From: an uncultured Bacteroidales bacterium
GTDB lineage: Bacteria > Bacteroidota > Bacteroidia > Bacteroidales > Muribaculaceae
DNA length: 64,000 nucleotides
Reading direction: 5' to 3'
NCBI GenBank assembly: GCA_902787185.1
Contig: CADAFP010000001.1
Span: 1-64,000, forward strand
The notes below the pieces were generated by a model that worked only from the letters and a program-made list of their open reading frames with translations, did no database searches and was not told the DNA's origin. Positions 1-64,000 of this stretch are shown one piece after another; position 1 is the first letter of the stretch; every line of letters begins with the position of its first letter. Made by a program: the position numbers and the translations under genes.

Positions 1-432
1 CTGCTCGCTCTGGTGGTCAACCTTCACGTCAAAGTTCTTGGCCTGCTCCATGATCCAAGCCACGTCCTTGTCGATGTTGGCAGCGTTGATGACCAGGAAG
101 TAGTCATTGTCGTCAACGCGGTAAACCAGCAGGTCGTCAACAGTGCCGCCGTCGGGATACAGCATCATGCCGTACAGGATTTGGCCGGCCTTGATGGCAT
201 TGATGTCATTGGTGAAGATGTAGTTGGTGAACTTGGCGGCATCGGGGCCGGTGATTTCCACCTCGCCCATGTGCGACACGTCAAAAACACCCACCTTTTG
301 GCGAACAGCATTGTGCTCGGTGGTGATATCTACATACTGGATGGGCATGTCGTAACCAGCAAAGGGGGACATGAGAGCGCCTTGCGCCACGTGCCTGTCA
401 TGCAGACAGGTAACTTTGATTTCTTCAGTCAC
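1..432 (-). CDS. gcvT: Aminomethyltransferase (glycine cleavage T protein), 5' part
   Basis: N-terminal 144 residues of the T protein of the glycine cleavage system. The enzyme transfers the methylene group from the aminomethyl-lipoyl arm of GcvH to tetrahydrofolate and releases ammonia, in the cytosol. The visible sequence has the family pattern: a start region with HDRHVAQGALM, then FAGYDMPIQY, VGVFDVSHMGE and GGTVDDLLVYR. The start is a GTG at 432, because an in-frame TAA lies two codons upstream and homology begins at once. The gene runs off the left edge. It lies downstream of lplA on the same strand, which fits because GcvH must be lipoylated. The space between the two holds a heptamer array. 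The identification is firm; the start codon is inferred. Confidence 0.93.
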   Translation of the reverse strand, partial: MTEEIKVTCLHDRHVAQGALMSPFAGYDMPIQYVDITTEHNAVRQKVGVFDVSHMGEVEITGPDAAKFTNYIFTNDINAIKAGQILYGMMLYPDGGTVDDLLVYRVDDNDYFLVINAANIDKDVAWIMEQAKNFDVKVDHQSEQ

Positions 433-464
433 GGTTTAAAATGGTTTTTAATTAGTTAATATAT

Positions 465-527
465 AAGTTTTAAGTTTTTATGACAATCGATTAAAGCCTA
501 ATAGCTAATGGCTAAAAGCTAACAGCT
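465..527. repeat. Heptamer array A (gcvT-lplA gap)
   Basis: Nine in-phase 7-bp units: AAGTTTT twice, TATGACA, ATCGATT, then AAAGCCT, AATAGCT, AATGGCT, AAAAGCT, AACAGCT. The array covers most of the gap and overlaps the 3' end of lplA, whose TAG stop (plus 505-507) is inside it. Confidence 0.8.
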
Positions 528-1491
528 TGATTAATTGTTCGTTAGTTAAATTTAGTATCCACTGGCCCGCGTCACAGCCGTCAAGGGCGGCACGCAGGGC
601 GTCGGCTTCAGGTTTCACGCCACACAGCTTGTCGAGCATCACCTTGTCCACCTGGTCGCACAATGGCAGGAAATCACCCGTCAAGTGCAGGTCGCGGACC
701 GCGCCGTGCTGCAGTTCCATGCTCACGTGGATGCTGCCCACACCCTCGATGCGTCCACCGCATTCCACCTCGTGGCGCGGATTCTTGCCCATCAGGAACG
801 ACGGTTCCAGATAGGCCTGAGTGATGCGTTCTATCTCGGCGACATCGGCGGCAGTGAGGCGGATCTCGCCGTCGCACAGTGTCTCGCGGACGTGGCGCTT
901 AAAATCCTCGATGTCCATCGACAGGTGCTCTCGCAACGTTGTGATGTGGCTGCGTACCGACTCCACCCCTTTGCTCGTGAGCTTCTCGCGCGAGGGCGTG
1001 ATGGCATTGAGCATGTGCTCCATGTTGGTGTCAAACAGCATGGTGCCGTGCACGATGCTACGTCCCGGGACGTGGTAGAACGCGTTGCCGCTCACCTTGC
1101 GGTTGCCAATGAGCACATCGTTGCGGTCGCTGGCGCTGGCATTGAGCCCCAAGCCGCGTAACATCTCGGCCACAGCGCTGGTGTAACGTGTGAAGGTCGT
1201 CTGCACCTCGTCGCTGCGCGTGATGTAGCTGAACATGATGTTGTCGTGGTCGGCATACACACAACCTCCACCACTGCGGCGACGGTAGAACGCGATGCCA
1301 TGCTCACGACAATACTCCACATTCACCTCGTTGGCAATCAGTTGATTGCGCCCAAAGATGACCGTCGGCTCCACCTGCCACATGAAGAAGATGTCATCCT
1401 CTCCAATAATGCGTGCTGCATACTCCTCCATTGCCAAATAGAACGGAAGAATGCGCGTCGTGTTGTCAGGCAGACTCAGGTATTTCATCAT
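505..1491 (-). CDS. lplA: Lipoate-protein ligase A
   Basis: 328-residue lipoate-protein ligase that uses ATP to attach lipoate to GcvH or 2-oxoacid dehydrogenase E2 domains in the cytosol. Family signatures are RRRSGGGCVYAD near residue 70, where the RRxSGGG loop binds lipoyl-AMP, and GNRKVSGNAF near 130 with the catalytic lysine. A C-terminal accessory domain of about 80 residues follows, so the length is usual. Two ATGs (1491, 1488) begin the frame. A -7 element, TACTTTTG, lies on the minus strand at 1510-1517. It is followed on the same strand by gcvT, a sensible functional pair. The last residues (LLAFSH) and the TAG stop are encoded by units of a heptamer array, so the natural C-terminus may have been altered by that repeat. 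Confidence 0.93.
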   Translation of the reverse strand: MMKYLSLPDNTTRILPFYLAMEEYAARIIGEDDIFFMWQVEPTVIFGRNQLIANEVNVEYCREHGIAFYRRRSGGGCVYADHDNIMFSYITRSDEVQTTFTRYTSAVAEMLRGLGLNASASDRNDVLIGNRKVSGNAFYHVPGRSIVHGTMLFDTNMEHMLNAITPSREKLTSKGVESVRSHITTLREHLSMDIEDFKRHVRETLCDGEIRLTAADVAEIERITQAYLEPSFLMGKNPRHEVECGGRIEGVGSIHVSMELQHGAVRDLHLTGDFLPLCDQVDKVMLDKLCGVKPEADALRAALDGCDAGQWILNLTNEQLIKLLAFSH

Positions 1492-1509
1492 GTCTATCTA
1501 AACTACCCA

Positions 1510-1517
1510 CAAAAGTA
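1510..1517 (-). promoter_or_regulatory. -7 element upstream of lplA
   Basis: Minus-strand TACTTTTG matches TAnnTTTG and sits about 20 bp upstream of the lplA start. No TTTG box is seen at the right distance. Confidence 0.45.
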
Positions 1518-1572
1518 GAGTAAATTCCTCACATTATAAAATAATAACTCAAAATAATTATTAAAACCCATG

Positions 1573-1607
1573 TAAAAAGGGCCATCGCTCACTCGCGACA
1601 GCCCTTT
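1573..1607 (-). terminator. Rho-independent terminator of the porin gene
   Basis: On the minus strand AAAGGGC pairs with GCCCTTT around an inner TCGC/GCGA stem, followed by TTTTTA. It lies between the porin stop and lplA. Confidence 0.75.
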
Positions 1608-1698
1608 GTGGTCATGTGATCAAATAATACTCGCGTTACAGCCTTGTCGTTGAGTCTTGTCCCGTGGGCGGCGGCTTTGCCGCCGTCGTTGAATAGCC

Positions 1699-2910
1699 TC
1701 AATAGCACTTGATGCGGTACATGAAGCCCAGTTCCACGCGGTTGGTGTTGTAGTCCTCAAGACCGCTGAAGGTGTTGAAGTCATATTTGTGGCCCAGGTA
1801 GGCGAGGAAGACGCGGAAGTCCAGCTTCTCGACGGGCCAGTACTCGATGCTGCCCAGATAGCCGATTGACTTGCGGTAGTTGTGCAGGTCCTCAATCTTG
1901 GCAATGCTCGTGGTCTCGTAGGTGCCCTTGAGCATCAGGTTCCACTTGGGTGCGAACTGCCAGTTCATCTTGGCTATGAAGGTGTGGCTGTGTACCTTGC
2001 CCAGGTGGGTGGATCCCGGCGCAATCATGTCCTTCAGGTCGGTCGTCGCATAGTGCAGACGGTCCACGTCGTCCCACTCACCGAAGTAGTCGAAGTACAA
2101 CTGGTAATTGGGCAGGTTCAGGCGCTGGCCCAGGGTGATCATGCGCGAGTACTTGTGCTTGGCCTGCGTCTGGATACCCCATGCCCAGCGCGTCTGCAAC
2201 TGGTCCTGCAGGAAGTTGCCGTTCCAGTTCAGGATATAGGTGAACGGGGCGCGGCTGCGGCTCAACTTCTCGGGCTGCTGCAGGTTGCTGGTGACAATCT
2301 GCGGGTCCGGACCTAAGTCCTCGGTAAATGAGCCGTTATAGCTGTTGGTCATCTGGAAAGCGACCTCCTGGGTGGGCACGGGACGGTAGCTCACCATCGC
2401 ACCCGCCATGAAGATGTCCATCATGTCAATCAGGTCGCTGTAGCGGTAGATTTCCATGGGGTTCTGGTCATACTCAAAACCGCCCCAGATTTGGCACAGC
2501 TTACCGGCGGCAATATCCACCTTGCTGCTGGGACGATAGCCCACCATCATGATGTCGGTCGCCTTGGCAAAGCGGTCCAGACCTTTGGCCTCCTGGCTGC
2601 TGTTGAAGCGGTGACGGATGCGGTAGAACACCTTGGGCGTGATGTCGCCCTTGATGTCCAAGCGCAGGTCGCGACAGATGAACCTCGTGTCCCACTCGCC
2701 ATGATTGGCGTCCTCGGCCATCAGGCTCGAGGCGAAATTGATATGGAAGTTAAAGGCATCGGTTTTCTTCTCCAAGTTGAAGATGCGCTCGGCGAGCGAC
2801 TCGGTGTCATCATTCTCGTCACCACCCATGCGGGTGTTGTTACCTTGTGCCATGGCATTGATTCCCAATAGGGTAGCGCACAGGGCAAACAGCATAGATT
2901 TCTTTGTCAT
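1699..2910 (-). CDS. Outer-membrane porin, OprP/OprO-like
   Basis: 403-residue predicted outer-membrane beta-barrel. The start at 2910 gives a clear signal peptide (MTKKSMLFALCATLLGINAMAQ); an ATG 13 codons upstream would place charged residues before it. After a short acidic, Asn/Asp-rich stretch comes a coiled segment (ESLAERIFNLEKKTDAF), as in phosphate-selective porin O/P family members, where it assists trimer formation. The rest alternates aromatic and polar residues and ends in RVELGFMYRIKCY, a barrel-like terminal strand. Substrate cannot be told from sequence. It is a single-gene unit with a good promoter (2946-2978) and terminator (1573-1607). The general class is likely; the OprP assignment is moderate. 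Confidence 0.72.
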   Translation of the reverse strand: MTKKSMLFALCATLLGINAMAQGNNTRMGGDENDDTESLAERIFNLEKKTDAFNFHINFASSLMAEDANHGEWDTRFICRDLRLDIKGDITPKVFYRIRHRFNSSQEAKGLDRFAKATDIMMVGYRPSSKVDIAAGKLCQIWGGFEYDQNPMEIYRYSDLIDMMDIFMAGAMVSYRPVPTQEVAFQMTNSYNGSFTEDLGPDPQIVTSNLQQPEKLSRSRAPFTYILNWNGNFLQDQLQTRWAWGIQTQAKHKYSRMITLGQRLNLPNYQLYFDYFGEWDDVDRLHYATTDLKDMIAPGSTHLGKVHSHTFIAKMNWQFAPKWNLMLKGTYETTSIAKIEDLHNYRKSIGYLGSIEYWPVEKLDFRVFLAYLGHKYDFNTFSGLEDYNTNRVELGFMYRIKCY

Positions 2911-2945
2911 TACAGTTTTCGTGATATGGTTTTTAAAAAACGGCT

Positions 2946-2978
2946 GCAAAGGTACTGCTTATTGTCACCACCACCAAA
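2946..2978 (-). promoter_or_regulatory. Bacteroidales-type promoter of the porin gene
   Basis: Minus strand: TTTG (2975-2978), 20 bp, TACCTTTGC (2946-2954). The leader would be about 30 nt. Confidence 0.75.
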
Positions 2979-3114
2979 TAAAACAGTCCCGATTTCCGTT
3001 CCCACGCGATTTTTCTGCTGTTTCTTAACGTTTACAGCCCTGTAAACTGCGCTGAGCGGCGGCTCTTGCCCGGATTGTTGATGGAGATGTGTGTGATGTT
3101 TGAAATCTTTTTCT

Positions 3115-3123
3115 TAATTTTGC
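3115..3123 (+). promoter_or_regulatory. -7 element upstream of mazG
   Basis: TAATTTTGC, 30 bp before the mazG ATG. No TTTG at standard spacing. Confidence 0.5.
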
Positions 3124-3152
3124 ACATTCATTTTAATTTATCAATAGAAGAA

Positions 3153-3950
3153 ATGCCTAACAACAGCAGAGAGAAGAAACTGGAGGCCTTCGGGCGCCTT
3201 CTCGACATTCTTGACGAGTTGCGCGTGAAATGCCCGTGGGACCGCAAACAGACCAACGAGAGTCTGCGCCCTAACACCATCGAGGAGACCATGGAACTTG
3301 CCGACGCCATCATGGCCGAGGATGACGATAAAATCCGCAAGGAACTGGGCGACGTGCTGCTGCACATCGTCTTTTATGCCAAAATCGGTGACGAGAAAGG
3401 CCGTTTTGACATCGCCGACGTGTGCGATGCCCTGTGTGACAAGCTGATTTACCGCCATCCGCACGTCTTTGGCGAGGAAAAAGCCGATACGGCAGCCCAA
3501 GTGCTCAAGAACTGGGAGCTCATCAAGATGAGCGAGAAAGACGGTAACAAAATGGTGCTCAGTGGTGTGCCCCGCAGTCTGCCATCGCTCATTAAGGCCG
3601 AGCGCGTGCAGGAAAAGGCCGCCAACGTGGGCTTTGACTGGCAGCAGCGCGAGGACGTCTGGGACAAGGTGCGTGAGGAGTTCAACGAAGTGGAGGCTGA
3701 GTTGAAGAAGGGTAGTGAAGTGGACCGTGAGAAGGAGTTTGGTGACCTGTTCTTCTCGTTGGTCAACGCAGCGCGACTGTATAACGTGCGTCCCGACAAT
3801 GCCCTGGAGCGCACTAACCGCAAGTTTATCGCCCGCTTCAACTACATCGAGCAGAAAGCTAACGAGCAGGGCCGTCACGTCAACGAACTCACCCTCGCCG
3901 AGATGGATGCCTTGTGGAACGAAGCCAAGGCCCAAAAACTCGGCGAATAA
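3153..3950 (+). CDS. mazG: Nucleoside triphosphate pyrophosphohydrolase MazG
   Basis: 265-residue MazG that hydrolyses (d)NTPs to NMP and PPi, a house-cleaning role. It has two tandem MazG folds. The first holds CPWDRKQTNESL and the metal-binding EETMELADA and ELGDVLLHIVFYA motifs; the second holds REEFNEVEAEL and KEFGDLFFSLVNAAR. The start at 3153 (MPNNSREKK) agrees with the usual N-terminus. An upstream in-frame ATG at 3066 lies before the -7 element and is not credible. Length is normal for the two-domain form. It is followed after about 40 nt by a heptamer array leading into topB, so co-transcription with topB is possible. Confidence 0.94.
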   Translation: MPNNSREKKLEAFGRLLDILDELRVKCPWDRKQTNESLRPNTIEETMELADAIMAEDDDKIRKELGDVLLHIVFYAKIGDEKGRFDIADVCDALCDKLIYRHPHVFGEEKADTAAQVLKNWELIKMSEKDGNKMVLSGVPRSLPSLIKAERVQEKAANVGFDWQQREDVWDKVREEFNEVEAELKKGSEVDREKEFGDLFFSLVNAARLYNVRPDNALERTNRKFIARFNYIEQKANEQGRHVNELTLAEMDALWNEAKAQKLGE

Positions 3951-3964
3951 CGAGCATATTCTTA

Positions 3965-4053
3965 AAGTAATACTTTATACTTTAGCATAAAACTGTTAAC
4001 TTTTAACTGTTAACTTTTAACTGTTAACTTTTCACTATAAACTGTTCACTCTA
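3965..4053. repeat. Heptamer array B (mazG-topB gap)
   Basis: From 3991: AACTGTT, AACTTTT three times over, then CACTATA, AACTGTT, CACTCTA, whose last A is the first base of the topB ATG. Degenerate 7-bp units with TACTTTA extend upstream to about 3965. Confidence 0.85.
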
Positions 4054-6143
4054 TGAAGGTTTGTGTTACCGAGAAACCCAGTGTGGCACGTGACATTGCC
4101 CGCCTGCTTGGTGCCAATGACAGGCACGAAGGCTACTATGAGGGCAATGGCTATCAGGTGACATGGACCTTCGGTCACTTGTGCGAGCTCAAGGAGCCCA
4201 ACGACTACACCGACCAGTGGAAATGGTGGAGTCTCGGTCAACTGCCGATGATTCCACAACGCTTTGGTATTAAGCTAAAAGACGATAAAGGTATCGAGCA
4301 ACAGTTTAAGGTAATTCAGAGCCTGATAGCTGGCGCCGAGGAGGTCATCAACTGCGGTGATGCCGGTCAGGAGGGTGAACTTATCCAGCGCTGGGTATAT
4401 CAGAAGGCGGGCTGTGACAAGCCCGTCAAGCGCCTGTGGATCTCCTCGCTGACCGACGAGAGCATCCGTAAGGGGTTCCAGGAACTGAAAGACTCCAAAG
4501 GGTTTGATAACCTGTACTATGCAGGGCTCTCGCGTGCTATCGGGGACTGGATACTGGGCATGAATGCCACGCGCCTTTACACCTTAAAGTACTCGCGCTC
4601 GCGCGACGTCCTGTCGGTGGGGCGGGTACAAACGCCCACGCTGGCCATGATTGTTGCCCGCTATCGCGAGATTGAGAATTTTGTCCCCGAGGACTATTGG
4701 GAACTCAAGACCAAGTACCGTGGGGTGACCTTCAACAGCACTCGCGGCCGCTTCAAGACCGAGAGCGAGGCAAGCGCTATCGTAGAGAATATCAAGCAGT
4801 TGCCACTTGAGGTGACTTCGGTCGAGACCAAGAAAGGCCGTGAGGCCCCGCCACGTCTGTTCGACCTCACAAGTCTGCAGGTGGAGTGTAACAAAAAGTT
4901 CGGCATGTCGGCCGACGAGGCACTCAAGACCATCCAGTCGCTCTACGAGAAAAAAGCGACGACCTATCCCCGTGTCGATACGACTTTTCTGAGCGATGAC
5001 ATTTATCCCCAGGTGCCTGGCATTCTGCAGGCGATGGTGCCTTATGCTAACTTGACTGCTCCTTTGCTGGCGCTCAACAAGTTGCCCAAGACCAAGAAGG
5101 TGTTTGACAACAGCAAGGTGACTGACCACCATGCCATTATCCCTACTAACGTCAACCCAGCCACGGTGGCGATGACGCCCGATGAGAAGCGTGTCTATCA
5201 CCTCATCGCCATGCGCTTTATCGCTGCGTTCTATCCTGACTGTGAGTTCAATACGACGACGGTGATGGCTCAGGTGGGCGAGTACGGCTTCAAGGCGACA
5301 GGAAAAGAAATCCTCAAGCCGGGTTGGCGCGATCTGTTCAACAAGCCCGGGGATAAGAGTGCTGATGATGAAAGTAAGGAAAAGGCTGATGATGAGGACA
5401 ATGGCGTGATGCCGCACTTCGAGAAAGGGGAGAGCGGGCCTCACGAGCCGTCGGTGCTCAAGCGAACAACACAGCCTCCGAAGCTCTACACCGAGGGCAC
5501 CCTGCTGCGCGCCATGGAGACCGCAGGCAAGACGGTCGATGACGAGGAGTTGCGTGACGCTATGAAGGAAAACGGCATCGGCCGCCCATCGACGCGTGCC
5601 GCCATCATCGAGACGCTGTTCAAGCGCCGCTACATCCGCAAGGAGCGTAAGAGTATCACACCCACCCTGGCAGGCATCCAACTGATAGATACCATACATG
5701 AACCTTTACTTAAAAGTGCGTCATTGACTGGCCTGTGGGAGAAAAAGTTGCGAGAGATTGAACGTGGCGAATTCAGTGCAGCGCAATTCATCGACGAGCT
5801 CAAAAAGATGATAGGGGAGATCGTGCTCAACGTTTTGCGCGACAACAATAGCGGCAGCATTGCCGTAGAGCAGGGAAAACCAGCAAAACCCAAGTCACCG
5901 GCAGCCGCTGGTGGGGAGGAAAAGCCCAAAAAGGCACGTGCTCCGCGAGTCAAGAGCATTGAGGAGATACCATGCCCAGTTTGCGGCAAGGGGCACTTGA
6001 TGAAAGGCAAAACCGCCTATGGCTGCAGTGAATACAGGAACGGTTGCCACACCGTGCTGCCCTTTGCCGAGTATCCAGCTGATTTGACGCCTGCCAAGCT
6101 CGCGAGCCTGGTGAAAAAGAACTTCAAATCGACTCAAAAATGA
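4053..6143 (+). CDS. topB: DNA topoisomerase III
   Basis: 696-residue type IA topoisomerase that passes single strands and decatenates DNA, often acting with RecQ, which is encoded nearby. The TOPRIM domain is at the N-terminus (VTEKPSVARDIARLL; acidic DAGQEGEL near residue 105). The catalytic tyrosine is in TTYPRVDTTFLSDD near 305-320, and GIGRPSTRAAIIETL follows near 515. The C-terminus carries a lysine/proline-rich linker and one Cys4 zinc-ribbon (CPVCGKGH ... CSEYRNGC). In the TOPRIM DxDxE segment the usual Arg (DxxREGE) is Gln. The start codon directly follows, and shares a base with, a heptamer array. Confidence 0.95.
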   Translation: MKVCVTEKPSVARDIARLLGANDRHEGYYEGNGYQVTWTFGHLCELKEPNDYTDQWKWWSLGQLPMIPQRFGIKLKDDKGIEQQFKVIQSLIAGAEEVINCGDAGQEGELIQRWVYQKAGCDKPVKRLWISSLTDESIRKGFQELKDSKGFDNLYYAGLSRAIGDWILGMNATRLYTLKYSRSRDVLSVGRVQTPTLAMIVARYREIENFVPEDYWELKTKYRGVTFNSTRGRFKTESEASAIVENIKQLPLEVTSVETKKGREAPPRLFDLTSLQVECNKKFGMSADEALKTIQSLYEKKATTYPRVDTTFLSDDIYPQVPGILQAMVPYANLTAPLLALNKLPKTKKVFDNSKVTDHHAIIPTNVNPATVAMTPDEKRVYHLIAMRFIAAFYPDCEFNTTTVMAQVGEYGFKATGKEILKPGWRDLFNKPGDKSADDESKEKADDEDNGVMPHFEKGESGPHEPSVLKRTTQPPKLYTEGTLLRAMETAGKTVDDEELRDAMKENGIGRPSTRAAIIETLFKRRYIRKERKSITPTLAGIQLIDTIHEPLLKSASLTGLWEKKLREIERGEFSAAQFIDELKKMIGEIVLNVLRDNNSGSIAVEQGKPAKPKSPAAAGGEEKPKKARAPRVKSIEEIPCPVCGKGHLMKGKTAYGCSEYRNGCHTVLPFAEYPADLTPAKLASLVKKNFKSTQK

Positions 6144-6355
6144 CCTACGATGTCTTTCAATATGCGCTGGTCGCACTCATCGTGGTGGCCGCTGTGGCCT
6201 TGACGGTGAGGGCAATGGTTCGTGCCGCTCGTAACAAGAAAACGGTGCTAACAGCCTGTGGCTCATGCAAATTGAAGGATGTTTGCCAGAAACCCGAGAA
6301 AAATTCTGCTAAAAAATGTGCCGAAAAAGTTGCACAGGTCGAAAAGTCGCAGTAA
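6140..6355 (+). CDS. Small Cys-rich single-pass membrane protein
   Basis: 71 residues. One hydrophobic segment (about residues 7-25, ALVALIVVAAVALTV) is followed by a basic patch and a cytosolic-looking tail with CGSCKLKDVC and a further Cys. Its ATG overlaps the topB stop (ATGA), so it is translationally coupled to topB. The layout of one TM plus a short CxxC-rich tail recalls the FeoB-associated Cys-rich membrane proteins, but there is no feo gene here, and I would leave the function open. The four cysteines could bind metal. Confidence 0.7.
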   Translation: MTYDVFQYALVALIVVAAVALTVRAMVRAARNKKTVLTACGSCKLKDVCQKPEKNSAKKCAEKVAQVEKSQ

Positions 6356-6377
6356 TTTTGCGCCGCTATTCACGAAA

Positions 6378-6449
6378 GGTCGCTTGGATGAGTGGTTTAG
6401 TCACCGGTCTGCAAAACCGGGCACAGCGGTTCGAGTCCGCTAGCGACCT
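6378..6449 (+). tRNA. tRNA-Cys (GCA)
   Basis: 72-nt cloverleaf: acceptor GGTCGCT pairs with AGCGACC, anticodon loop CTGCAAA with anticodon GCA at 6411-6413, T-arm AGCGG-TTCGAGT-CCGCT, discriminator T as expected for tRNA-Cys. CCA is not encoded. It lies 22 bp after the small membrane protein gene and is followed by a terminator. Confidence 0.95.
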
Positions 6450-6460
6450 CAAGCAGGAGA

Positions 6461-6489
6461 ATCGTCAGCCTCATGGTTGGCGATTTTTT
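6461..6489 (+). terminator. Terminator after tRNA-Cys
   Basis: ATCGTCAGCC - TCAT - GGTTGGCGAT forms a 10-bp stem with two G-U pairs, followed by a run of eight Ts. Confidence 0.85.
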
Positions 6490-6886
6490 TTCATCATACC
6501 CTCTGGCTGCATGCCCCAGCCCCCGATTTCATGCCCCAACCCCCTGGTTTCATGGTTCAAAAGTTTAAGTGATACTTTAACTGTTCGCATCGTCGTGTGC
6601 TTGGCATGATGTAACGCATGGACAGGTTTAAGTTGTTAAAATAACATAAAAAGCATGAAAACGCTGGTTTTTTGTCGATGCGTTTCTTTGAAAAAATGAT
6701 AATAAAGTGTAATTTTGTGGCACTAAATAGTGGGGTGAGAAGACATTGGTGGCTGCCTATCGACGGAGCTTATTGAAAACCGCGTCTTTAACTTGTTGAA
6801 CCTCACTTGAATAATATATTTTCTCCACTAGCTCACTACAATGCGGTAATGAGCCCCTATCTTTGTATATTAAAAAAACTAACATA
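6490..6886. other. 398-bp tRNA-Cys to recJ gap
   Basis: Holds a C-rich approximate tandem duplication at 6510-6550 (CATGCCCCAGCCCCC-like, 20-21 bp, followed by a shorter third CATGGTTCAA copy), a consensus promoter at 6687-6717, and a leader of about 165 nt before recJ. A second -7 match, TATCTTTG (6859-6866), has no -33 partner. A 66-codon minus-strand frame here has no supporting features. Nothing else recognised. Confidence 0.6.
6687..6717 (+). promoter_or_regulatory. Consensus Bacteroidales promoter upstream of recJ
   Basis: TTTG (6687-6690), exactly 19 bp, TAATTTTG (6710-6717). Predicted start near 6721, leaving a long leader to recJ at 6888. Confidence 0.8.
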
Positions 6887-6887
6887 A

Positions 6888-8645
6888 ATGATAAGTAAAT
6901 GGAATTACTTACCTCTAACATCCGACGAACGCATTGCCCAGACGCAACTGGCGGCACAGTTTCCCAACTGCCCCGCCATCGCTCGGCTGTTGGTGCTCAG
7001 GGGCTTGAAGACCGCGGACGAGGTCCACGACTTTCTCTACCCGTCGCTCCAGCAACTGCACGATCCGTTCTTGATGAAGAACATGGACAAGGCTGTGGCA
7101 AGGTTGAACAGGGCGTTAGGGGCCAAAGAGAAGATCATGATTTACGGAGACTACGACGTGGATGGTACCACGGCCGTAGCGCTCGTGTATAAGTATCTTC
7201 AGAACATTTACTCCGATTTGGTGTACTATATCCCGACACGTGATGACGACGGGTATGGTATCTCGCTGCAAAGCATCGACTATGCAGCCTCCATCGGGGT
7301 GAGTCTAGTCATTGTGCTCGACTGCGGTATCAAGGCAGTTGACGAAATCGCCTATGCTAAGGAAAAAGGCATAGACTTTATCGTGTGTGACCACCATGTC
7401 CCGGATGATGTCTTGCCCGATGCCGCCGCTATCCTTAATCCCAAACTTGTGGACGACACCTACCCCTATAAGGGCCTGTCGGGCTGCGGTGTGGGATTCA
7501 AGTTCATGCAGGCATTCTCCAAGAGCAACGGGCTTGGGACGATGTACAACCTTGAGGCTATGCTTGACCTCGTGGCGGTGAGCATCGCTGCCGACATTGT
7601 GCCGCTCACGGGCGAGAACAGGGTGATGATGTTCTACGGCTTGCGCCGCCTGAACAACAATCCCAACGTCGGCTTGCGCAGCATCATCCGCACCTGCGGC
7701 CTTAACCGTCACGAGCTTACGATCAACGACATCATCTTCAAGATCGGGCCGCGCATTAATGCGTCGGGCCGCATGGAGTCGGGTCAGGAGTCTGTCGAGC
7801 TGCTGGTGTCGCGCAACATGCAGAGCGCCATGGAAATCTCTAAGCGCATCGACCAGTATAACAGCAACCGCAAGGAACTTGACAGCCAGGTGACCGTCGA
7901 GGCCAACGAGATCATCGACCGCCATGCACAGGTGCTTGACGGCAAGAAGCCCATCGTCATCTATGACCGCAACTGGCACAAGGGCGTCATCGGTATCGTT
8001 GCCGCAAGGCTTGCCGAGCTGTACTTCCGTCCTTCGGTAGTGCTGACCTATTATGCCGACGGCATCGCCACGGGTTCGTCGAGGTCGGTACGCGGATTTG
8101 ACGTCTATACGGCCATCAAGTCGTGCCGAGACCTGCTCGAGACCTTCGGTGGCCACACCAATGCGGTGGGCCTCTCCATCAAGGAGGAGAATATCCCCGA
8201 GTTCAGGCGCCGCCTCACCGAGTATGTCGAGGCGCACATCCACGACGAGCAGGTCACCCCTGCCATGGACGTGGATTGCGAGATCAAGTTCAGCGACATC
8301 AATGGGCCGCTGCTGCGTTACCTGCGCATGCTCAATCCCTACGGCCCCGGCAACAGCAAGCCCCTGTTTGTCACCCGCAAGGTCTATGACATGGGCACCA
8401 GCAAGGTGGTCGGCAAGAAGATGGAGCACATCAAACTCGACCTCAAGGACGAGGAGGGCAACACGATGACCAATGCCATCGCCTTTGGCATGGCAGGCTT
8501 TAACGAGGCGCTCAAGGCTGGCAAGCCGGTAGATATCTGCTATACCATCGAGGAGACCCGTCACCGCATGACGACCTCGGTGCAACTCATGGTGAAGGCG
8601 ATAAAACTGCACAACGATGCCGAGCCCTCACAAGCCGATTCTTGA
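6888..8645 (+). CDS. recJ: Single-stranded-DNA exonuclease RecJ
   Basis: 585-residue 5'-3' ssDNA exonuclease of the DHH phosphoesterase family, working in recombination and mismatch/base-excision repair. Motifs: YGDYDVDGTTA near residue 86 (motif I), DCGIKA near 145, CDHHVPDD near 168 (DHH motif), and the DHHA1 part with GRMESGQESVELL and KGVIGIVAARL. An OB-like C-terminal part follows (MLNPYGPGNSKPLF). Length is usual. It overlaps recQ by 29 bp, so the two are translationally linked, and both products act on stalled or broken forks. The long leader with its own consensus promoter may carry regulation. Confidence 0.95.
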   Translation: MISKWNYLPLTSDERIAQTQLAAQFPNCPAIARLLVLRGLKTADEVHDFLYPSLQQLHDPFLMKNMDKAVARLNRALGAKEKIMIYGDYDVDGTTAVALVYKYLQNIYSDLVYYIPTRDDDGYGISLQSIDYAASIGVSLVIVLDCGIKAVDEIAYAKEKGIDFIVCDHHVPDDVLPDAAAILNPKLVDDTYPYKGLSGCGVGFKFMQAFSKSNGLGTMYNLEAMLDLVAVSIAADIVPLTGENRVMMFYGLRRLNNNPNVGLRSIIRTCGLNRHELTINDIIFKIGPRINASGRMESGQESVELLVSRNMQSAMEISKRIDQYNSNRKELDSQVTVEANEIIDRHAQVLDGKKPIVIYDRNWHKGVIGIVAARLAELYFRPSVVLTYYADGIATGSSRSVRGFDVYTAIKSCRDLLETFGGHTNAVGLSIKEENIPEFRRRLTEYVEAHIHDEQVTPAMDVDCEIKFSDINGPLLRYLRMLNPYGPGNSKPLFVTRKVYDMGTSKVVGKKMEHIKLDLKDEEGNTMTNAIAFGMAGFNEALKAGKPVDICYTIEETRHRMTTSVQLMVKAIKLHNDAEPSQADS

Positions 8646-10530
8646 CATCCTCAAAAAATATTGGGGTTATGACGCCTTCAGACCGCTGCAACAAGACATT
8701 ATCGAGTCGGTTCTCGAGGGGCGCGACACGCTGGGGCTGATGCCCACGGGCGGAGGCAAGTCCATCACTTTTCAGGTTCCCACAATGGCCATCGACGGTA
8801 TGGCCCTTGTTGTTACACCCATTATCTCGCTGATGAAGGACCAGGTGGACCGCCTGCGCGCGTTGCGCATCAAGGCGACTTACCTGTATGCCGGCTTGAC
8901 GCGCGCCGAGGTGAACCGCACCTATGAGAAATGTCTCTACGGTAACTACAAATTCCTGTACGTGTCGCCCGAACGGCTCCAGTCCCGTTCCTTTCTGGAG
9001 CGCCTGCGGCAGATGCCCGTGAAGCTCATCGTCGTCGATGAGGCGCACTGTATCTCGCAGTGGGGCTACGACTTCCGCCCCTCGTTCCTGCACATTGTCC
9101 AGGTGCGCAAATTGTTCCCCTCGGTCCCTGTACTGGCACTCACGGCTACGGCCACGCCCATCGTGGTCGATGATATCCAGCGCTGCCTCAATTTCAAGGC
9201 TCCTAATGTCTTGTCGATGAGTTTTGCCCGCAGCAACTTGTCTTATGTCGTGCGTCATAGCGAGGAGAAGCAGGCAGAACTGATACGCATCCTGCGTTCA
9301 GTTCCCGGCACTGCCATCGTCTATGTGCGTTCGCGCAAACGTACTAAGCAGATCAGCGACGAACTCAACCGTTGCGGCATCCATGCCGACTATTATCATG
9401 CGGGCCTGTATGTCAAGGAGAAGGAGGACAAGCAGAACAAGTGGACGAGCGACGAGTGCCGCGTGATGGTTGCTACCAACGCCTTCGGCATGGGCATTGA
9501 CAAGCCCAACGTGCGACTCGTGGTCCATGTTGATGTCCCCAACTCGCTGGAGGAGTATTATCAGGAGGCTGGCCGTGCGGGACGTGACGGCAAGCGTTCC
9601 TATGCCGTCTTGCTGGTCAAGCACACCGACCAGGCCATCCTGCACCGCCATATCACCGAGGCTTTCCCCGAAAAAGACTTCATCCGTAGCGTCTATGAGC
9701 GTGTGGGCAATTTCCTCGGTGTGAGTCTGGGCGAGGGCTACCAGCAGATGTTTGATTTCAACTTCACCCTCTTTTGCCGCACGTTTGACCTGCCGGTGCT
9801 GCCCACCCACAACGCGTTGAAGATTCTTACTCAGGCGGGATATATCGAGTTTGTTGAGGAGATTGAGACGCAATCCCGTGTGATGATTTTGGCAAGAAAA
9901 GAGGAACTTTATGACCTTGACACAGTGACGCCTGGGGCCGACCAGGTGCTACAAGCTATCTTGAGGCTCTATACGGGCCTGTTTGCCGATTATGTCTTCA
10001 TCAACGAGGATGTCATCGCTTTTCGCACGGGCCTTGACCCAGAGACCATCTACAAGTCGCTGCTCGAGCTCACACGGATGCACATCCTGCATTATGTGCC
10101 CCGCAAACGCACGCCTTACATCATCTACACCACCTCGCGCGAGGAGCCACGCCATGTGCTCATCCCCAAGGCCGTCTATGAAGACCTGCGCCAGCGCATG
10201 AGCGACCGCATCGAGGCGGTCATCAACTACGCCTATGGCGAGCAGGGGTGCCGTGAACGCCAGCTGCTGGGCTACTTTGGCGAGCAGGCCGGTGACGATT
10301 GCGGCCATTGTGACCTGTGTATTGATAGGCGTAAGCGTCAGGACCATCAGCCTGTCGATGTGCAGCAGGGTATCCTGTACATGGCTGGCTTGCGCCCGCG
10401 CCGCCTCGAGGAATTCCTCAACACCCTGTCTTTCCCTAGCGATGAGGTCATTGCCATGCTGTCCTTCCTTGTGGATGAGGGCTTTATCGAGCACTTGGAC
10501 GATGATACCTACCATGCGGTGCAACGTTAG
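8617..10530 (+). CDS. recQ: ATP-dependent DNA helicase RecQ
   Basis: 637-residue 3'-5' helicase of superfamily 2. Walker A GLMPTGGGKS is near residue 40, the DEAH box with the RecQ aromatic loop is VVDEAHCISQWGYDFRPS near 140, and motif VI is QEAGRAGRDGK near 315. The RQC domain carries zinc-binding cysteines (GEQGC ... DDCGHCDLC). The C-terminal 60 residues (LRPRRLEEFLNTLSFP) do not look like a full HRDC domain. The ATG at 8617 lies inside the recJ end; the next Met would cut off the conserved LKKYWGYDAFRPLQ segment, so I keep it. RecQ and the topoisomerase III encoded 3 kb upstream are classical partners. Confidence 0.95.
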   Translation: MPSPHKPILDILKKYWGYDAFRPLQQDIIESVLEGRDTLGLMPTGGGKSITFQVPTMAIDGMALVVTPIISLMKDQVDRLRALRIKATYLYAGLTRAEVNRTYEKCLYGNYKFLYVSPERLQSRSFLERLRQMPVKLIVVDEAHCISQWGYDFRPSFLHIVQVRKLFPSVPVLALTATATPIVVDDIQRCLNFKAPNVLSMSFARSNLSYVVRHSEEKQAELIRILRSVPGTAIVYVRSRKRTKQISDELNRCGIHADYYHAGLYVKEKEDKQNKWTSDECRVMVATNAFGMGIDKPNVRLVVHVDVPNSLEEYYQEAGRAGRDGKRSYAVLLVKHTDQAILHRHITEAFPEKDFIRSVYERVGNFLGVSLGEGYQQMFDFNFTLFCRTFDLPVLPTHNALKILTQAGYIEFVEEIETQSRVMILARKEELYDLDTVTPGADQVLQAILRLYTGLFADYVFINEDVIAFRTGLDPETIYKSLLELTRMHILHYVPRKRTPYIIYTTSREEPRHVLIPKAVYEDLRQRMSDRIEAVINYAYGEQGCRERQLLGYFGEQAGDDCGHCDLCIDRRKRQDHQPVDVQQGILYMAGLRPRRLEEFLNTLSFPSDEVIAMLSFLVDEGFIEHLDDDTYHAVQR

Positions 10531-10610
10531 TTTCCCCTTTTTTTCAGCAGTTATTCCCTGTTTAAAAAAGAATATATTCCAAAAAGTATACATGGCACAG
10601 AAATAAGTTG

Positions 10611-10619
10611 TAATTTTGC
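10611..10619 (+). promoter_or_regulatory. -7 element upstream of korA
   Basis: TAATTTTGC about 45 bp before the korA ATG; no TTTG at the right distance. Confidence 0.5.
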
Positions 10620-10664
10620 AGCGGATTTCAAATTCATTAAAAGAATAGAGTTTATTTTTTAGAC

Positions 10665-12515
10665 ATGGCAGAAAAAGCAAAAGTCCAGTTCCGTCAGAGC
10701 ATCGTCGTGCGCTTTTCAGGCGACAGTGGCGATGGTATGCAGTTGGCTGGTAACATTTTCTCTAACGTGAGTGCGGGATTAGGAGACCGCATTTCAACAT
10801 TCCCTGATTATCCTGCCGAGGTGCGTGCACCGCAAGGCTCGCTGGGTGGAGTTTCTGGTTTCCAGGTTCACATCGGCCACGGTGTGCACACGCCCGGTGA
10901 CGAGTGTGACGTTCTCGTGGCAATGAATCCCGCAGCCCTCAAGATGAACGCCCAGTTCCTGCGCAAGGGCGGTGCCGCGATTGTTGACATCGACACCTTC
11001 ACTCAGGCAGGGCTCGACAAGGCGCTCTACACGACCGACGACCCCTACGAGGAGTTGAACCTCAAGGCACAGGTCATCGAGGCTCCTATCACCACGATGG
11101 TGAAGGAAGCCCTCAAGGACACAGGCATGGACCTGAAGGCACAGCTCAAGTGCCGCAACATGTTTGCGCTGGGTCTGGTGTGCTGGCTGTTCAACCGCCC
11201 CATGGAGGCTCCGCTGAAGTTCCTCAAGGCCAAGTTTGCCGAGAAGCCCGAGGTGTATGCCGCTAACGAGCTGGTCATCAAGGGTGGTTACAACTATGGC
11301 CACAACATCCACGCCACGGTATCGACCTACCGCATTCAGAGCGATGACGTGCGTCCTGGTGTGTACACCGACGTCAGTGGCAACAAGGCAACCGCCTGGG
11401 GTCTGATCAAGGCTTCGGAGATGAGCGGACGCCCCTTGTTCCTCGGCTCATATCCCATTACCCCCGCTACCGACATCCTGCATGAGCTGGCCAAGCGCCG
11501 TGACCTCGGTGTGAAGGCCATCCAGATGGAGGATGAGATTGGTGGCATCTGTTCGGCTATCGGCGCAGCCTATGCCGGACATCTGGCTGTGACTACCACA
11601 TCAGGCCCTGGTCTTGCCCTCAAGAGCGAGGCCTTGGGACTCGCCGTTATGGCCGAGTTGCCTCTCGTGCTGGTTGACGTGCAACGCGGTGGCCCCTCGA
11701 CAGGTCTGCCCACCAAGACCGAACAGACCGACTTGAACCAGGCACTGTATGGCCGCAGTGGTGAGAGCCCGCTGGTGGTGCTCGCCGCCGCATCGCCCAC
11801 CGACTGCTTCAAGATGGCTTTCCAGGCAGCGCGCATTGCCATCGAGCACATGACGCCTGTGATCCTGCTCACCGACGCCTTCATTGCCAACGGCTCGTCG
11901 GCATGGCGCATCCCCGAGGAGGGTGAGTATCCCGTCATTAAGCCCAACTATGTCCCCGAGGCAGTGAAACCCACATGGACACCGTTCATGCGTAACGCGC
12001 TGGGTATCCGCTATTGGGCCATTCCCGGCACTCCCGGTCTCGAGCACGTGGTCGGTGGCTTGGAGAAGGACTATAACCTGGGCGTCTTGAGCAACGATCC
12101 CATTAACCATGCCCACATGGTGGAGACTCGCCGCAGGAAGATTGCCAACGTCGCCAACAGCATCCCCGAGCTCAAACTCAAGGGTGACACTGGTGCCGAC
12201 ACCATCATCCTGGGATGGGGTAGTACCTACGGTCACATCCTCGATGCCGTGAACCGCTTGAACGAAGAGGGCATCAGGATTGCGATGACTCACATCCGCT
12301 ACATCAACCCGCTGCCCAAGAACACCGCTGAGCTGCTCAGCCGCTTCAAGACGGTGATTGTTGCCGAGTTGAACACCGGACAACTTGCCGATTACCTGCA
12401 GAGCAAGGTGCCCAACCTGAACATCTGCCACATCAACAAGGTGCAGGGACAGCCGTTCCTGGTTCAGGAAATCGTTGACGGAGTTAAAAACATCATGATG
12501 GAGGAGGAATTGTAA
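10665..12515 (+). CDS. korA: 2-oxoacid (2-oxoglutarate):ferredoxin oxidoreductase, fused gamma-alpha subunit
   Basis: 616 residues. The N-terminal 190 form the gamma domain (RFSGDSGDGMQLAGNIF; FPDYPAEVRAPQGSLGG). A pyruvate:ferredoxin-oxidoreductase-type alpha domain follows (GSYPITPATDILHEL, QMEDEIGGICSAIGAAYAG, TTTSGPGLALKSEALG). With KorB it oxidatively decarboxylates a 2-oxoacid, most likely 2-oxoglutarate, to the acyl-CoA while reducing ferredoxin. This is the usual route in anaerobic Bacteroidales in place of the dehydrogenase complex, though 2-oxoisovalerate type enzymes are similar. Stop and korB start share bases (TAATG). The start follows a -7 element by about 45 bp. Confidence 0.92.
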   Translation: MAEKAKVQFRQSIVVRFSGDSGDGMQLAGNIFSNVSAGLGDRISTFPDYPAEVRAPQGSLGGVSGFQVHIGHGVHTPGDECDVLVAMNPAALKMNAQFLRKGGAAIVDIDTFTQAGLDKALYTTDDPYEELNLKAQVIEAPITTMVKEALKDTGMDLKAQLKCRNMFALGLVCWLFNRPMEAPLKFLKAKFAEKPEVYAANELVIKGGYNYGHNIHATVSTYRIQSDDVRPGVYTDVSGNKATAWGLIKASEMSGRPLFLGSYPITPATDILHELAKRRDLGVKAIQMEDEIGGICSAIGAAYAGHLAVTTTSGPGLALKSEALGLAVMAELPLVLVDVQRGGPSTGLPTKTEQTDLNQALYGRSGESPLVVLAAASPTDCFKMAFQAARIAIEHMTPVILLTDAFIANGSSAWRIPEEGEYPVIKPNYVPEAVKPTWTPFMRNALGIRYWAIPGTPGLEHVVGGLEKDYNLGVLSNDPINHAHMVETRRRKIANVANSIPELKLKGDTGADTIILGWGSTYGHILDAVNRLNEEGIRIAMTHIRYINPLPKNTAELLSRFKTVIVAELNTGQLADYLQSKVPNLNICHINKVQGQPFLVQEIVDGVKNIMMEEEL

Positions 12516-13546
12516 TGGAACAGAACAATAATAATCAGCCCGTGGCTCACAAGCCTCTCGATTACAAGAACAACCAGCCCGTGCGCTGGTGCCCCGGTTG
12601 TGGCGACCATGCCGTGCTCAATGTCCTGCTCAAGGCCATGGCACAGTTAGGCATTCCCACCGAGAAGACCTGCGTCATTTCGGGTATCGGCTGCAGCTCG
12701 CGCCTGCCTTACTATACCAACACCTATGCTTTCCACACCATTCATGGTCGTGGTGGTGCGGTGGCAACCGGTTTCAAGACCGCTAACCCCGACATGACCG
12801 TTTGGCAGATTTCGGGCGATGGTGACTGTCTCGCTATCGGTGGCAACCACTTCATCCACGAGGTGCGCCGCAATGTGGACCTTAACCTGTTGCTGCTCAA
12901 CAACCGCATCTATGGCCTGACCAAGGGCCAGTTCTCACCCACCAGTGCCCGCGGTTTCAAGTCCAAGTCGTCACCCTATGGCACGACCGAGGATCCCTTT
13001 GTTCCCGCAGAGTTGGCCTTCGGTGCCCGTGGCACTTTCTTTGCCCGCAGTCTCGACGTTGAACTCAACATCAGCCAGGAAGTGATGATGGAAGCCGCCC
13101 GTCACAAGGGTTGCTCTGTGGTTGAGATTCTGCAGAACTGCATGATTTTCAACAACGGCATTCACAGCTACATCACTGACCGTGAGAACCGCGCTGACCG
13201 CACCATTCACCTGGTGCATGGCGAGAAGATGATTTTTGGCAAGGACAATAACCGTGGCCTCGTTCAGGACGGCTTTGGCCTCAAGGCAGTGACCATCGGC
13301 GAGGACGGCTATACCATCGACGATGTGCTCGTCCACGACGCTCACTGCGAGAAATCCTTCTTGCACCAGATGCTGGCGATGATGGATGGCACCGACCTGC
13401 CTGTTGCTCTGGGTGTAATCCGCGCTGTGGAGGCTCCCACCTATGAGACGGCCGTTGCCGAGCAGGTCGATGAAGCCATTGCCATGCATGGCTTTACCTG
13501 CCTGAACGACGTGATTATGGCTGGTGACACCTGGAATGTAGAGTAA
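12515..13546 (+). CDS. korB: 2-oxoacid (2-oxoglutarate):ferredoxin oxidoreductase beta subunit
   Basis: 343-residue thiamine-pyrophosphate-binding subunit. It shows RWCPGCGDHAVLN near residue 27, GIGCSSRLPYY near 58, and the TPP/Mg motif GDGDCLAIGGNH near 105, then LLNNRIYGLTKGQFSPT. Cysteines near the N-terminus (CPGC) and near 60 and 205 (QNC) fit the single [4Fe-4S] cluster of this subunit type. It is translationally coupled to korA, and the unit ends at a strong hairpin (13601-13640). No delta ferredoxin-like subunit gene is adjacent. Confidence 0.93.
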   Translation: MEQNNNNQPVAHKPLDYKNNQPVRWCPGCGDHAVLNVLLKAMAQLGIPTEKTCVISGIGCSSRLPYYTNTYAFHTIHGRGGAVATGFKTANPDMTVWQISGDGDCLAIGGNHFIHEVRRNVDLNLLLLNNRIYGLTKGQFSPTSARGFKSKSSPYGTTEDPFVPAELAFGARGTFFARSLDVELNISQEVMMEAARHKGCSVVEILQNCMIFNNGIHSYITDRENRADRTIHLVHGEKMIFGKDNNRGLVQDGFGLKAVTIGEDGYTIDDVLVHDAHCEKSFLHQMLAMMDGTDLPVALGVIRAVEAPTYETAVAEQVDEAIAMHGFTCLNDVIMAGDTWNVE

Positions 13547-13600
13547 GCTACCACACATGGCGTCAGTCGCGTCGTTAAGCGCGATTAACACATAAAACTT

Positions 13601-13640
13601 GACAGGCGACCTCAATGTTGAGGCCGCCTGTCGGTTTTAT
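13601..13640. terminator. Bidirectional terminator between korB and the repeat protein gene
   Basis: GACAGGCG-ACCTCAA-TG-TTGAGGC-CGCCTGTC hairpin with GGTTTTAT to the right and AAGTTTTATG when read leftwards. It lies between convergent genes. Confidence 0.88.
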
Positions 13641-13684
13641 GTATGACTGGCTGTAACAGCCAGTCACAGTTTTTCACTTGATGA

Positions 13685-16600
13685 TTACTTCATCACCTTC
13701 ATGGTGCTACGGGTACCGTCGGTGTAGGTGGTAACGATGATGGTCACACCATTAGCCTCGGTCATCTCCTGACCAGCCATGTTGAAGTAGCGAACGTTGG
13801 CAACGGTCTTGTTGCTGAACAGCTCGTCAACGCCGCTGTCCTTCTTCGGGATAACGATCTCAGTCTCGGTGGTGCTCATGAGCTTGCCATCCTCCTTAGC
13901 GGTAGCAACAACAGTAACGGTAACGTCCTCACTGCCACGAACGATGGTGTAGGGATTCTCAACGAGCTCACCGTTAACGTACAACAGCACGTTGCCATTA
14001 CCGGTAGCGGTGATGGTCACTGCATCGTCGGTGGTCTCAAAGGTGATAACAGGAGCGTCGGTCACCTGGTAAGCGGGAATGTTGAGTTCCAGAGTAGCAA
14101 CATCGCTGATGCGCTTGTTCTCGCCCTGAGCGGTAGCGGTGATCACGATGTTGAAGTCCTCCTCACCACGAGCGATGGTGTAGGGGTTCTCAACGAGCTC
14201 ACCGTTAACATACAGCAGAACCTCACCCTCACCTTCGGCGGTGATGGTAATAGCCTCGTCGGTGGTCTCAAACGTGATAACGGGCATGTCGGTCTTCGGC
14301 AGGATAGCGGGAATTACGAGTTCCTGAGTAGCGACATCACTGATGCGCTTGCCTTCACCCTGAGCGGTAGCGGTAACGGTGATGGTAACATCCTGCTCAC
14401 CGCGAGCGATGGTGTAGGGGTTCTCAACGAGTTCACCGTTGACATACAGCAGAACCTCACCTTCACCTTCGGCGGTGATAACAACCTCCTCATCGGTGGT
14501 GTTGAAGGTGATGACAGGCATGTCGGTCTTCGGCAGGATAGCGGGAATGGTCAGCGTCTGCTCTGCAGGATCACTGATGCGCTTGCCTTCCTCCTGAGCG
14601 GTAGCAGTTACAACTATGGTAACATCCTCCTCACCACGAGCGATGGTGTAGGGATTGTCAACGAGCTCGCCGTTCACATACAGCTTGACCTCGCCCTCAC
14701 CGGTAGCGGTGATAACAACCTCCTCGTCGGTGGTGTTGAAGGTGATGATAGGCATGTCGGTCTTAGCGGGCAGAGCGGGAATCAAGATATCCATGGTCTC
14801 AACCTCGCTGACGAGCTTATCAGACTGGTGAGCGGTGGCGGTAACGGTAACGGTTATATCCTCCTCACCACGAGCGATGGTGTAGGGATTCTCAACGGGC
14901 TGACCGTCAACATACAGCTTCACCTCGCCACTACCGGTAGCGGTGATGGTCACGCCGTCCTCGGTGGTCTCATAGGTGATAACGGGCTTCTGGGTGCGTT
15001 CGAAGGTACCAACGCGGTAAACGGCAACATAGCCACCCAGGTAGTACTGATAGATGGTCAAGCCATCCTCGTCAACCTCGGCATTCAGCCAGTTGCACTG
15101 GTTGTTGCCACTGGGAGCAGCAGCAACAGTGGGCTCTTGGCAGTAGAGAATCTCGCTGCTACCGATCTCGGCAATAGCGAAGCCATCCAAGTAGTTGGTG
15201 GGATTGGCCGGAGAATTGTAAGGATAGAGAACGTATTCCTTATCGTTCCAAACGAAGGGATATGCACCATTGCTGAATCCCTTCTTGGGCAGGGTGAGAG
15301 CAGTGGGAACAATGTCTTCACCGTCGAAGGTCATCTGCACGGGAGCGGCATTGCGGGTCACATACAGCAGAGCGTCCTCGCCCTCGGCATTCTTGTAATA
15401 GTTAACAACGGTGGTGCTGGTGGGGCTCAGGCCGTCGCAAGGAGCAACACGGCACTCGTCGGTGTTCACCTCACCGCCAGTGATGGTCAGGATGGCTACA
15501 CCATTGGTGGTCTGGCCAGCAAGGTAGAGAGCTCCGTCCTCCATGAGGTTACCCTTGGCAAAGCCAATGAAGTCGCAGCGACCCTCAAGACCACATTCGG
15601 CAGGAACAGTGTATTCCTTGGTTACGTTGGTCTCGGGATTGATGACCTTAATCTTAGCCTCGTTCCATGCAGCGGGGAACTGAGCATCACTGATAACCAG
15701 GTTACCGGCCTCATCGCGGGTGATACCGCAGTTCAAGCCGCCGGGATAGGTGGTCTCAACCATACCGTTCTCGTCGATGACATAAACGGTAGGAACAGTG
15801 GTATAGGTGTTTGTGACAGTGTCAAGAACGTGGCTCTTGCTGTTGATGTAGAACTTGCCATTCATACCGAAACCTTGACGTACATCAGCGGTTCCAACGG
15901 GAAGTGTGGCAGGCATATTGTTTAATGACCACATCTGCATCAGGCCTTCACCATAAACAGCGGGCAACTTAGCGGGAACGGTCATCACGAGCTTGGCCTG
16001 CTCACTGATTTCCTTACCTTCACCCTGAGCGGTAGCAATAAAGGTATAAACTACATCCTCCTCGCCACGAGCTACAGTGTAGGGGTTCTCAACGGGTTCA
16101 CCGTTGGCATAGAGAAGAACCTCGCCCTCACCGGTGGCGGTGATGACAGCCTTGTCATCGTCCATGACATAGGAAATCTCGGGCATATCGGTGACGGGTT
16201 GCAGCGAAACGTGGCAAACGCGGTCATGCCAGCCCTTGTGGTCGCCATTCTCTTGGATCGTGCCGCCACGGGTGTCGTTACCCGATGCGCACTCGGTGCT
16301 CAGGATGATGTCACCGCCCTCAAAGCCTTCCTCGACAATGAAGCTGAGCAACAACATTTCATCATACTCACCGCCTTCCCACTTCACGGCACCATAGGAT
16401 ACCCATGCAGTGGGATCCTCACCATTGGGATCCTGCCAGAAACCAGCCTCACCAATAAAGGCGAGCACGTGATCCCACGGCTCCATAGCGCCATTCAACG
16501 GCGGTTTGACGGTTGCTTCCCTACCACGGGCATTGTAGTAGGTCACAGTCATGTCTTCACCAGCTTCGAGATAGGTGGGAATCAGATGCTCGGGATATTG

Positions 16601-16780
16601 AAGCAACAGATCCCAACCGTTCAGACGTGCCGTGAACGATGCTTTGATGGGAACTGTGATCTCGACATTGCTGCCGATGTCACTCCTCTTCACCGTAAAG
16701 TCATCGATATACATGACACATTCGGCAAAGGCTGTGGAAGCCAATGCCAACATTAAGAGTAAAGATAAGAATTTCTTCAT
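13685..16780 (-). CDS. Large secreted repeat protein with cohesin-like N-terminus and T9SS-like tail
   Basis: 1031 residues, signal peptide at 1-19 (MKKFLSLLLMLALASTAFAE). Residues 21-165 resemble a cohesin-type beta-sandwich (GSNVEITVPIKASF, LNGWDLLLQYPEHL, LLLSFIVEEGFEGGDIIL). A first copy of a 78-residue module is at 197-272. Residues 275-595 look beta-propeller-like, with no enzyme motif that I recognise. Five more copies of the module follow at 596-672, 674-750, 752-828, 830-903 and 907-980, each with VITATGEGEVLLYVNGELV- and ENPYTIARGEEDVT-like strands. The last 45 residues (VRYFNMAGQEM ... TDGTRSTMKVMK) match those of the neighbouring secreted protein and resemble a type IX secretion sorting tail. 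Ligand and role are unknown. Confidence 0.8.
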   Translation of the reverse strand: MKKFLSLLLMLALASTAFAECVMYIDDFTVKRSDIGSNVEITVPIKASFTARLNGWDLLLQYPEHLIPTYLEAGEDMTVTYYNARGREATVKPPLNGAMEPWDHVLAFIGEAGFWQDPNGEDPTAWVSYGAVKWEGGEYDEMLLLSFIVEEGFEGGDIILSTECASGNDTRGGTIQENGDHKGWHDRVCHVSLQPVTDMPEISYVMDDDKAVITATGEGEVLLYANGEPVENPYTVARGEEDVVYTFIATAQGEGKEISEQAKLVMTVPAKLPAVYGEGLMQMWSLNNMPATLPVGTADVRQGFGMNGKFYINSKSHVLDTVTNTYTTVPTVYVIDENGMVETTYPGGLNCGITRDEAGNLVISDAQFPAAWNEAKIKVINPETNVTKEYTVPAECGLEGRCDFIGFAKGNLMEDGALYLAGQTTNGVAILTITGGEVNTDECRVAPCDGLSPTSTTVVNYYKNAEGEDALLYVTRNAAPVQMTFDGEDIVPTALTLPKKGFSNGAYPFVWNDKEYVLYPYNSPANPTNYLDGFAIAEIGSSEILYCQEPTVAAAPSGNNQCNWLNAEVDEDGLTIYQYYLGGYVAVYRVGTFERTQKPVITYETTEDGVTITATGSGEVKLYVDGQPVENPYTIARGEEDITVTVTATAHQSDKLVSEVETMDILIPALPAKTDMPIITFNTTDEEVVITATGEGEVKLYVNGELVDNPYTIARGEEDVTIVVTATAQEEGKRISDPAEQTLTIPAILPKTDMPVITFNTTDEEVVITAEGEGEVLLYVNGELVENPYTIARGEQDVTITVTATAQGEGKRISDVATQELVIPAILPKTDMPVITFETTDEAITITAEGEGEVLLYVNGELVENPYTIARGEEDFNIVITATAQGENKRISDVATLELNIPAYQVTDAPVITFETTDDAVTITATGNGNVLLYVNGELVENPYTIVRGSEDVTVTVVATAKEDGKLMSTTETEIVIPKKDSGVDELFSNKTVANVRYFNMAGQEMTEANGVTIIVTTYTDGTRSTMKVMK
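13841..14995 (-). repeat. Five tandem 234-bp coding repeats
   Basis: DNA copies of modules 2-6 of the secreted repeat protein, 234 bp apart in the central copies. Long stretches around the NGELVENPYTIARGEE segment are nearly identical in DNA, which points to recent duplication or gene conversion. A sixth copy lies apart at 15965-16192. Confidence 0.85.
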
Positions 16781-16896
16781 GTCACTTAAAGTTTATGGTT
16801 AATAAATACTATAATAATGAAAGGTCTTTCTACTTGAGGATAAATAGGGTTTACTGCTACGGTTGTTATTGTTGTTTTTAAGAAAACTACAATGCT

Positions 16897-16928
16897 GCAA
16901 AATTAATGAATAATCACGAACAAACAAA
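16897..16928 (-). promoter_or_regulatory. Consensus promoter of the secreted repeat protein gene
   Basis: Minus strand TTTG (16925-16928), 19 bp, TAATTTTGC (16897-16905). Leader about 110 nt. Confidence 0.8.
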
Positions 16929-16966
16929 CCAAAATCACAAGTTTTTTTGAACAAATTATAAGAAAA

Positions 16967-17006
16967 AAACAAATAGAGACGCAAAATCTTGCGTCTCTAT
17001 TTGTTT
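16967..17006 (-). terminator. Perfect 18-bp palindrome terminator / REP-like element copy 1
   Basis: AAACAAATAGAGACGCAA - AATC - its exact complement, flanked by A and T runs on both sides. It lies 38 bp after the stop of the small secreted protein (minus strand). The core GAGACGCAA/TTGCGTCTC recurs at 26995-27016. Confidence 0.85.
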
Positions 17007-17044
17007 TACCCCTGATGACAGGGGTGATGTTGTAAGGTGAATGA

Positions 17045-17665
17045 TTACTTCACAACCTTAACAGCGCTGGTGGTGCCGTCGGTGTAGGTGGTAACGACGA
17101 TGGTCATGCCGTTAGCCTCCTGCATCTCCTGACCAGCCATGTTGAAGAAGCGAACACCAGCAACAGCCTTGTCAGCGTTCATCTCTTCGATACCGGTGCG
17201 GGGACCCTGAGCGCAGTATACGAAGTAAGCCTCCTCTTCAGTGTAGGGGTTCTGAACATAAACACCGAGGGTGTAAGCGTAACCTACGGGCACGGTGTAC
17301 ATGTACTCAGTCTCCATCAGGGGGTTGGACATGGTGTGAGCGGACTCACCCATCAGGGTAGCCTGCAAGTCAGTCTGGGCACCCATGCGAACACCATTAA
17401 CAACGAAGAAGAAGGGAACGACGGGGCGGTTAGCCTCGTTCTGAGCATCGCTCAGGTTCTCATCCCAGTAGAACTGACCCCACTTCTCATAGTTCAGAGT
17501 AACGGTGGTGGTGTAGCTACCATCGGAACCGAGGTTCAGCTGGAAGGGTTCCTCATTGCCAAACTGGTCGTACATAACCAACCAGTAACCGGTCTCGGGA
17601 GCCTCAAATGCCATAGCTGCGATAGCTACCAAAGCAGTTGCGAAAGAAAGAAGTAATTTCTTCAT
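17045..17665 (-). CDS. Small secreted protein with T9SS-like C-terminal tail
   Basis: 206 residues with a signal peptide at 1-19 (MKKLLLSFATALVAIAAMAF). The mature part (residues 20-155) is beta-rich and acidic (YWLVMYDQFGNEEPFQLNLG; VTLNYEKWGQFYW; PVGYAYTLGVYVQNPYTEEE) with no family that I recognise. The last 45 residues (VRFFNMAGQEMQEANGMTIVV ... SAVKVVK) are nearly the same as those of the next gene downstream, which suggests both are exported by the same route and anchored or cleaved alike. The closest -7 element (17874-17882) leaves a leader of about 205 nt. A perfect palindrome terminator follows. Confidence 0.75.
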   Translation of the reverse strand: MKKLLLSFATALVAIAAMAFEAPETGYWLVMYDQFGNEEPFQLNLGSDGSYTTTVTLNYEKWGQFYWDENLSDAQNEANRPVVPFFFVVNGVRMGAQTDLQATLMGESAHTMSNPLMETEYMYTVPVGYAYTLGVYVQNPYTEEEAYFVYCAQGPRTGIEEMNADKAVAGVRFFNMAGQEMQEANGMTIVVTTYTDGTTSAVKVVK

Positions 17666-17990
17666 GATGATAAAACTTAAATTAATTAATTAATATGAGT
17701 TAATAAAAAATGTAATTCTTCTCAAAATTCACATTAACTATTTGCTTTTCAAATACCAACCTAAAGATTTAACTAACCTGAAACAATAAATGTCGAGAGA
17801 GTCAATCCTGTTACTGGATGTGTATTCGTATGAAAATCAAACTACTAATGCATCAAGAGCTAAATTTCATGTGGCAAAATTACAACTATTTTTTATATTT
17901 GAGCACATTTAGCAGACTTTTTTTTTATTAAAAAGAGTTATTTTTACGTGTCTTTATGAGAATTGGGCAATTTCAGTGCAGCTGATGGCG
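17666..17990. other. 325-bp gap upstream of the small secreted protein gene
   Basis: AT-rich. It holds one minus-strand -7 element TAATTTTGC (17874-17882) without a correctly spaced TTTG, so the small secreted protein gene would have a leader of about 205 nt containing TTAATTAATTAATTA. No reading frame or stable hairpin stands out. Confidence 0.5.
17874..17882 (-). promoter_or_regulatory. -7 element upstream of the small secreted protein gene
   Basis: Minus-strand TAATTTTGC; no -33 box at 19-20 bp. Confidence 0.45.
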
Positions 17991-18896
17991 TTAAGCCAAT
18001 ACTGAAAATATGCCCATGATGCTACCCAGCAGGGCACCCAGCCATACGATGGCCCGCAACTCCTTTTTCATCACGTCGAGGATGATGGCTTCGGCCTCGG
18101 CCATATCCATCTCGTTGATGCGGTCCTCGATGATGGCGCTGATGTCGATGTCCTGCAGGATGCGCGGTAAGTGCTCGGTGATGATGACACGGTAGGCATT
18201 GAAGATGCCACTCTTGACCTGCTCCAGTTGCTCACTGTGGCTTGTGATGACCTGACTCATGGTCATTTCCATCAAGTGGTCGGACTCCTCGGTGACCAGG
18301 TTCTGGATCATCTGCTGCGAGTTGTTTTGCAGGATTTCGTTGATATGCTTTGCCATCAGTTTCTCGATGGGTTGGGCGAGGGGTTGCATCAGCAGGTCAG
18401 CACCCAGACGACCAGCGAGCGAGTTGCGCGTTTTTTCCAGCGCGTGCTCGGTGGCCATGTGGGCAATGCTGTCGCCCAAACGGCTGTCCTGCAGCTTGCC
18501 GGTAATCATCTTGACGATGCCGCTGGTCACGTCATTGCGCATGGCGTCGATGTCTTCGTCGCTCAGGTAATGACGTGCAAACTGCTCAATGGTCTCTTGG
18601 TTCTGGCTCTGTGTGGCGACAAATTCGTCGATGGCGGCTCCCATTTTGGCAAGCATGTCGTCACTCAACAGGCTCTTTTCCAGTACCTCACGGTTCATCA
18701 GGTTCTCGCTCACGGCCTTGCCGATGGATGTGGCGATGCGGCTCTTCTCCTTAGGGATGATGCCTGGAGTGAAAGGTATGTGGACGCCCATAATGTACTT
18801 GGGCTGGTGAGGCCTGAAGAGCATGCGTATGGCGATGTCATTGGTAATGTAGCCGATGACTGCGCCAACAAGTGGACCTACAATGTAGTGGAACAT
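17991..18896 (-). CDS. DUF445 family membrane protein
   Basis: 301 residues. The N-terminal segment (VGPLVGAVIGYITNDIAIRMLFRPH) and PFTPGIIPKEKSRIA are the DUF445/YheB hallmarks. A long, mostly helical cytosolic-looking middle (residues 60-275) is followed by a C-terminal hydrophobic helix (IVWLGALLGSIMGIFSVLA). The protein is therefore anchored at both ends. Function in this family is not settled. It is the last gene of a minus-strand run ftsK, lolA-like, DUF445, with 40 bp to the gene upstream. Confidence 0.85.
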   Translation of the reverse strand: MFHYIVGPLVGAVIGYITNDIAIRMLFRPHQPKYIMGVHIPFTPGIIPKEKSRIATSIGKAVSENLMNREVLEKSLLSDDMLAKMGAAIDEFVATQSQNQETIEQFARHYLSDEDIDAMRNDVTSGIVKMITGKLQDSRLGDSIAHMATEHALEKTRNSLAGRLGADLLMQPLAQPIEKLMAKHINEILQNNSQQMIQNLVTEESDHLMEMTMSQVITSHSEQLEQVKSGIFNAYRVIITEHLPRILQDIDISAIIEDRINEMDMAEAEAIILDVMKKELRAIVWLGALLGSIMGIFSVLA

Positions 18897-18936
18897 TATT
18901 CTATAATGATATGGGTGTTGTTACGGGGGTGACAGG

Positions 18937-19548
18937 TTACCTGAGGTCAACGACCTGGGTGCCTGCAGGAACCTGTGATTTGTCGAAGGTAAAGGTCGAT
19001 GCCGTCAGCGTTTTGTGCTTGTAGTCGGTGATGTGAACGACATAGACCGACTTGTCGCTCATTTCAAACCGGGCAGTGCGCAACAGCGACGTCTTGGTGT
19101 CAAAGTACAGCCACAGCGTTTTGATATTGTCCTTTTTCTTGGGGGTAAGCTTCAAGGCCAGGGTGTTGGCGGTCTTTGCCTTGGCTTTCTTCATGTTGAA
19201 GGCGGCCTTGAAATGCTGCACAGCGGCGACAGGGTTGGTCATCTGCAACTCCTCGGCTGTAGGTGTGGTGATGTTCACCTCTCCAGTGACGGGAGACCAT
19301 GACCATTGTGACTTGCCGTCATACCAGCACTTGACGTCACTGCCGCTGATGCGGAACTTGTTGCCCTGCATGGCGATGGTGCCTTTGCTGGTGCCTTGTG
19401 GCGACGTGATGCTGTAGTTGGCGGTGACACCGCCGGCGGCGTTGATGGCGGCAGCGCACTTGTCAAGTGCTGCCGCAGGGGTCTGTGCCATGGTGAAGAG
19501 TGCCACCACGGCGGCTATGATTGCCATAAATGATCTTCTCATTGTCAT
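18937..19548 (-). CDS. Outer-membrane lipoprotein carrier protein LolA-like
   Basis: 203 residues from the ATG at 19548 (MTMRRSFMAIIAAVVALFTMAQ, signal peptide). The mature part has the LolA/LolB half-barrel pattern: DKCAAAINAAGGVTANYSI, GTIAMQGNKFRI, CWYDGKSQWSWSP, VNITTPTAEEL, WLYFDTKTSLLRTARF. LolA shuttles lipoproteins across the periplasm. In Bacteroidetes a LolA-like gene commonly sits next to ftsK, as here. A minus-strand -7 element (19589-19597) lies 40 bp upstream, inside the tail of the ftsK terminator. An upstream in-frame Met would add 24 residues before the signal peptide and is unlikely. Confidence 0.83.
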   Translation of the reverse strand: MTMRRSFMAIIAAVVALFTMAQTPAAALDKCAAAINAAGGVTANYSITSPQGTSKGTIAMQGNKFRISGSDVKCWYDGKSQWSWSPVTGEVNITTPTAEELQMTNPVAAVQHFKAAFNMKKAKAKTANTLALKLTPKKKDNIKTLWLYFDTKTSLLRTARFEMSDKSVYVVHITDYKHKTLTASTFTFDKSQVPAGTQVVDLR

Positions 19549-19588
19549 TATAGTTTCATTTATTTGATATTCTCTTGATAGTGTAATA

Positions 19589-19597
19589 GCAAAAATA
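19589..19597 (-). promoter_or_regulatory. -7 element upstream of the lolA-like gene
   Basis: Minus-strand TATTTTTGC, directly after the ftsK terminator stem, whose T-rich tail it overlaps. No -33 TTTG. Confidence 0.4.
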
Positions 19598-19621
19598 GTG
19601 CCAACCTGCTTGGCTGGCACA
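19598..19621 (-). terminator. ftsK terminator
   Basis: Minus strand GTGCCAGCC-AAGCA-GGTTGGCAC (8 or 9 pairs) followed by TATTTTTG. Confidence 0.7.
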
Positions 19622-19629
19622 TGGTGTCG

Positions 19630-22128
19630 TTAAGTGAATAGCTGGTCAATGTCCATCGGACTGACGAGCACTTGGCGAGGCTTGCTGCCCTGGGCAGGTC
19701 CCACGATGCCCGCATGCTCCATCTGGTCCATTAGGCGGCCGGCGCGGTTATAACCGATTTCATAGCGCCGTTGCAACGACGATGTGCTGGCGGTGTTGCT
19801 CATGACGACAAATTTCACAGCCTCCTCAAACAGCGGGTCGCGGTCCTTGACATTGCCCACATTGGCATCGCCACCGCCGCCTTCATCCTTGCCGACGTAC
19901 TCGGGCAGCATGTAAGGCTCCTCGTGGCTGATTTCGCGGTCTTTATCCTCTTGATCCTTGATGAAGTCGCAGATGCGCACAATGTCGGGCGTATCGACAA
20001 ATGGACACTGCAGTCGCGTCAACTCACCGTCAATCTGGAACAGCATGTCACCGCGGCCGATGAGCTGCTGGGCTCCCGTGCGGTCGATGATGATCTGGCT
20101 GTCGATGCGCTGTGCCACGGCAAAGGCGATGCGCCCTGGGAAGTTACCCTTAATCAGGCCGGTGATGACCTTGGAGGACGGGCGCTGTGTGGCAATAATC
20201 ATGTGGATACCCACGGCACGGGCCTTCTGGGCGATGCGTACCAGCGGCGTCTCGACCTCCTTGCCGGCGGTCATGATCATGTCGCTGAACTCGTCGATGA
20301 TGCCCACGATATAGGGCATATACTGGTATTTCTTCTCGCCATGCTCGTCGCGCACCTCACGCAACTCGCGGCGCCACATCTCGTTATAGTCGCTCACGTT
20401 GCGCACTCTTACCTCCTCAAACACACGGTAACGGTCTTCCATCTCCTGGACGAGGCAATTCAGCGTCTTGATGACGCGGTCGGTGTCGGTGATGATGGCC
20501 TTTTCCTCTCCGGGAGCTTTAGCGAAGTAGTATTTCTCCAGGTCGGCATACACGCTGAACTCGACGCGCTTGGGATCCACAAGGACAAATTTCAGCTCCG
20601 ACGGGCCTTTCTTGTACAGCAGCGAGGTGATGATGGCATTAAGGCCTACCGATTTTCCTTTACCAGTGGCACCGGCAACGAGCAAGTGCGGCATCTTGGT
20701 CAAGTCGGCGATAAACACGTCGTTGCTCACCGTGCAACCCAGGCACATGGGCAACTTGGCACGGCTCTCCTGGAAAGCTCTCGAGCCTAAAACTTCGCGC
20801 ATGGGAACCACCTGCGGGTCGCGGTTGGGCACCTCGATGCCGATGGTACCCTTGCCGGGCATCGGCGCGATGATGCGGATGCCCAGTGCCGCCAGGCTCA
20901 GGGCGATGTCATCCTCGAGGCCGCGGATTTTGTTCACGCGCACGCCATCTTGCGGCACAATCTCAAACAGGGTGACAGTGGGGCCCACATGCACCATGAT
21001 TTCCTTGATCTCGATGCCATATTTGCTCAAAGTGTCGCGGATGCGTTCCTTGTTCTCATCCTGCTCCTGCTTGTCCACGCTGTTGGGATTCATGCGGATG
21101 TCCTGCAGCAGGTCCAGGGTGGGGAAGCGGTAATGGCGGTATTCGCCCGTCGGGTCGTGAGGGTTGCTCACGTCGGTGCTTGCGGCAATGGGCTTCAGAT
21201 GGGCAGCTTCACCTCTGGTGGTGTCAGCCTGCTGGTTTCTGGTTTTGGCGCGGCGCAACCGGTTCACGGGCGATACTTTCTCATGAGTGTCGGCTTTACG
21301 GGTATCATCGGCCACCTTCTGCTCTTCACCCAAGAATGTGGATTCTCCGGGTTGGATAACCACCTTCTCGGCGTTTTCCTTGTTGCGAGAGCGCGTGCGG
21401 TCTAAACCTTTCTGCAACTGGTCATACAAGGCCTTGAGGGTCTGGTAGGTGAGGAATACCCACAGCATGAACAGCGCCAGGTTGACGGCAATCATGCCAT
21501 ATACCCCTGTCAGCCCCAACAGCCACTTGTTGGCATAGAAACCGAAGTAGCCTCCCAGCGGGAAAAAGGTGATGGGCTTCATGAAATAAGTCGCAGCGCC
21601 CACCATCATCGAGAAGGTAAGGATGCTGAACAGGCAGACGAAGGTGTACTGGAAGAAGTGCGCTTTCTTGCCCTTCATCACAAGCCTCATGCCCAACGTC
21701 AAGAACCACACCACGATGATGAACGCGGCAACACCCACGCCACTCGCGATGAAGAAGTCGCTTAACGACGCACCCATAGCGGCTCCGGCATTACGGATTT
21801 GGTCCGGTACCTGGGCATTCTCGATCATCGAGTAGTTGGTGATGCGGTTCTGGTCGCTCATTCCTGCCGACAGAAAGAACGACAAGAACGAGATCAACAG
21901 ATAGATACCTGTCATCAGCATCAAGATTCCCGTGACAAAGCGTAGTCGCCCGTTCTGGAAGAATGCCAGGAAACGTTGCCACTTGGTCACATTCTCATTG
22001 TCGATGGCTTGTTCGACCTCTTGTCGCTTCAGGTAGTCTTCAGATTTCTGAACACCACTGATGTCAGGATGGAAAAAGTCCTGATTTTCACTTGTTTTCT
22101 TATGATGGTTGCCTTGATTTCTGCTCAT
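19630..22128 (-). CDS. ftsK: DNA translocase FtsK
   Basis: 832-residue septal DNA pump for chromosome dimer resolution and terminus segregation. From the ATG at 22128 (MSRNQGNHHKK) there is a short cytosolic head and four hydrophobic helices (about residues 62-225). A charged linker of about 110 residues follows, then the alpha/beta motor with VAGATGKGKSVGLNAII (Walker A) and IDEFSDMIMTAGKEVE (Walker B). The C-terminal gamma winged-helix is SLQRRYEIGYNRAGRLMDQME. The linker is short compared with E. coli FtsK, as usual in Bacteroidetes. An in-frame Met 22 codons upstream would overlap the promoter and is rejected. Confidence 0.95.
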   Translation of the reverse strand: MSRNQGNHHKKTSENQDFFHPDISGVQKSEDYLKRQEVEQAIDNENVTKWQRFLAFFQNGRLRFVTGILMLMTGIYLLISFLSFFLSAGMSDQNRITNYSMIENAQVPDQIRNAGAAMGASLSDFFIASGVGVAAFIIVVWFLTLGMRLVMKGKKAHFFQYTFVCLFSILTFSMMVGAATYFMKPITFFPLGGYFGFYANKWLLGLTGVYGMIAVNLALFMLWVFLTYQTLKALYDQLQKGLDRTRSRNKENAEKVVIQPGESTFLGEEQKVADDTRKADTHEKVSPVNRLRRAKTRNQQADTTRGEAAHLKPIAASTDVSNPHDPTGEYRHYRFPTLDLLQDIRMNPNSVDKQEQDENKERIRDTLSKYGIEIKEIMVHVGPTVTLFEIVPQDGVRVNKIRGLEDDIALSLAALGIRIIAPMPGKGTIGIEVPNRDPQVVPMREVLGSRAFQESRAKLPMCLGCTVSNDVFIADLTKMPHLLVAGATGKGKSVGLNAIITSLLYKKGPSELKFVLVDPKRVEFSVYADLEKYYFAKAPGEEKAIITDTDRVIKTLNCLVQEMEDRYRVFEEVRVRNVSDYNEMWRRELREVRDEHGEKKYQYMPYIVGIIDEFSDMIMTAGKEVETPLVRIAQKARAVGIHMIIATQRPSSKVITGLIKGNFPGRIAFAVAQRIDSQIIIDRTGAQQLIGRGDMLFQIDGELTRLQCPFVDTPDIVRICDFIKDQEDKDREISHEEPYMLPEYVGKDEGGGGDANVGNVKDRDPLFEEAVKFVVMSNTASTSSLQRRYEIGYNRAGRLMDQMEHAGIVGPAQGSKPRQVLVSPMDIDQLFT

Positions 22129-22153
22129 TTTGCTATCGATAAAATTTGAGGGT

Positions 22154-22184
22154 GTAAAGTTACAAAATAAAATTGGTTTACAAA
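22154..22184 (-). promoter_or_regulatory. Probable ftsK promoter
   Basis: Minus strand TTTG (22181-22184), 18 bp, TAACTTTAC (22154-22162), a near match to the consensus. Confidence 0.55.
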
Positions 22185-22352
22185 CGCAAACCAACTTTTT
22201 TTTTCAAAAAATTTTTTGACACATTTTTTTGCTTTGTATCCAAAATACTCCAAATCGCCCATAGAATGGGGATTTTGGCGCATTGAGGACTGCAATTCGT
22301 CACATTCTCATGCAGAATATCACAGAAATGTGCTGGATTGGAATGAAATGCC

Positions 22353-22361
22353 TAAATTTGC
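22353..22361 (+). promoter_or_regulatory. -7 element of the CAT-like gene
   Basis: TAAATTTGC, 22 bp before the ATG at 22384; no TTTG at standard spacing. An imperfect hairpin (22250-22278) lies upstream between the divergent genes. Confidence 0.5.
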
Positions 22362-22383
22362 ACCTGAAAACTGATAAACAGTC

Positions 22384-23010
22384 ATGAAACAGGAAATCAA
22401 CCCTAAAGAAACGACTCGGGCGCATGCCTTTGAGATGTGGATGCAAGCTCCTATGCCCATGGTGACGCTCACCAAGACGTTTGACGTGACGCATATATAT
22501 AGGATAAGTAAGCGACGGGGCATGAAGTTGAACATGCTCCTGTGCTGGTGCATCGGCAAGGCGGCAAGCAGGGTGAACGAGTTCTTCTTGTTGCCTGAAG
22601 GCGGAAAGTTGTTCAAGTATGACACTCTGGCCATCAATGTGATAGTGAACAATATGGATGGGGGCATCAGCTCGTGCGACATCCCTTATACCGATGACTT
22701 GGAGGCCTTCAATTCAGACTACGTGACGTTGACTGAGTCGGCTGCTAATGCGTGCGAGAGTAGCTTCATTGAGGGCGCGATGGTGATAGGCACTTCGGCC
22801 ATGACAGCGACAGAACTCGACTGCATCGTCAACCAGTACACCGATATGTTCAATAATCCGATGGTGATGTGGGGGAAATATCGCAAGGGCCTGTTCAAGA
22901 GAACTTTGCCCATTTCGTTTCAGTTCCATCATGTGCAGATGGACGGCGGACATGCTGCCAAATTCTTGGACTATCTGCAGAATGAGATGAATGCGTTAAA
23001 CCCACATTGA
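22384..23010 (+). CDS. CatA-like O-acetyltransferase
   Basis: 208 residues of the chloramphenicol acetyltransferase fold. The diagnostic catalytic motif HHVQMDGGHAAKF is near residue 183, and LPISFQFHHV precedes it. The N-terminal FEMWMQAPMPMVTLTKTFDV and LLCWCIGKAA segments also match the family. It would transfer acetyl from acetyl-CoA to a hydroxyl. Many chromosomal CatA-like proteins are not resistance enzymes, and chloramphenicol activity cannot be claimed. The ATG lies 22 bp after a -7 element. The next gene begins 23 bp downstream with its own -7 element. Confidence 0.82.
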   Translation: MKQEINPKETTRAHAFEMWMQAPMPMVTLTKTFDVTHIYRISKRRGMKLNMLLCWCIGKAASRVNEFFLLPEGGKLFKYDTLAINVIVNNMDGGISSCDIPYTDDLEAFNSDYVTLTESAANACESSFIEGAMVIGTSAMTATELDCIVNQYTDMFNNPMVMWGKYRKGLFKRTLPISFQFHHVQMDGGHAAKFLDYLQNEMNALNPH

Positions 23011-23020
23011 AAAATTCTTT

Positions 23021-23029
23021 TACCTTTGC
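23021..23029 (+). promoter_or_regulatory. -7 element directly before the winged-helix gene
   Basis: TACCTTTGC ends 4 bp before the ATG at 23034, predicting a leaderless or nearly leaderless mRNA. Confidence 0.5.
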
Positions 23030-23033
23030 ACGC

Positions 23034-24071
23034 ATGATGAACCCGATAGCTATCAGACTTCTCAATCAGCAGCTCATCAGCCCGCAGTTCGGCGACCCCG
23101 CCCAGGTCGTCAGCCATATGGGTGCCATCCAGGCTCAGGAATACCGCATGATGCGGTGGGCTGTTGCCATGCGCACCCGTCGGCCGTCGGCGAGAGCCTT
23201 CAAGCATGCCTATGATAATGGTGAGATTGTCCGCCTGCATCTCATGCGTGGCACATGGCAGCTGCTGACCGCCGGGGATTACTGGCTCTTACTCACGCTG
23301 TGCGCTCCCAAAGCCTTGGCAGTGATACGTGGCTGGATGCACAGCAACCATATCAGCATAACTGACGAGGAGGTGGCAAGCATCCGCGACATCCTCGTCA
23401 AGACGACCGCTGACAAGGGAAGTGTCGTGAAAGAAGACTTCGTCAAGGCATTGGCCGAGAGAGATATACACATGGATGACCACCGCTTGTCCTATCACAT
23501 CCGCATGGCAGAACTATCGGGCACATTGTGCAGTGGTAATCTGTTGCCCATGAAGGCCACTTATGCGCTCACGGCCCAGAAATTGACTTCCCCGGTGCGG
23601 GTGGATCGTGACGAGGCCTTGCACACGTTGACCCGCAAGTATTGCCAGAGCCGCCAACCTGCCACACTTGAGGATTTCGTGTGGTGGTCGGGGCTGAACA
23701 TCGGCGATTGCCGTCGGGGAATTGAACTCATGGGCAGTTCGATTCATGAGGAAAAGTGGAGCGGCCGCACATTTTACTTGACCGATGATTGCCGCACGCG
23801 CGGATTCCGCAAGGGCCGATACCTGTTGATTCCCCCTTACGACGAATACTTGATTAGCTACAAGAGCCGTGACATCGTCCTGTCGCCTGATTACAGCCAC
23901 AAGGCGCACAACAACAGCGGCATCTTCCAGCCTGTCATCGCCCATGACGGCATTATCTGCGGCAACTGGGCACCATTCAAAGATGAAAGACAAGCGGAGT
24001 TTTTCTTAGGGAACCACGATGACGGCATTCAAGCCGAATGGGAAAGATACAGGCAATTCCTTACGAAATAG
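23034..24071 (+). CDS. Winged-helix DNA-binding domain protein (HTH_42/DUF1006 family)
   Basis: 345 residues. The family signature is visible: AIRLLNQQLI, VVSHMGAIQAQEYRMMRWAVAMR, the LHLMRGTWQLLTAGDYWLLL region, and LEDFVWWSGLNIGDCRRG. The C-terminal RYLLIPPYDEYLISYKSR and later GIICGNWAPF complete the usual length. Relatives include the AlkX/YcaQ group linked to DNA repair glycosylase activity, and uncharacterised regulators; I do not choose between them. The ATG at 23034 was chosen because TACCTTTGC ends 4 bp upstream. Confidence 0.8.
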   Translation: MMNPIAIRLLNQQLISPQFGDPAQVVSHMGAIQAQEYRMMRWAVAMRTRRPSARAFKHAYDNGEIVRLHLMRGTWQLLTAGDYWLLLTLCAPKALAVIRGWMHSNHISITDEEVASIRDILVKTTADKGSVVKEDFVKALAERDIHMDDHRLSYHIRMAELSGTLCSGNLLPMKATYALTAQKLTSPVRVDRDEALHTLTRKYCQSRQPATLEDFVWWSGLNIGDCRRGIELMGSSIHEEKWSGRTFYLTDDCRTRGFRKGRYLLIPPYDEYLISYKSRDIVLSPDYSHKAHNNSGIFQPVIAHDGIICGNWAPFKDERQAEFFLGNHDDGIQAEWERYRQFLTK

Positions 24072-24104
24072 ACTATATAGGGCACTATACAGCCAATAGC
24101 ACCT

Positions 24105-24136
24105 CACGCTAAGGCGCAAAGCCGCTAAGCTATTAA
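24105..24136. repeat. Octamer array (4 units)
   Basis: CACGCTAA, GGCGCAAA, GCCGCTAA, GCTATTAA between the convergent winged-helix gene and trkH; same style as the heptamer arrays but with an 8-bp period. Confidence 0.6.
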
Positions 24137-24155
24137 TACAAAGAGATTTATTGAC

Positions 24156-25637
24156 TTAATCCTTTTTCCAGAAGGAACGGGTGAAGATGACCAGGACGGT
24201 GAAAAGTTCCAGACGGCCCACCATCATCTCGAAGGCGAGCACCCACTTGGCACCAGGGTGCAAGGCTACCCAAGAACCGTTAGACCCGGTCACGCCATGG
24301 CCGATACCCACGTTGCTGATGGCCGACATCGACGTGTACATCGCGTCAAACACGGGAATGCCGTAGAAGGTCAAGTACAGCGCCACAACCATAATAATAA
24401 GGATATAGACGGAGAAGAAGGTGAACACCTTGCTCACCACATGGTTGGGGACGGGTTTGCCGTCGATGTGCACGGAACGCACCGAGTTGGTATGCAAAAC
24501 GCGGTAAAACTCATTGGCGGTGTGCTTGAGTAACACGATGAGACGGTCCATCTTGGCGCCACCAGAGGTGGAACCTGCCATACCGCCAAAGAACATCATC
24601 ACCATCAGGATTACGGTGACAAACTCGCCGCTGTTCTCGTAGTCAAAGGTCGAGAATCCCGTCGAGGTAATGGCCGACAATGTATCAAAAGCACTGTAGA
24701 TAAACCGGTCTCCGTGGTTGTCCAGGAAACTCATGTAGATCATGTACAAGAAGATACCCACGGTGGTAATCAGTGTTGTCATGCAATACCAGCGCAGGGT
24801 GTTATTGTGCCTGATACGATTGAAATTGCCGTGCATGGCGGCCGAGATGATCGAGAAGCTGACGCCGCCGATGAACATGAAAATGAGCACAACGATAAAC
24901 ACGTAGCTCGACTGCCAGTAGTCCAAGCCAATGTTTTTGGTGGAATAGCCGCCGGTGGATGTGGTCGTCATCGCATGGCAAACGGCATCAAACCAATCCA
25001 TGGGACCGATAACAAGCAGAATGGTCAAGAGGCCGGTCAGACCGATGTAGATGAGCCACAGGTCCTTAGCCGTTTGGCTCACGCGCGGACGCAAGCGTTC
25101 GTGGGTGATGCCTGTCACCTCGGAATTGAACAGGGCGATGCCGCCCTTCTGGTTCAACATGGGGATGACCGCAAGGGTGAACAGGATGATTCCCATGCCT
25201 CCAATCCATTGCGTCATGGCTCGCCAGAACAGAACGCCCCTCGGAATTTCCTCAACGTAACGAATCACGCTTGAACCGGTTGTGGTAAAGCCCGCCATGG
25301 TTTCAAAGAAGGCGTCGGTCACGTTGTTGAAGGTCTCGCTGAACAGGTAGGGTAGCATGCCGAAGAGCGAGAAGAATACCCACACAATGGCGGTGAGCAT
25401 CAGGCCCTCGCGCTTGTGCATCGATGTGCTGTGAGGCTTGATGCCAAACGCCATGGCGGCACCCACCACGGCAGTGATGGCCGTGCTGTAAATGAAGGAA
25501 CGCAATGCCGTGTGCTCATCAAAAAACCATGACACGGCCAGCGGCAGCAGCATGAAGGCCGCTTCGATGAGTAGCAGCCAGCCCTGCATACGCAAGACGA
25601 TGAGGAAATTGATATTTTGGTTGGAGCGTTTATGCAT
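24156..25637 (-). CDS. trkH: Potassium uptake protein TrkH
   Basis: 493-residue inner-membrane K+ channel subunit of the Trk system. About ten hydrophobic helices and the four pore-loop signatures are seen: GFTTTGSSV, TTTSTGGYST, AITSTGFSTFDY and SAISNVGIGHGV. The ATG at 25637 shares its A with the TGA of trkA (TGATG), so the two are translationally coupled; a GTG one codon upstream is the alternative. Function requires TrkA, the cytosolic NAD/ATP-binding regulator encoded just upstream. It is the last gene of a dxs-trkA-trkH run. Confidence 0.95.
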   Translation of the reverse strand: MHKRSNQNINFLIVLRMQGWLLLIEAAFMLLPLAVSWFFDEHTALRSFIYSTAITAVVGAAMAFGIKPHSTSMHKREGLMLTAIVWVFFSLFGMLPYLFSETFNNVTDAFFETMAGFTTTGSSVIRYVEEIPRGVLFWRAMTQWIGGMGIILFTLAVIPMLNQKGGIALFNSEVTGITHERLRPRVSQTAKDLWLIYIGLTGLLTILLVIGPMDWFDAVCHAMTTTSTGGYSTKNIGLDYWQSSYVFIVVLIFMFIGGVSFSIISAAMHGNFNRIRHNNTLRWYCMTTLITTVGIFLYMIYMSFLDNHGDRFIYSAFDTLSAITSTGFSTFDYENSGEFVTVILMVMMFFGGMAGSTSGGAKMDRLIVLLKHTANEFYRVLHTNSVRSVHIDGKPVPNHVVSKVFTFFSVYILIIMVVALYLTFYGIPVFDAMYTSMSAISNVGIGHGVTGSNGSWVALHPGAKWVLAFEMMVGRLELFTVLVIFTRSFWKKD

Positions 25638-26968
25638 CACGAGAAGTATTTGTCAAGTTTGTGGATTGCTCCCTGCAGGCAGAATACCACCACATGGTCG
25701 CCTGCCATGATGCGGGTGTTACCGTCAACAAGTTGGCCCTTGCCGTCACGCACCAGTCCCGCGATGGTGAAGTCTCGGCTCAGTTTCAGGTCCTTGACGT
25801 CGGCACGTGTCACGCGGTCGCCCTCTTCGACGATGACCTCGGCAACCTCGGCATCGGCGAGGGCCAGACAACGGGCATTGTCCTCGTCGGCATCAATCAT
25901 GATTTGGTAGATGCGGCTCGACGCCAGCAGTTTCTTGTTGACGATGGTGCCGATGTTGAGCGCTTCGGCCTCGTTGATGAACTGGATGTCCTCGACCTGA
26001 GCGATGGTTTTGGGCACGCCGTTGGTCTTGGCAATCATGCATGCCATCATGTTCACGGCGCTGTTCTCGCCCAGGGCGATGAAGGCGTCATAGTAGCTCA
26101 CGCTTTCTTCCTCGCTCAACTCCGAGTCGCGGAAGTCGCCTTGCACCAGTTTGCAGTTGGGATAGCGTTGCGACAATTCGTCGCACCGCTGCATGTCATT
26201 CTCGATAATCTTGATGTCGACACTCTTGCCCAGCTTTTTGACCAGTTGCTCGGCGATATCGTTGCCGCCCACGATAAGCACATTCTCGACAGGCGTCTGC
26301 GTCTTGCCGCACACGTCGCGCACCTCGTCGATGTGTTCGAGCGTCGTTGCCACATAGATGATGTCGTTTTCCAGCACGCGGTCATCGCCGCGAGGGATGA
26401 TGATTTCGCGGTTGCGCTTGATGGCCGACACGTGCAGGAAGTGGCTGATTTTGGACACGTCCCTGAGCGTCTGGTTCACGATGCGCGCATTGGAACGGAT
26501 TTTGACGCCCACCACAATCAGCTCTCCGTCAAACAGTTCAAACCAGTTTCGCGCCCAGGTGCGTTTCAGCGCTCTGGAAATCTCCTTGGCTGCCAGCATC
26601 TCGGGGTAGATCAGGTGGTCGATGCCCAGTTTGCTGATGTGTTCACGCCACTTGGGGTTGAAGAATTCGTCATTGTCAACGCGGGCAACAGTCTTCTTGG
26701 CGCCCAGGCGCTTGGCCATGGAACTTGCCAGGATGTTCCGCGCCTCGCTCTTGGTCACGGCGATGAACAGGTCGCAGGCGCCCGTCTTGATGGCGTTCAG
26801 GTCGTTGAACGAGATGGCGCTGCCCTGGTGTGTGAGCAGGTTGTAGTTCTCGAGGGGCTCGAGTTTCTTGTTGTCAACGTCCATGACGATGATATCCTGC
26901 TCCTCGTTGCTGAGCATCTTGGCGAGATGGGTCCCGACTTCTCCGGCGCCTGCAATAACGATTCTCAT
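25637..26968 (-). CDS. trkA: Trk system potassium uptake regulator TrkA
   Basis: 443 residues with two RCK modules, each a Rossmann NAD-binding part (MRIVIAGAGEVGTHLAKML at 1 and VLIVGGNDIAEQLVKKL near 235) followed by a TrkA_C domain (ELIVVGVKIRSNARIVNQTL; EVIVEEGDRVTRADVKDL). It gates TrkH at the membrane. A palindrome (26995-27016) lies between it and dxs, and there is no clear own promoter, so read-through from dxs is likely. Confidence 0.94.
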   Translation of the reverse strand: MRIVIAGAGEVGTHLAKMLSNEEQDIIVMDVDNKKLEPLENYNLLTHQGSAISFNDLNAIKTGACDLFIAVTKSEARNILASSMAKRLGAKKTVARVDNDEFFNPKWREHISKLGIDHLIYPEMLAAKEISRALKRTWARNWFELFDGELIVVGVKIRSNARIVNQTLRDVSKISHFLHVSAIKRNREIIIPRGDDRVLENDIIYVATTLEHIDEVRDVCGKTQTPVENVLIVGGNDIAEQLVKKLGKSVDIKIIENDMQRCDELSQRYPNCKLVQGDFRDSELSEEESVSYYDAFIALGENSAVNMMACMIAKTNGVPKTIAQVEDIQFINEAEALNIGTIVNKKLLASSRIYQIMIDADEDNARCLALADAEVAEVIVEEGDRVTRADVKDLKLSRDFTIAGLVRDGKGQLVDGNTRIMAGDHVVVFCLQGAIHKLDKYFS

Positions 26969-26994
26969 TGTCTTTCTGTTTTAGTACTCTTTTA

Positions 26995-27016
26995 GGGACG
27001 CAAAATTTTGCGTCTC
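26995..27016. repeat. REP-like palindrome copy 2
   Basis: GGGACGCAAAATTTTGCGTCTC, an 18-bp perfect palindrome core (26997-27014) between dxs and trkA. It shares GACGCAAAAT..TTGCGTC with the element at 16975-16998. On the minus strand it lacks a long T run, so it may attenuate rather than end transcription. Confidence 0.7.
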
Positions 27017-27027
27017 TTTACATATCT

Positions 27028-28941
27028 TTATTTCCCTAAAAGTTTAAGGATTTCATTCTCCAGCGATTTGGCATCCATGCCGCAGCGCTCATACAGTTCG
27101 GCAACAGTACCCTGATGCACAAACTCGTCCTGCACACCGAGCATCCTCAAGTGGTTGGTCTTGTCGTGACGTGTCATCCACTCGGCCACGGCCGACCCCA
27201 GGCCACCCACCACGGTGCCGTCCTCGATGGTGATGATGCTGTGGTAGCGGGTGGTGGCTTCCTCGAGAATCTGCTCATCAATGGGCTTGAGGAAAATCAT
27301 GTCATAGTGGCCCACCTTGATGCCGCGTTCAGCCAGGCGCTTCACCACGTCGATGACCTCGTTACCGATGTGGCCGATGCTCAGCACAGCAACACCTTCT
27401 CCCTCAGCCATTTTCCGTCCCTTGCCCACGGGCAGCACCTCCATCTCGTTGCGCCATTCGGCGATGACGCCCTTGCCACGGGGATAACGGATGGCAAACG
27501 GTCCCATGCCGTCCTGCTGGGCGGTGAACATGAGGTTGCGCAGGTCGTGCTCATTGAGCGGTGACGCCACCGTCATGCCGGGGATGCAGCGCAGGTAGGC
27601 CAGGTCAAACAGGCCATGATGCGTCACGCCGTCCTCGCCGACGATGCCGCCGCGGTCGATGCAGAAGGTGACAGGCAGGCCCTGGATGGCCACGTCATGG
27701 ATGATGGAGTCGTAGCCGCGTTGCAGGAAGGTGCTGTAGATGGCACAGTAGGGATGCATGCCGTCTTTGGCAAGGCCACCGGCAAAGGTCACGGCATGAC
27801 CCTCGCTGATGCCCACGTCAAAGGCGCGCTCGGGCATCGCCTCCAGCATCAGTGACATCGAGGTGCCGCTGGGCATGGCAGCGGTGATGCCCACAATCTT
27901 ATCGTTTTTCTCGGCCAGTTCCACAAGGGTCTTGCCGAATACGTCCTGGTACTTGATGGGACCGCCCTTGCCGCCCTTGGCGCGCTCACCGGTTTCCTCG
28001 TCAAATTTGCCTGGTGCATGCCAGGTGGCAGGGTCAGCCTCGGCGGCAGCAAAGCCCTTGCCCTTGACGGTGCGCACGTGTATCAGCTTGGGGCCGGTCA
28101 TGTCCTTGATTTCGCGGAACACCTTCACCAACCTCTTCACGTCATGGCCGTCATACAGCCCGAAGTAGCGGATGTTCAGACCCTCAAAGATGTTCTGCTG
28201 CCCCGAGAAGAGCGACTTCAGCGCGTTGCTGAAGCGCATGATCAGGCCCTTGCGGTTGTCGTTGATGACCTTGTGGCGGCGCAGGAACTGATAGGTCTTG
28301 TAGCGCAGTTTGTTATAGCGGCGTGACGTGTGCAGGTCACTCATGTAATGGCTCAACGCACCCACGTTAGCATCAATCGCCATGTCGTTGTCGTTGAGGA
28401 CGATAATCAGGTTATTGGGGTTGGTCGCGGCATTGTTGATGCCCTCAAAAGCTAGGCCGCCGCTGATGCTCGCGTCACCGATGACGGCAACCACCTTGCG
28501 GCTTGAGTTGTGCTGCAGCTCGGCGGCAATCGCCATGCCCAGAGCAGCGCTGATGGAGTTGGAGGCATGGCCGGCGGTGAAGGTGTCGTACTCGCTTTCG
28601 GCGGGGCTTGGGAAGCCGCTCAGGCCGTCCAATTTGCGGTTGTCGTCAAACTGGTCGCGCCTGCCCGTCAGGATCTTGTGGGCATAGGCCTGGTGACCCA
28701 CGTCCCACACCAGACGGTCATCGGGCGTGTTGAACACATAGTGCAGCGCCACGATAATCTCCACCGCGCCCATACTCGAAGCAAAGTGCCCCGGGTTGCT
28801 CGACAGCTCGTGTATCATGTATTGCCGCAGCTCGTGGCACACCTGTGGCAACTGGTCGATATCCAGTTTCCTCAGGTCGGCAGGGCTGTCAATTTGTGCC
28901 AGCAGCGGACAATGTTCTTGTATGTATGGTTTTGTAGTCAT
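27028..28941 (-). CDS. dxs: 1-deoxy-D-xylulose-5-phosphate synthase
   Basis: 637-residue thiamine-diphosphate enzyme joining pyruvate and glyceraldehyde 3-phosphate, the first step of the MEP isoprenoid pathway. Visible motifs: VWDVGHQAYAHKILTGR near residue 78, TAGHASNSISAALG near 120, the TPP-binding VIGDASISGGLAFEGINNA near 150, RTVKGKGFAAAE near 290, and the transketolase middle domain EGHAVTFAGGLA. Length is usual. It begins 2 bp after the stop of a small membrane protein gene and precedes trkA and trkH, an order I know from other Bacteroidales. Confidence 0.96.
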   Translation of the reverse strand: MTTKPYIQEHCPLLAQIDSPADLRKLDIDQLPQVCHELRQYMIHELSSNPGHFASSMGAVEIIVALHYVFNTPDDRLVWDVGHQAYAHKILTGRRDQFDDNRKLDGLSGFPSPAESEYDTFTAGHASNSISAALGMAIAAELQHNSSRKVVAVIGDASISGGLAFEGINNAATNPNNLIIVLNDNDMAIDANVGALSHYMSDLHTSRRYNKLRYKTYQFLRRHKVINDNRKGLIMRFSNALKSLFSGQQNIFEGLNIRYFGLYDGHDVKRLVKVFREIKDMTGPKLIHVRTVKGKGFAAAEADPATWHAPGKFDEETGERAKGGKGGPIKYQDVFGKTLVELAEKNDKIVGITAAMPSGTSMSLMLEAMPERAFDVGISEGHAVTFAGGLAKDGMHPYCAIYSTFLQRGYDSIIHDVAIQGLPVTFCIDRGGIVGEDGVTHHGLFDLAYLRCIPGMTVASPLNEHDLRNLMFTAQQDGMGPFAIRYPRGKGVIAEWRNEMEVLPVGKGRKMAEGEGVAVLSIGHIGNEVIDVVKRLAERGIKVGHYDMIFLKPIDEQILEEATTRYHSIITIEDGTVVGGLGSAVAEWMTRHDKTNHLRMLGVQDEFVHQGTVAELYERCGMDAKSLENEILKLLGK

Positions 28942-28943
28942 GG

Positions 28944-29120
28944 TCAGTCTTTCTTTCTCACATATTTCTTGTAGAGAGGTACAAACACAATGATTCCTGA
29001 CGCCACGATGGTGAAAATCACCATGAAGTCAATTCTTGCGGCCCGCGTCAACAGCAAATAGCACAGCGCCAGCCACAACAGCAGGATGCAAGCAAAACGT
29101 ATCAAATTACCGGTCGTCAT
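28944..29120 (-). CDS. Small two-helix membrane protein
   Basis: 58 residues from the ATG at 29120 (MTTGNLIRF). Two hydrophobic helices (about 8-24 and 32-48) are split by RAARID, with a basic tail KKYVRKKD. No family is recognised. It ends 2 bp before dxs, so it is the first gene of the dxs-trk run. A -7 element, TATCTTTGC (29147-29155), lies 27 bp upstream. An in-frame Met 10 codons further up is possible but overlaps that element. Confidence 0.65.
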   Translation of the reverse strand: MTTGNLIRFACILLLWLALCYLLLTRAARIDFMVIFTIVASGIIVFVPLYKKYVRKKD

Positions 29121-29146
29121 AGGGTCATCATCATATTGTTTAACTT

Positions 29147-29155
29147 GCAAAGATA
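29147..29155 (-). promoter_or_regulatory. -7 element of the dxs-trkA-trkH run
   Basis: Minus-strand TATCTTTGC, 27 bp before the small membrane protein gene; no TTTG at 19-20 bp. Confidence 0.5.
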
Positions 29156-29219
29156 CTGCAAAATCACATTATCAGAGTAAATTTTGCCCGAAATTTCACA
29201 TTATCGGAAAAATCAGAGA

Positions 29220-29259
29220 CACGAATCCCCATAAATCCCCACGAATTTCCATTAATATC
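29220..29259. repeat. Decamer array (4 units)
   Basis: CACGAATCCC, CATAAATCCC, CACGAATTTC, CATTAATATC, in strict 10-bp phase. Confidence 0.65.
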
Positions 29260-29327
29260 ACTTATGAGTAATTCGCGGTCACCTATGTAAAAATTGAATT
29301 TCTTTACATGGGTTTATCGTGCTAGAA

Positions 29328-29359
29328 TTTGGTGGAAAAAGGAAAGATTGCTAACTTTG
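29328..29359 (+). promoter_or_regulatory. Promoter of the LRR protein gene
   Basis: TTTG (29328-29331), 20 bp, TAACTTTG (29352-29359). Confidence 0.7.
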
Positions 29360-29533
29360 TGGTTGAGTTTCGGTTTATCCGTGATGCTCAAGACATATTT
29401 TTATATGGAAAGCGTTTCTTGATTTATCCAAATGATTGATAAACTGGCAATGTCCCCACGTTTTCTCGTTTTATTACCACCAAGTCGCCGTTGAGAGGGA
29501 CCACTGCGACACCAAAAACAACCTAACACAAGT

Positions 29534-31243
29534 ATGAGAAACCTGACTACCGTCCTTTTGAGAGCCACCCTGCTACTGTTTGCCTTTCTCGCTACCAATT
29601 CAATGCTGGCATACGATGTTGAAATTGACGGCATTTTCTATGATTTGAAGAATAGCACGGCTACTGTAACATACGATGGCATATACCAAACATCTTCTTG
29701 TGGTGGTGATGTGGTAATTCCATCTAGCATTGTTTATAATGGTATGAAATATACCGTAACCACTATTGGTAAATCCGCTTTTAGTTCTTCAAATATTACC
29801 AGTGTTGATATTCCAAATACTGTTACAAACATTGAAAAGGATGCGTTTTATGGATGTACTAGCCTTTCAAGTGTTAATCTACCCAATACCATTACCGCAA
29901 TAAAGTCAAGTACATTCTGTAATTGTCGTAGTCTATCAAGTATTCAAATCCCAAGTTCCGTTATAACTATAGGTGATTGGGCTTTTAGCGGATCTGGTTT
30001 GACAAGTATTGATATTCCTAATAGTGTCATAGCAATTGGATATCATGCTTTTCACGACACCCCATGGTATGAAAAACAGCCCGATGGGGTGGTTTATGCT
30101 GGGTATTTTGTATATAAATACAAAGGGGATGTGCCCGAGAATACTTCGATTAAAATTAAGCCTGGCACTAGAGGAATTGTTACTTATGCCTTCTTAAGAT
30201 GCGAGAATATTGTCTCTATTGAATTCCCGAATACACTTAGATACATTGGTGAAGATGCCTTCTCTGGCACTACATGGTATAAGAATCAACCTGAAGGACT
30301 TATTTATGCAGGGCAGGTGGCTCTGCATTATAAAGGCACTGTACCACCAAACACCGACTTAGTTATAAAAGATGGAACCCTTGCCATTGGCGAAGGTGCA
30401 TTCTTTATTGAAAACTATTTAGGATATGATGATAATTATGATGACGGTTTGATGAGTGTTACTATACCTAATTCAGTTAAATATATAGGGTATGTCGCAT
30501 TCATTGGTTGTGACAATTTAAGAAGAGTGATAATTGGTAACGGAGTTGAGGAAATGGGCCGTATGGCCTTTTCTGAGAATAAGAATTTAACGGATGTTAC
30601 CATTAGTGAAGGCGTTAAGGTGATAGGTGAGCAAATGTTTGCCTCATGCACAAGCCTGAGAAAAATCATCATCCCCAATTCAGCAGAAGTAATCAGATAT
30701 AGAGCATTTGGAGAGTTTGACGATAGTGGAGATATATATTTGAATGGTTGTATCTCGCTTACTGATGTGACCATCGGTAGTGGAGTCAAGACTATTGAGA
30801 GTTATGCTTTCTCAGGTTGCTCAAGTTTGCCAAACATCACTATCCCCGCTAACGTAAAGACAATAAAAGAGAATGCGTTTTTAGGCTGTAAAGCATTGAC
30901 CCAAGTGACTTGTCTGGCGACAATCCCACCTGTGTTGGAAGACGTGAGTTGCTTTGATGAGGATAATTACACCGAGGCAATTCTGTATGTGCCAAAAGGA
31001 TCTGAGTCAGATTACATGACGGCTTACGGGTGGAAGAATTTCATCAATATCGTGGGGATTGATGTCCACACAGATGCGTGTGATGTGAACGGTGATGGCG
31101 TGGTGAACATCAGCGACCTTAACAATGTGGTGAATGACATTTTGAGTGGCAAGGGCGATCCGTCGATGGACGTGAACGTCGATGGCTCGGTCAACATCAG
31201 CGACATCAACATCATCGTCCAAAGCATCCTCACCACCAACTGA
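29534..31243 (+). CDS. BspA-type leucine-rich-repeat secreted protein with dockerin-like C-terminus
   Basis: 569 residues. The signal peptide is about residues 1-26 (LLLFAFLATNSMLA). Residues 60-480 hold about a dozen LRR_5/TpLRR copies (ITSVDIPNTVTNIEKDAFYGC; LTDVTIGSGVKTIESYAFSGC), an arrangement found in surface proteins that bind host or other bacterial ligands. Two copies carry an insert W-Y-x-x-QP-x-G-x-x-YAG. The last 55 residues hold two dockerin-like calcium loops, DVNGDGVVNISDLNNVV and DVNVDGSVNISDINIIV. The DNA is clearly more AT-rich than neighbouring genes, and codon use differs, a sign of transfer. No type IX tail is seen. Confidence 0.85.
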   Translation: MRNLTTVLLRATLLLFAFLATNSMLAYDVEIDGIFYDLKNSTATVTYDGIYQTSSCGGDVVIPSSIVYNGMKYTVTTIGKSAFSSSNITSVDIPNTVTNIEKDAFYGCTSLSSVNLPNTITAIKSSTFCNCRSLSSIQIPSSVITIGDWAFSGSGLTSIDIPNSVIAIGYHAFHDTPWYEKQPDGVVYAGYFVYKYKGDVPENTSIKIKPGTRGIVTYAFLRCENIVSIEFPNTLRYIGEDAFSGTTWYKNQPEGLIYAGQVALHYKGTVPPNTDLVIKDGTLAIGEGAFFIENYLGYDDNYDDGLMSVTIPNSVKYIGYVAFIGCDNLRRVIIGNGVEEMGRMAFSENKNLTDVTISEGVKVIGEQMFASCTSLRKIIIPNSAEVIRYRAFGEFDDSGDIYLNGCISLTDVTIGSGVKTIESYAFSGCSSLPNITIPANVKTIKENAFLGCKALTQVTCLATIPPVLEDVSCFDEDNYTEAILYVPKGSESDYMTAYGWKNFINIVGIDVHTDACDVNGDGVVNISDLNNVVNDILSGKGDPSMDVNVDGSVNISDINIIVQSILTTN

Positions 31244-31273
31244 CGACAATCTGCCGCCGGTTGTGTTTTGGAA

Positions 31274-31365
31274 GACAAGAAAGACAAGAAAAACAAATAG
31301 TAAATCCCGATTGACAATTTTGTCTTTAGGATGTCAAGATAATTGTCCTTCTTGTCTTTCTTGTC
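31274..31365. repeat. Long-spaced perfect 16-bp inverted repeat
   Basis: GACAAGAAAGACAAGA (31274-31289) and its exact complement (31350-31365), 60-bp loop holding further GACAA/TTGTC words. It lies between the convergent LRR and GH92 genes and may act as a two-way terminator. Confidence 0.7.
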
Positions 31366-31426
31366 GTTAAAGTCCAACTACGCGCTGGATAGCATAGTAT
31401 TTATTGTACTTATATTAGTTTTGGGG

Positions 31427-33595
31427 TTAAGGGCGGCTCTTGCGGGTGGTGCCCCACTTGCTGGGGTTGGGACCCATCGTGAGGGTGAGGGTGCCGCCGG
31501 CGATGATGTCGCGGTAGTCGATGTAGCTCTTGTCGTAGCGCTTGCCGTTGAGGGTGGCGCTCTGGATGTAGATGTTCTTGTCGCTGTTGTTCAAGACCTT
31601 GACGGTGAACGTCTTGCCGTCGCCCACGTTAATGGTTGCCTCGTCGAACAAGGGTGAGCCGATGATGTACTTGCCACCTGCGGGTTCCTCTTGATACAGG
31701 CCGATGGACGACAGCACATACCATGCCGACATCTGGCCCACGTCCTCGTTGCCGCTCAGGCCGTCCAAGTCGTTGCGGTACTGCTCACGCAGCACGCGGC
31801 GCACGAGTTGTGCCGCCTTCCAGGGTTGCCCCACATAGTTGTACATATATATAATGTGGTGGCTGGGCTCGTTGCCGTGGGCATACTGGCCGATGAGTCC
31901 TGACACGTCGGGTGAGGCCTCTTCTCCCAGGTCGCCCTCCACGATGAACAGCGAGTCTAACTTGCTGACAAAGGCCTTCTCGCTGCCGAACAAGTCCACC
32001 AGCCCGTGCACGTCATGGGGCACCAGCCAGGTATATTGCCAGGCGTTACCCTCGCAGTAGTCGTCGTTGCGGTGCTTGGTCGATAGCGGGTCAAAATCCT
32101 TGAGGTCACGGAAGTTCCCCTTAGAGTCCTTGCCGCGCATGAAGTGCGTCTGCTTGTCAAAATAGTGTTGGTAGGACTTGCTGCGCTGGTTGAAGTAACT
32201 GAAGTTTTCTTGGTCACCCGTGAGTTTTGCCACTTGGGCGATGCACCAGTCGGCGAGGGCATATTCCAGCCCGCGGGCCACGGTCTCTTTGTCGGGCTCC
32301 AGGTCGTAGGGGATGTAGCCATACTGCTTCAGCAGCCCCATCGACCGCTCGTCAAGCATCGCGCTGGTTGCCATAGCCTTTAATGCCGCAGTGGCGTCAA
32401 CGTCAAAGCCTTTCAGCACCAGGTCGGCCAGCACGGGCACACCCGGGTTGCCCACCATGCAGTCGGTCTCGTTGCCCATCAGGTGCCACACGGGCAGTTT
32501 CCCCTGTTGTTCGAAGATGTGCAGCAACGTCTGCGCCATGTCGCGCTGCTTCTCGCGGTGGATGAGCGTCTGCAAGGGGTGGGCGGCGCGGTAGGTGTCC
32601 CATAGCGATAGGGTAGTGTAGTTGGTGAAATCACCCTCATGCACCTCGCCGTCGGCACCGCGGTACTCGCCACACACGTCACAGAATACCGATGGCGCCA
32701 CCATCGTGTGGTACAGGGCGGTGTAAAATACCGTGCGGTCATCGGCATTGCCGGTCTTGATGTCGATTTTTCCCAATTCAGCATTCCAAGCCTTATCTGC
32801 CGCGGCAATAATGGCTTGGAAATCCCATCCTGGATTCTCGCTCATCAGGTTGCCGATGGCGTTCTCGATACTCACTGCACTCAGTCCTGTCTTGACCAAT
32901 AAAGGTTGGCTATGGTTGGGGGTAGTGATCAGGCCCAGCGTGTCGCCGTTGATTTTTTCCAGTTTCACATCCTGTGAGAACTCCATGGCAAAGAAAGACT
33001 TTTGGTCCCTGGCCCAGCCCGATGAGTAGCGGTATCCGGCAATCATGCGGGGTGACAACTGCTTCATCTTCATCTGTTTGGGAGAGTCCCAACCGATGCC
33101 CTGACCCAAGTCGAGCAGCAACTGCATGGTCTGTTGCTCGGGGGCAAACGTGTAGCGGTGCATGCCCGTGCGCAGGGTGGCTGTCAGTTCCACTTTGACA
33201 TAGGGCTTGCCGCCTTCACGCAATGTGATGGCATAATAGCCGGGACGAACCGTCTCGTCGCTGTGGCTGAACACCACCTCGCGCTGGTCGCTGCCAGTGA
33301 CAGGCAGCAGCGCCACGTCACCCAGGTCGCCGATGCCCGTGCCGCTCAAGTGCTGATGGCCAAAGCCGATGAGTATCGAGTCACTCGTGTGATAGCCCGA
33401 GCACCAGTCCCAGCCGCGCGTGGGCTCGGTAGGCCCCAACTGCACATAGCCGAAAGGCACGTTGGCACCCAGGAACACGTGTCCGTGTCCGCCCGTTCCG
33501 ATGGTGGGATTCACCCATTTTGTCAGTCCGTCCTCACTTGCAACTGCCGTCAGGCATCCCATGACTGTCAGGATAACAAATATCAGTTTTTTCAT
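31427..33595 (-). CDS. GH92 family alpha-mannosidase
   Basis: 722 residues from the ATG at 33595 (signal peptide MKKLIFVILTVMGCLTAVAS); a TTG three codons upstream is the only alternative. Family signatures: NPTIGTGGHGHVFLGANVPFG near the N-terminus, QHLSGTGIGDLGDV, SLWDTYRAAHPL near 320, GNETDCMVGNPGVPVLAD near 370, YCEGNAWQYTW near 515, and GLSGNEDVGQMSAWYVLSS near 625. GH92 enzymes are calcium-dependent exo-alpha-mannosidases that trim mannose from N-glycans or fungal mannan, in the periplasm or at the surface. No SusCD pair is adjacent, so this is not a full glycan-use locus. Confidence 0.93.
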   Translation of the reverse strand: MKKLIFVILTVMGCLTAVASEDGLTKWVNPTIGTGGHGHVFLGANVPFGYVQLGPTEPTRGWDWCSGYHTSDSILIGFGHQHLSGTGIGDLGDVALLPVTGSDQREVVFSHSDETVRPGYYAITLREGGKPYVKVELTATLRTGMHRYTFAPEQQTMQLLLDLGQGIGWDSPKQMKMKQLSPRMIAGYRYSSGWARDQKSFFAMEFSQDVKLEKINGDTLGLITTPNHSQPLLVKTGLSAVSIENAIGNLMSENPGWDFQAIIAAADKAWNAELGKIDIKTGNADDRTVFYTALYHTMVAPSVFCDVCGEYRGADGEVHEGDFTNYTTLSLWDTYRAAHPLQTLIHREKQRDMAQTLLHIFEQQGKLPVWHLMGNETDCMVGNPGVPVLADLVLKGFDVDATAALKAMATSAMLDERSMGLLKQYGYIPYDLEPDKETVARGLEYALADWCIAQVAKLTGDQENFSYFNQRSKSYQHYFDKQTHFMRGKDSKGNFRDLKDFDPLSTKHRNDDYCEGNAWQYTWLVPHDVHGLVDLFGSEKAFVSKLDSLFIVEGDLGEEASPDVSGLIGQYAHGNEPSHHIIYMYNYVGQPWKAAQLVRRVLREQYRNDLDGLSGNEDVGQMSAWYVLSSIGLYQEEPAGGKYIIGSPLFDEATINVGDGKTFTVKVLNNSDKNIYIQSATLNGKRYDKSYIDYRDIIAGGTLTLTMGPNPSKWGTTRKSRP

Positions 33596-33627
33596 CTTGC
33601 TCAAGTGTTAACAATTGGTTTGAGATT

Positions 33628-33636
33628 GCAAATATA
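33628..33636 (-). promoter_or_regulatory. -7 element of the GH92 gene
   Basis: Minus-strand TATATTTGC, 33 bp before the ATG; no TTTG at standard spacing. Confidence 0.5.
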
Positions 33637-33691
33637 GTTATAAATTGGTACAATTATTGCATCAATTGAGTCTTGTTGACAAATTTTTGTG

Positions 33692-33700
33692 TAACTTTGC
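33692..33700 (+). promoter_or_regulatory. -7 element of the MCE gene
   Basis: TAACTTTGC, 25 bp before the ATG at 33726. Confidence 0.5.
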
Positions 33701-33725
33701 AAGTCGAAATCATAATTTCTATAAG

Positions 33726-34628
33726 ATGAAGATTTTCACTAAGAACGTTAAGATAGCGCTCACCGTGCTGGTGGGATTGGCTTTGCTTTATTGGGGCATC
33801 AACTACCTGAAGGGTGTTAACCTGTTTACGCCGGCCAACTACTTCTATACCGAAGTGGAAAGTGCCGATGGCCTGCTTGAGGCGGCTCCCGTAACTGTCA
33901 ATGGCTTCCAAGTCGGGCAGGTAAGGGAAATCAAGTATGACTACCAGAAGAATAAAATCACCATCATGATAGGCATGAACAAGGAGATGAAGGTCCCCGC
34001 CGGCAGTACCATCAACATGGTGTCGGGCCTGCTGGGCGGTGCCTCGATGGTGCTTAACCTGGGCAACGGGGCTCCCATGGAAACAGGCAGTTTCATCCCC
34101 ACTACCGATGTGCCGGGACTGATGGATAACGTGAAAGATAATGTCATGCCCATGGTGAGCGGAATGATGCCCAAGGTGGACTCCATTGTCTCTAACGTCA
34201 ATATGCTTACGTCCGATCCTGCTCTTGCGGCATCGTTGACACGCCTTGACGCCATCACCCGCCAGCTGCAAGCCAGCGCCCAGCAACTCACACAGCTGAT
34301 GGCAGGCTTGAACCGCAGCGTCCCCGGTGTGATGAGCAATGTGAACGGCATCACCAGCAACCTCTCGGGTGCTTCCAGCAATATCACCGACTTGTCCGAG
34401 TCCTTGAAGCAGCTGCCTCTTGACGAGACGCTCAACAAGGTCAACACGACGCTCGCCAACCTGCAGGCCCTGAGTGAACAGCTCAATGACAAGAACTCCA
34501 GCCTGGGTAAACTGGTGAATGACCACGAGCTTTATGACAACGCCAACCATGCCATCGCCAGCCTCGACTCGTTGCTGATAGATATCAAGGCCAATCCCAA
34601 GAGGTATATCAACGTGAAGGTCTTCTAA
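33726..34628 (+). CDS. MCE/MlaD family lipid-transport protein
   Basis: 300 residues: one N-terminal transmembrane anchor (VKIALTVLVGLALLYWGINYL), one MCE domain at about 36-115 (VESADGLLEAAPVTVNGFQVGQVREIKY; NMVSGLLGGASMVLNLG), and a long helical, Asn/Ser/Leu-rich tail (about 160-280) with heptad-like spacing that likely forms a coiled coil. MlaD-type proteins sit in the inner membrane and pass phospholipids between membranes. The ABC partners MlaE and MlaF are not in this window. The ATG follows a -7 element by 25 bp; an upstream frame extension lies before that element. A strong terminator follows. Confidence 0.88.
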   Translation: MKIFTKNVKIALTVLVGLALLYWGINYLKGVNLFTPANYFYTEVESADGLLEAAPVTVNGFQVGQVREIKYDYQKNKITIMIGMNKEMKVPAGSTINMVSGLLGGASMVLNLGNGAPMETGSFIPTTDVPGLMDNVKDNVMPMVSGMMPKVDSIVSNVNMLTSDPALAASLTRLDAITRQLQASAQQLTQLMAGLNRSVPGVMSNVNGITSNLSGASSNITDLSESLKQLPLDETLNKVNTTLANLQALSEQLNDKNSSLGKLVNDHELYDNANHAIASLDSLLIDIKANPKRYINVKVF

Positions 34629-35055
34629 ACGATGTTTTACCTGTTATCTCATATACGGTATTTCACATTGCGGGATAACAAAAAATCACCTCTTGACCAC
34701 ATCAAAATCTCTATTTGGAATCATTCTAAATAGAGATTTTTTTTTAAATTATGGTTTTCGGGATTTGCAAAATCAAACCCTTGCAATTACAGCCGTTTGC
34801 GAGTTTGAAAAATGAAATAGATAAAAATTCAATAATATGTAAATCGCTGATTATCAGGTGAAATATTAAACCGAGGGGGCCTAAAATGTAAAAAATTTGA
34901 AATAGAGATGTAACCCTTTGTTTTTCAATAACGTTATACTCAGAATGAGATTTCCAAATTTTTTCGGCACTTTTTTATAAGAAAATATTGACCGAAATTT
35001 GTACTGCTAAAAAGCACTGTAAAAACCATCCATTACTAACAAAATTGTTTTAGGG
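34629..35055. other. AT-rich region between mlaD-like gene and dnaA
   Basis: About 430 bp, strongly AT-rich after the terminator at 34704-34746. I looked for DnaA boxes (TTATCCACA and close variants) and found none, so I do not call oriC. No reading frame or clear promoter recognised. It is followed by a heptamer array that reaches the dnaA start region. Confidence 0.55.
34704..34746 (+). terminator. Terminator of the MCE gene
   Basis: AAAATCTCTATTT and its exact complement AAATAGAGATTTT around an 11-nt loop, followed by a run of Ts. Confidence 0.88.
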
Positions 35056-35146
35056 TTTAGTTGTTAGCGATGAGCCATTGGCCAAATGCTAAACTATTGA
35101 ATACCACTTTCGACTGACAACTGACGACTAAAAACTGACAACTTAA
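35056..35146. repeat. Heptamer array C (upstream of dnaA)
   Basis: Thirteen units in 7-bp phase: TTTAGTT, GTTAGCG, ATGAGCC, ATTGGCC, AAATGCT, AAACTAT, TGAATAC, CACTTTC, GACTGAC, AACTGAC, GACTAAA, AACTGAC, AACTTAA. It ends 8 bp before the dnaA ATG. Confidence 0.75.
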
Positions 35147-35154
35147 ATATAATA

Positions 35155-36558
35155 ATGTATAACGTTGCACAACAGTGGAACCGCTGCCTTGACGTCATCA
35201 AGGCTAATGTGCCGACCGAGCAGTTTGATGCTTGGTTCGCACCCATTGTTGCCGTTGACTTTGACCAGGAAAACAGCCGTGTGACGCTCAGGGTTCCCTC
35301 GCAGTTCTTTGTCGAGCAAATCGAGGGCCGCTATCTCAATATCCTCAAGGCTGCCTTGAAAAAGGTGTTTGGAGAGAACGTCAAGCTCTTCTATAAGTTT
35401 AATGTAGTGGGCCATGACGATGCCAGTGCCGTCGAGCAGACCGAGGCAGGCTCCAGCGTTAAGCTCAAGCAGGATCTCAAGATCCGCAAGCCGCGTGTCG
35501 CCAATCCCTTTGAGCGCGAGGATGTGCTCGAGGACATTGACCCGCAACTCAACCCGCGATACACCTTCGAGAACTATTGCAGCAGCATGAGCAACAGGCT
35601 TGCCGTGAGCATCGGTCAAGCGATTGCCGAGCACCCCGAGGTGAAGACCTACAACCCCTTGTTCGTCTTTGGAGAGACCGGCGTTGGCAAGACTCACCTG
35701 TTGCAGGCTATAGGTATCAAGCTCAAGGAGAATAACCCGCGCATGAGGGTGCTGTATGTATCTTCGCGCGTGTTCGAGAGCCAGTACACGACTGCCGTAC
35801 AACAGAAGAAAATCAACGACTTCATTAATTTCTATCAGAGTATCGACGTGCTCCTGCTTGATGACATCCAGTTCTTTGCTGGCAAGCCGGGCACGCAGAA
35901 TACCTTCTTCCACATCTTCAACCATCTGCACCAGCACCAGCGCCAACTGGTGATGTCCAGCGACTGCCGCCCGAGTGACCTCGACGGCATGGAGCCCAGG
36001 CTTATCTCCCGTTTCAAGTGGGGCATGACAGTACAGTTGGAGAAGCCCGACAAGGATTTGCGCCGCAAGTTCCTTGCCATGAAGGCCGCACAAGATGGCC
36101 TCAACATTGCCGACGAAGTCCTTGACTTTATCGCAGCCAATGTCACCGAGAGCGTGCGTGAGCTCGAAGGCGTGATGATTGCCCTGCTGGCTCATGCCAC
36201 CATGCTGGGGCAGGACATCACCATCGACCTGGCACGCACCGTCATTGGCAACACTGTCAAGGTAACCCCTAAGCAGTTGACCTTCGAATCCATCGCCGAG
36301 ACCGTTGCCGATTACTACAACCTGCCTACCGAGTTGATTTACGGCAAGTCGCGCAAGCGTGAAATCAGTGACGCTCGCCAACTGGTGATGTATCTTGCCC
36401 GAAAAGAGGCGCAGATGTCATCAACGAGCATTGGCGCACGTCTTGACCGCACCCATGCCACCGTGCTTCATGCCTGTACCCAGGTCGAGCAGCGCATGTC
36501 TATCGAGAAGGACTTTTCTCGCGAGGTAGCGACAATCACTGCCAATCTTATGCAGTGA
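35155..36558 (+). CDS. dnaA: Chromosomal replication initiator DnaA
   Basis: 467 residues. Domain I is at 1-85 (QQWNRCLDVIKANVPTEQFDAWF), a short linker follows, then the AAA+ core with GETGVGKTHLLQ (Walker A, about 173) and LLLDDIQFFAGK (Walker B, about 233). Domain IV has the DNA-binding helix-turn-helix REISDARQLVMYLARKE and the signature SSTSIGARLDRTHATVLHAC. It binds DnaA boxes and opens the origin. The gene stands alone, without the dnaN/recF neighbours of other phyla. Both flanks are heptamer arrays: one ends just before the ATG, the other begins at the last base of the stop codon. Confidence 0.97.
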   Translation: MYNVAQQWNRCLDVIKANVPTEQFDAWFAPIVAVDFDQENSRVTLRVPSQFFVEQIEGRYLNILKAALKKVFGENVKLFYKFNVVGHDDASAVEQTEAGSSVKLKQDLKIRKPRVANPFEREDVLEDIDPQLNPRYTFENYCSSMSNRLAVSIGQAIAEHPEVKTYNPLFVFGETGVGKTHLLQAIGIKLKENNPRMRVLYVSSRVFESQYTTAVQQKKINDFINFYQSIDVLLLDDIQFFAGKPGTQNTFFHIFNHLHQHQRQLVMSSDCRPSDLDGMEPRLISRFKWGMTVQLEKPDKDLRRKFLAMKAAQDGLNIADEVLDFIAANVTESVRELEGVMIALLAHATMLGQDITIDLARTVIGNTVKVTPKQLTFESIAETVADYYNLPTELIYGKSRKREISDARQLVMYLARKEAQMSSTSIGARLDRTHATVLHACTQVEQRMSIEKDFSREVATITANLMQ

Positions 36559-36606
36559 GGTTTAGGTTTTAGGCATTAGGTTTTAGGCATTAGGTTTTAG
36601 GTGATT
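36558..36606. repeat. Heptamer array D (after dnaA)
   Basis: Seven units from the last base of the dnaA stop: AGGTTTA, GGTTTTA, GGCATTA, GGTTTTA, GGCATTA, GGTTTTA, GGTGATT. Read on the minus strand they are TAAAACC and TAATGCC, the same type as array H. Confidence 0.85.
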
Positions 36607-36611
36607 AAACC

Positions 36612-36662
36612 TTAAAAAAAAGTGGCTTTAGCTGGCATCCACCAACTAAAGCCTATTTTTTT
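36612..36662. terminator. Bidirectional terminator between dnaA and nhaC
   Basis: GGCTTTAGCTGG-CATC-CACCAACTAAAGCC stem (36624-36653), T run to the right and A run to the left; serves both convergent genes. Confidence 0.85.
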
Positions 36663-36670
36663 GTAGAAAT

Positions 36671-36712
36671 CATTCCTCATCCCTCATTTCTCATTCCTCA
36701 TTCCTCATGCTT
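36671..36712. repeat. Heptamer array E (3' end of nhaC)
   Basis: CATTCCT, CATCCCT, CATTTCT, CATTCCT, CATTCCT, CATGCTT. Read on the minus strand it encodes the last residues of NhaC (KHEE) and its TGA stop (plus 36698-36700). Confidence 0.85.
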
Positions 36713-38146
36713 GACGTGACGGACTATCTTCCATCCAGTGGCTGCCACAGCAATGGACATCAAGGGACTGATGATGTTGAAGAAGCAGTAGGGCAGATAG
36801 GTGAGGGTGGGGACACCGAGCACCGTGGCCTGTGTCATGCCGCAGGTATTCCAGGGGATGAGCACCGACGTGACCGTGGCGGCATCCTCGGTTGTGCGGC
36901 TCAGCAGACGCGGCTCATAGCCTTCCTTGTCATAGACGTTGCGGAACATGTCGGCAGTGAGCACGATACTGATGAACTGGTCACCGGTGGTCAAGTTGAG
37001 GAAGATGCCGGTCCCTACCGTGGACGAAACAAGGCTGGTGCGGGTGCGCACAAACCTGATGATAACGCGGGTGATGCTCTCAATCATGCGGCTGGCGACC
37101 ATCGTCGCACCAAAACACATCGCACAGATAATGAGCCAAATGGTGTTGAGCATGCCTGACATACCTCCCGTGGAAACCAGGTCGTTGAGAGAGTCAAAAC
37201 CGGTCTCGATGGCTGTGGCTCCCGAAAAGGTGATGGCCAGCCCCTTAGTCAGCGCGGCTGCGGTGGTCAACGAGGCATCGTTGGCTATCTGTGTCAGGAT
37301 GTGAGGTTGCAGAATCAGAGCAGTGATACCTGCCAGAATCGACGAGGCAAAAAGCACAATCAGCGACGGCACCTTCTTGGCGATGAGCACACCGGTAACA
37401 ACAGGTACCAGCAGCGTCCATGGCGAGATGTTGAAGGTTGAGGTCAAGCCCTGGGTGTATTGCTCCACCTGCAGCGACCCCTCGTTGCCATGGCCTAATC
37501 CCGTGATGAGGAAAATCACCAGCGTGATGATAATCGACGGCATGGTGGTGTACATCATGTAGCGGATGTGGACGAAGATGTCCACACGCACCGACGATGA
37601 TGCCAGAATCGTCGTGTCGCTCAGGGGTGACATCTTGTCGCCGAAGTAAGCGCCCGAAATGATGGCGCCAGCGGTCCAGGCTTCGGAGATGCCTAACGCA
37701 TGGCCGATGCCTAACAATGCCACGCCGATGGTCGCGATGGTTGTCCATGAACTGCCTGACAGCAGCGACACCAGCGCGCAGATGAAGCAGGCGCTCACAA
37801 GGAAGAATTGCGGCGAGAGCACCTGTATGCCATAGTAGATGAGGGTGGGCACCACACCGCTGATCATCCACGAGCCAGACAGCATGCCCACCGTCAACAG
37901 GATGAGCAAGGTGACAGACATATCACCTATCGTCTTGGTCATCTGCCCTTCAAACACCTTCCACGGCACATGATACAGGGTCATGGAAAGTGTTACGCAC
38001 ACGGCGAGTCCCAGCAATAGGGCTATCTGGCTGCCACCGTTCAGCGAGTCGCTGCCGAACAGGGCGATGACGACACCCAGCAGGGCGATGAGCACCACGA
38101 CGGGTATTATCGCGATCGCAGGATGTGGAAGTGGACGTTGACTCAT
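36698..38146 (-). CDS. nhaC: Na+/H+ antiporter NhaC family
   Basis: 482 residues, about 11-12 hydrophobic helices, inner membrane. Family segments: GDMSVTLLILLTVGMLSGSWMISGVVPTLIYYG, LLSGSSWTTIATIGVALLGIG, ISGAYFGDKMSPLSDTTILASS (the NhaC hallmark, with polar residues in the transport path), and LVSSTVGTGIFLNLTTGDQFISIVL. It exchanges Na+ or another substrate for protons; some NhaC relatives carry malate or lactate, so the ion is inferred. A -7 element, TACCTTTGC, lies 33 bp upstream (38179-38187). The extreme C-terminus lies in a heptamer array. Confidence 0.88.
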   Translation of the reverse strand: MSQRPLPHPAIAIIPVVVLIALLGVVIALFGSDSLNGGSQIALLLGLAVCVTLSMTLYHVPWKVFEGQMTKTIGDMSVTLLILLTVGMLSGSWMISGVVPTLIYYGIQVLSPQFFLVSACFICALVSLLSGSSWTTIATIGVALLGIGHALGISEAWTAGAIISGAYFGDKMSPLSDTTILASSSVRVDIFVHIRYMMYTTMPSIIITLVIFLITGLGHGNEGSLQVEQYTQGLTSTFNISPWTLLVPVVTGVLIAKKVPSLIVLFASSILAGITALILQPHILTQIANDASLTTAAALTKGLAITFSGATAIETGFDSLNDLVSTGGMSGMLNTIWLIICAMCFGATMVASRMIESITRVIIRFVRTRTSLVSSTVGTGIFLNLTTGDQFISIVLTADMFRNVYDKEGYEPRLLSRTTEDAATVTSVLIPWNTCGMTQATVLGVPTLTYLPYCFFNIISPLMSIAVAATGWKIVRHVKHEE

Positions 38147-38178
38147 TCTGTAAGGTCTTTATGGTTTTTATTGATGTC

Positions 38179-38187
38179 GCAAAGGTA
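38179..38187 (-). promoter_or_regulatory. -7 element of nhaC
   Basis: Minus-strand TACCTTTGC, 33 bp before the ATG; no TTTG at 19-20 bp. Confidence 0.5.
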
Positions 38188-38293
38188 ATGCTTTTTCTTC
38201 AATATCACCTGCTGGGGCATTCTCTAAAAACTATGCGGCCATTCATCATGCCCCCACGAGGCAGGTTTTGTGAGCAAGAATTTGCGTAAATTG

Positions 38294-38325
38294 TTTGTTC
38301 ATAATAATATATGTTGTAACTTTGC
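38294..38325 (+). promoter_or_regulatory. Consensus promoter of the phosphatase-NRPS unit
   Basis: TTTG (38294-38297), exactly 19 bp, TAACTTTGC (38317-38325). Predicted start about 30 nt before the phosphatase ATG. It is the only clear promoter I see before the NRPS and its partners. Confidence 0.82.
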
Positions 38326-38359
38326 ACACTTTTGGATAAGCCCAAATTAATGAGTAAAA

Positions 38360-40579
38360 ATGAAGAATTTGCTGAATAGAATTCTGAAGTCATCCAAGTT
38401 GAGGAGCGGACTTACTTTAATTATCACGGCTGCTGTGTTGCTGGAGTTGATAGCGGCACTGCAATACATGTACGCTCACCGTGTGCTGGAGCGTGAACTT
38501 GAGCACCGTGCCGAGACCGAGATGACACTCAAAGCCATACTCATTAAAGGCACGCTTCAAAAGACAGAGCAGATGCTGCGTGACTATTCGTGGGATATCA
38601 TAGATGCTCTGGATAACCCCGATTCAGTGGCTAGTGAATTAGCTTTTCTAGTTGACAATAATCGGGAAATTCTCAGTTCAGGAATGGCGTTTGTGCCCAA
38701 TTATTATCCCTCTAAGGGTTATTGGTATGAACCGTTTGCCAAGATCGAGAATGGAAAGCTAATCTGCCGCCAGTTAGGGGACGAAAGCCATGATTATACC
38801 CAATTGGACTTCTATAACCAGGCATTAGAGACAGGGAAGCCAACTTGGGCTGACCCATACGTTGATGTGGCCAGTAATAACGTGGAGGATACACTCATCA
38901 CCACCCATTCCATGCCTATTATAGACAAATACGGCAAACTGGCCGGCGTGTTTGCCATTGATGTTTCGTTGGACTGGCTCAGCGACACCATCAATGCCCG
39001 CCATGCATATCCATCGTCGTTTGACCTGCTCCTTACAGAGGGGGGCGACTTGGTTTGCCGACCCAAAGCGTCTCATATCAATGCCGGTGATGTCAGTCTG
39101 GTCCATCAGCTGATTAATGACAGTTCTGTAGTCAGGCACAAGAGTCAAAGTGGCATTACCACCATCATTGAATTCCGTTCACCATACGATGGCGAAAAAG
39201 GTTATATTTTCTATGCCAACATGAAGGGTAAGCCGCATTGGCAACTGGCTGTGGCATGTTATGAAAAGGAAGTTTATGCCCCGCTGAAGCGCATGCGCCT
39301 CATGCTGTCGTTAGCAATGCTGGCGGCAATGGGGCTGCTGGGACTCATCGTTTATAGAACGGCCCGAAGTGAGCGCCGCTTGCACAGAGCCGCTGTTGAG
39401 CGTGAGCGCATCGGTGGTGAATTGCGCATCGCACGAAACCTGCAGATGTCGATGCTGCCCGTTAAGTATCCCGCATTTCCCGACCGCACCGACGTTGATG
39501 TGCGCGGTCTGCTGATGCCTGCCCGTGAGGTGGGTGGTGACTTGTACGACTTCTTTATCCGTGACGAGAAACTGTTCTTTGCCATTGGCGACGTGAGTGG
39601 CAAGGGAGTGCCCTCGGCGCTTGTGATGGCGATTGCCCATGCCTTGTTCTACTCGACCTCCAGCCATGAGAGTAATCCGGCATACATCATGCGCGACTTG
39701 AACGAGACCGCCTCGCGCAACAATGATAGCAATATGTTTGTCACGTTCTTCATCGGTGTGCTGGATCTGCCGACGGGCCGCCTGCGTTATTGCAATGCGG
39801 GCCATGAAATCCCCATCATCATCGGGAAGCAGCTCTCGTTGCTTCCTGTTGAGGCCAACCTGCCTCTTGGCATTATTGGTGACTTCAACTATGAGGTGCA
39901 GGAGATCATCCTTGAGCCCAACTCGTCGTTGTTCCTCTATACAGACGGACTGACCGAGGCCATGGACGATGAACACCTGCAATTCGGTCTTCAACGCAGC
40001 ATGGATGCCCTGATGCCCTATTGCGCGATGAAGAACCCGTCGTTGGAAAAGATGCTGGAATCAGTACGCAACGAGGTAAATACCTTTGTTGACGGTGCCG
40101 ATCAGAGTGATGACTTGACGATGCTCGTGATCAGCTACACCCCCAAGAGTGAGACCTTGGTGTCGCACGAGTCCATTACATTGACTAATGACGTAAGTCA
40201 GGTGCCCGACCTCAACAACTTTGTGACGTCATTCTTGAGCCGCTTGCATGTTGACGCCTCTATCGAAGGCCAAGTCAAGCTGGCTGTCGAGGAGGCCGTT
40301 GTCAACGTGATGAATTACGCGTATCCCATGGGCACACAGGGCAGCATCACCCTTGATGCCGCATCCGACGGCACTTTCTTGAAATTTGTCATCACCGACT
40401 CGGGAAAAGCCTTTGACCCGACTGAAGGCGGTAGAGTGGACACTACTTTGTCGGCCGAGGAGAGGCCTATAGGTGGGCTTGGCATATTTCTTGTAAGAGA
40501 ATTAATGGACTCCATCAATTACGAGCGCATTGACGGAAAGAACATTTTAACATTAAAGAAAAGTATTAACCATAAATAA
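38360..40579 (+). CDS. Membrane SpoIIE-type phosphatase with dCache-like sensor and anti-sigma-kinase-like domain
   Basis: 739 residues. TM1 is at about 17-36, a dCache-like extracytoplasmic sensor at about 40-310 (MAFVPNYYPSKGYWYEPFAK; DKYGKLAGVFAIDVSLDWL) and TM2 at about 313-333. A short linker leads to a PP2C/SpoIIE domain with GGDLYDFF (about 392), GDVSGKGVPSALVMA (about 410), YTDGLTEA (about 527) and DDLTMLVI. The C-terminal 120 residues are a GHKL/RsbW-like ATPase (VKLAVEEAVVNVMNYAYP; GGLGIFLVRELMD). It would sense an external cue and both dephosphorylate and bind or phosphorylate the STAS protein encoded 11 bp downstream. All metal-binding aspartates look intact. The ultimate output is unknown, since no sigma factor is adjacent. 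Confidence 0.92.
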   Translation: MKNLLNRILKSSKLRSGLTLIITAAVLLELIAALQYMYAHRVLERELEHRAETEMTLKAILIKGTLQKTEQMLRDYSWDIIDALDNPDSVASELAFLVDNNREILSSGMAFVPNYYPSKGYWYEPFAKIENGKLICRQLGDESHDYTQLDFYNQALETGKPTWADPYVDVASNNVEDTLITTHSMPIIDKYGKLAGVFAIDVSLDWLSDTINARHAYPSSFDLLLTEGGDLVCRPKASHINAGDVSLVHQLINDSSVVRHKSQSGITTIIEFRSPYDGEKGYIFYANMKGKPHWQLAVACYEKEVYAPLKRMRLMLSLAMLAAMGLLGLIVYRTARSERRLHRAAVERERIGGELRIARNLQMSMLPVKYPAFPDRTDVDVRGLLMPAREVGGDLYDFFIRDEKLFFAIGDVSGKGVPSALVMAIAHALFYSTSSHESNPAYIMRDLNETASRNNDSNMFVTFFIGVLDLPTGRLRYCNAGHEIPIIIGKQLSLLPVEANLPLGIIGDFNYEVQEIILEPNSSLFLYTDGLTEAMDDEHLQFGLQRSMDALMPYCAMKNPSLEKMLESVRNEVNTFVDGADQSDDLTMLVISYTPKSETLVSHESITLTNDVSQVPDLNNFVTSFLSRLHVDASIEGQVKLAVEEAVVNVMNYAYPMGTQGSITLDAASDGTFLKFVITDSGKAFDPTEGGRVDTTLSAEERPIGGLGIFLVRELMDSINYERIDGKNILTLKKSINHK

Positions 40580-40590
40580 GTGATTAGAAA

Positions 40591-40893
40591 ATGAAAACAA
40601 GAATTGAGGAAATGGAGGGCAAGATTATTGCCACGCTTGAAGGTGAACTTGACACCGCTGCGGCGATGGAAGTGGAAAAGGAATTACAACCCCTGTATGA
40701 AAACAAGGGACGCGATATCGTCATTGAGTGCGGTAAACTGGAGTATATCGCATCAAGCGGTTTGCGCATTCTCCTGGGTATCCTCAAGAGCACCAAGGCT
40801 GGTGGTAACAAGGTCACCTTGCGCAACATGAATGACGACATCAAGAATGTCTTTAAGATGACCGGATTAATCAATCTGTTTGACATTGAGTGA
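40591..40893 (+). CDS. STAS-domain anti-sigma-factor antagonist (RsbV/SpoIIAA-like)
   Basis: 100 residues, a single STAS domain: IIATLEGELDTAAAMEVEKEL, then YIASSGLRILLGILKSTKAGG with the conserved phosphorylatable serine (about residue 57-58), and VFKMTGLINLFDIE. In partner switching the unphosphorylated form binds an RsbW-type kinase. Both kinase-like and phosphatase domains are present in the protein encoded just upstream, so this is its likely partner. Stop and the next start share a base (TGATG), tying it to the outer-membrane protein and NRPS genes. Confidence 0.92.
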   Translation: MKTRIEEMEGKIIATLEGELDTAAAMEVEKELQPLYENKGRDIVIECGKLEYIASSGLRILLGILKSTKAGGNKVTLRNMNDDIKNVFKMTGLINLFDIE

Positions 40894-42251
40894 TGCACCT
40901 TCCCATGTGCAAACTTAATAATATCAGACTGTGGATACTATCTGCAGTCTTGTTTCCTGTTCTGACGTCAGCAGCTCAGCCTGCTGATGCCGACAGCATT
41001 CCCCCCAAGGAGAACGAATTGACGATTGAACTGCAGTTCCTGGCGCGCGGTGAGTCGCGCTACGGCGGGCTGGTTGCCGAAGCCACTGATGACGAGGATG
41101 AAGAAGTGGCCGCAAAGTCCAATTTTGTGCAAGGCCGTACGAGGTTGCCCATCAACTTCCGCCGTGATTGGCTCGAAGCCCGTGTCACACCGCAACATGC
41201 AGGTGTGTGGGGGCAGTCGGGAAAGGGCTCGTTCAACCTGTATGAAACCTGGGTAAGGCTAACGGCTCCTTTTGGAATGTTCGCGCAGCTCGGCAGGGTG
41301 GCACTGTCCTATGATGACGAACGCATCATCGGCTCGGATGACTGGGCTATGGCAGCACAGTCTCATGACGTGGTCCGCTTAGGCTATGAGGGCCATGGCC
41401 ACAAGGCGCATGTGATTCTCGCTTACAACCAGAACACTAACGTGGTAACAAGTGGAGACACCTATTACGAGAACGGTGCCCAGCCCTACAAAACGATGCA
41501 GGACCTTTGGTATCACTATGATTTCAGCCGCATTCCCTTGGGCGCTTCCCTGCTCTTTATGAACATCGGCATGCAGAGCGCCCCCGATGTGCCTCGGCGC
41601 ACGTGGTTCCAGCATCTGCTGGGTGGTTATGTGTCATTTGCGCCGAGCCGTTGGAAGACCGAGTTTTCCTATTACCACCAGTTTGGCAAAAATGAGCACG
41701 GCATGAAGATTGACGCTTGGATGGCAAGTGCCAAGGCCGCTTTCAACCCAAATGCCAAATTGGGCTTTGCTGTAGGTTTTGACTACTTGAGCGGTGACTC
41801 GAAATTTGCTGTACCGCCCAGGGGAGGTATCGGCGTGATCAGGCATGAGGTCATTAAGGGCTTCAGCACCGTCTATGGTTCTCATCACAAGTTCTATGGC
41901 GCTATGGATTTCTTCTATGTGAGCGCTTACTTGAACGGTTTCACCCCTGGCTTGCAGAACGCTTACGCTACCGTTGTCTATAAACCCATCCAAAAGCTCA
42001 CGCTCAGTGGCGGATACCACTACCTGGCCACTGCCACCAAACTTGAGGACATGGCAATGAGCTTGGGCCACGAGGTGGAACTGCAGGGCCGTTATTCCTT
42101 TAGCCGCGACGTGAACCTGTCGCTCGGCTTCTCATTGATGCATGGCGATGAAACGATGGAGCGGCTCAAGCGTTCCAGCAATAACAACCTGCTGCGTTGG
42201 GGCTGGATTTCATTGAGCGTCACACCGCGTATTTTTTCAACTAAATGGTAA
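40893..42251 (+). CDS. Predicted outer-membrane beta-barrel protein in the NRPS unit
   Basis: 452 residues. Signal peptide around 8-27 (IRLWILSAVLFPVLTSAAQ). The rest is rich in alternating aromatic and polar strands (LTIELQFLARGESRYGG; SFNLYETWVRLTAPFGMFAQLGR; VELQGRYSFSRDVNLSLGFSLMHGD) and ends with SLSVTPRIF. It resembles alginate-export-type (AlgE/OprD-like) barrels; QGRTRLPINFRRDWLEARV fits that group. The ATG at 40893 overlaps the STAS stop. Placed between the regulator genes and the NRPS, it could be the outer-membrane exit for the product or an unrelated porin. The barrel call is fairly safe; the substrate is not known. Confidence 0.72.
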   Translation: MHLPMCKLNNIRLWILSAVLFPVLTSAAQPADADSIPPKENELTIELQFLARGESRYGGLVAEATDDEDEEVAAKSNFVQGRTRLPINFRRDWLEARVTPQHAGVWGQSGKGSFNLYETWVRLTAPFGMFAQLGRVALSYDDERIIGSDDWAMAAQSHDVVRLGYEGHGHKAHVILAYNQNTNVVTSGDTYYENGAQPYKTMQDLWYHYDFSRIPLGASLLFMNIGMQSAPDVPRRTWFQHLLGGYVSFAPSRWKTEFSYYHQFGKNEHGMKIDAWMASAKAAFNPNAKLGFAVGFDYLSGDSKFAVPPRGGIGVIRHEVIKGFSTVYGSHHKFYGAMDFFYVSAYLNGFTPGLQNAYATVVYKPIQKLTLSGGYHYLATATKLEDMAMSLGHEVELQGRYSFSRDVNLSLGFSLMHGDETMERLKRSSNNNLLRWGWISLSVTPRIFSTKW

Positions 42252-42275
42252 TCAATTAATCAATAATACAGGTAT

Positions 42276-45200
42276 ATGAAACTTTCGGCACCTTTATTAA
42301 AATCCCAATATGGAATCTATGTGGAAAGTGTAAGCCACATTGGTGAACCCTATTACAACCTTCCTTACATCTATGTGCTTGACGGCAGCCTTGACGCCAG
42401 TCGGTTGCTTGCTGCCATCGAGACGGCTTTCAAGGCCCATCCCACGCTGTTTACCCGCATCGCTCTCGCTGATGACGGCGAACCCGTCCAGACCATCGAT
42501 ATGGATAGCGAGGAGTGGTCGCTGGCTATCGAGGACATTCAAGACATCGAGCAGGAAAAACAGCGGTTGGTAAGGCCGTTCGACCTCTACGGAGGCCGCC
42601 TTTTCCACGTCAACTTGTTGCGGGACAAGGAACATTACTATCTCTTCCTTGACTATCATCACATCATTGTGGACGGCACCTCGATGCAAATCATGCTGAA
42701 GGATATCGACAAGGCTTATCTTGGAGAGGACATCGCTCCCGAGGAGTTGACTCTCATGGATGTCGCTATCGACGAGACTGCCACTCGCGAGACGCCAGCA
42801 TTTGACGAGGCCAAGCAGTGGTATGCCGCCAACTTTGACTGCGGCGACACTTTCACCCAGTTCATGCCCGACGTGGAAGAGCCCGAGCACAGCGAGGACA
42901 GCCTGCTGCGCACGCTGTCTCTTGACCTGAACCGCGTAGAGGACTACTGCAAGCAGAACGGCGTGTTCAAGAGCACTTTCTTTACGGGCGCCTATTCGTT
43001 CCTGCTGGCGAAGTTCAACAACGAGCAGGAAAGCCTGTTCACCACAGTGTTCAATGGCCGCCACGACAAGCGCTTTGCCCACTCGGTGGGCATGACGGTA
43101 AAGACCTTGCCCGTCTATGCCAAATTCACACCCGAAACCACCGTGCATGACCTGCTGCTGAAAGGGCAGGAGCAAATGGGCGGTTGCCGCCAACACGACA
43201 TCTATAACTATAGCGACATTGTTACTGACCTGAACCTGCAGAGCAACTCGATGTTCGCATGGCACGGTATGCTGTTTGACAACGAGACGATGGGCGACAA
43301 GCCCATGAAGACCGTGCGTATCGGCAACAGCACGCTGGACGCCTCGTTCTACCTGAAGGTCTTCATCAAGGACGACAAGGTGCAGGCTAAGGCAGAATAC
43401 AATAGCAATGAATATTCCTGTGAGTTCATTGCCCAGATTCTGGAAAGTTATGAAGCGGTGCTGGAGGGTTTCCTGACCCAGGAGTACCTGCGCGACATCA
43501 ATATCGCGACGGCTGGCCAAGTAGCGACTCTCGACGGCTTCAATCCTGGCGAACTGGATTATGACAACAGTCAGACCATCGTGTCGATGTTCCGCCAGCA
43601 GGTTAAGGCAACACCCGATGCCATTGCAGTAGTATATCTGGACAAGCGCTTCACCTATGCCCAAGTTGACGAAATCAGTGACCGCATAGCCGCCTATATC
43701 GTCGGCAAGGGCTTGGGTGCCGAGGACGTGGTATCGGTAATCATTCCCCGCTGCGAATGGATGCCCATCGCCTCGTTAGGCGTGCTGAAAGCCGGCTGTG
43801 CCTATCAGCCGCTTGACCCGAGTTACCCCAAGGAGCGCCTCAACTTCATGATGCAGGACGCCAGTGCCAAATTGCTTATCGCTGACGAGGAATTGCGTCC
43901 CATCGTTGATGAATACCAGGGCGACGTGCTGCTTACCAAGGACATCATGGCACTGCCCGCATCGGCAGCGCCCCAGGTCGACATCAAGCCCGACCAGCTT
44001 TTCATCCTGCTCTATACGTCGGGTTCGACAGGTGTGCCCAAGGGCTGCCAGTTGATTCACAGCAATCTCGTGGCCTTCTGCCATTGGTACCATCACATGT
44101 ATAATCTCGTGCCTGGAAACAAGATTGCTGCTTATGCCAGCTATGGTTTTGACGCCAACATGATGGACACGTATCCCGCGTTGACTTGTGGCGCGACGCT
44201 TTATATTGTCCCCGAGGAACTGCGTCTGGACCTGATTGCGTTGAACGAGTATTTTGAGCAGAACGGCATCACCCACTCATTCATGACGACGCAGGTGGCA
44301 TACCAGTTTGCCACCAGTGTCGAGAACCACTCGTTGCAGTATCTCTCGACCGGTGGTGAGAAGTTGGCATCGCTCACGCCACCGCAGGGCATCAAGTTCT
44401 TCAACCTCTATGGCCCCACCGAGTCAACGGTATTCATTACCTACTATCTTGTGGACAAGAAAATGAAGGAAATCCCTATCGGCAAGGCGCCCAAGAACAT
44501 ACGTTTGTACATCGTTGACCCGCAAGGTCATCGACTGCCGGTGGGCGCCGCTGGTGAACTTTGGGTGGCTGGTCCGCAAGTGAGCCGCGGTTACCTGAAC
44601 CGTCCCGAGAAGACCGCCGAGGTGTATATCACCAATCCGTTCACCACCGAGGAGAAATATTCACGCATCTATCGCACGGGCGACATCGTGCGCTACCTGC
44701 CATCGGGCGACATCCAGTTTGTGGGACGCCGCGACGGCCAGGTGAAAATCCGTGGTTTCCGCATCGAGCTCAAGGAGGTCGAGAGTATCATTCGCGAGTT
44801 CCCCGGTATCAAGGATGCCACAGTACAAGCCTTTGACGAGGAGGGGGGCGGCAAGTTCATCGCTGCCTATATCGTGAGCGACAATCAGGTGGATATCGAG
44901 GCATTGAACAACTTCATCATGGACGAGAAACCGCCCTATATGGTGCCAGCCGTGACGATGCAGATCGATGCCATACCCCTGAACCAGAACCAGAAAGTCA
45001 ACAAGCGAGCCCTGCCCAAACCCGAGAAAAAAGCATCAGAAGTCGAAAATGTCAACGTGCCGATGAACGTGCTGGAGCAGGAACTGCATCAGATGGTGGC
45101 CGACATTGTCAACAACACCGACTTTGGTGTTACAACGGTGCTGGGCTATGCGGGCTTGACCTCTATCTCGGCCATTAAGCTGGCCGTACAAGTCAACAAG

Positions 45201-48200
45201 CGCTACGGCGTGACCCTCGACTCTCGCAGCTTGGTGAAAACGGGTACCATCCAGTCGATAGAGAATGAAATCTTGAAAATGATGCTCGCAGGTGGTGCCC
45301 AACCCACAGCCGAAGCGTCCAAGTCCCAGGTCAAGGCCATTACCAGTGCCCCGCTGTCCTATGCTCAGACGGGTGTCTATTTTGACTGCCTGAAGAATCC
45401 TGCATCGACCATCTATAACATCCCTTATCTGCTCTCTTATCCCGAGGGTACTGATGCCAACCGCCTTGCCGATGCCGTCAAGCGGGTCTTTGAGGCACAT
45501 CCCGAGTTGAGCATACACTTCACCACCGAGGGCGAGAAAATTCTCCAGACGCTTGATGACAGTGTGCCTGTTGAAGTGAATATCGTCGAGATGTCTGAAG
45601 AGGATTTGACGAAATACAAGAACGAGTTTGTGCGTCCCTTCAATCTGCAGAAGGCTCCGCTTTACCGGGTTGAGGTCGTGAAGACCGAGGCCAGCGTGCG
45701 TCTGCTGATGGATGTACACCACTTGGTGTTTGACGGCGGCTCAGCCGACTTGCTCATTCGCCAGCTCAATGCGGCGCTCGAGGGTAAGGCTGTAGAGCGG
45801 GAATCCTACAATTATTTGGATTTTGTTAACGACCAGCAGGCTGCCGAGGATACTGATGCCTTCAAGCAGGCTCAGCAGTTCTTTGCCGAGAAACTGCAGA
45901 TCTGTGAGGGTGCCAGCGAGATTCCTGCAGATCTTCCCAAGAGTGACGAACAAGGCTTCATCGGCGAGGCGGTTTGTCCGGCTGACCTGGACAAGGCTCA
46001 GGCCTTCTGTCGCCAGCAGGAAATCACTCCTGCCCACTTGTTCCTTGCTGCCACGTCCTACGTTGTTTCGCGCTATACCAACAACCGAGACGTTTATCTG
46101 TGCACCGTGAGCAGCGGTCGCAGCAACCTCAAGATTGCTGACACCGTGGGCATGTTTGTCAACACACTAGCCCTGGGCTTGAGCATCGACGATGTGACTG
46201 TCAGCGAGTTCCTGAAGCAGACCAGCGACACATTTGACCAGACGCTCAGGCACGAGGATTATCCTTTTGCCCGCATTGCCACCGACTATGGCTTCCGTCC
46301 TGCCATCGCCTACGCCTATCAGGTGGGAGTGCTTTCACAGTACACCGTTGACGGCAAGCCCATCAGACAGGAATTGCTGGAACTGAATGTGCCCAAGTTC
46401 AAGATCAATATCAAAATCGAGTCACGCGGTGTCGTGGTTCAATATGACGACTCGGTTTACAGTGAGCGCGTGGGACGCGGCATGGCCGAGAGCATCGTTG
46501 CTGTCGCCAACAGGATGATGGCTGAACCGCAGGCCAAATTGCGCCTGTTGTCCATAGTGAGTCCTGGTCAGGAGGAGGAATTGAGTCACCTGCGCCAGAC
46601 GGCGACGGGCGACGCGCCCTTCACCTTCTTCCACGAGTGTATCGGACACTTCGCCCAGTCGCAGCCCGACCACGAGGCGATTGTGGCTATCGATGGCAGA
46701 TTCACCTATCAGCAGATGGACGAAATCACCAGCCGTATTGCAGCCGCATTAAGGAAACGTGGTGTGCAGGAGCGTGACCGTGTAGCCCTGCTGTTGCCGC
46801 GCACCAGCCGCCTAATTCTTGCCCTGTTTGGCGTGCTCAAGTCGGGCGCTGCCTATATCCCCTGCGACCCCGAGTATCCCGCCGACCGCGTGAAACTCAT
46901 CCTCGAGGACAGCGAGGCCCGTTACATCATCACCACTGCCGACCGCATGGACACCGTGCCTGAAGGTAAGGCAATCGACGTGGAAGACCTCATCAACGAC
47001 GATAATGACGGCACCATCGTGACCGACATCACTCCCGATGACCTGGCCTACCTGATTTACACCAGCGGTTCAACTGGCCGTCCCAAGGGTGTGATGCTGC
47101 ACCATCGCGGCATCTGCAACTACCTGTACGGACATCCCGCCAATGTGTTTGCCAATGGTGTGATGACCGATGCCAAGCGCATCCTCAGCGTGACGACCAT
47201 CTCGTTTGACGCCGCACTGCAGGACATCGGCACTGCCTTCTTCAACGGCAAGACGCTCATCGTCGCTACCGAGGAGCAGGCCAACAACCCGCTTGACCTG
47301 GCACAGCTCATCAACGAGGAGCATATCAATATGGTATCGGGAACACCGTCGCGATGGATGACGTGGCTCACGAGCGAGGACTTCTGCGATGCCATCAGCC
47401 GCATCAACATCGTGCGTGCTGGTGGTGAGAAATTCTCTGACCAGCTGTTGGGCCAACTCAGGAATGTGACCAAGGCCCGTATCTTCAACTGCTACGGTCC
47501 CACCGAGATTACCGTGGCGTCTAACAACAAGGAGTTGACCGATGCCGCCCTGGTTACTGTCGGCAAGCCCCAGCTCAACGTCATCGAGTACATCGTTGAC
47601 CAGGATGGCAACGAACTGCCCGTCGGCGTTGTGGGTGAATTGTATATCGGCGGTCGTGGCGTGGCGCATGGTTACAACAACCTGGACGAGATGACTTGCG
47701 AGCGCTTTGTGGATTACCACGGCACGCGCATCTACAAGTCGGGCGACTACGCCAAGTGGCTGCCTGACGGTGACGTGGTCATCCTGGGCCGCACCGACCA
47801 CCAAATCAAACTGCGCGGCCTGCGCATCGAGTTGGGCGAGATTGAGAACGTCATCCTCAAAGTCGAGGGATTGAAAAAAGTCGTCATCCTCATCCGCAAA
47901 ATCAACGACAAGGAGCACCTGTGTGCTTATTATACTGCCGACCGCGAGATTGCACCCGATGCCCTCAAGGCCGAAATTTCCAAGAGCCTGACGCAATACA
48001 TGGTGCCCACGGCCTATCTGCAGTTGAAGGAGATGCCCATGACGCCTAACGGAAAGACCGATGTCAAGGCACTGCCCGAGCCCGAACTGGCCATCAGTTC
48101 GGCCTATGTGGAGCCTGCCAACGACACAGAACGCACCTTCTGCAGCATCTTTGCCGACATCCTGCAAATGGACAAGGTGGGCGCGACCGACAACTTCTTT

Positions 48201-49532
48201 GAGTTGGGCGGCACCTCGCTTGTAGTGACTCGCGTCATCATTGAGGCCGACAAGGCGGGATTGCATGTTGCTTACGGCGACGTGTTCGCCAACCCCACAC
48301 CTCGCCAGTTGGCGCGTCTCATCACAGGCGAGAGTGACGACGAGGGTACCGATGAGATAACAGGATTTGATTACACGGCCATCAACGAACTGTTGCAGCG
48401 CAACACGCTCGAAAACTTCCGCAATGGTGAGCGCCAGCAGCTGGGTAACGTACTGCTGACAGGTGCCACAGGCTACCTGGGTATCCACATCCTGCGCGAA
48501 CTCATCGACTCGGATGCCCAGAACATCTATTGCCTCGTGCGCGGTAAGAGCCTTGAGGCAGCCGAGGGACGCTTGCGCACCCTGCTGTTCTACTACTTCT
48601 CCGACGCCTTCAAGGACCTGTTCGGCAAGCGTCTGCACATTGTCTTGGGCGACGTGACAAGCGACTTTGGCGAGGGGCTGCAGGTGGACACCATCTTCAA
48701 CTGTGCTGCCATCGTGAAGCACTTTAGCGAGGGTACCGAGATTGAGGATGTGAACATCGGCGGTGCTCAGCGATGTGTGGACTACTGTCTCAAGACTGGT
48801 GCCAAGCTGGTTCACGTCTCCACCGCCAGCACCCGCGGCTTGTGGGCTGGCGAGATCAAGAGTGACGTCTTCACCGAGCAACGCCTGTACATGGGCCAGT
48901 TCTTGGGTAACAAATACATCTACTCCAAGTTCATGGCCGAGCGCTTGATTTTGGACGCCGTTGCCCACAAGGGGTTGAATGCCAAGATAATGCGCGTTGG
49001 CAACCTGGCGGCACGTTCTACCGACGGCGAGTTCCAGGCCAACTTTGCCACTAACTCGTTCATGGGTCGCATCAAGGTCTATAACATGCTGGGATGCTGT
49101 CCATACAGTATGCGCAACAAGCAGGTGGAATTCTCGCCCATCAACGAGGTGGCCCATGCTATCGTGTTGCTGAGTTCCACTCCTCGTGAATGCACCGTCT
49201 TCCATCCCTACAACATCCACGGCCAGTTCCTGGGCGACGTGCTCATGGGATTGCTCACGGTGGGTGACGGCGTGAAGTTCGTCGAGCAGGAAGAATTCCA
49301 GCAAAAAATGGAAGAAGCCAAGAATGATCCCGTCAAGGCCAAGGATATGTCATCATTGCTGGCCTATCAGGATATGGCACACGGCCAAAAGACTGCCGAC
49401 GTGAAGCGTGATAATGACTACACGACCCAGGTGCTCTACCGTTTGAATTTCGCCTGGTCACCCACGTCGTGGGACTATGTGGAGCGCATGTTGACTGCCA
49501 TCAGCTCGCTGGGCTTCTTTGATATGTTATAA
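42276..49532 (+). CDS. Two-module nonribosomal peptide synthetase with terminal reductase (C-A-T-C-A-T-R)
   Basis: 2418 residues. C1 is at about 1-430 with HHIIVDG at 128-134. A1 is at about 445-940 with TSGSTG at 581-586 and LYGPTEST. T1 is at about 945-1010 with candidate phosphopantetheine Ser963 in GLTSISAIKL. C2 is at about 1025-1450 with HHLVFDG at 1148-1154. A2 is at about 1465-1940 with TSGSTG at 1596-1601. T2 has LGGTSL, Ser1981. The reductase is at about 2055-2418 with the NAD(P)H loop TGATGYLG (2062-2069), VSTAST and catalytic YIYSK (2214-2218). All key residues are present. It should join two amino acids and release the chain as an aldehyde, or an alcohol after a second reduction. 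A leading C domain suggests N-acylation of the first residue. Hand-read A-domain codes are DAMFSGLVFK and DAQSVACVAK; neither gives me a safe substrate. Confidence 0.95.
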   Translation: MKLSAPLLKSQYGIYVESVSHIGEPYYNLPYIYVLDGSLDASRLLAAIETAFKAHPTLFTRIALADDGEPVQTIDMDSEEWSLAIEDIQDIEQEKQRLVRPFDLYGGRLFHVNLLRDKEHYYLFLDYHHIIVDGTSMQIMLKDIDKAYLGEDIAPEELTLMDVAIDETATRETPAFDEAKQWYAANFDCGDTFTQFMPDVEEPEHSEDSLLRTLSLDLNRVEDYCKQNGVFKSTFFTGAYSFLLAKFNNEQESLFTTVFNGRHDKRFAHSVGMTVKTLPVYAKFTPETTVHDLLLKGQEQMGGCRQHDIYNYSDIVTDLNLQSNSMFAWHGMLFDNETMGDKPMKTVRIGNSTLDASFYLKVFIKDDKVQAKAEYNSNEYSCEFIAQILESYEAVLEGFLTQEYLRDINIATAGQVATLDGFNPGELDYDNSQTIVSMFRQQVKATPDAIAVVYLDKRFTYAQVDEISDRIAAYIVGKGLGAEDVVSVIIPRCEWMPIASLGVLKAGCAYQPLDPSYPKERLNFMMQDASAKLLIADEELRPIVDEYQGDVLLTKDIMALPASAAPQVDIKPDQLFILLYTSGSTGVPKGCQLIHSNLVAFCHWYHHMYNLVPGNKIAAYASYGFDANMMDTYPALTCGATLYIVPEELRLDLIALNEYFEQNGITHSFMTTQVAYQFATSVENHSLQYLSTGGEKLASLTPPQGIKFFNLYGPTESTVFITYYLVDKKMKEIPIGKAPKNIRLYIVDPQGHRLPVGAAGELWVAGPQVSRGYLNRPEKTAEVYITNPFTTEEKYSRIYRTGDIVRYLPSGDIQFVGRRDGQVKIRGFRIELKEVESIIREFPGIKDATVQAFDEEGGGKFIAAYIVSDNQVDIEALNNFIMDEKPPYMVPAVTMQIDAIPLNQNQKVNKRALPKPEKKASEVENVNVPMNVLEQELHQMVADIVNNTDFGVTTVLGYAGLTSISAIKLAVQVNKRYGVTLDSRSLVKTGTIQSIENEILKMMLAGGAQPTAEASKSQVKAITSAPLSYAQTGVYFDCLKNPASTIYNIPYLLSYPEGTDANRLADAVKRVFEAHPELSIHFTTEGEKILQTLDDSVPVEVNIVEMSEEDLTKYKNEFVRPFNLQKAPLYRVEVVKTEASVRLLMDVHHLVFDGGSADLLIRQLNAALEGKAVERESYNYLDFVNDQQAAEDTDAFKQAQQFFAEKLQICEGASEIPADLPKSDEQGFIGEAVCPADLDKAQAFCRQQEITPAHLFLAATSYVVSRYTNNRDVYLCTVSSGRSNLKIADTVGMFVNTLALGLSIDDVTVSEFLKQTSDTFDQTLRHEDYPFARIATDYGFRPAIAYAYQVGVLSQYTVDGKPIRQELLELNVPKFKINIKIESRGVVVQYDDSVYSERVGRGMAESIVAVANRMMAEPQAKLRLLSIVSPGQEEELSHLRQTATGDAPFTFFHECIGHFAQSQPDHEAIVAIDGRFTYQQMDEITSRIAAALRKRGVQERDRVALLLPRTSRLILALFGVLKSGAAYIPCDPEYPADRVKLILEDSEARYIITTADRMDTVPEGKAIDVEDLINDDNDGTIVTDITPDDLAYLIYTSGSTGRPKGVMLHHRGICNYLYGHPANVFANGVMTDAKRILSVTTISFDAALQDIGTAFFNGKTLIVATEEQANNPLDLAQLINEEHINMVSGTPSRWMTWLTSEDFCDAISRINIVRAGGEKFSDQLLGQLRNVTKARIFNCYGPTEITVASNNKELTDAALVTVGKPQLNVIEYIVDQDGNELPVGVVGELYIGGRGVAHGYNNLDEMTCERFVDYHGTRIYKSGDYAKWLPDGDVVILGRTDHQIKLRGLRIELGEIENVILKVEGLKKVVILIRKINDKEHLCAYYTADREIAPDALKAEISKSLTQYMVPTAYLQLKEMPMTPNGKTDVKALPEPELAISSAYVEPANDTERTFCSIFADILQMDKVGATDNFFELGGTSLVVTRVIIEADKAGLHVAYGDVFANPTPRQLARLITGESDDEGTDEITGFDYTAINELLQRNTLENFRNGERQQLGNVLLTGATGYLGIHILRELIDSDAQNIYCLVRGKSLEAAEGRLRTLLFYYFSDAFKDLFGKRLHIVLGDVTSDFGEGLQVDTIFNCAAIVKHFSEGTEIEDVNIGGAQRCVDYCLKTGAKLVHVSTASTRGLWAGEIKSDVFTEQRLYMGQFLGNKYIYSKFMAERLILDAVAHKGLNAKIMRVGNLAARSTDGEFQANFATNSFMGRIKVYNMLGCCPYSMRNKQVEFSPINEVAHAIVLLSSTPRECTVFHPYNIHGQFLGDVLMGLLTVGDGVKFVEQEEFQQKMEEAKNDPVKAKDMSSLLAYQDMAHGQKTADVKRDNDYTTQVLYRLNFAWSPTSWDYVERMLTAISSLGFFDML

Positions 49533-50872
49533 TGATGGACAAGCGACCGCAAGACGGTGACATCACCGTTCAATTCTACCGCTACCTGTGGGCCTATATC
49601 CTGGTGGCCCTCTCGGGCTGTCTGGGTAATGTGGTGGACGGCATCATTGTGGGCAACCTCATCAGTGAGGATGGCGTGAGTGCCATTGCCCTGGCGAAGC
49701 CTATCAACCAGTTCATTTTCACCATGCACCTGCTCATCAACGCAGGTGCGGGTATGCTGGTGGCCTATGCGATAGGACAGAAAAAGATTGACGATGCACG
49801 CAGCTTCTTCACACGGGCGCTGTCGTTGAGCGTGGGGCTTGGCTTGCTGCTTGCACTGGTGGGGGGACTGATGTTCCCTAACCAGACGGCACGCCTCATG
49901 TGCGACAACGAGAGGATTCTGCCGTTAGCCCAGGACTACATCCAAGTGCTACTCATCGGTAATCCTGCTTTTATCCTGATGTGGGGACTCTCGACCATGG
50001 TGGGTGTTGATGGCAGCCCGCGGCTGGTATCGCTGGCGGTCATCGTTGACAACGTGGTCAACCTGTTGCTCGATATCGTGTTCATCCAGTGGCTTGACTG
50101 GGGCATCACGGGCTCGTCGGCAGCGACGGTAGTGGGGCACCTTGTGGGAATAGCCATCCTGCTCACCCATTGGCGCAAACCTGAAAACCGTCGCCTTGTG
50201 CCTGTCTTTACCGGTGATGGCTTGCTCGTCTCGTTGCAGCGCATCATCAATCAGGGTGCGCCGCTTGCCGTGGCGTCGATTTGCTTGACATTGTTGCTGT
50301 TCAGTGCCAACAGAATCGTTCTATCGACCACAGGACGTACAGGTATGTTTGTCTTTGCCCTGTGTATGAACTTGTTGCAGGTCTATAACCTGTTCCTGTC
50401 GGGCACTTGCCAAACGTTGCAGTCGCTTGGCGCCATCCAGGTGGGCAAGAAGGATAACGATGGAGTGCGCATGGTCATCAAGCGGGGTTTCCGTTTCATC
50501 ACTGCGGCTATGGTTGTCACATGTCTGCTGGTGTGGTTGTACCCGCAAGGTATCGCCCGCGTGTTTGGCTGTGACGAGCCCGAGATGTTGACCCAGAGCA
50601 TACCGGCCCTGCGCGTGTTTGCCTTGAGTTTCATCCCGTTCTGCTATATCTATGTGCTGATGATAGTTTATAAGCTTTACGGTCATCACCACATGGCGCT
50701 GTTTATCTCTTTCGCCTTGTCGTTGACCGTGATTCCTGTGCTGTGGCTCATGGCACGCACCCTGCCTGACTGGCTGTGGTACAGTTATCTTATCGCTTAC
50801 CTCATCGAGGCCGTTGCCATCTTTGTGCTGCACCGGGCCACCCATGTGCGTTTTGAACTCAAGCAGCAGTGA
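49532..50872 (+). CDS. MATE family efflux transporter
   Basis: 446 residues, twelve hydrophobic helices in two six-helix halves, inner membrane. Typical MATE features: GNVVDGIIVGNLISEDGVSAIALAKPINQFIF in the first half, INAGAGMLVAYAIGQKKIDDARSFF, and INQGAPLAVASICLTLLLFSANRIVLSTTG opening the second half. MATE proteins expel small organic molecules in exchange for Na+ or H+. The start overlaps the NRPS stop by one base (TAATG), which makes export of the NRPS product, or self-protection from it, the natural role. It overlaps the next gene by 4 bp. Confidence 0.9.
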   Translation: MMDKRPQDGDITVQFYRYLWAYILVALSGCLGNVVDGIIVGNLISEDGVSAIALAKPINQFIFTMHLLINAGAGMLVAYAIGQKKIDDARSFFTRALSLSVGLGLLLALVGGLMFPNQTARLMCDNERILPLAQDYIQVLLIGNPAFILMWGLSTMVGVDGSPRLVSLAVIVDNVVNLLLDIVFIQWLDWGITGSSAATVVGHLVGIAILLTHWRKPENRRLVPVFTGDGLLVSLQRIINQGAPLAVASICLTLLLFSANRIVLSTTGRTGMFVFALCMNLLQVYNLFLSGTCQTLQSLGAIQVGKKDNDGVRMVIKRGFRFITAAMVVTCLLVWLYPQGIARVFGCDEPEMLTQSIPALRVFALSFIPFCYIYVLMIVYKLYGHHHMALFISFALSLTVIPVLWLMARTLPDWLWYSYLIAYLIEAVAIFVLHRATHVRFELKQQ

Positions 50873-51423
50873 TTTACATCGATGACCATATCGACGTTTT
50901 CGACTTGACGGCAGCTTTGGCTGCCGTCAGTCCAGAACGGCGTGCTTATGCCTTGAAATATGTGAATGAACTTGACCAGCGTCTGTCGGTGGCTGCTTTC
51001 TTGCTGTTGAAACGGGCGCTGTCGATGGAGTTCGGGCTGGATACAGTGCCGCCTTTTGTGCGGGAGCCTAATGGAAAACCGCGACTCGACGGTTTCCCCA
51101 ATATCCACTTCAACCTGAGTCATTGCCGCGAGGCGGCTGCCTGTATCGTTGACCGCAGCCCAGTGGGCATTGACGTGGAGTGCATTGATAGGCTTGATGC
51201 CGATGTGGTGGCGATGACGATGAATGAGCGCGAACAGGAGCAGATTGCTGCATCGCCACAACCCGAGGTGGAATTCACCCGCTTGTGGACGATGAAAGAA
51301 AGCCTATTTAAACTCACTGGGAAATATCAGGATGACATACGCTCGATGCTGGCCAACGCTGCCGACTACCATTTCCACACCACCATTTACCCCCGCTTCA
51401 TCTGCACGGTCTGTAGTCCTTAG
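50869..51423 (+). CDS. 4'-phosphopantetheinyl transferase, Sfp-type
   Basis: 184 residues with a GTG start overlapping the MATE stop (GTGA). Motifs: HFNLSHC near residue 82, VGIDVECI near 99 (Mg2+-binding Asp and Glu) and FTRLWTMKESLFKLTGKY near 138 (WxxKE). It moves phosphopantetheine from CoA onto the carrier serines, here T1 and T2 of the NRPS. Being the last gene in the unit, it makes the cluster self-sufficient for activation. It is slightly short for the Sfp class. Its last residues (CSP) and the TAG stop lie in the first units of a heptamer array. Confidence 0.92.
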   Translation: MIYIDDHIDVFDLTAALAAVSPERRAYALKYVNELDQRLSVAAFLLLKRALSMEFGLDTVPPFVREPNGKPRLDGFPNIHFNLSHCREAAACIVDRSPVGIDVECIDRLDADVVAMTMNEREQEQIAASPQPEVEFTRLWTMKESLFKLTGKYQDDIRSMLANAADYHFHTTIYPRFICTVCSP

Positions 51424-51504
51424 TCTTTAGTCCTTAGTCCTTAGTCCTTAGTCCTTAGTCCCTAGTATGGACTAACTCCTAATTTCTAATTCCTAATTTC
51501 TAAA
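51414..51504. repeat. Heptamer array F (between convergent PPTase and exonuclease genes)
   Basis: Thirteen contiguous units in exact phase: TAGTCCT, TAGTCTT, TAGTCCT four times, TAGTCCC, TAGTATG, GACTAAC, TCCTAAT, TTCTAAT, TCCTAAT, TTCTAAA. It spans the whole gap and contains both stops: TAG at 51421-51423 for the PPTase and, on the minus strand, TAG at 51500-51502 for the exonuclease. Confidence 0.92.
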
Positions 51505-51991
51505 GTATTTCCATGGCGATGTGGGCGCATGCTTCGGCGTCGGCAAGGGCGTGGTGATGCTGTCGCAGGTCGTAGCCGCAATAGGCGGCAACGGTCTGCA
51601 ACTGGTGGTTGGGGAGAAACTTGAATTGACGTCTGGCGGCAATGCAGGTGCAATAAAACTCATAGTCGGGGTAATCCATCTGGTAACAGCGGAAAACCGC
51701 CTTCAGGCAACTCTCGTCGAAGGCCTTGTTGTGCGCCACCAGCGGCAAGCCTTCGATGAGGGGCTCGATTTGTGCCCAAACGTCGGGAAAGACGGGTGCG
51801 TTGTCGGTATCCTCGTGTCCCAAGCCGTGCACTTGTCGGCACCAATAGTTGTAATAGTTGGGCTCGGGCTGTATGAGCGAGTAGAAGGTGTCGGTAATCT
51901 CGCCGCCACGCACGACCACCACACCGACGGCACACACGCTGGTGCGCTCGTTGTTGGCGGTCTCAAAGTCTATGGCGGCAAAGTTCTCCAT
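51500..51991 (-). CDS. DnaQ-like DEDDh 3'-5' exonuclease
   Basis: 163 residues from the ATG at 51991 (MENFAAIDFETANNERTS); an upstream in-frame Met lies too close to the -7 element. DEDDh motifs: AIDFETAN (Exo I), LVAHNKAFDESCL (Exo II) and HHALADAEACAHI (Exo III with the His). It is a free-standing exonuclease domain like those of proofreading subunits and RNase T-type trimming enzymes; the substrate (DNA or RNA) is not evident. The C-terminal ILE-less end MEIL and TAG come from a heptamer array. Confidence 0.87.
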   Translation of the reverse strand: MENFAAIDFETANNERTSVCAVGVVVVRGGEITDTFYSLIQPEPNYYNYWCRQVHGLGHEDTDNAPVFPDVWAQIEPLIEGLPLVAHNKAFDESCLKAVFRCYQMDYPDYEFYCTCIAARRQFKFLPNHQLQTVAAYCGYDLRQHHHALADAEACAHIAMEIL

Positions 51992-52017
51992 TTCTTGCGT
52001 TTGTGTTCTGATTGACT

Positions 52018-52026
52018 GCAAAAGTA
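52018..52026 (-). promoter_or_regulatory. -7 element of the exonuclease gene
   Basis: Minus-strand TACTTTTGC, 27 bp before the ATG; no -33 TTTG. Confidence 0.45.
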
Positions 52027-52121
52027 CTACTTATCTCCCTAAAAAAACGCCTGTAAAATAGATTTTTCCATGCCAATTAAACATTTTATTGACATTTCAG
52101 TCAAAAAGTGGCGCAAAACGA

Positions 52122-52152
52122 ATTGCCGTATGAGAAATTATGCGTATTTTTG
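52122..52152 (+). promoter_or_regulatory. Probable gyrA promoter
   Basis: ATTG (52122-52125), 19 bp, TATTTTTG (52145-52152); leader about 95 nt. Confidence 0.6.
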
Positions 52153-52248
52153 TAAGTTAAACCTAATGTCGTGGCATCCGTGCTGGCCTGGGGCAAGAGT
52201 TAGCCTGCGGTGCGGTGCCCGGAACAGATTTAAAACGTAAAAATACTA

Positions 52249-54795
52249 ATGGACAACGATCGAATTTTAGAGATCAACATTGAGAACGAGATGAAGACCA
52301 GTTACATCGATTATTCGATGTCGGTCATCGTCGCGCGTGCGCTACCCGATGTGCGAGACGGCTTCAAGCCGGTGCACCGCAGGGTACTCTACGGCATGGA
52401 CAAGTTGCGTAACTACTCCAATGCCCCCTACAAGAAGTCGGCACGTATCGTGGGTGATGTGCTTGGTAAGTACCATCCCCATGGCGATTCGTCGGTTTAC
52501 TTTGCCATGGTCCGTCTGGCTCAGGAATGGGCCATGCGTTACCCGCTGGTTGACGGACAGGGTAACTTCGGTTCGGTGGATGGCGACAGCCCTGCTGCCA
52601 TGCGTTACACCGAGGTGCGTCTCGACAAGATGGGCGAGAGCATGATGGAAGACATGGATAAGGAAACCGTTGACTTTGTGCCCAACTTCGACAACACTCT
52701 CGAAGAGCCTTCAGTCCTTCCCACCCGCATTCCTAACCTGCTGGTGAACGGTGCCACGGGTATCGCCGTGGGTATGGCGACCAATATGGCTCCCCACAAC
52801 CTGGGCGAGTGCATCGACGGCTGCCTGGCATTGCTCGAAGACCCCGAGATGGAAGTGAGTGACCTGATGAACTACATCAAGGCTCCCGACTTCCCCACGG
52901 GCGGTATCATCTACGGCTATCAGGGTGTGAAAGACGCTTTTGAGACCGGTCGCGGACGCATTGTCGTGCGCGCCAAGGCCGAGATTGAGACCGAGAAGGG
53001 CCATGAGCGCATCGTGGTCAACGAGATTCCTTATAACGTCAATAAGAAGGACCTCATCGAGAACATCGCCCGCCTGGTCGAGGAGAAGAAGCTCGAGGGT
53101 ATTGCCGACATCAACGATGAGAGCGACCGTCACGGTATGCGCATCGTCATTGACGTGAAGAAGGACTTTAACCCCAACGTGCTGCTCAACAAGCTCTACA
53201 AGATGACCGAGTTACAGTCATCCTTCAGTGTCAACAACGTGTGCCTCGTTAACGGCAGGCCCATGTTGCTCAACCTGAAAGAGTTGCTGCACTATTTCCT
53301 GGAGCACCGCCACGAGGTGGTTATCCGCCGCACCCAGTACGACCTCAAGAAGGCCAAGGAGCGCGCCCATATCCTGGAAGGCCTCATCATCGCCAGCGAC
53401 AATATCGACGAGGTGATTGCTATCATCAAGAGCAGTGACTCGACCGAGCACGCCATCCAGCGCCTGTGCGAGCGTTTCAGCCTCACCGAGGTGCAGGCCC
53501 GCGCCATCGTGGAGATGCGCCTGCGCCAGCTCACCGGATTGGAGCAGGAGAAGCTGCACAACGAGTTGGCCGAGGTGCGCAAGACCATCGAGCACCTGCA
53601 GGCCATCCTCGACGATCCCGCCGAGTGCCGCAAGGTCATTGAGCAGGAACTGCTCGAAGTCAAGGAGAAGTTCGGCGACGAGCGCCGCACTCAGATTGAA
53701 TATTCCAGCGAGGAGATGAACGCTGAGGACTTCTACAGCGACGATCCCATGATCATCACCATCTCCCACTTTGGTTATATCAAGCGCACCCCGCTCAAGG
53801 AATACCGTGCCCAGGCTCGTGGCGGCGTGGGTGCCAAGGGCAGTGACACACGCGATGAGGACTTCATTGAGTATGTCTATGAAGCCACCAACCACAATTA
53901 TATGCTGTTCTTCACTGCCACGGGCCGCTGCTTCTGGCTGCGCGTGTTCGAGATTCCCGAGGGTACCAAGAACAGCAAGGGTCGTGCTATCCAGAACCTG
54001 TTGAATCTGGATGCCGAGAACCGTATCATGGCCTTCGTGCGTGCCACGGCTCTTACCGATCCCGAGTATAACCAGTCACATTATATCGTATTTGCCACCA
54101 AGAACGGTATCGTTAAGCGCACGAGCTTGAGTGCTTACTCACGTCCCCGTGCCAACGGTGTGCGCGCCCTCAACATCGCCGAGGACGACAAGCTCGTGGG
54201 CGCTATCCTCACCGAGGGCAACAGCGAGGTCATCCTGGCCAACAGCAAGGGTTACGCTCTGCGCTTCCCCGAGACAAAGGTTCGCGCCATGGGACGCACT
54301 GCCACTGGCGTCAAGGGTATGAACTTGAGCGAGGGTGATGAGGTCATCGGCATGATTTGCATGCGTGCCGGCACCCGTGACGACGTGCTTGTCGTTTCGG
54401 AGTTGGGCATGGGCAAGCGTAGTGCCCTTGAGGACTACCGCGTGACCAACCGTGGCGGAAAGGGTGTTAAAACCATTAACATTACGCCCAAGACTGGCAA
54501 GCTTATTGCTATTAAGAACGTGAACGACGACAACGACCTTGTCATCATCAACAAGAGCGGTATCGCCATCAGGCTCCGTGTCAGCTCGCTGCGTGTTGTG
54601 GGCCGCGCCACACAGGGTGTGAGACTCATCAACCTCGAGAAGAAGAACGACGAGATTGCCAGCGTTTGCAAGGTGGACACCGAACCCGAGACGACCGATG
54701 AAGAGAGCGTTCGCGACGCGTTCAACAATAACGCCCCCGAAATAACCGAGAACTCCGAGAACTCCGAGAGCTCCGAGAACTCTGAGAACTCATAA
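52249..54795 (+). CDS. gyrA: DNA gyrase subunit A
   Basis: 848-residue type IIA topoisomerase subunit that cuts and rejoins DNA and, with GyrB, adds negative supercoils. Visible: [11 protein letters not shown], the quinolone region [18 protein letters not shown] (serine at the classical resistance site, so no obvious resistance change there), catalytic tyrosine in [10 protein letters not shown], and the GyrA box [10 protein letters not shown] that marks gyrase rather than ParC. Six C-terminal blades follow. The tail is a low-complexity [15 protein letters not shown] run encoded by tandem 9-bp units. gyrB is not adjacent. Confidence 0.96.
54743..54794 (+). repeat. Tandem 9-bp coding repeat at the gyrA 3' end
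   Basis: Near-identical GAGAACTCC-type units, at least five, encoding ENS/ESS; such a tract can change length by slippage without shifting frame. Confidence 0.75.
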
Positions 54796-54841
54796 AACGA
54801 TAACGAATAAACATTATAAACTACTTTAATTGTTAAGAAAA

Positions 54842-55975
54842 ATGAAAAAGATGATTCTTTTCGCCGCTGCTGCCATCATGGCCTTCGGCGCATCGGCTCA
54901 GATGAGCCTCGTGAAAGATCTTGCTAAGAAGGTTGGCACTGGCAACCCTCAGGCTTATGCCGAAGCATTGGAAGCCATTCAGCCCGCACTGATGAACCCT
55001 GAGAGTGCTAACGACGTGCTCACATGGTACACCGCCGGTAAGGCTGCCTTTGGTCTCTATGACACGATGTTTGGCGCTAAGTCACTGGGACAACCTGTTG
55101 ACGACAACATGATGAATGAGGTCTTGAGCGCTGCTTATGAGTACTATCAGAACGCATTGCCCCTTGACAGCGTCGTTGAGGTGGACAAGAATGGTGCTCC
55201 CAAACTCAACAAGGATGGAAGCAAGAAGATCAAGACCAAATACAGCAAGGATATCATCGGCGCTCTCACCGCTCACATGGGTGACATCGCCAACGCCGGT
55301 AACATCTATCTGCAGGCCAACGATTGGGTAAATGCCGCTAACGCTTATGGCAACTATGCCGATATCGCTCGCGCTCCCTTTGCTATCGCCAATGGCGTGG
55401 CTCCTGCCGACAGCGTGCTTAGCCAGGTGCGTTTCTTCCAGGCTTACTCACAGTATCAGGCTAAGGACTTTGCTCACGCTTACGAGAACTTCACCAAGGC
55501 TCGCAAGATGGGTTACACCGCCGACAATATTGTTGAGTTCCAGACCTCTTCGCTGGCCAACATGGTTCAGACGATGCTTGACGCAAACGAGTATGACAAG
55601 GCTATGAACTTCATCCAGAATGCTCTCAATGCTGATCCCAAAAATGCTATCCTGCATGACATCATGGGCTTCACGATGGAGCTGAAGGATGGTATCGAAG
55701 CCGCTCTGCCGTTCTACCGTCACGCCGCTGAGGTGGATCCCACCTATGCCAATGCTTTCTTTGATGTGGGCCGCTGCCTCTACCTGCAGGCTCAGAAGAT
55801 TATCGATGATAATCCCTCGGCTACCACCAAGGATCTCGTTCCCAAGCTGAAACCCATCTATGACGAGGCTCTTCCCTTCTTGAGGAAAGCCATCGAATTG
55901 GATCCCGAGAACACCAAGCCCAAGAGCGTGCTTGATGACATCCTCTACAAGTTTGAGATGATGGGTGTGAAGTAA
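54842..55975 (+). CDS. Secreted tetratricopeptide-repeat protein (paralogue 1)
   Basis: 377 residues from the ATG at 54842 (signal peptide MKKMILFAAAAIMAFGASAQ). It is helical, with TPR units best seen at about 145-330 (NAGNIYLQANDWVNAANAYGNYADIA; YDKAMNFIQNALNADPKNAI; ALPFYRHAAEVDPTYANAFFDVGRCLY; ALPFLRKAIELDPENT). Role unknown; such proteins usually act as scaffolds in the periplasm or outer membrane. It lies 46 bp after gyrA with no clear own promoter, and is followed by a terminator and then a diverged paralogue, with which it shares a KTKYSKD segment and the overall plan. Confidence 0.78.
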   Translation: MKKMILFAAAAIMAFGASAQMSLVKDLAKKVGTGNPQAYAEALEAIQPALMNPESANDVLTWYTAGKAAFGLYDTMFGAKSLGQPVDDNMMNEVLSAAYEYYQNALPLDSVVEVDKNGAPKLNKDGSKKIKTKYSKDIIGALTAHMGDIANAGNIYLQANDWVNAANAYGNYADIARAPFAIANGVAPADSVLSQVRFFQAYSQYQAKDFAHAYENFTKARKMGYTADNIVEFQTSSLANMVQTMLDANEYDKAMNFIQNALNADPKNAILHDIMGFTMELKDGIEAALPFYRHAAEVDPTYANAFFDVGRCLYLQAQKIIDDNPSATTKDLVPKLKPIYDEALPFLRKAIELDPENTKPKSVLDDILYKFEMMGVK

Positions 55976-55998
55976 GTTTTTAACATCAATTCATAGCG

Positions 55999-56042
55999 AT
56001 AGCGAGCGGCGGGAACCTTCCCAAAGCTCGCTATTGGTTTTC
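55999..56042 (+). terminator. Terminator between the TPR paralogues
   Basis: ATAGCGAGC ... GCTCGCTAT stem with an inner GGGAA/TTCCC stem, followed by TTGGTTTT. Confidence 0.75.
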
Positions 56043-56057
56043 CTATCGGCGTTTAAT

Positions 56058-56090
56058 GTTGCACGCACGGCAAAAAATGAGTAATTTTGC
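56058..56090 (+). promoter_or_regulatory. Promoter of TPR paralogue 2
   Basis: GTTG (56058-56061), 20 bp, TAATTTTGC (56082-56090), 25 bp before the GTG start. Confidence 0.65.
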
Positions 56091-56115
56091 AGCCGATTTT
56101 TATGAAACTAAGATT

Positions 56116-57360
56116 GTGAAGAAGATAGTTATCCTTTTAGCCGTCACATTGGCGCTGGCAGTTCCCGCTGGCGCCCAGCAGTTGTTGGTGGACCAGGCCA
56201 AGAAAGCCATTTCTGGGTTGACGATGACGGTTGACAGCTATAATAAGGCATTCAGCAAGCTGGCACCTGCGTTGACTGATGATGAGACTCGTAACCGTGC
56301 CGAGACCTGGGCCTTGGCTAACCGCATCAAAATCGAGCTATATGACAAGTATATGGACAACCGTCGTGTGGGCAAGAAAGTTGATGCCAAAGCGATGGGC
56401 CACGCGCTGCTCGACGCCTATGACTATAGCCTGATAGCCCTCAAACTCGACACCATCCACATCCTTGACAAGAAGGGCGAACCCGTCATCGACAAGAAGA
56501 CCAAGCGGCCTAAGGTAAGGACAAAATACAGCAAGGATGTGGTGAACCGTCTGGTGGAGCACCATGATGCCTACCGCATTGTGGGCAGTGAACTCTATAA
56601 TGTGAAGGATTGGGAGGGTGCTTACAAGGCATGGGATGCCTACTGCCTGATGGCTACCCGCGACGACGATTCCCGCTGGCGCAAACCCGACAGCCTTGTT
56701 GCCGAGGTGCGCTACTACCAGGGCATCACGGCATGGCAAAAGGCCGACACCATCGATGCCATAAGGCTCTTCAGCATTGCGCGTCACATGGGATATGAAC
56801 GCAAAGAGGCTTATGATTATGCGCTCGTGTGCTTGAGCGACTTGGGCAACGATGCCGAGGTGGTGAAGCTGGCGTGGGAGGCTTTTCTCAAGTTTGGCAC
56901 CAGCGACCCGCAGTACATCCGCATCATGATTAACGATTTCATATCCCGTGAAGACTACTCGGGTGCCAACGACTTGATTGATGATGCGCTGCTTACCCAT
57001 CCCGATGATGACGAGTTGCTCAACCTCAAGGGGTTAATCATCGAGAACCAGGAGGATATCTATGAAGCCTTCCCTTACTATCAGCGTTGTATCGAGTTGA
57101 ATGACAGCAATGCCATGGGCCTGTTCAATGTGGGACGCTACTTCTACAACAAGGCGATAGAAACCCGCCAGAACAGCCGCCTCTACGGCAAGCAACTTGC
57201 CAATCTGGTCAATCCCATGTATCGTGAGGCTTTGCCCTACCTGGAGAAGTCCTTTGCCATCAACCCCAATAATGAAGAACTTCGCAACGCCCTGCGTGAC
57301 ATCTATTACAAGCTGGGCGAAGCCGACAAACTGCAAGCTATCGAGTCTTACCGATACTAA
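56116..57360 (+). CDS. Secreted tetratricopeptide-repeat protein (paralogue 2)
   Basis: 414 residues. The start is inferred as GTG at 56116, giving a signal peptide (MKKIVILLAVTLALAVPAGAQ when read with Met); the longer frame begins upstream of the -7 element. TPR-type helices cover about 160-410 (GSELYNVKDWEGAYKAWDAYC; FPYYQRCIELNDSNAMGLFNVGRYFY; LPYLEKSFAINPNNEELRNAL). It matches the preceding gene along its length at low identity, including TKYSKDV, so it arose from an old tandem duplication, but it has its own promoter and terminator. Function unknown. Confidence 0.78.
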   Translation: MKKIVILLAVTLALAVPAGAQQLLVDQAKKAISGLTMTVDSYNKAFSKLAPALTDDETRNRAETWALANRIKIELYDKYMDNRRVGKKVDAKAMGHALLDAYDYSLIALKLDTIHILDKKGEPVIDKKTKRPKVRTKYSKDVVNRLVEHHDAYRIVGSELYNVKDWEGAYKAWDAYCLMATRDDDSRWRKPDSLVAEVRYYQGITAWQKADTIDAIRLFSIARHMGYERKEAYDYALVCLSDLGNDAEVVKLAWEAFLKFGTSDPQYIRIMINDFISREDYSGANDLIDDALLTHPDDDELLNLKGLIIENQEDIYEAFPYYQRCIELNDSNAMGLFNVGRYFYNKAIETRQNSRLYGKQLANLVNPMYREALPYLEKSFAINPNNEELRNALRDIYYKLGEADKLQAIESYRY

Positions 57361-57381
57361 AGATTTGGGAGAATAGATAAA

Positions 57382-57424
57382 ATTAAAGGACAATTGATTG
57401 AATTTCAATCGGTTGTCCTTTAAT
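57382..57424. terminator. Bidirectional terminator between TPR paralogue 2 and lpxA
   Basis: ATTAAAGGACAATTGATTG - AATTT - CAATCGGTTGTCCTTTAAT with T-rich tails on both sides. Confidence 0.85.
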
Positions 57425-57449
57425 AATTTTATGTCGTTTTGACTTCAGG

Positions 57450-58223
57450 TTACGGTTTCCTGACGATGCCGCGCTTGCTGTTGCGCACAAAGTCGAGAAT
57501 AATGTCACGCTCGGCGCTGGCGGGAAGTTTCATGGCCTCCTCGAGCGACTGGGTGATGTTAAGCCCAGAGTCATAGATGGTGCGGTAAACATCGGCAATG
57601 GCGTCAATCTGCTCGCTCGTGTAATCGCGACGATGCAGGCCCACCTTGTTCACGCCCTCATAGGCGATGGGGTAGCGGGCTGCCATGCAATAGGGGGGGA
57701 TATCCTTGTTGACAAGGGCTCCGCCTTGAATCATTACGTGGCAACCGATGTGTGTGAACTGGTGTACCAGCGCGCCGCCACCAATGATGGCCCAATCGGC
57801 GACCTCGACCTCTCCGGCGAGCTGTGCCGAGTTGGACATGATGACGTGGTTGCCCACAACGCAGTCATGTGCCACATGGCAATAGGCCATAATCAGGCAG
57901 TTGTTGCCAACAACGGTCTTGCCGCGTGAAGCGGTGCCGCGGTGGATAGTGACAAACTCGCGGATGACAGTATTGTCACCGATAATGGCGACGGTGTCTT
58001 CGCCCTGGAACTTGAGGTCCTGGGGAACGTCGCCCACAACAGCATTGGCGTGGATGTGGCAGTTCTTGCCAATGCGCGCACCACTGCGCACAACGGCTCC
58101 ACTGTCGATGATGGTACCGTCTCCGATTTCCACATTGTCGTCAATGGTCACAAAGGGACCGATTTTCACGTTTTCCCCAATTTTAGCGTCGGGGTGGACG
58201 ACGGCAAACTGATGAATATCCAT
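57450..58223 (-). CDS. lpxA: UDP-N-acetylglucosamine O-acyltransferase LpxA
   Basis: 257 residues, left-handed beta-helix of hexapeptide repeats (IGENVKIGPFVTIDDNVEIG; IGDNTVIREFVTIHRG) with the catalytic His region AYCHVAHDCVVGNHVIMSN near 122 and a helical C-terminus. It adds the first 3-hydroxyacyl chain to UDP-GlcNAc in lipid A synthesis, in the cytosol. It is the third gene of lpxD, lpxC-fabZ, lpxA. The 9-bp gap to lpxC-fabZ is made of heptamer-like units. Confidence 0.96.
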   Translation of the reverse strand: MDIHQFAVVHPDAKIGENVKIGPFVTIDDNVEIGDGTIIDSGAVVRSGARIGKNCHIHANAVVGDVPQDLKFQGEDTVAIIGDNTVIREFVTIHRGTASRGKTVVGNNCLIMAYCHVAHDCVVGNHVIMSNSAQLAGEVEVADWAIIGGGALVHQFTHIGCHVMIQGGALVNKDIPPYCMAARYPIAYEGVNKVGLHRRDYTSEQIDAIADVYRTIYDSGLNITQSLEEAMKLPASAERDIILDFVRNSKRGIVRKP

Positions 58224-58226
58224 ATT

Positions 58227-58247
58227 TAGTTTTTAGTTGTCAGTTTC
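58227..58247. repeat. Short heptamer array G (lpxC/fabZ-lpxA junction)
   Basis: TAGTTTT, TAGTTGT, CAGTTTC. On the minus strand this reads GAAACTG-ACAACTA-AAAACTA and holds the TAA stop of the LpxC-FabZ gene. It resembles array C. Confidence 0.65.
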
Positions 58248-59633
58248 ATTTTTAACGATTTGTGCCATGAATTCGGCCTCGGTGACGATTTTCTCGCCCA
58301 CAAAGGCGTAGCCCTTCATCACGGCGGTGCCGCGGCGGATGGGCGTCATCAGCGACAAGTGGAAGATGAGGGTGTCGCCGGGAACGACCTTGCTGCGGAA
58401 CTTGACGTTGTCAATCTTCAGGAAATAGGTCGAGTAGTTCTCGGGGTCCTCGACGCTGCTCAGCACGAGGATGCCGCCCACCTGGGCCATCGCTTCGACC
58501 TGGAGCACGCCGGGCATGATGGGCTCATGGGGGAAGTGCCCTTGGAAGAACGGCTCGTTGACAGTCACGTTCTTGATGCCCACAATGTGCTTCTTGCCCT
58601 TCTCGATGATTTTGTCAACGAGCAGCATGGGATAGCGGTGGGGGAGCATGGCTCGTATCTTGTTGATGTCATAGAGCGGTTCCTTGTTCGGGTCATAGAT
58701 GGGGGCCTGAACATTCTGGTAGCGCAGCTCTTGACGGATTTTCTTAGATAACTGGGTGTTGATGGTGTGGCCCGGGCGGGTGGCGACGATACGGCCTTTC
58801 AACGGACGGCCAATCAGCGCCAGGTCACCCAGCACGTCGAGCAGCTTGTGGCGTGCAGGCTCGTTCTTGAACGCCAAGGGCTTGTTGTTGAGGTAACCCA
58901 GTTCGTTGGCAGGCTTGTGAGACACATTCATCACGTCGGCCATGTGGTCCAGATCTTCCTGCTTCATGGGCGAGTCATAGATGACGATGGCATTGTCCAG
59001 GTCACCACCCTTGATGAGGTTCAGCTGGATGAGCGGCTGCACCTCGCGCACAAATACAAACGTGCGGCTGCCAGCAATCTGCTCCTTGAACTGGCGGATG
59101 TCGGTCAACGAGGCAAACTGGTTGCCCAGCACGGGAGAATCATACTCAACCATGCAATCGATGGAGAAATCGTCATCAGGCAGGACAATGAGCGATGAGC
59201 CCGTCTCCTTGTCAACGACCTTGATGCGCTGCTTCACGACATAATATTCCTTCTCGGCCTCCTGCTCCACGATGCCGGCCTTCTCTATCTCATTGCACCA
59301 GATGATGGCGCTGCCGTCGAGGATGGGAACCTCGCCGCAGTTCACCTCTATCAGACAGTTGTCGATGCCAGCAGCATACAGTGCTGCCATGGCGTGCTCG
59401 ATGGTGCTCACGCGGGCTTCCTTATTGCTCTTGCTGGCGATAACGGTGCCGCGTGTGGTCTCGATGACGTGCTCGGCGAGAGCTTGGATGGTGGGTTGAC
59501 CTTCCATGTCGATGCGCTTGAACACATAACCCGTGTTCACGTCGGCGGGCTTGAACGTTGCCGTTGACATCTGTCCCGTGTGCAGGCCCTTGCCCGTCAC
59601 GGTGAAGGCGCTCTTGAGCGTTTTTTGTTTCAT
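58233..59633 (-). CDS. lpxC: Bifunctional LpxC deacetylase / FabZ dehydratase
   Basis: 466 residues, the fusion typical of Bacteroidetes. Residues 1-300 are LpxC, the zinc-dependent UDP-3-O-acyl-GlcNAc deacetylase and committed step of lipid A synthesis (HTGQMSTATFKPAD, ARVSTIEHAMAALYA with the zinc His, PARHKLLDVLGDLALIG with a further zinc His and Asp). Residues 320-466 are FabZ, the 3-hydroxyacyl-ACP dehydratase (LPHRYPMLLVDKI, FFQGHFPHEPIMPGVLQVEAMAQ). The fusion couples acyl-chain supply to lipid A. Between lpxD and lpxA on the same strand. Confidence 0.96.
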   Translation of the reverse strand: MKQKTLKSAFTVTGKGLHTGQMSTATFKPADVNTGYVFKRIDMEGQPTIQALAEHVIETTRGTVIASKSNKEARVSTIEHAMAALYAAGIDNCLIEVNCGEVPILDGSAIIWCNEIEKAGIVEQEAEKEYYVVKQRIKVVDKETGSSLIVLPDDDFSIDCMVEYDSPVLGNQFASLTDIRQFKEQIAGSRTFVFVREVQPLIQLNLIKGGDLDNAIVIYDSPMKQEDLDHMADVMNVSHKPANELGYLNNKPLAFKNEPARHKLLDVLGDLALIGRPLKGRIVATRPGHTINTQLSKKIRQELRYQNVQAPIYDPNKEPLYDINKIRAMLPHRYPMLLVDKIIEKGKKHIVGIKNVTVNEPFFQGHFPHEPIMPGVLQVEAMAQVGGILVLSSVEDPENYSTYFLKIDNVKFRSKVVPGDTLIFHLSLMTPIRRGTAVMKGYAFVGEKIVTEAEFMAQIVKNETDN

Positions 59634-59663
59634 TATTTCGTTGATTAAATGTCTATCTCCTAA

Positions 59664-59733
59664 AAAGCCTAAAGCCTAAAACCTAAAGCCTAAAGCCTAA
59701 AACCTAAAGCCTAAAGCCTAAAATTAAAGCCTC
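59664..59733. repeat. Heptamer array H (lpxD-lpxC/fabZ gap)
   Basis: AAAGCCT, AAAGCCT, AAAACCT repeated with strict phase, ten units in all, ending AAAATTA, AAGCCTC. The lpxD TAA stop (plus 59724-59726) lies in the ninth unit, and the last residue codons in the tenth. Confidence 0.92.
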
Positions 59734-60740
59734 TTCTTCAACTCCTTGATATCGCTGTACATCTCGCCGAGGCGTTTCAGGTAAACGACCTGACGCGCAA
59801 ACTCCATCGCGGGCTGCACGGGAGCACCCAGCCACTTGCCGTTGCTGCCAATGCTGTTGTCAACGCCGGTTTGGGCGCCGATGCCGTTCTTGTCGCCCAC
59901 GGTGATGTGACCGGCAAAGCCTACCTGGCCGCCCACCATGTTGTATTTACCGATTTTGGTCGAACCGGCGACACCCACTTGTGCTGCCATGACGGTACTC
60001 TCACCGACCTCGACGTTGTGGGCAATCTGGATGAGGTTATCGAGTTTTGCACCTTTCTTGACCACAGTAGCGCCCATAGTGGCACGGTCGATGGTGGTGT
60101 TGGCACCGATTTCGACATCGTCTTCCAGAATCACGATGCCCACCTGCGAAATCTTCTCGTAGGTGCCGTCTTCCTTGGGAGCGAAGCCAAAGCCGTCGCC
60201 GCCGATGATGGCGCCGCCCTGGATGATGCAGCGGTTACCGATGCGGCAACCGTGATAAATCTTCACACCGGGATACAGAATGACATTATCGCCCAGCGTC
60301 ACGCCGTCGCCCACATACACCTGCGGGTAAATCTTGACGTTCTTGCCGATAGTGACGCCGTCGCCGATGTAGGCAAACGCTCCGACATACACATCGTCGG
60401 GCAGGGTAGTGCCCTGGCCAACATGGATGGGCTGCTCCACACCACGTTTCTCAGGACGCTGGCTGTTGACAAAGTTCAACAGGTCGGCAAGCGTCTTGTA
60501 GGGGTCGTCCACGCGAATGAGCGTTGCCTTGACCTCCTGCTCGGCGACGAAGTCCTTGCGCACCAGCACAGCCGTGGCTTGGGTGGTGTAGATGTGGTGG
60601 GTATATTTGGGATTGGCGAGGAAGGTCAGGCAGCCAGGTGTTGCCTCCTCGATTTTTGCATAATTGTTAATCACAGCCGAGGCATCGCCATCGACCGTGC
60701 CGTTAACCATCGCTGCAAGTTGTTGTGCAGTAATTTCCAT
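59724..60740 (-). CDS. lpxD: UDP-3-O-acylglucosamine N-acyltransferase LpxD
   Basis: 338 residues. An N-terminal uridine-binding domain ([16 protein letters not shown] ... [15 protein letters not shown]) is followed by a hexapeptide beta-helix with the catalytic His region [23 protein letters not shown] near 240. It adds the second 3-hydroxyacyl chain in lipid A synthesis. First gene of lpxD, lpxC-fabZ, lpxA; -7 element TACCTTTGC at 60784-60792. The final RL-TAA is part of a heptamer array. Confidence 0.96.
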
Positions 60741-60783
60741 GTTGTAAACTGTATATAGTCTAATCGTTATTTCAAAATCGGCC

Positions 60784-60792
60784 GCAAAGGTA
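60784..60792 (-). promoter_or_regulatory. -7 element of the lpx operon
   Basis: Minus-strand TACCTTTGC, 44 bp before the lpxD ATG; no TTTG at 19-20 bp. Confidence 0.5.
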
Positions 60793-60860
60793 CAAAAAAG
60801 TTTCTATTCTATGGGCCTTAATCCTTAGTTTTTAACTGCTTTTCGGGCAATTAGACGTTT

Positions 60861-61307
60861 TTACTGTTCGCTGTGCTTGAGTAGTTCGGCGATTTTGGAT
60901 TCTATCACAGGAGCATCCTCATAGCCCACGATGGTTTTGTACTCGCCCTTGGGGGTGATAAACATCAGCAGGGGGATGGCATCGATATTGAATTCCTGGG
61001 CCAATTCAGGTCGCTGGTCCACATCGATGCGCTGGAAGATCACCTGGCCTTCGTACTTCTTCTCAAGCTTGTCCAGCACGGGAGCCAATTCCTTGCAAGG
61101 ACCGCACCAGGTGGCATAGAAGTCAACGACCATGGGCTTGTTGGCCATAAGGGTCGTTTGTTTCATCCACCCATCCTGACTCTCCTCGGCAGGAGTAGCA
61201 ACCTCAGTCTGAGCCTCAGTCTGGGCGCTCTCATCGATCTGTTTCTCACGATTATTGCAAGCAACAAGCGCTATCAGCGCCACCAAACAAATAAAAATCT
61301 TCTTCAT
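60861..61307 (-). CDS. Thioredoxin-family lipoprotein
   Basis: 148 residues from the ATG at 61307. A lipoprotein signal ends at the lipobox ALVAC (Cys17), so it is likely membrane-anchored on the periplasmic side. After an acidic linker of about 30 residues (ESAQTEAQTEVATPAEE) comes a thioredoxin fold with VVDFYATWCGPCKELAPVL (active site CGPC), the cis-Pro segment IDAIPLLMFI and GEYKTIVGYED. It would reduce or oxidise disulphides of exported proteins. It is third in a B3/B4 protein-tsaC-trx unit; the gap upstream is wholly a heptamer array that touches its start codon. Confidence 0.9.
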   Translation of the reverse strand: MKKIFICLVALIALVACNNREKQIDESAQTEAQTEVATPAEESQDGWMKQTTLMANKPMVVDFYATWCGPCKELAPVLDKLEKKYEGQVIFQRIDVDQRPELAQEFNIDAIPLLMFITPKGEYKTIVGYEDAPVIESKIAELLKHSEQ

Positions 61308-61412
61308 ATCTCTCATCTAATATCTAATATCTAATATCTTTTATCTTTTATCTCTTATCTTTTATCTCTTATCTCTTATCTGTTCACTGTTCACTGTTAA
61401 CTGTTAACTAAT
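61308..61412. repeat. Heptamer array I (tsaC-trx gap)
   Basis: Fifteen contiguous units: ATCTCTC, ATCTAAT three times, ATCTTTT twice, ATCTCTT, ATCTTTT, ATCTCTT twice, ATCTGTT, CACTGTT twice, AACTGTT, AACTAAT. It starts at the base next to the trx start codon and includes the TAA stop of tsaC (plus 61404-61406). Confidence 0.93.
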
Positions 61413-62009
61413 AAGCTCTCCCTTGCCTTGACGTGTGATCTCGGGTTCGCCACTGGTGCAGTCCACCACTGTCGAGGGCATGAGTTGACCACGACCTGCG
61501 TCAATCACGATATCCACTTGTGACTCAAAGGCTTCGGCCATCAATCCAGGCTCGCAGCGGTAGTCCTCGTCGTCGCCAGGCACCGACGTGGTGAGGATGG
61601 GGCCTCCCAGGGTGCGAACGATGGCGAGCGCGATGTCGTTGTCAGGGATACGGATGCCCACAGTGCGGCGGCCCTTAAAGGCCTTGGGCAGCTTTGACAG
61701 TGCCGGCAGGATAAAGGTGAACGGGCCGGGCAGGTTGGCCTTCATCATGCGGAACTGTGTGTTGTCGAACCTGGCGAACTGAGCCACCTGAGAGATGTCG
61801 TCGCAGATGATGGACAGGTTGGTCTTGGCCGACTTCATCTCCTTGATGGAGCAGATGCGCTCAATGGCTTGATTGTTAAGGGCGTCGCAACCCAATGCAT
61901 AGACGGTATCGGTCGGATAAATGATTAATCCACCGTCTTTTAGCGTTTCAACCACCTGGTCGATGAACCGCTGGTTGATGTTCTTTTCAATAATCTGTAA
62001 TATTTCCAT
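61404..62009 (-). CDS. L-threonylcarbamoyladenylate synthase family (Sua5/YciO/YrdC)
   Basis: 201 residues from the ATG at 62009 (MEILQIIEKN). Signature DGGLIIYPTDTVYALGCDALN near residue 28, KTNLSIICDDISQVAQFAR near 68, LPGPFTFILPA near 98 and TVGIRIPDND near 118. TsaC/Sua5 makes threonylcarbamoyl-AMP for the t6A37 tRNA modification; YciO paralogues are weak at this, and this short single-domain form could be either. It follows a B3/B4 protein related to tRNA synthetase editing domains, hinting at a shared tRNA theme. The last codons and stop lie in array I. Confidence 0.88.
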   Translation of the reverse strand: MEILQIIEKNINQRFIDQVVETLKDGGLIIYPTDTVYALGCDALNNQAIERICSIKEMKSAKTNLSIICDDISQVAQFARFDNTQFRMMKANLPGPFTFILPALSKLPKAFKGRRTVGIRIPDNDIALAIVRTLGGPILTTSVPGDDEDYRCEPGLMAEAFESQVDIVIDAGRGQLMPSTVVDCTSGEPEITRQGKGELIS

Positions 62010-62031
62010 AATATGTTGTTGTGAATAATTA

Positions 62032-62073
62032 TCTAAAATCCCTAACACCTAACACCTAAAGCCTAAAGCCTAA
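62032..62073. repeat. Heptamer array J (B3/B4-tsaC gap)
   Basis: TCTAAAA, TCCCTAA, CACCTAA, CACCTAA, AGCCTAA, AGCCTAA. The B3/B4 gene stop TAG (plus 62056-62058) and the codons for its last residues (GVLGFRL) lie in or next to the array. Confidence 0.88.
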
Positions 62074-62730
62074 CACCCCCGTCTCCACATTTGTCGCGTG
62101 GGCATATTTCTTCAGCAGCTCAGCCATCCATTCCACGGCCTCTTCGACAGGCATCTCGGGAGCAAAGGCGTTGATGTTGATTTGGGCGGTGATGGTCTGC
62201 TCGGTGAACTTGGTGCGCTCCTCGTCGCTCGTCGGCGTGGCGATGGGACCCAGGACATCACGGTAGCAGGGCATCCCCTCGATGTTGAGCACGCCGCGCC
62301 CGATGCCGTTATATACGTCATCGGCGGTGCCGACGCTCAGGGTGAGCGTGTCGCCCTCGATGCGGTCCCCGTCAAGGCCGCTGATGGCATAGCCGCTCTT
62401 GATAGACACCAGATTGACCACGTCGATGAGGGTGGTGAGACGATAGATTCCCAACCCGCGGATGATGCGGCGGCATAGCGCCTCGCTTGCCACACGGTAG
62501 CGGCTGGGATCCTTGCCCAGAGCCTTGTACAGGTGGCGTGTGCCAGCAATAGCGGGTCGCTTGTTGATTTCCAGTAACTCGTAACGCTGCTTGATTTCCT
62601 CGGCGGCAGCCTCAATCTCGGCCCACAGTTCATCACACGTGGGGCCGTTGACAACCGTCGCACGAATGAGGCCGATGCGTGTTTCGGGGCACGCATTCAG
62701 AATCCTTGGATCAATTTTGATGTCAATCAT
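62056..62730 (-). CDS. B3/B4 (PheRS beta-like) domain protein
   Basis: 224 residues forming one B3/B4 domain, as found in phenylalanyl-tRNA synthetase beta where it edits misacylated tRNA: ARKR-less core with EINKRPAIAGTRHLYKALGKDPSRYR, LGIYRLTTLIDVVNLVSIKSGYAISGLD and DVLGPIATPTSDEERTKF. Free-standing members are thought to be tRNA-related but are not well characterised. A full consensus promoter lies just upstream. First gene of the unit with tsaC and trx. Confidence 0.85.
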   Translation of the reverse strand: MIDIKIDPRILNACPETRIGLIRATVVNGPTCDELWAEIEAAAEEIKQRYELLEINKRPAIAGTRHLYKALGKDPSRYRVASEALCRRIIRGLGIYRLTTLIDVVNLVSIKSGYAISGLDGDRIEGDTLTLSVGTADDVYNGIGRGVLNIEGMPCYRDVLGPIATPTSDEERTKFTEQTITAQININAFAPEMPVEEAVEWMAELLKKYAHATNVETGVLGFRL

Positions 62731-62752
62731 TGCTATCGTCCTAAAAACTGCT

Positions 62753-62784
62753 GCAAAGGTAGTGCAAGCCGAGCGGAGAACAAA
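62753..62784 (-). promoter_or_regulatory. Consensus promoter of the B3/B4-tsaC-trx unit
   Basis: Minus strand TTTG (62781-62784), 19 bp, TACCTTTGC (62753-62761). Confidence 0.8.
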
Positions 62785-62853
62785 AAGAATTCATTCTTTT
62801 TTTATCCCGAGGCGCCGCCTGGACGGAGTGCCATAATTCATTCCTAAAACTTT

Positions 62854-62973
62854 GATCGGGCTACGCCCGAGAAATCAAACAAAATTATTAATACAATCTG
62901 AATAATAAATTATTAGATTGATTTATATTACAGATTTTCTTGTTTTCTTGGATTTCTCGCCCGAAGGGCGATC
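62854..62973. repeat. 120-bp element with 23-bp inverted termini
   Basis: GATCGGGCTACGCCCGAGAAATC (62854-62876) faces GATTTCTCGCCCGAAGGGCGATC (62951-62973, complement pairs outside the central hairpin). Each arm also folds on itself, and the differences between the arms keep each small hairpin paired. The middle is AT-rich. It could be a small non-autonomous mobile element or a structured RNA. Confidence 0.6.
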
Positions 62974-63020
62974 ATAGGTAGCGGCTATCATAATTATGAC
63001 ACACCGCCTTGTGAAAAGCA

Positions 63021-63107
63021 TTTAGCTTTCGGCCATCAGCGATTAGTTTTTTGAGCAAAAGGGATGCGAGGGCCAACTTAAAGCCAAAAGCTGATTTCTG
63101 ATAGCTG
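63021..63107. repeat. Degenerate heptamer array K
   Basis: TTTAGCT, TTCGGCC, ATCAGCG, ATTAGTT, TTTTGAG (63021-63055) and AAAGCCA, AAAGCTG, ATTTCTG, ATAGCTG (63080-63107), like an eroded version of arrays A and C. Confidence 0.55.
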
Positions 63108-63116
63108 AAAAAATGT

Positions 63117-63125
63117 TACCTTTGC
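63117..63125 (+). promoter_or_regulatory. -7 element directly before the serine hydrolase gene
   Basis: TACCTTTGC ends 4 bp before the ATG at 63130, the same arrangement as at 23021-23034. Confidence 0.5.
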
Positions 63126-63129
63126 CCGC

Positions 63130-64000
63130 ATGATGAAGAAGTTTTTGATAATCGCAGTATTAATCCTGTCAGTTGCTGGCATCAACGCACAGCCCATGAA
63201 CAATAATGAGACCGTTAAGCGCATCGATAAGGTCTTCGATGCCGTGTACAATAACCCCAATGAGCCTGGTGCTGCCGTGCTCATCATGCAGGGCAACGAC
63301 ACGCTCTACAGCCGTTGCTTTGGCTTGGCCGACATGGAGACCAAGGCTCCGGTGACCTTCCAGACCAATTTCTGCATTGCGTCGGTGTCCAAGCAGTTCT
63401 CGGCAGTGGCTCTCCTGCAGCTTGCCGAACAAGGTGTGCTCTCGCTCAACGACCCGCTGTCGAAGTTCTTCCCCGAGTTCCAGGCGCCGTTTTTCGACGA
63501 TATCACCCTGCATCACATCATGAGCCACACGTCGGGCATCCCCGATGCGCGGCCCCGCACCGATCGCAACTTTGTCCTCTATAGCAACGATGTCACCTCG
63601 GTGCAGTACATGTGCACCCTCGACCATCTGAATTTCGAGCCGGGTACGCAATATGAGTATATCAACCCCACGTTCCAACTCATTTACCAGATTGTGGAGC
63701 GCACGACGGGCATTCCCTTTGAGGACTACATGCAGAGGAGTGTTTTTGACAGGGCCGAGATGCAGTCCTGCTGCTATTTTGAGCCTGACCGCGACATCCC
63801 CCACATGGCGCATGGCTACGAGCATAATGACAAGGGCATTTGGGAGGAATATGACTACGGCGAGGAGAGTTTCTTCGGCACCAAGGCCGACGGTGCCCTC
63901 TATTGCTCCATCAACGATTTCGTGCGTTGGGAGCGCGCCCTGCGTGACAACCGCATGTGGTCGGCAGCCAGCAAGCGCTTGGCTTACTTGCCCTGGATTC
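63130..64000 (+). CDS. Beta-lactamase-family (class C-like) serine hydrolase, 5' part
   Basis: First 290 residues; the gene continues past the right edge. Signal peptide MMKKFLIIAVLILSVAGINAQ. Serine hydrolase motifs: ASVSKQFSAVALLQL with the SxxK nucleophile (near residue 82), HHIMSHTSGIPDARP, and the YEYINPTFQL Y-x-N motif near 176, then GYEHNDKG. The family spans AmpC-type lactamases, DD-peptidases and esterases; resistance should not be assumed. The start directly follows a -7 element, so the mRNA may be leaderless. Confidence 0.88.
   Translation, partial: MMKKFLIIAVLILSVAGINAQPMNNNETVKRIDKVFDAVYNNPNEPGAAVLIMQGNDTLYSRCFGLADMETKAPVTFQTNFCIASVSKQFSAVALLQLAEQGVLSLNDPLSKFFPEFQAPFFDDITLHHIMSHTSGIPDARPRTDRNFVLYSNDVTSVQYMCTLDHLNFEPGTQYEYINPTFQLIYQIVERTTGIPFEDYMQRSVFDRAEMQSCCYFEPDRDIPHMAHGYEHNDKGIWEEYDYGEESFFGTKADGALYCSINDFVRWERALRDNRMWSAASKRLAYLPWI

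Follow-up and report, generated by a model that had tools for sequence, protein, structure and literature searches.

The six genes examined here lie on the plus strand of the window, by which we mean the whole 64-kb stretch of DNA that was analysed, and together span 38360-51423 (Table 1). In order, they encode a PDC/Cache-SpoIIE-HATPase protein, a STAS protein, a predicted outer-membrane barrel, an NRPS, a MATE exporter and a phosphopantetheinyl transferase (PPTase). Adjacent reading frames are spaced by gaps of 11 and 24 bp or overlap by 4, 1 and 4 bp, confirming the single plus-strand unit described in the first-pass annotation of this DNA. Upstream lies an NhaC-type antiporter gene and, beyond it, dnaA; downstream follow an exonuclease gene and then a gyrase-A-type gene (Pfam). 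No sigma-factor gene was found among the six operon genes or these Pfam-read neighbours (DnaA, NhaC, exonuclease, gyrase A). Directly past the PPTase gene, at 51417-51465, are short tandem repeats of a CTTAGTC-like unit.

Table 1. Features of the operon and its promoter (window coordinates).
Feature	Position	Strand	Length	Basis
Promoter, Bacteroidales vegetative-type, TTTG-N19-TAnnTTTG	38294..38324	+		Exact pattern match
Sensor phosphatase-kinase	38360..40579	+	739 aa	Pfam PF22673, PF07228, PF13581
STAS protein, anti-sigma-factor-antagonist type, SSG motif	40591..40893	+	100 aa	PF01740, TIGR00377 over cut-off
Predicted outer-membrane beta-barrel, AlgE/OprD-like	40890..42251	+		Pfam Alginate_exp, AlphaFold model, Foldseek
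NRPS, C1-A1-T1-C2-A2-T2-R	42276..49532	+	2418 aa	Pfam, motifs, alignment
MATE exporter, unfused here	49532..50872	+	446 aa	Pfam MatE
Sfp-type phosphopantetheinyl transferase	50869..51423	+	184 aa	ACPS PF01648 over cut-off

The promoter matches TTTG-N19-TAnnTTTG, which we take to be the Bacteroidales-type consensus, and ends 35 bp before the first gene; its first base is also where the first-pass annotation had placed the start of the region. Six such sites occur in the 64-kb window against 0.65 expected, and between 38.3 and 51.4 kb, on both strands, there is none besides this one. Before the SpoIIE gene of relatives the complete pattern is rare (5/62), while the -7 element TAnnTTTG occurs at most 200 bp upstream in 33/63 cases versus 4.9 expected. 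The corresponding counts are 6/44 for STAS (2.2 expected), 10/48 for the barrel (3.8), 7/54 for the NRPS (3.0), 1/34 for the MATE (1.8) and 3/28 for the PPTase (1.9), all expectations being rough because they come from a single-base shuffle and the sequences are related to each other.

What does the operon make? Pfam divides the synthetase into Condensation, AMP-binding and PP-binding domains, two of each, followed by a terminal NAD_binding_4 reductase. HHxxxDG is present in C1 and C2, the carrier Ser in T1 and T2, and GATGYLG, STAST and YxxxK in the reductase, which can be aligned along its length with the AusA reductase (123 bits) and with its closest solved structure, 6vtj (252 bits over 398 residues). 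We take 6vtj/6vtz to be the NRPS reductase of Methanobrevibacter ruminantium. The first-pass annotation had likewise read a C-A-T-C-A-T-reductase protein with its catalytic and carrier residues in place; our motif alignment finds no disrupted catalytic site, the C, T and R motifs all being intact. All 58 aligned two-module relatives retain the C2, T1 and T2 motifs, and 57 have the Tyr/Lys and Thr of the reductase, the remaining sequence being cut off; HHxxxDG of C1 is kept in 52, the window among them, and incomplete in six. The A1 pocket is mostly DAMFSGxxF, with mild variation, and the A2 pocket, DAQSRGCVA, is the same in 43/43 close relatives (>68% identity). The pocket codes gave no amino-acid assignment, and an early guess at an aromatic second residue was dropped. 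Synthetases among the relatives come in three formats, C-A-T-R, C-A-T-C-A-T-R and A-T-C-A-T-C-A-T-R. Some loci (L033-L038 and, at 17292, L070) have a second, one-module C-A-T-R synthetase with the pocket DAEGTGVDD in 7/7 examined; at L070 it comes after the two-module one, behind a SpoIIE-STAS pair.

Pfam also confirms the MATE exporter and PPTase proposed earlier. The former scores 107.4 bits with PF01554 (gathering cut-off 24.9), its TIGR00797 score of 128.4 lying below that model's cut-off of 147.4; the best NCBIfam model for the PPTase is AusB (65.7 bits, cut-off 225), and the window's genome has another ACPS-family gene outside the operon. The outer-membrane barrel of the first-pass annotation is supported by Alginate_exp (PF13372, 34.4 bits against a cut-off of 25.2, though no single stretch passes alone) and by a predicted AlgE-like fold: an AlphaFold (AF2) model with a mean pLDDT of 75.5 is matched by Foldseek to AlgE (3rbh_A, E 2.0e-15, TM 0.61).

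These genes had been called a self-contained set for activation, synthesis and export. Its members are confirmed, but the description left out the first two genes of the operon. The 739-aa protein joins a periplasmic PDC/dCache sensor to a SpoIIE (PP2C) phosphatase and a C-terminal RsbW-like HATPase, with metal and ATP motifs intact. Its kinase part matches RsbW, and the closest solved structure to the STAS protein is SpoIIAA (1th8). Together, the two genes encode a full partner-switching set: a PP2C phosphatase, an RsbW-like kinase and a STAS protein with a phosphorylatable Ser. This is the only such set found in the window's genome, though provisionally so at 81% completeness. The genome shows a single SpoIIE, one HATPase_c_2 over the cut-off (a second, at 20.9 bits, falls below it) and two STAS matches, the other of which belongs to a sulfate permease. 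Among relatives whose rows reach the respective motif, the phosphatase keeps GGD in 66/67, DxSGKG in 62/67 and DD in 62/66, and the kinase its N box in 61/61 and G2 box in 60/61; the STAS Ser is conserved in 43/43, with a complete SSG in 39. Reading frames are broken in a few relatives, that of the phosphatase in L046 and L122 and that of the synthetase in L063 and L081. As for the signal, amino-acid-sensing dCache_1 domains have the five-residue motif of PctA, including Arg126 (excerpt of PMC9540692); reading our dCache domain by eye, without alignment to PctA, we see no Arg at the expected place.

Similar phosphatases occur in other settings as well. In two genomes (G207 and G193), second SpoIIE copies (L126, 7954; L127, 4863) adjoin a STAS-containing gene of ~397 aa, which at L126 fuses STAS to an APH/choline-kinase-like domain (Pfam). 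At L116-L118, sensor phosphatases lie near MATE and FAD-protein genes without an NRPS; we set these phosphatase-MATE loci aside, their PP2C motifs being degenerate and the kinase domain absent.

How closely are switch and synthetase tied to each other? The synthetase (>1000 bits) is present in 41 of 297 family genomes, namely 33/40 in the genus and 8/257 outside it. Among the 33 genus carriers, that of G268 is cut by a contig end, that of G256 is spread over two contigs and that of G060 is of the three-module form. SpoIIE (>70 bits) is found in 52 of the 297: in 41/41 synthetase carriers versus 11/256 others (Fisher 1.5e-40) and, outside the genus, in 8/8 carriers versus 7/249 others, where both cut-offs were set after inspecting the lists, the cross-tabulation was counted by eye and Fisher values are descriptive since the genomes are not independent (40/297 come from one genus). 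The two genes lie on one contig, at most 10 kb apart, in 38/41 carriers; in G252 and G146 they are on different contigs and in G154 they are 53 kb apart. The pair persists down to 38-40% synthetase identity (L100, L101). Within the genus, three of 40 genomes have neither SpoIIE nor synthetase and four have SpoIIE without this synthetase. The earlier suggestion of a reductive-release NRPS in a host-associated Gram-negative bacterium, accompanied by its own PPTase, an inner-membrane exporter and an outer-membrane barrel, is supported, and 33/40 genomes of the genus carry the synthetase. In a phylum sample of 395 genomes searched at 1e-150, the seven matches were the window's own synthetase and six other NRPSs, which share 29-32% identity and whose alignment stops short of the reductase. 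On a contig binned to another family (L133, G649) there is a window-like two-module synthetase (4076 bits) with MATE and PPTase, through either transfer or misbinning.

Gene content was also read at 41 named loci, which represent close relatives only (Bacteroidales records, mostly MAGs). All six genes are present at 18 of them, SpoIIE at 32 and STAS at 32. Nine have neither phosphatase nor STAS, and since ~9-10 kb of upstream sequence could be read for L057, L065 and L083, contig ends are not the only cause. Neighbouring genes are the same as in the window at L058 and differ at the other loci, so that either the block moved or its surroundings did; gene orders vary too. Where a record title states the sample source, it is a ruminant (goat, sheep, yak, roe deer or water deer); the remaining titles give no habitat, and the RUG series presumably comprises rumen genomes.

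Conversely, the switch is found without this synthetase. Four genus genomes (L109-L112) have barrel, phosphatase and STAS, three of them with an unlinked C-A-T-R synthetase. In one (L110 4407-8974, G164), phosphatase, STAS, barrel and PPTase follow in order, but between the last two there is neither synthetase nor MATE. With the PPTase retained, a natural loss from the full operon seems to have removed synthetase and exporter. Beyond the genus, a strong SpoIIE occurs in seven genomes that have no synthetase, with STAS adjoining it in three of them (L113-L115). At L113 (5749-14875, G004), the SpoIIE-STAS pair precedes LuxE and LuxC-AMP-binding acyl-reductase genes, accompanied by genes for an MFS exporter and a GNAT-type protein; here the same switch stands next to a different reduced-acyl route.

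Is the product capped at its N-terminus? In A domains that activate amino acids, an Asp holds the amino group of the substrate. Of the five three-module relatives examined, four (L056, L057, L095, L097) have Val or Ile at this position of their loading A domain, which should therefore load a non-amino acid. The first C domains of the same four cluster with the window's C1, whereas the fifth form, L096, keeps the Asp in its loading A domain and has its C1 in the C2 clade. This split of the tree follows the loading-domain Asp, as a C1 that caps would predict. The N-acylated product proposed in the first-pass annotation hence gains independent support from the C1 clade and loading pockets of relatives, and N-capping by C1 is, as far as tree and pockets can tell, supported. 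Other observations on C1 point the other way. Support for the C1 clade is 0.947 (FastTree); C1 evolves faster than C2 (mean identity 64 vs 71%), and six of 58 relatives lack its full motif; the N-terminal C domain of the C-A-T-R forms, also chain-starting, has a long branch and sits on the C2 side; and the nearest solved relative of C1, 2jgp, is an elongation C domain, a match that we do not consider decisive for whether C1 is a starter (for C-domain subtypes, see the excerpt of PMC10212144). In favour of capping, no C domain was found in the window's genome (81% complete) besides those of the synthetase. Some clusters (L045, L056) include an F390 synthetase/PaaK-related ligase, which might supply the acid there.

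A second clue from diverged relatives concerns where the switch acts. Eight long MATEs (578-611 aa; L056, L057, L095, L097, L098, L100, L101, L132), picked for Pfam testing by their length, carry a C-terminal HATPase_c_2 domain; PF13581 matches 8/8, and our own profiles agree for the first seven (L056-L101). The MATEs of the genus are unfused, and the fusion is seen in diverged clusters. At thresholds that more distant fusions would escape, a search of the 297 family genomes (1e-50) gave 21 matches with five complete fusions and one of 393 order genomes (1e-45) gave three matches with one fusion. Four of the five family fusions (G194, G026, G223, G199) directly adjoin the synthetase and the fifth (G101) lies one gene away; a sixth is interrupted by two contig ends in G175, a genome in which no synthetase was found. 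The order-level fusion, in G559, comes directly before a 3003-aa synthetase with a PPTase gene ~3 kb past it, and no phosphatase/SpoIIE or STAS was found there in C16 1-20000 and 22500-42400. A plasmid collection yielded no MATE-kinase fusion, 0/227 matching records spanning 80% of the fused query. In the predicted fold of the fused protein, the MATE part is of fair and the HATPase part of low confidence. In G101 (L149), one contiguous run comprises STAS - NRPS - OMP - MATE-HATPase - PPTase - sensor phosphatase, the last of these lacking HATPase, and the sole kinase domain in the 26 kb examined is the one on the exporter. This joining of kinase domain and exporter argues, at the level of gene architecture, that the exporter may be an output of the switch.

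We put at roughly one half the probability that the operon makes and exports an N-capped, reductively released dipeptide, likeliest an aldehyde, and that a dedicated partner switch controls its production or export post-translationally. In such a scheme, C1 would cap residue 1 with a non-amino acyl group, C2 would join residue 2, and R would reduce the T2 thioester to the aldehyde. The MATE would carry the product to the periplasm and the AlgE-like barrel would let it out. The PDC domain would read a periplasmic ligand and set the PP2C domain, which would dephosphorylate STAS, the RsbW-like domain rephosphorylating it. Unphosphorylated STAS would bind the RsbW-like domain and thereby gate the exporter, directly in the fused forms, and perhaps the synthetase too. 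As the kinase domain sits on the sensor protein in the window, control there would act through STAS docking. Once outside, the aldehyde would in our view likeliest serve to block proteases of neighbours or of grazing ciliates. The narrower proposition that the partner switch has moved off sigma factors to the exporter, so that STAS phosphorylation opens or closes peptide-aldehyde export according to a periplasmic signal, we advance tentatively, at somewhat less than even odds.

SpoIIAA/SpoIIAB and RsbV/RsbW act as partner switches that hold sigma factors. With a STAS protein closest to SpoIIAA in the PDB and a kinase part that matches RsbW, the RsbW-like domain could instead hold a sigma factor or regulator encoded elsewhere and switch the operon, or a stress regulon, transcriptionally. 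The operon, however, has a vegetative-type promoter (before relatives' SpoIIE, the -7 element in 33/63 and the full pattern in 5/62) and no sigma factor of its own, and a sigma-factor role would leave the kinase-exporter fusion in eight relatives unexplained; we therefore judge a classical switch unlikely. A different objection is that the operon joins two mere neighbours, a porin-control unit of barrel, phosphatase and STAS and the synthetase genes next to it. G156, G272 and G280 do have this trio but not this synthetase, as does G164, where the PPTase accompanies it. Yet the phosphatase is present in 41/41 synthetase-bearing genomes versus 11/256 without, the linkage mostly holds while orders and flanks vary, kinase-exporter fusions adjoin synthetases and G164 looks like a loss from the full operon, which together make a chance neighbourhood very unlikely.

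As for the product, a C1 that does not cap would leave a free-amine dipeptide aldehyde, which would cyclise to a dihydropyrazinone or pyrazinone like the compounds of gut Clostridia. The elongation-type structure nearest to C1, its faster drift than the other domains, the six of 58 relatives without the full motif and the different grouping of the N-terminal C of C-A-T-R forms would all fit this reading, which is nonetheless improbable in view of HHxxxDG being kept in 52/58, window included, and of C1 grouping with C domains that follow a non-amino-acid loading module. There is a modest chance that the product is reduced further to the alcohol, or is a signal or metal ligand rather than an aldehyde inhibitor: two- and four-electron NRPS reductases share one fold, with 6vtj as the closest solved reductase here, but Pfam finds no separate alcohol dehydrogenase gene in the operon. 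An N-capped dipeptide aldehyde under post-translational control remains the reading that we prefer.

Ruminopeptin, from Ruminococcus bromii, carries an N-cap and comes from a synthetase of C-A-T-C-A-T-R type. The operon resembles the NRPSs for ruminopeptin and gut pyrazinones in its predicted product, a dipeptide aldehyde, and that for ruminopeptin also in its C-A-T-C-A-T-R layout; compared by description, it differs in its Bacteroidales host, its barrel and its dedicated phosphatase/kinase/STAS set. Ruminopeptin is a dipeptide aldehyde from the NRPS of a gut Firmicute, the aldehyde being held to be the active form, in the excerpt of PMC12327764, which covers both ruminopeptin and the pyrazinones of gut bacteria. 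With AusA/AusB (aureusimine, Staphylococcus), the operon shares a homologous reductase and the best NCBIfam matches of synthetase (1154 bits) and PPTase (65.7 bits), though both score far below the equivalog cut-offs of 2500 (AusA, NF047350) and 225 (AusB). AusA lacks an N-terminal C domain. A PP2C phosphatase, an RsbW-like kinase and a STAS protein with a phosphorylatable Ser are likewise found in SpoIIAA-SpoIIAB-SpoIIE/RsbV-RsbW-RsbU, SypE-SypA (excerpt of PMC10120452) and SiaA; unlike in those switches, the kinase is here fused to the phosphatase (in relatives, to the MATE), the set is tied to an NRPS and the locus is without a sigma factor. The barrel is predicted to share the fold of AlgE and OprD-like porins but is only ~13% identical to AlgE, and alginate genes are absent among the operon members.

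How new, then, is the operon? The first-pass annotation considered it the best candidate for an undescribed system, which needs qualifying on the biosynthetic side, where ruminopeptin is known and rumen NRPSs have been catalogued by the hundreds: the excerpt of PMC8241843 counts 5,346 rumen NRPS clusters, 934 of them in Bacteroidaceae, and does not, in that portion of its text, describe this one. The switch is what is unusual. Among the open-access papers listed, at the level of titles and abstract starts, we found no report of a partner-switch-controlled NRPS or a MATE-RsbW fusion. To our knowledge, the kinase-exporter fusion would be a new output for partner switching. In sum, the cluster is real, conserved and intact, its product class plausible and of an already-known kind and its regulation unusual, the dedicated partner-switching pair being the more unusual part of the operon.

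Most sampled members of the genus carry the cluster and the A2 pocket is identical in 43/43 close relatives; the product is therefore probably important for the bacteria that make it. Gut Firmicutes are known to produce reactive peptide aldehydes, and here a Bacteroidales cluster appears to make one. The switch could explain how the cell retains a reactive aldehyde until export is possible, and the kinase-exporter fusion offers a direct handle on such control through just three components, a small STAS protein, a kinase domain and an exporter.
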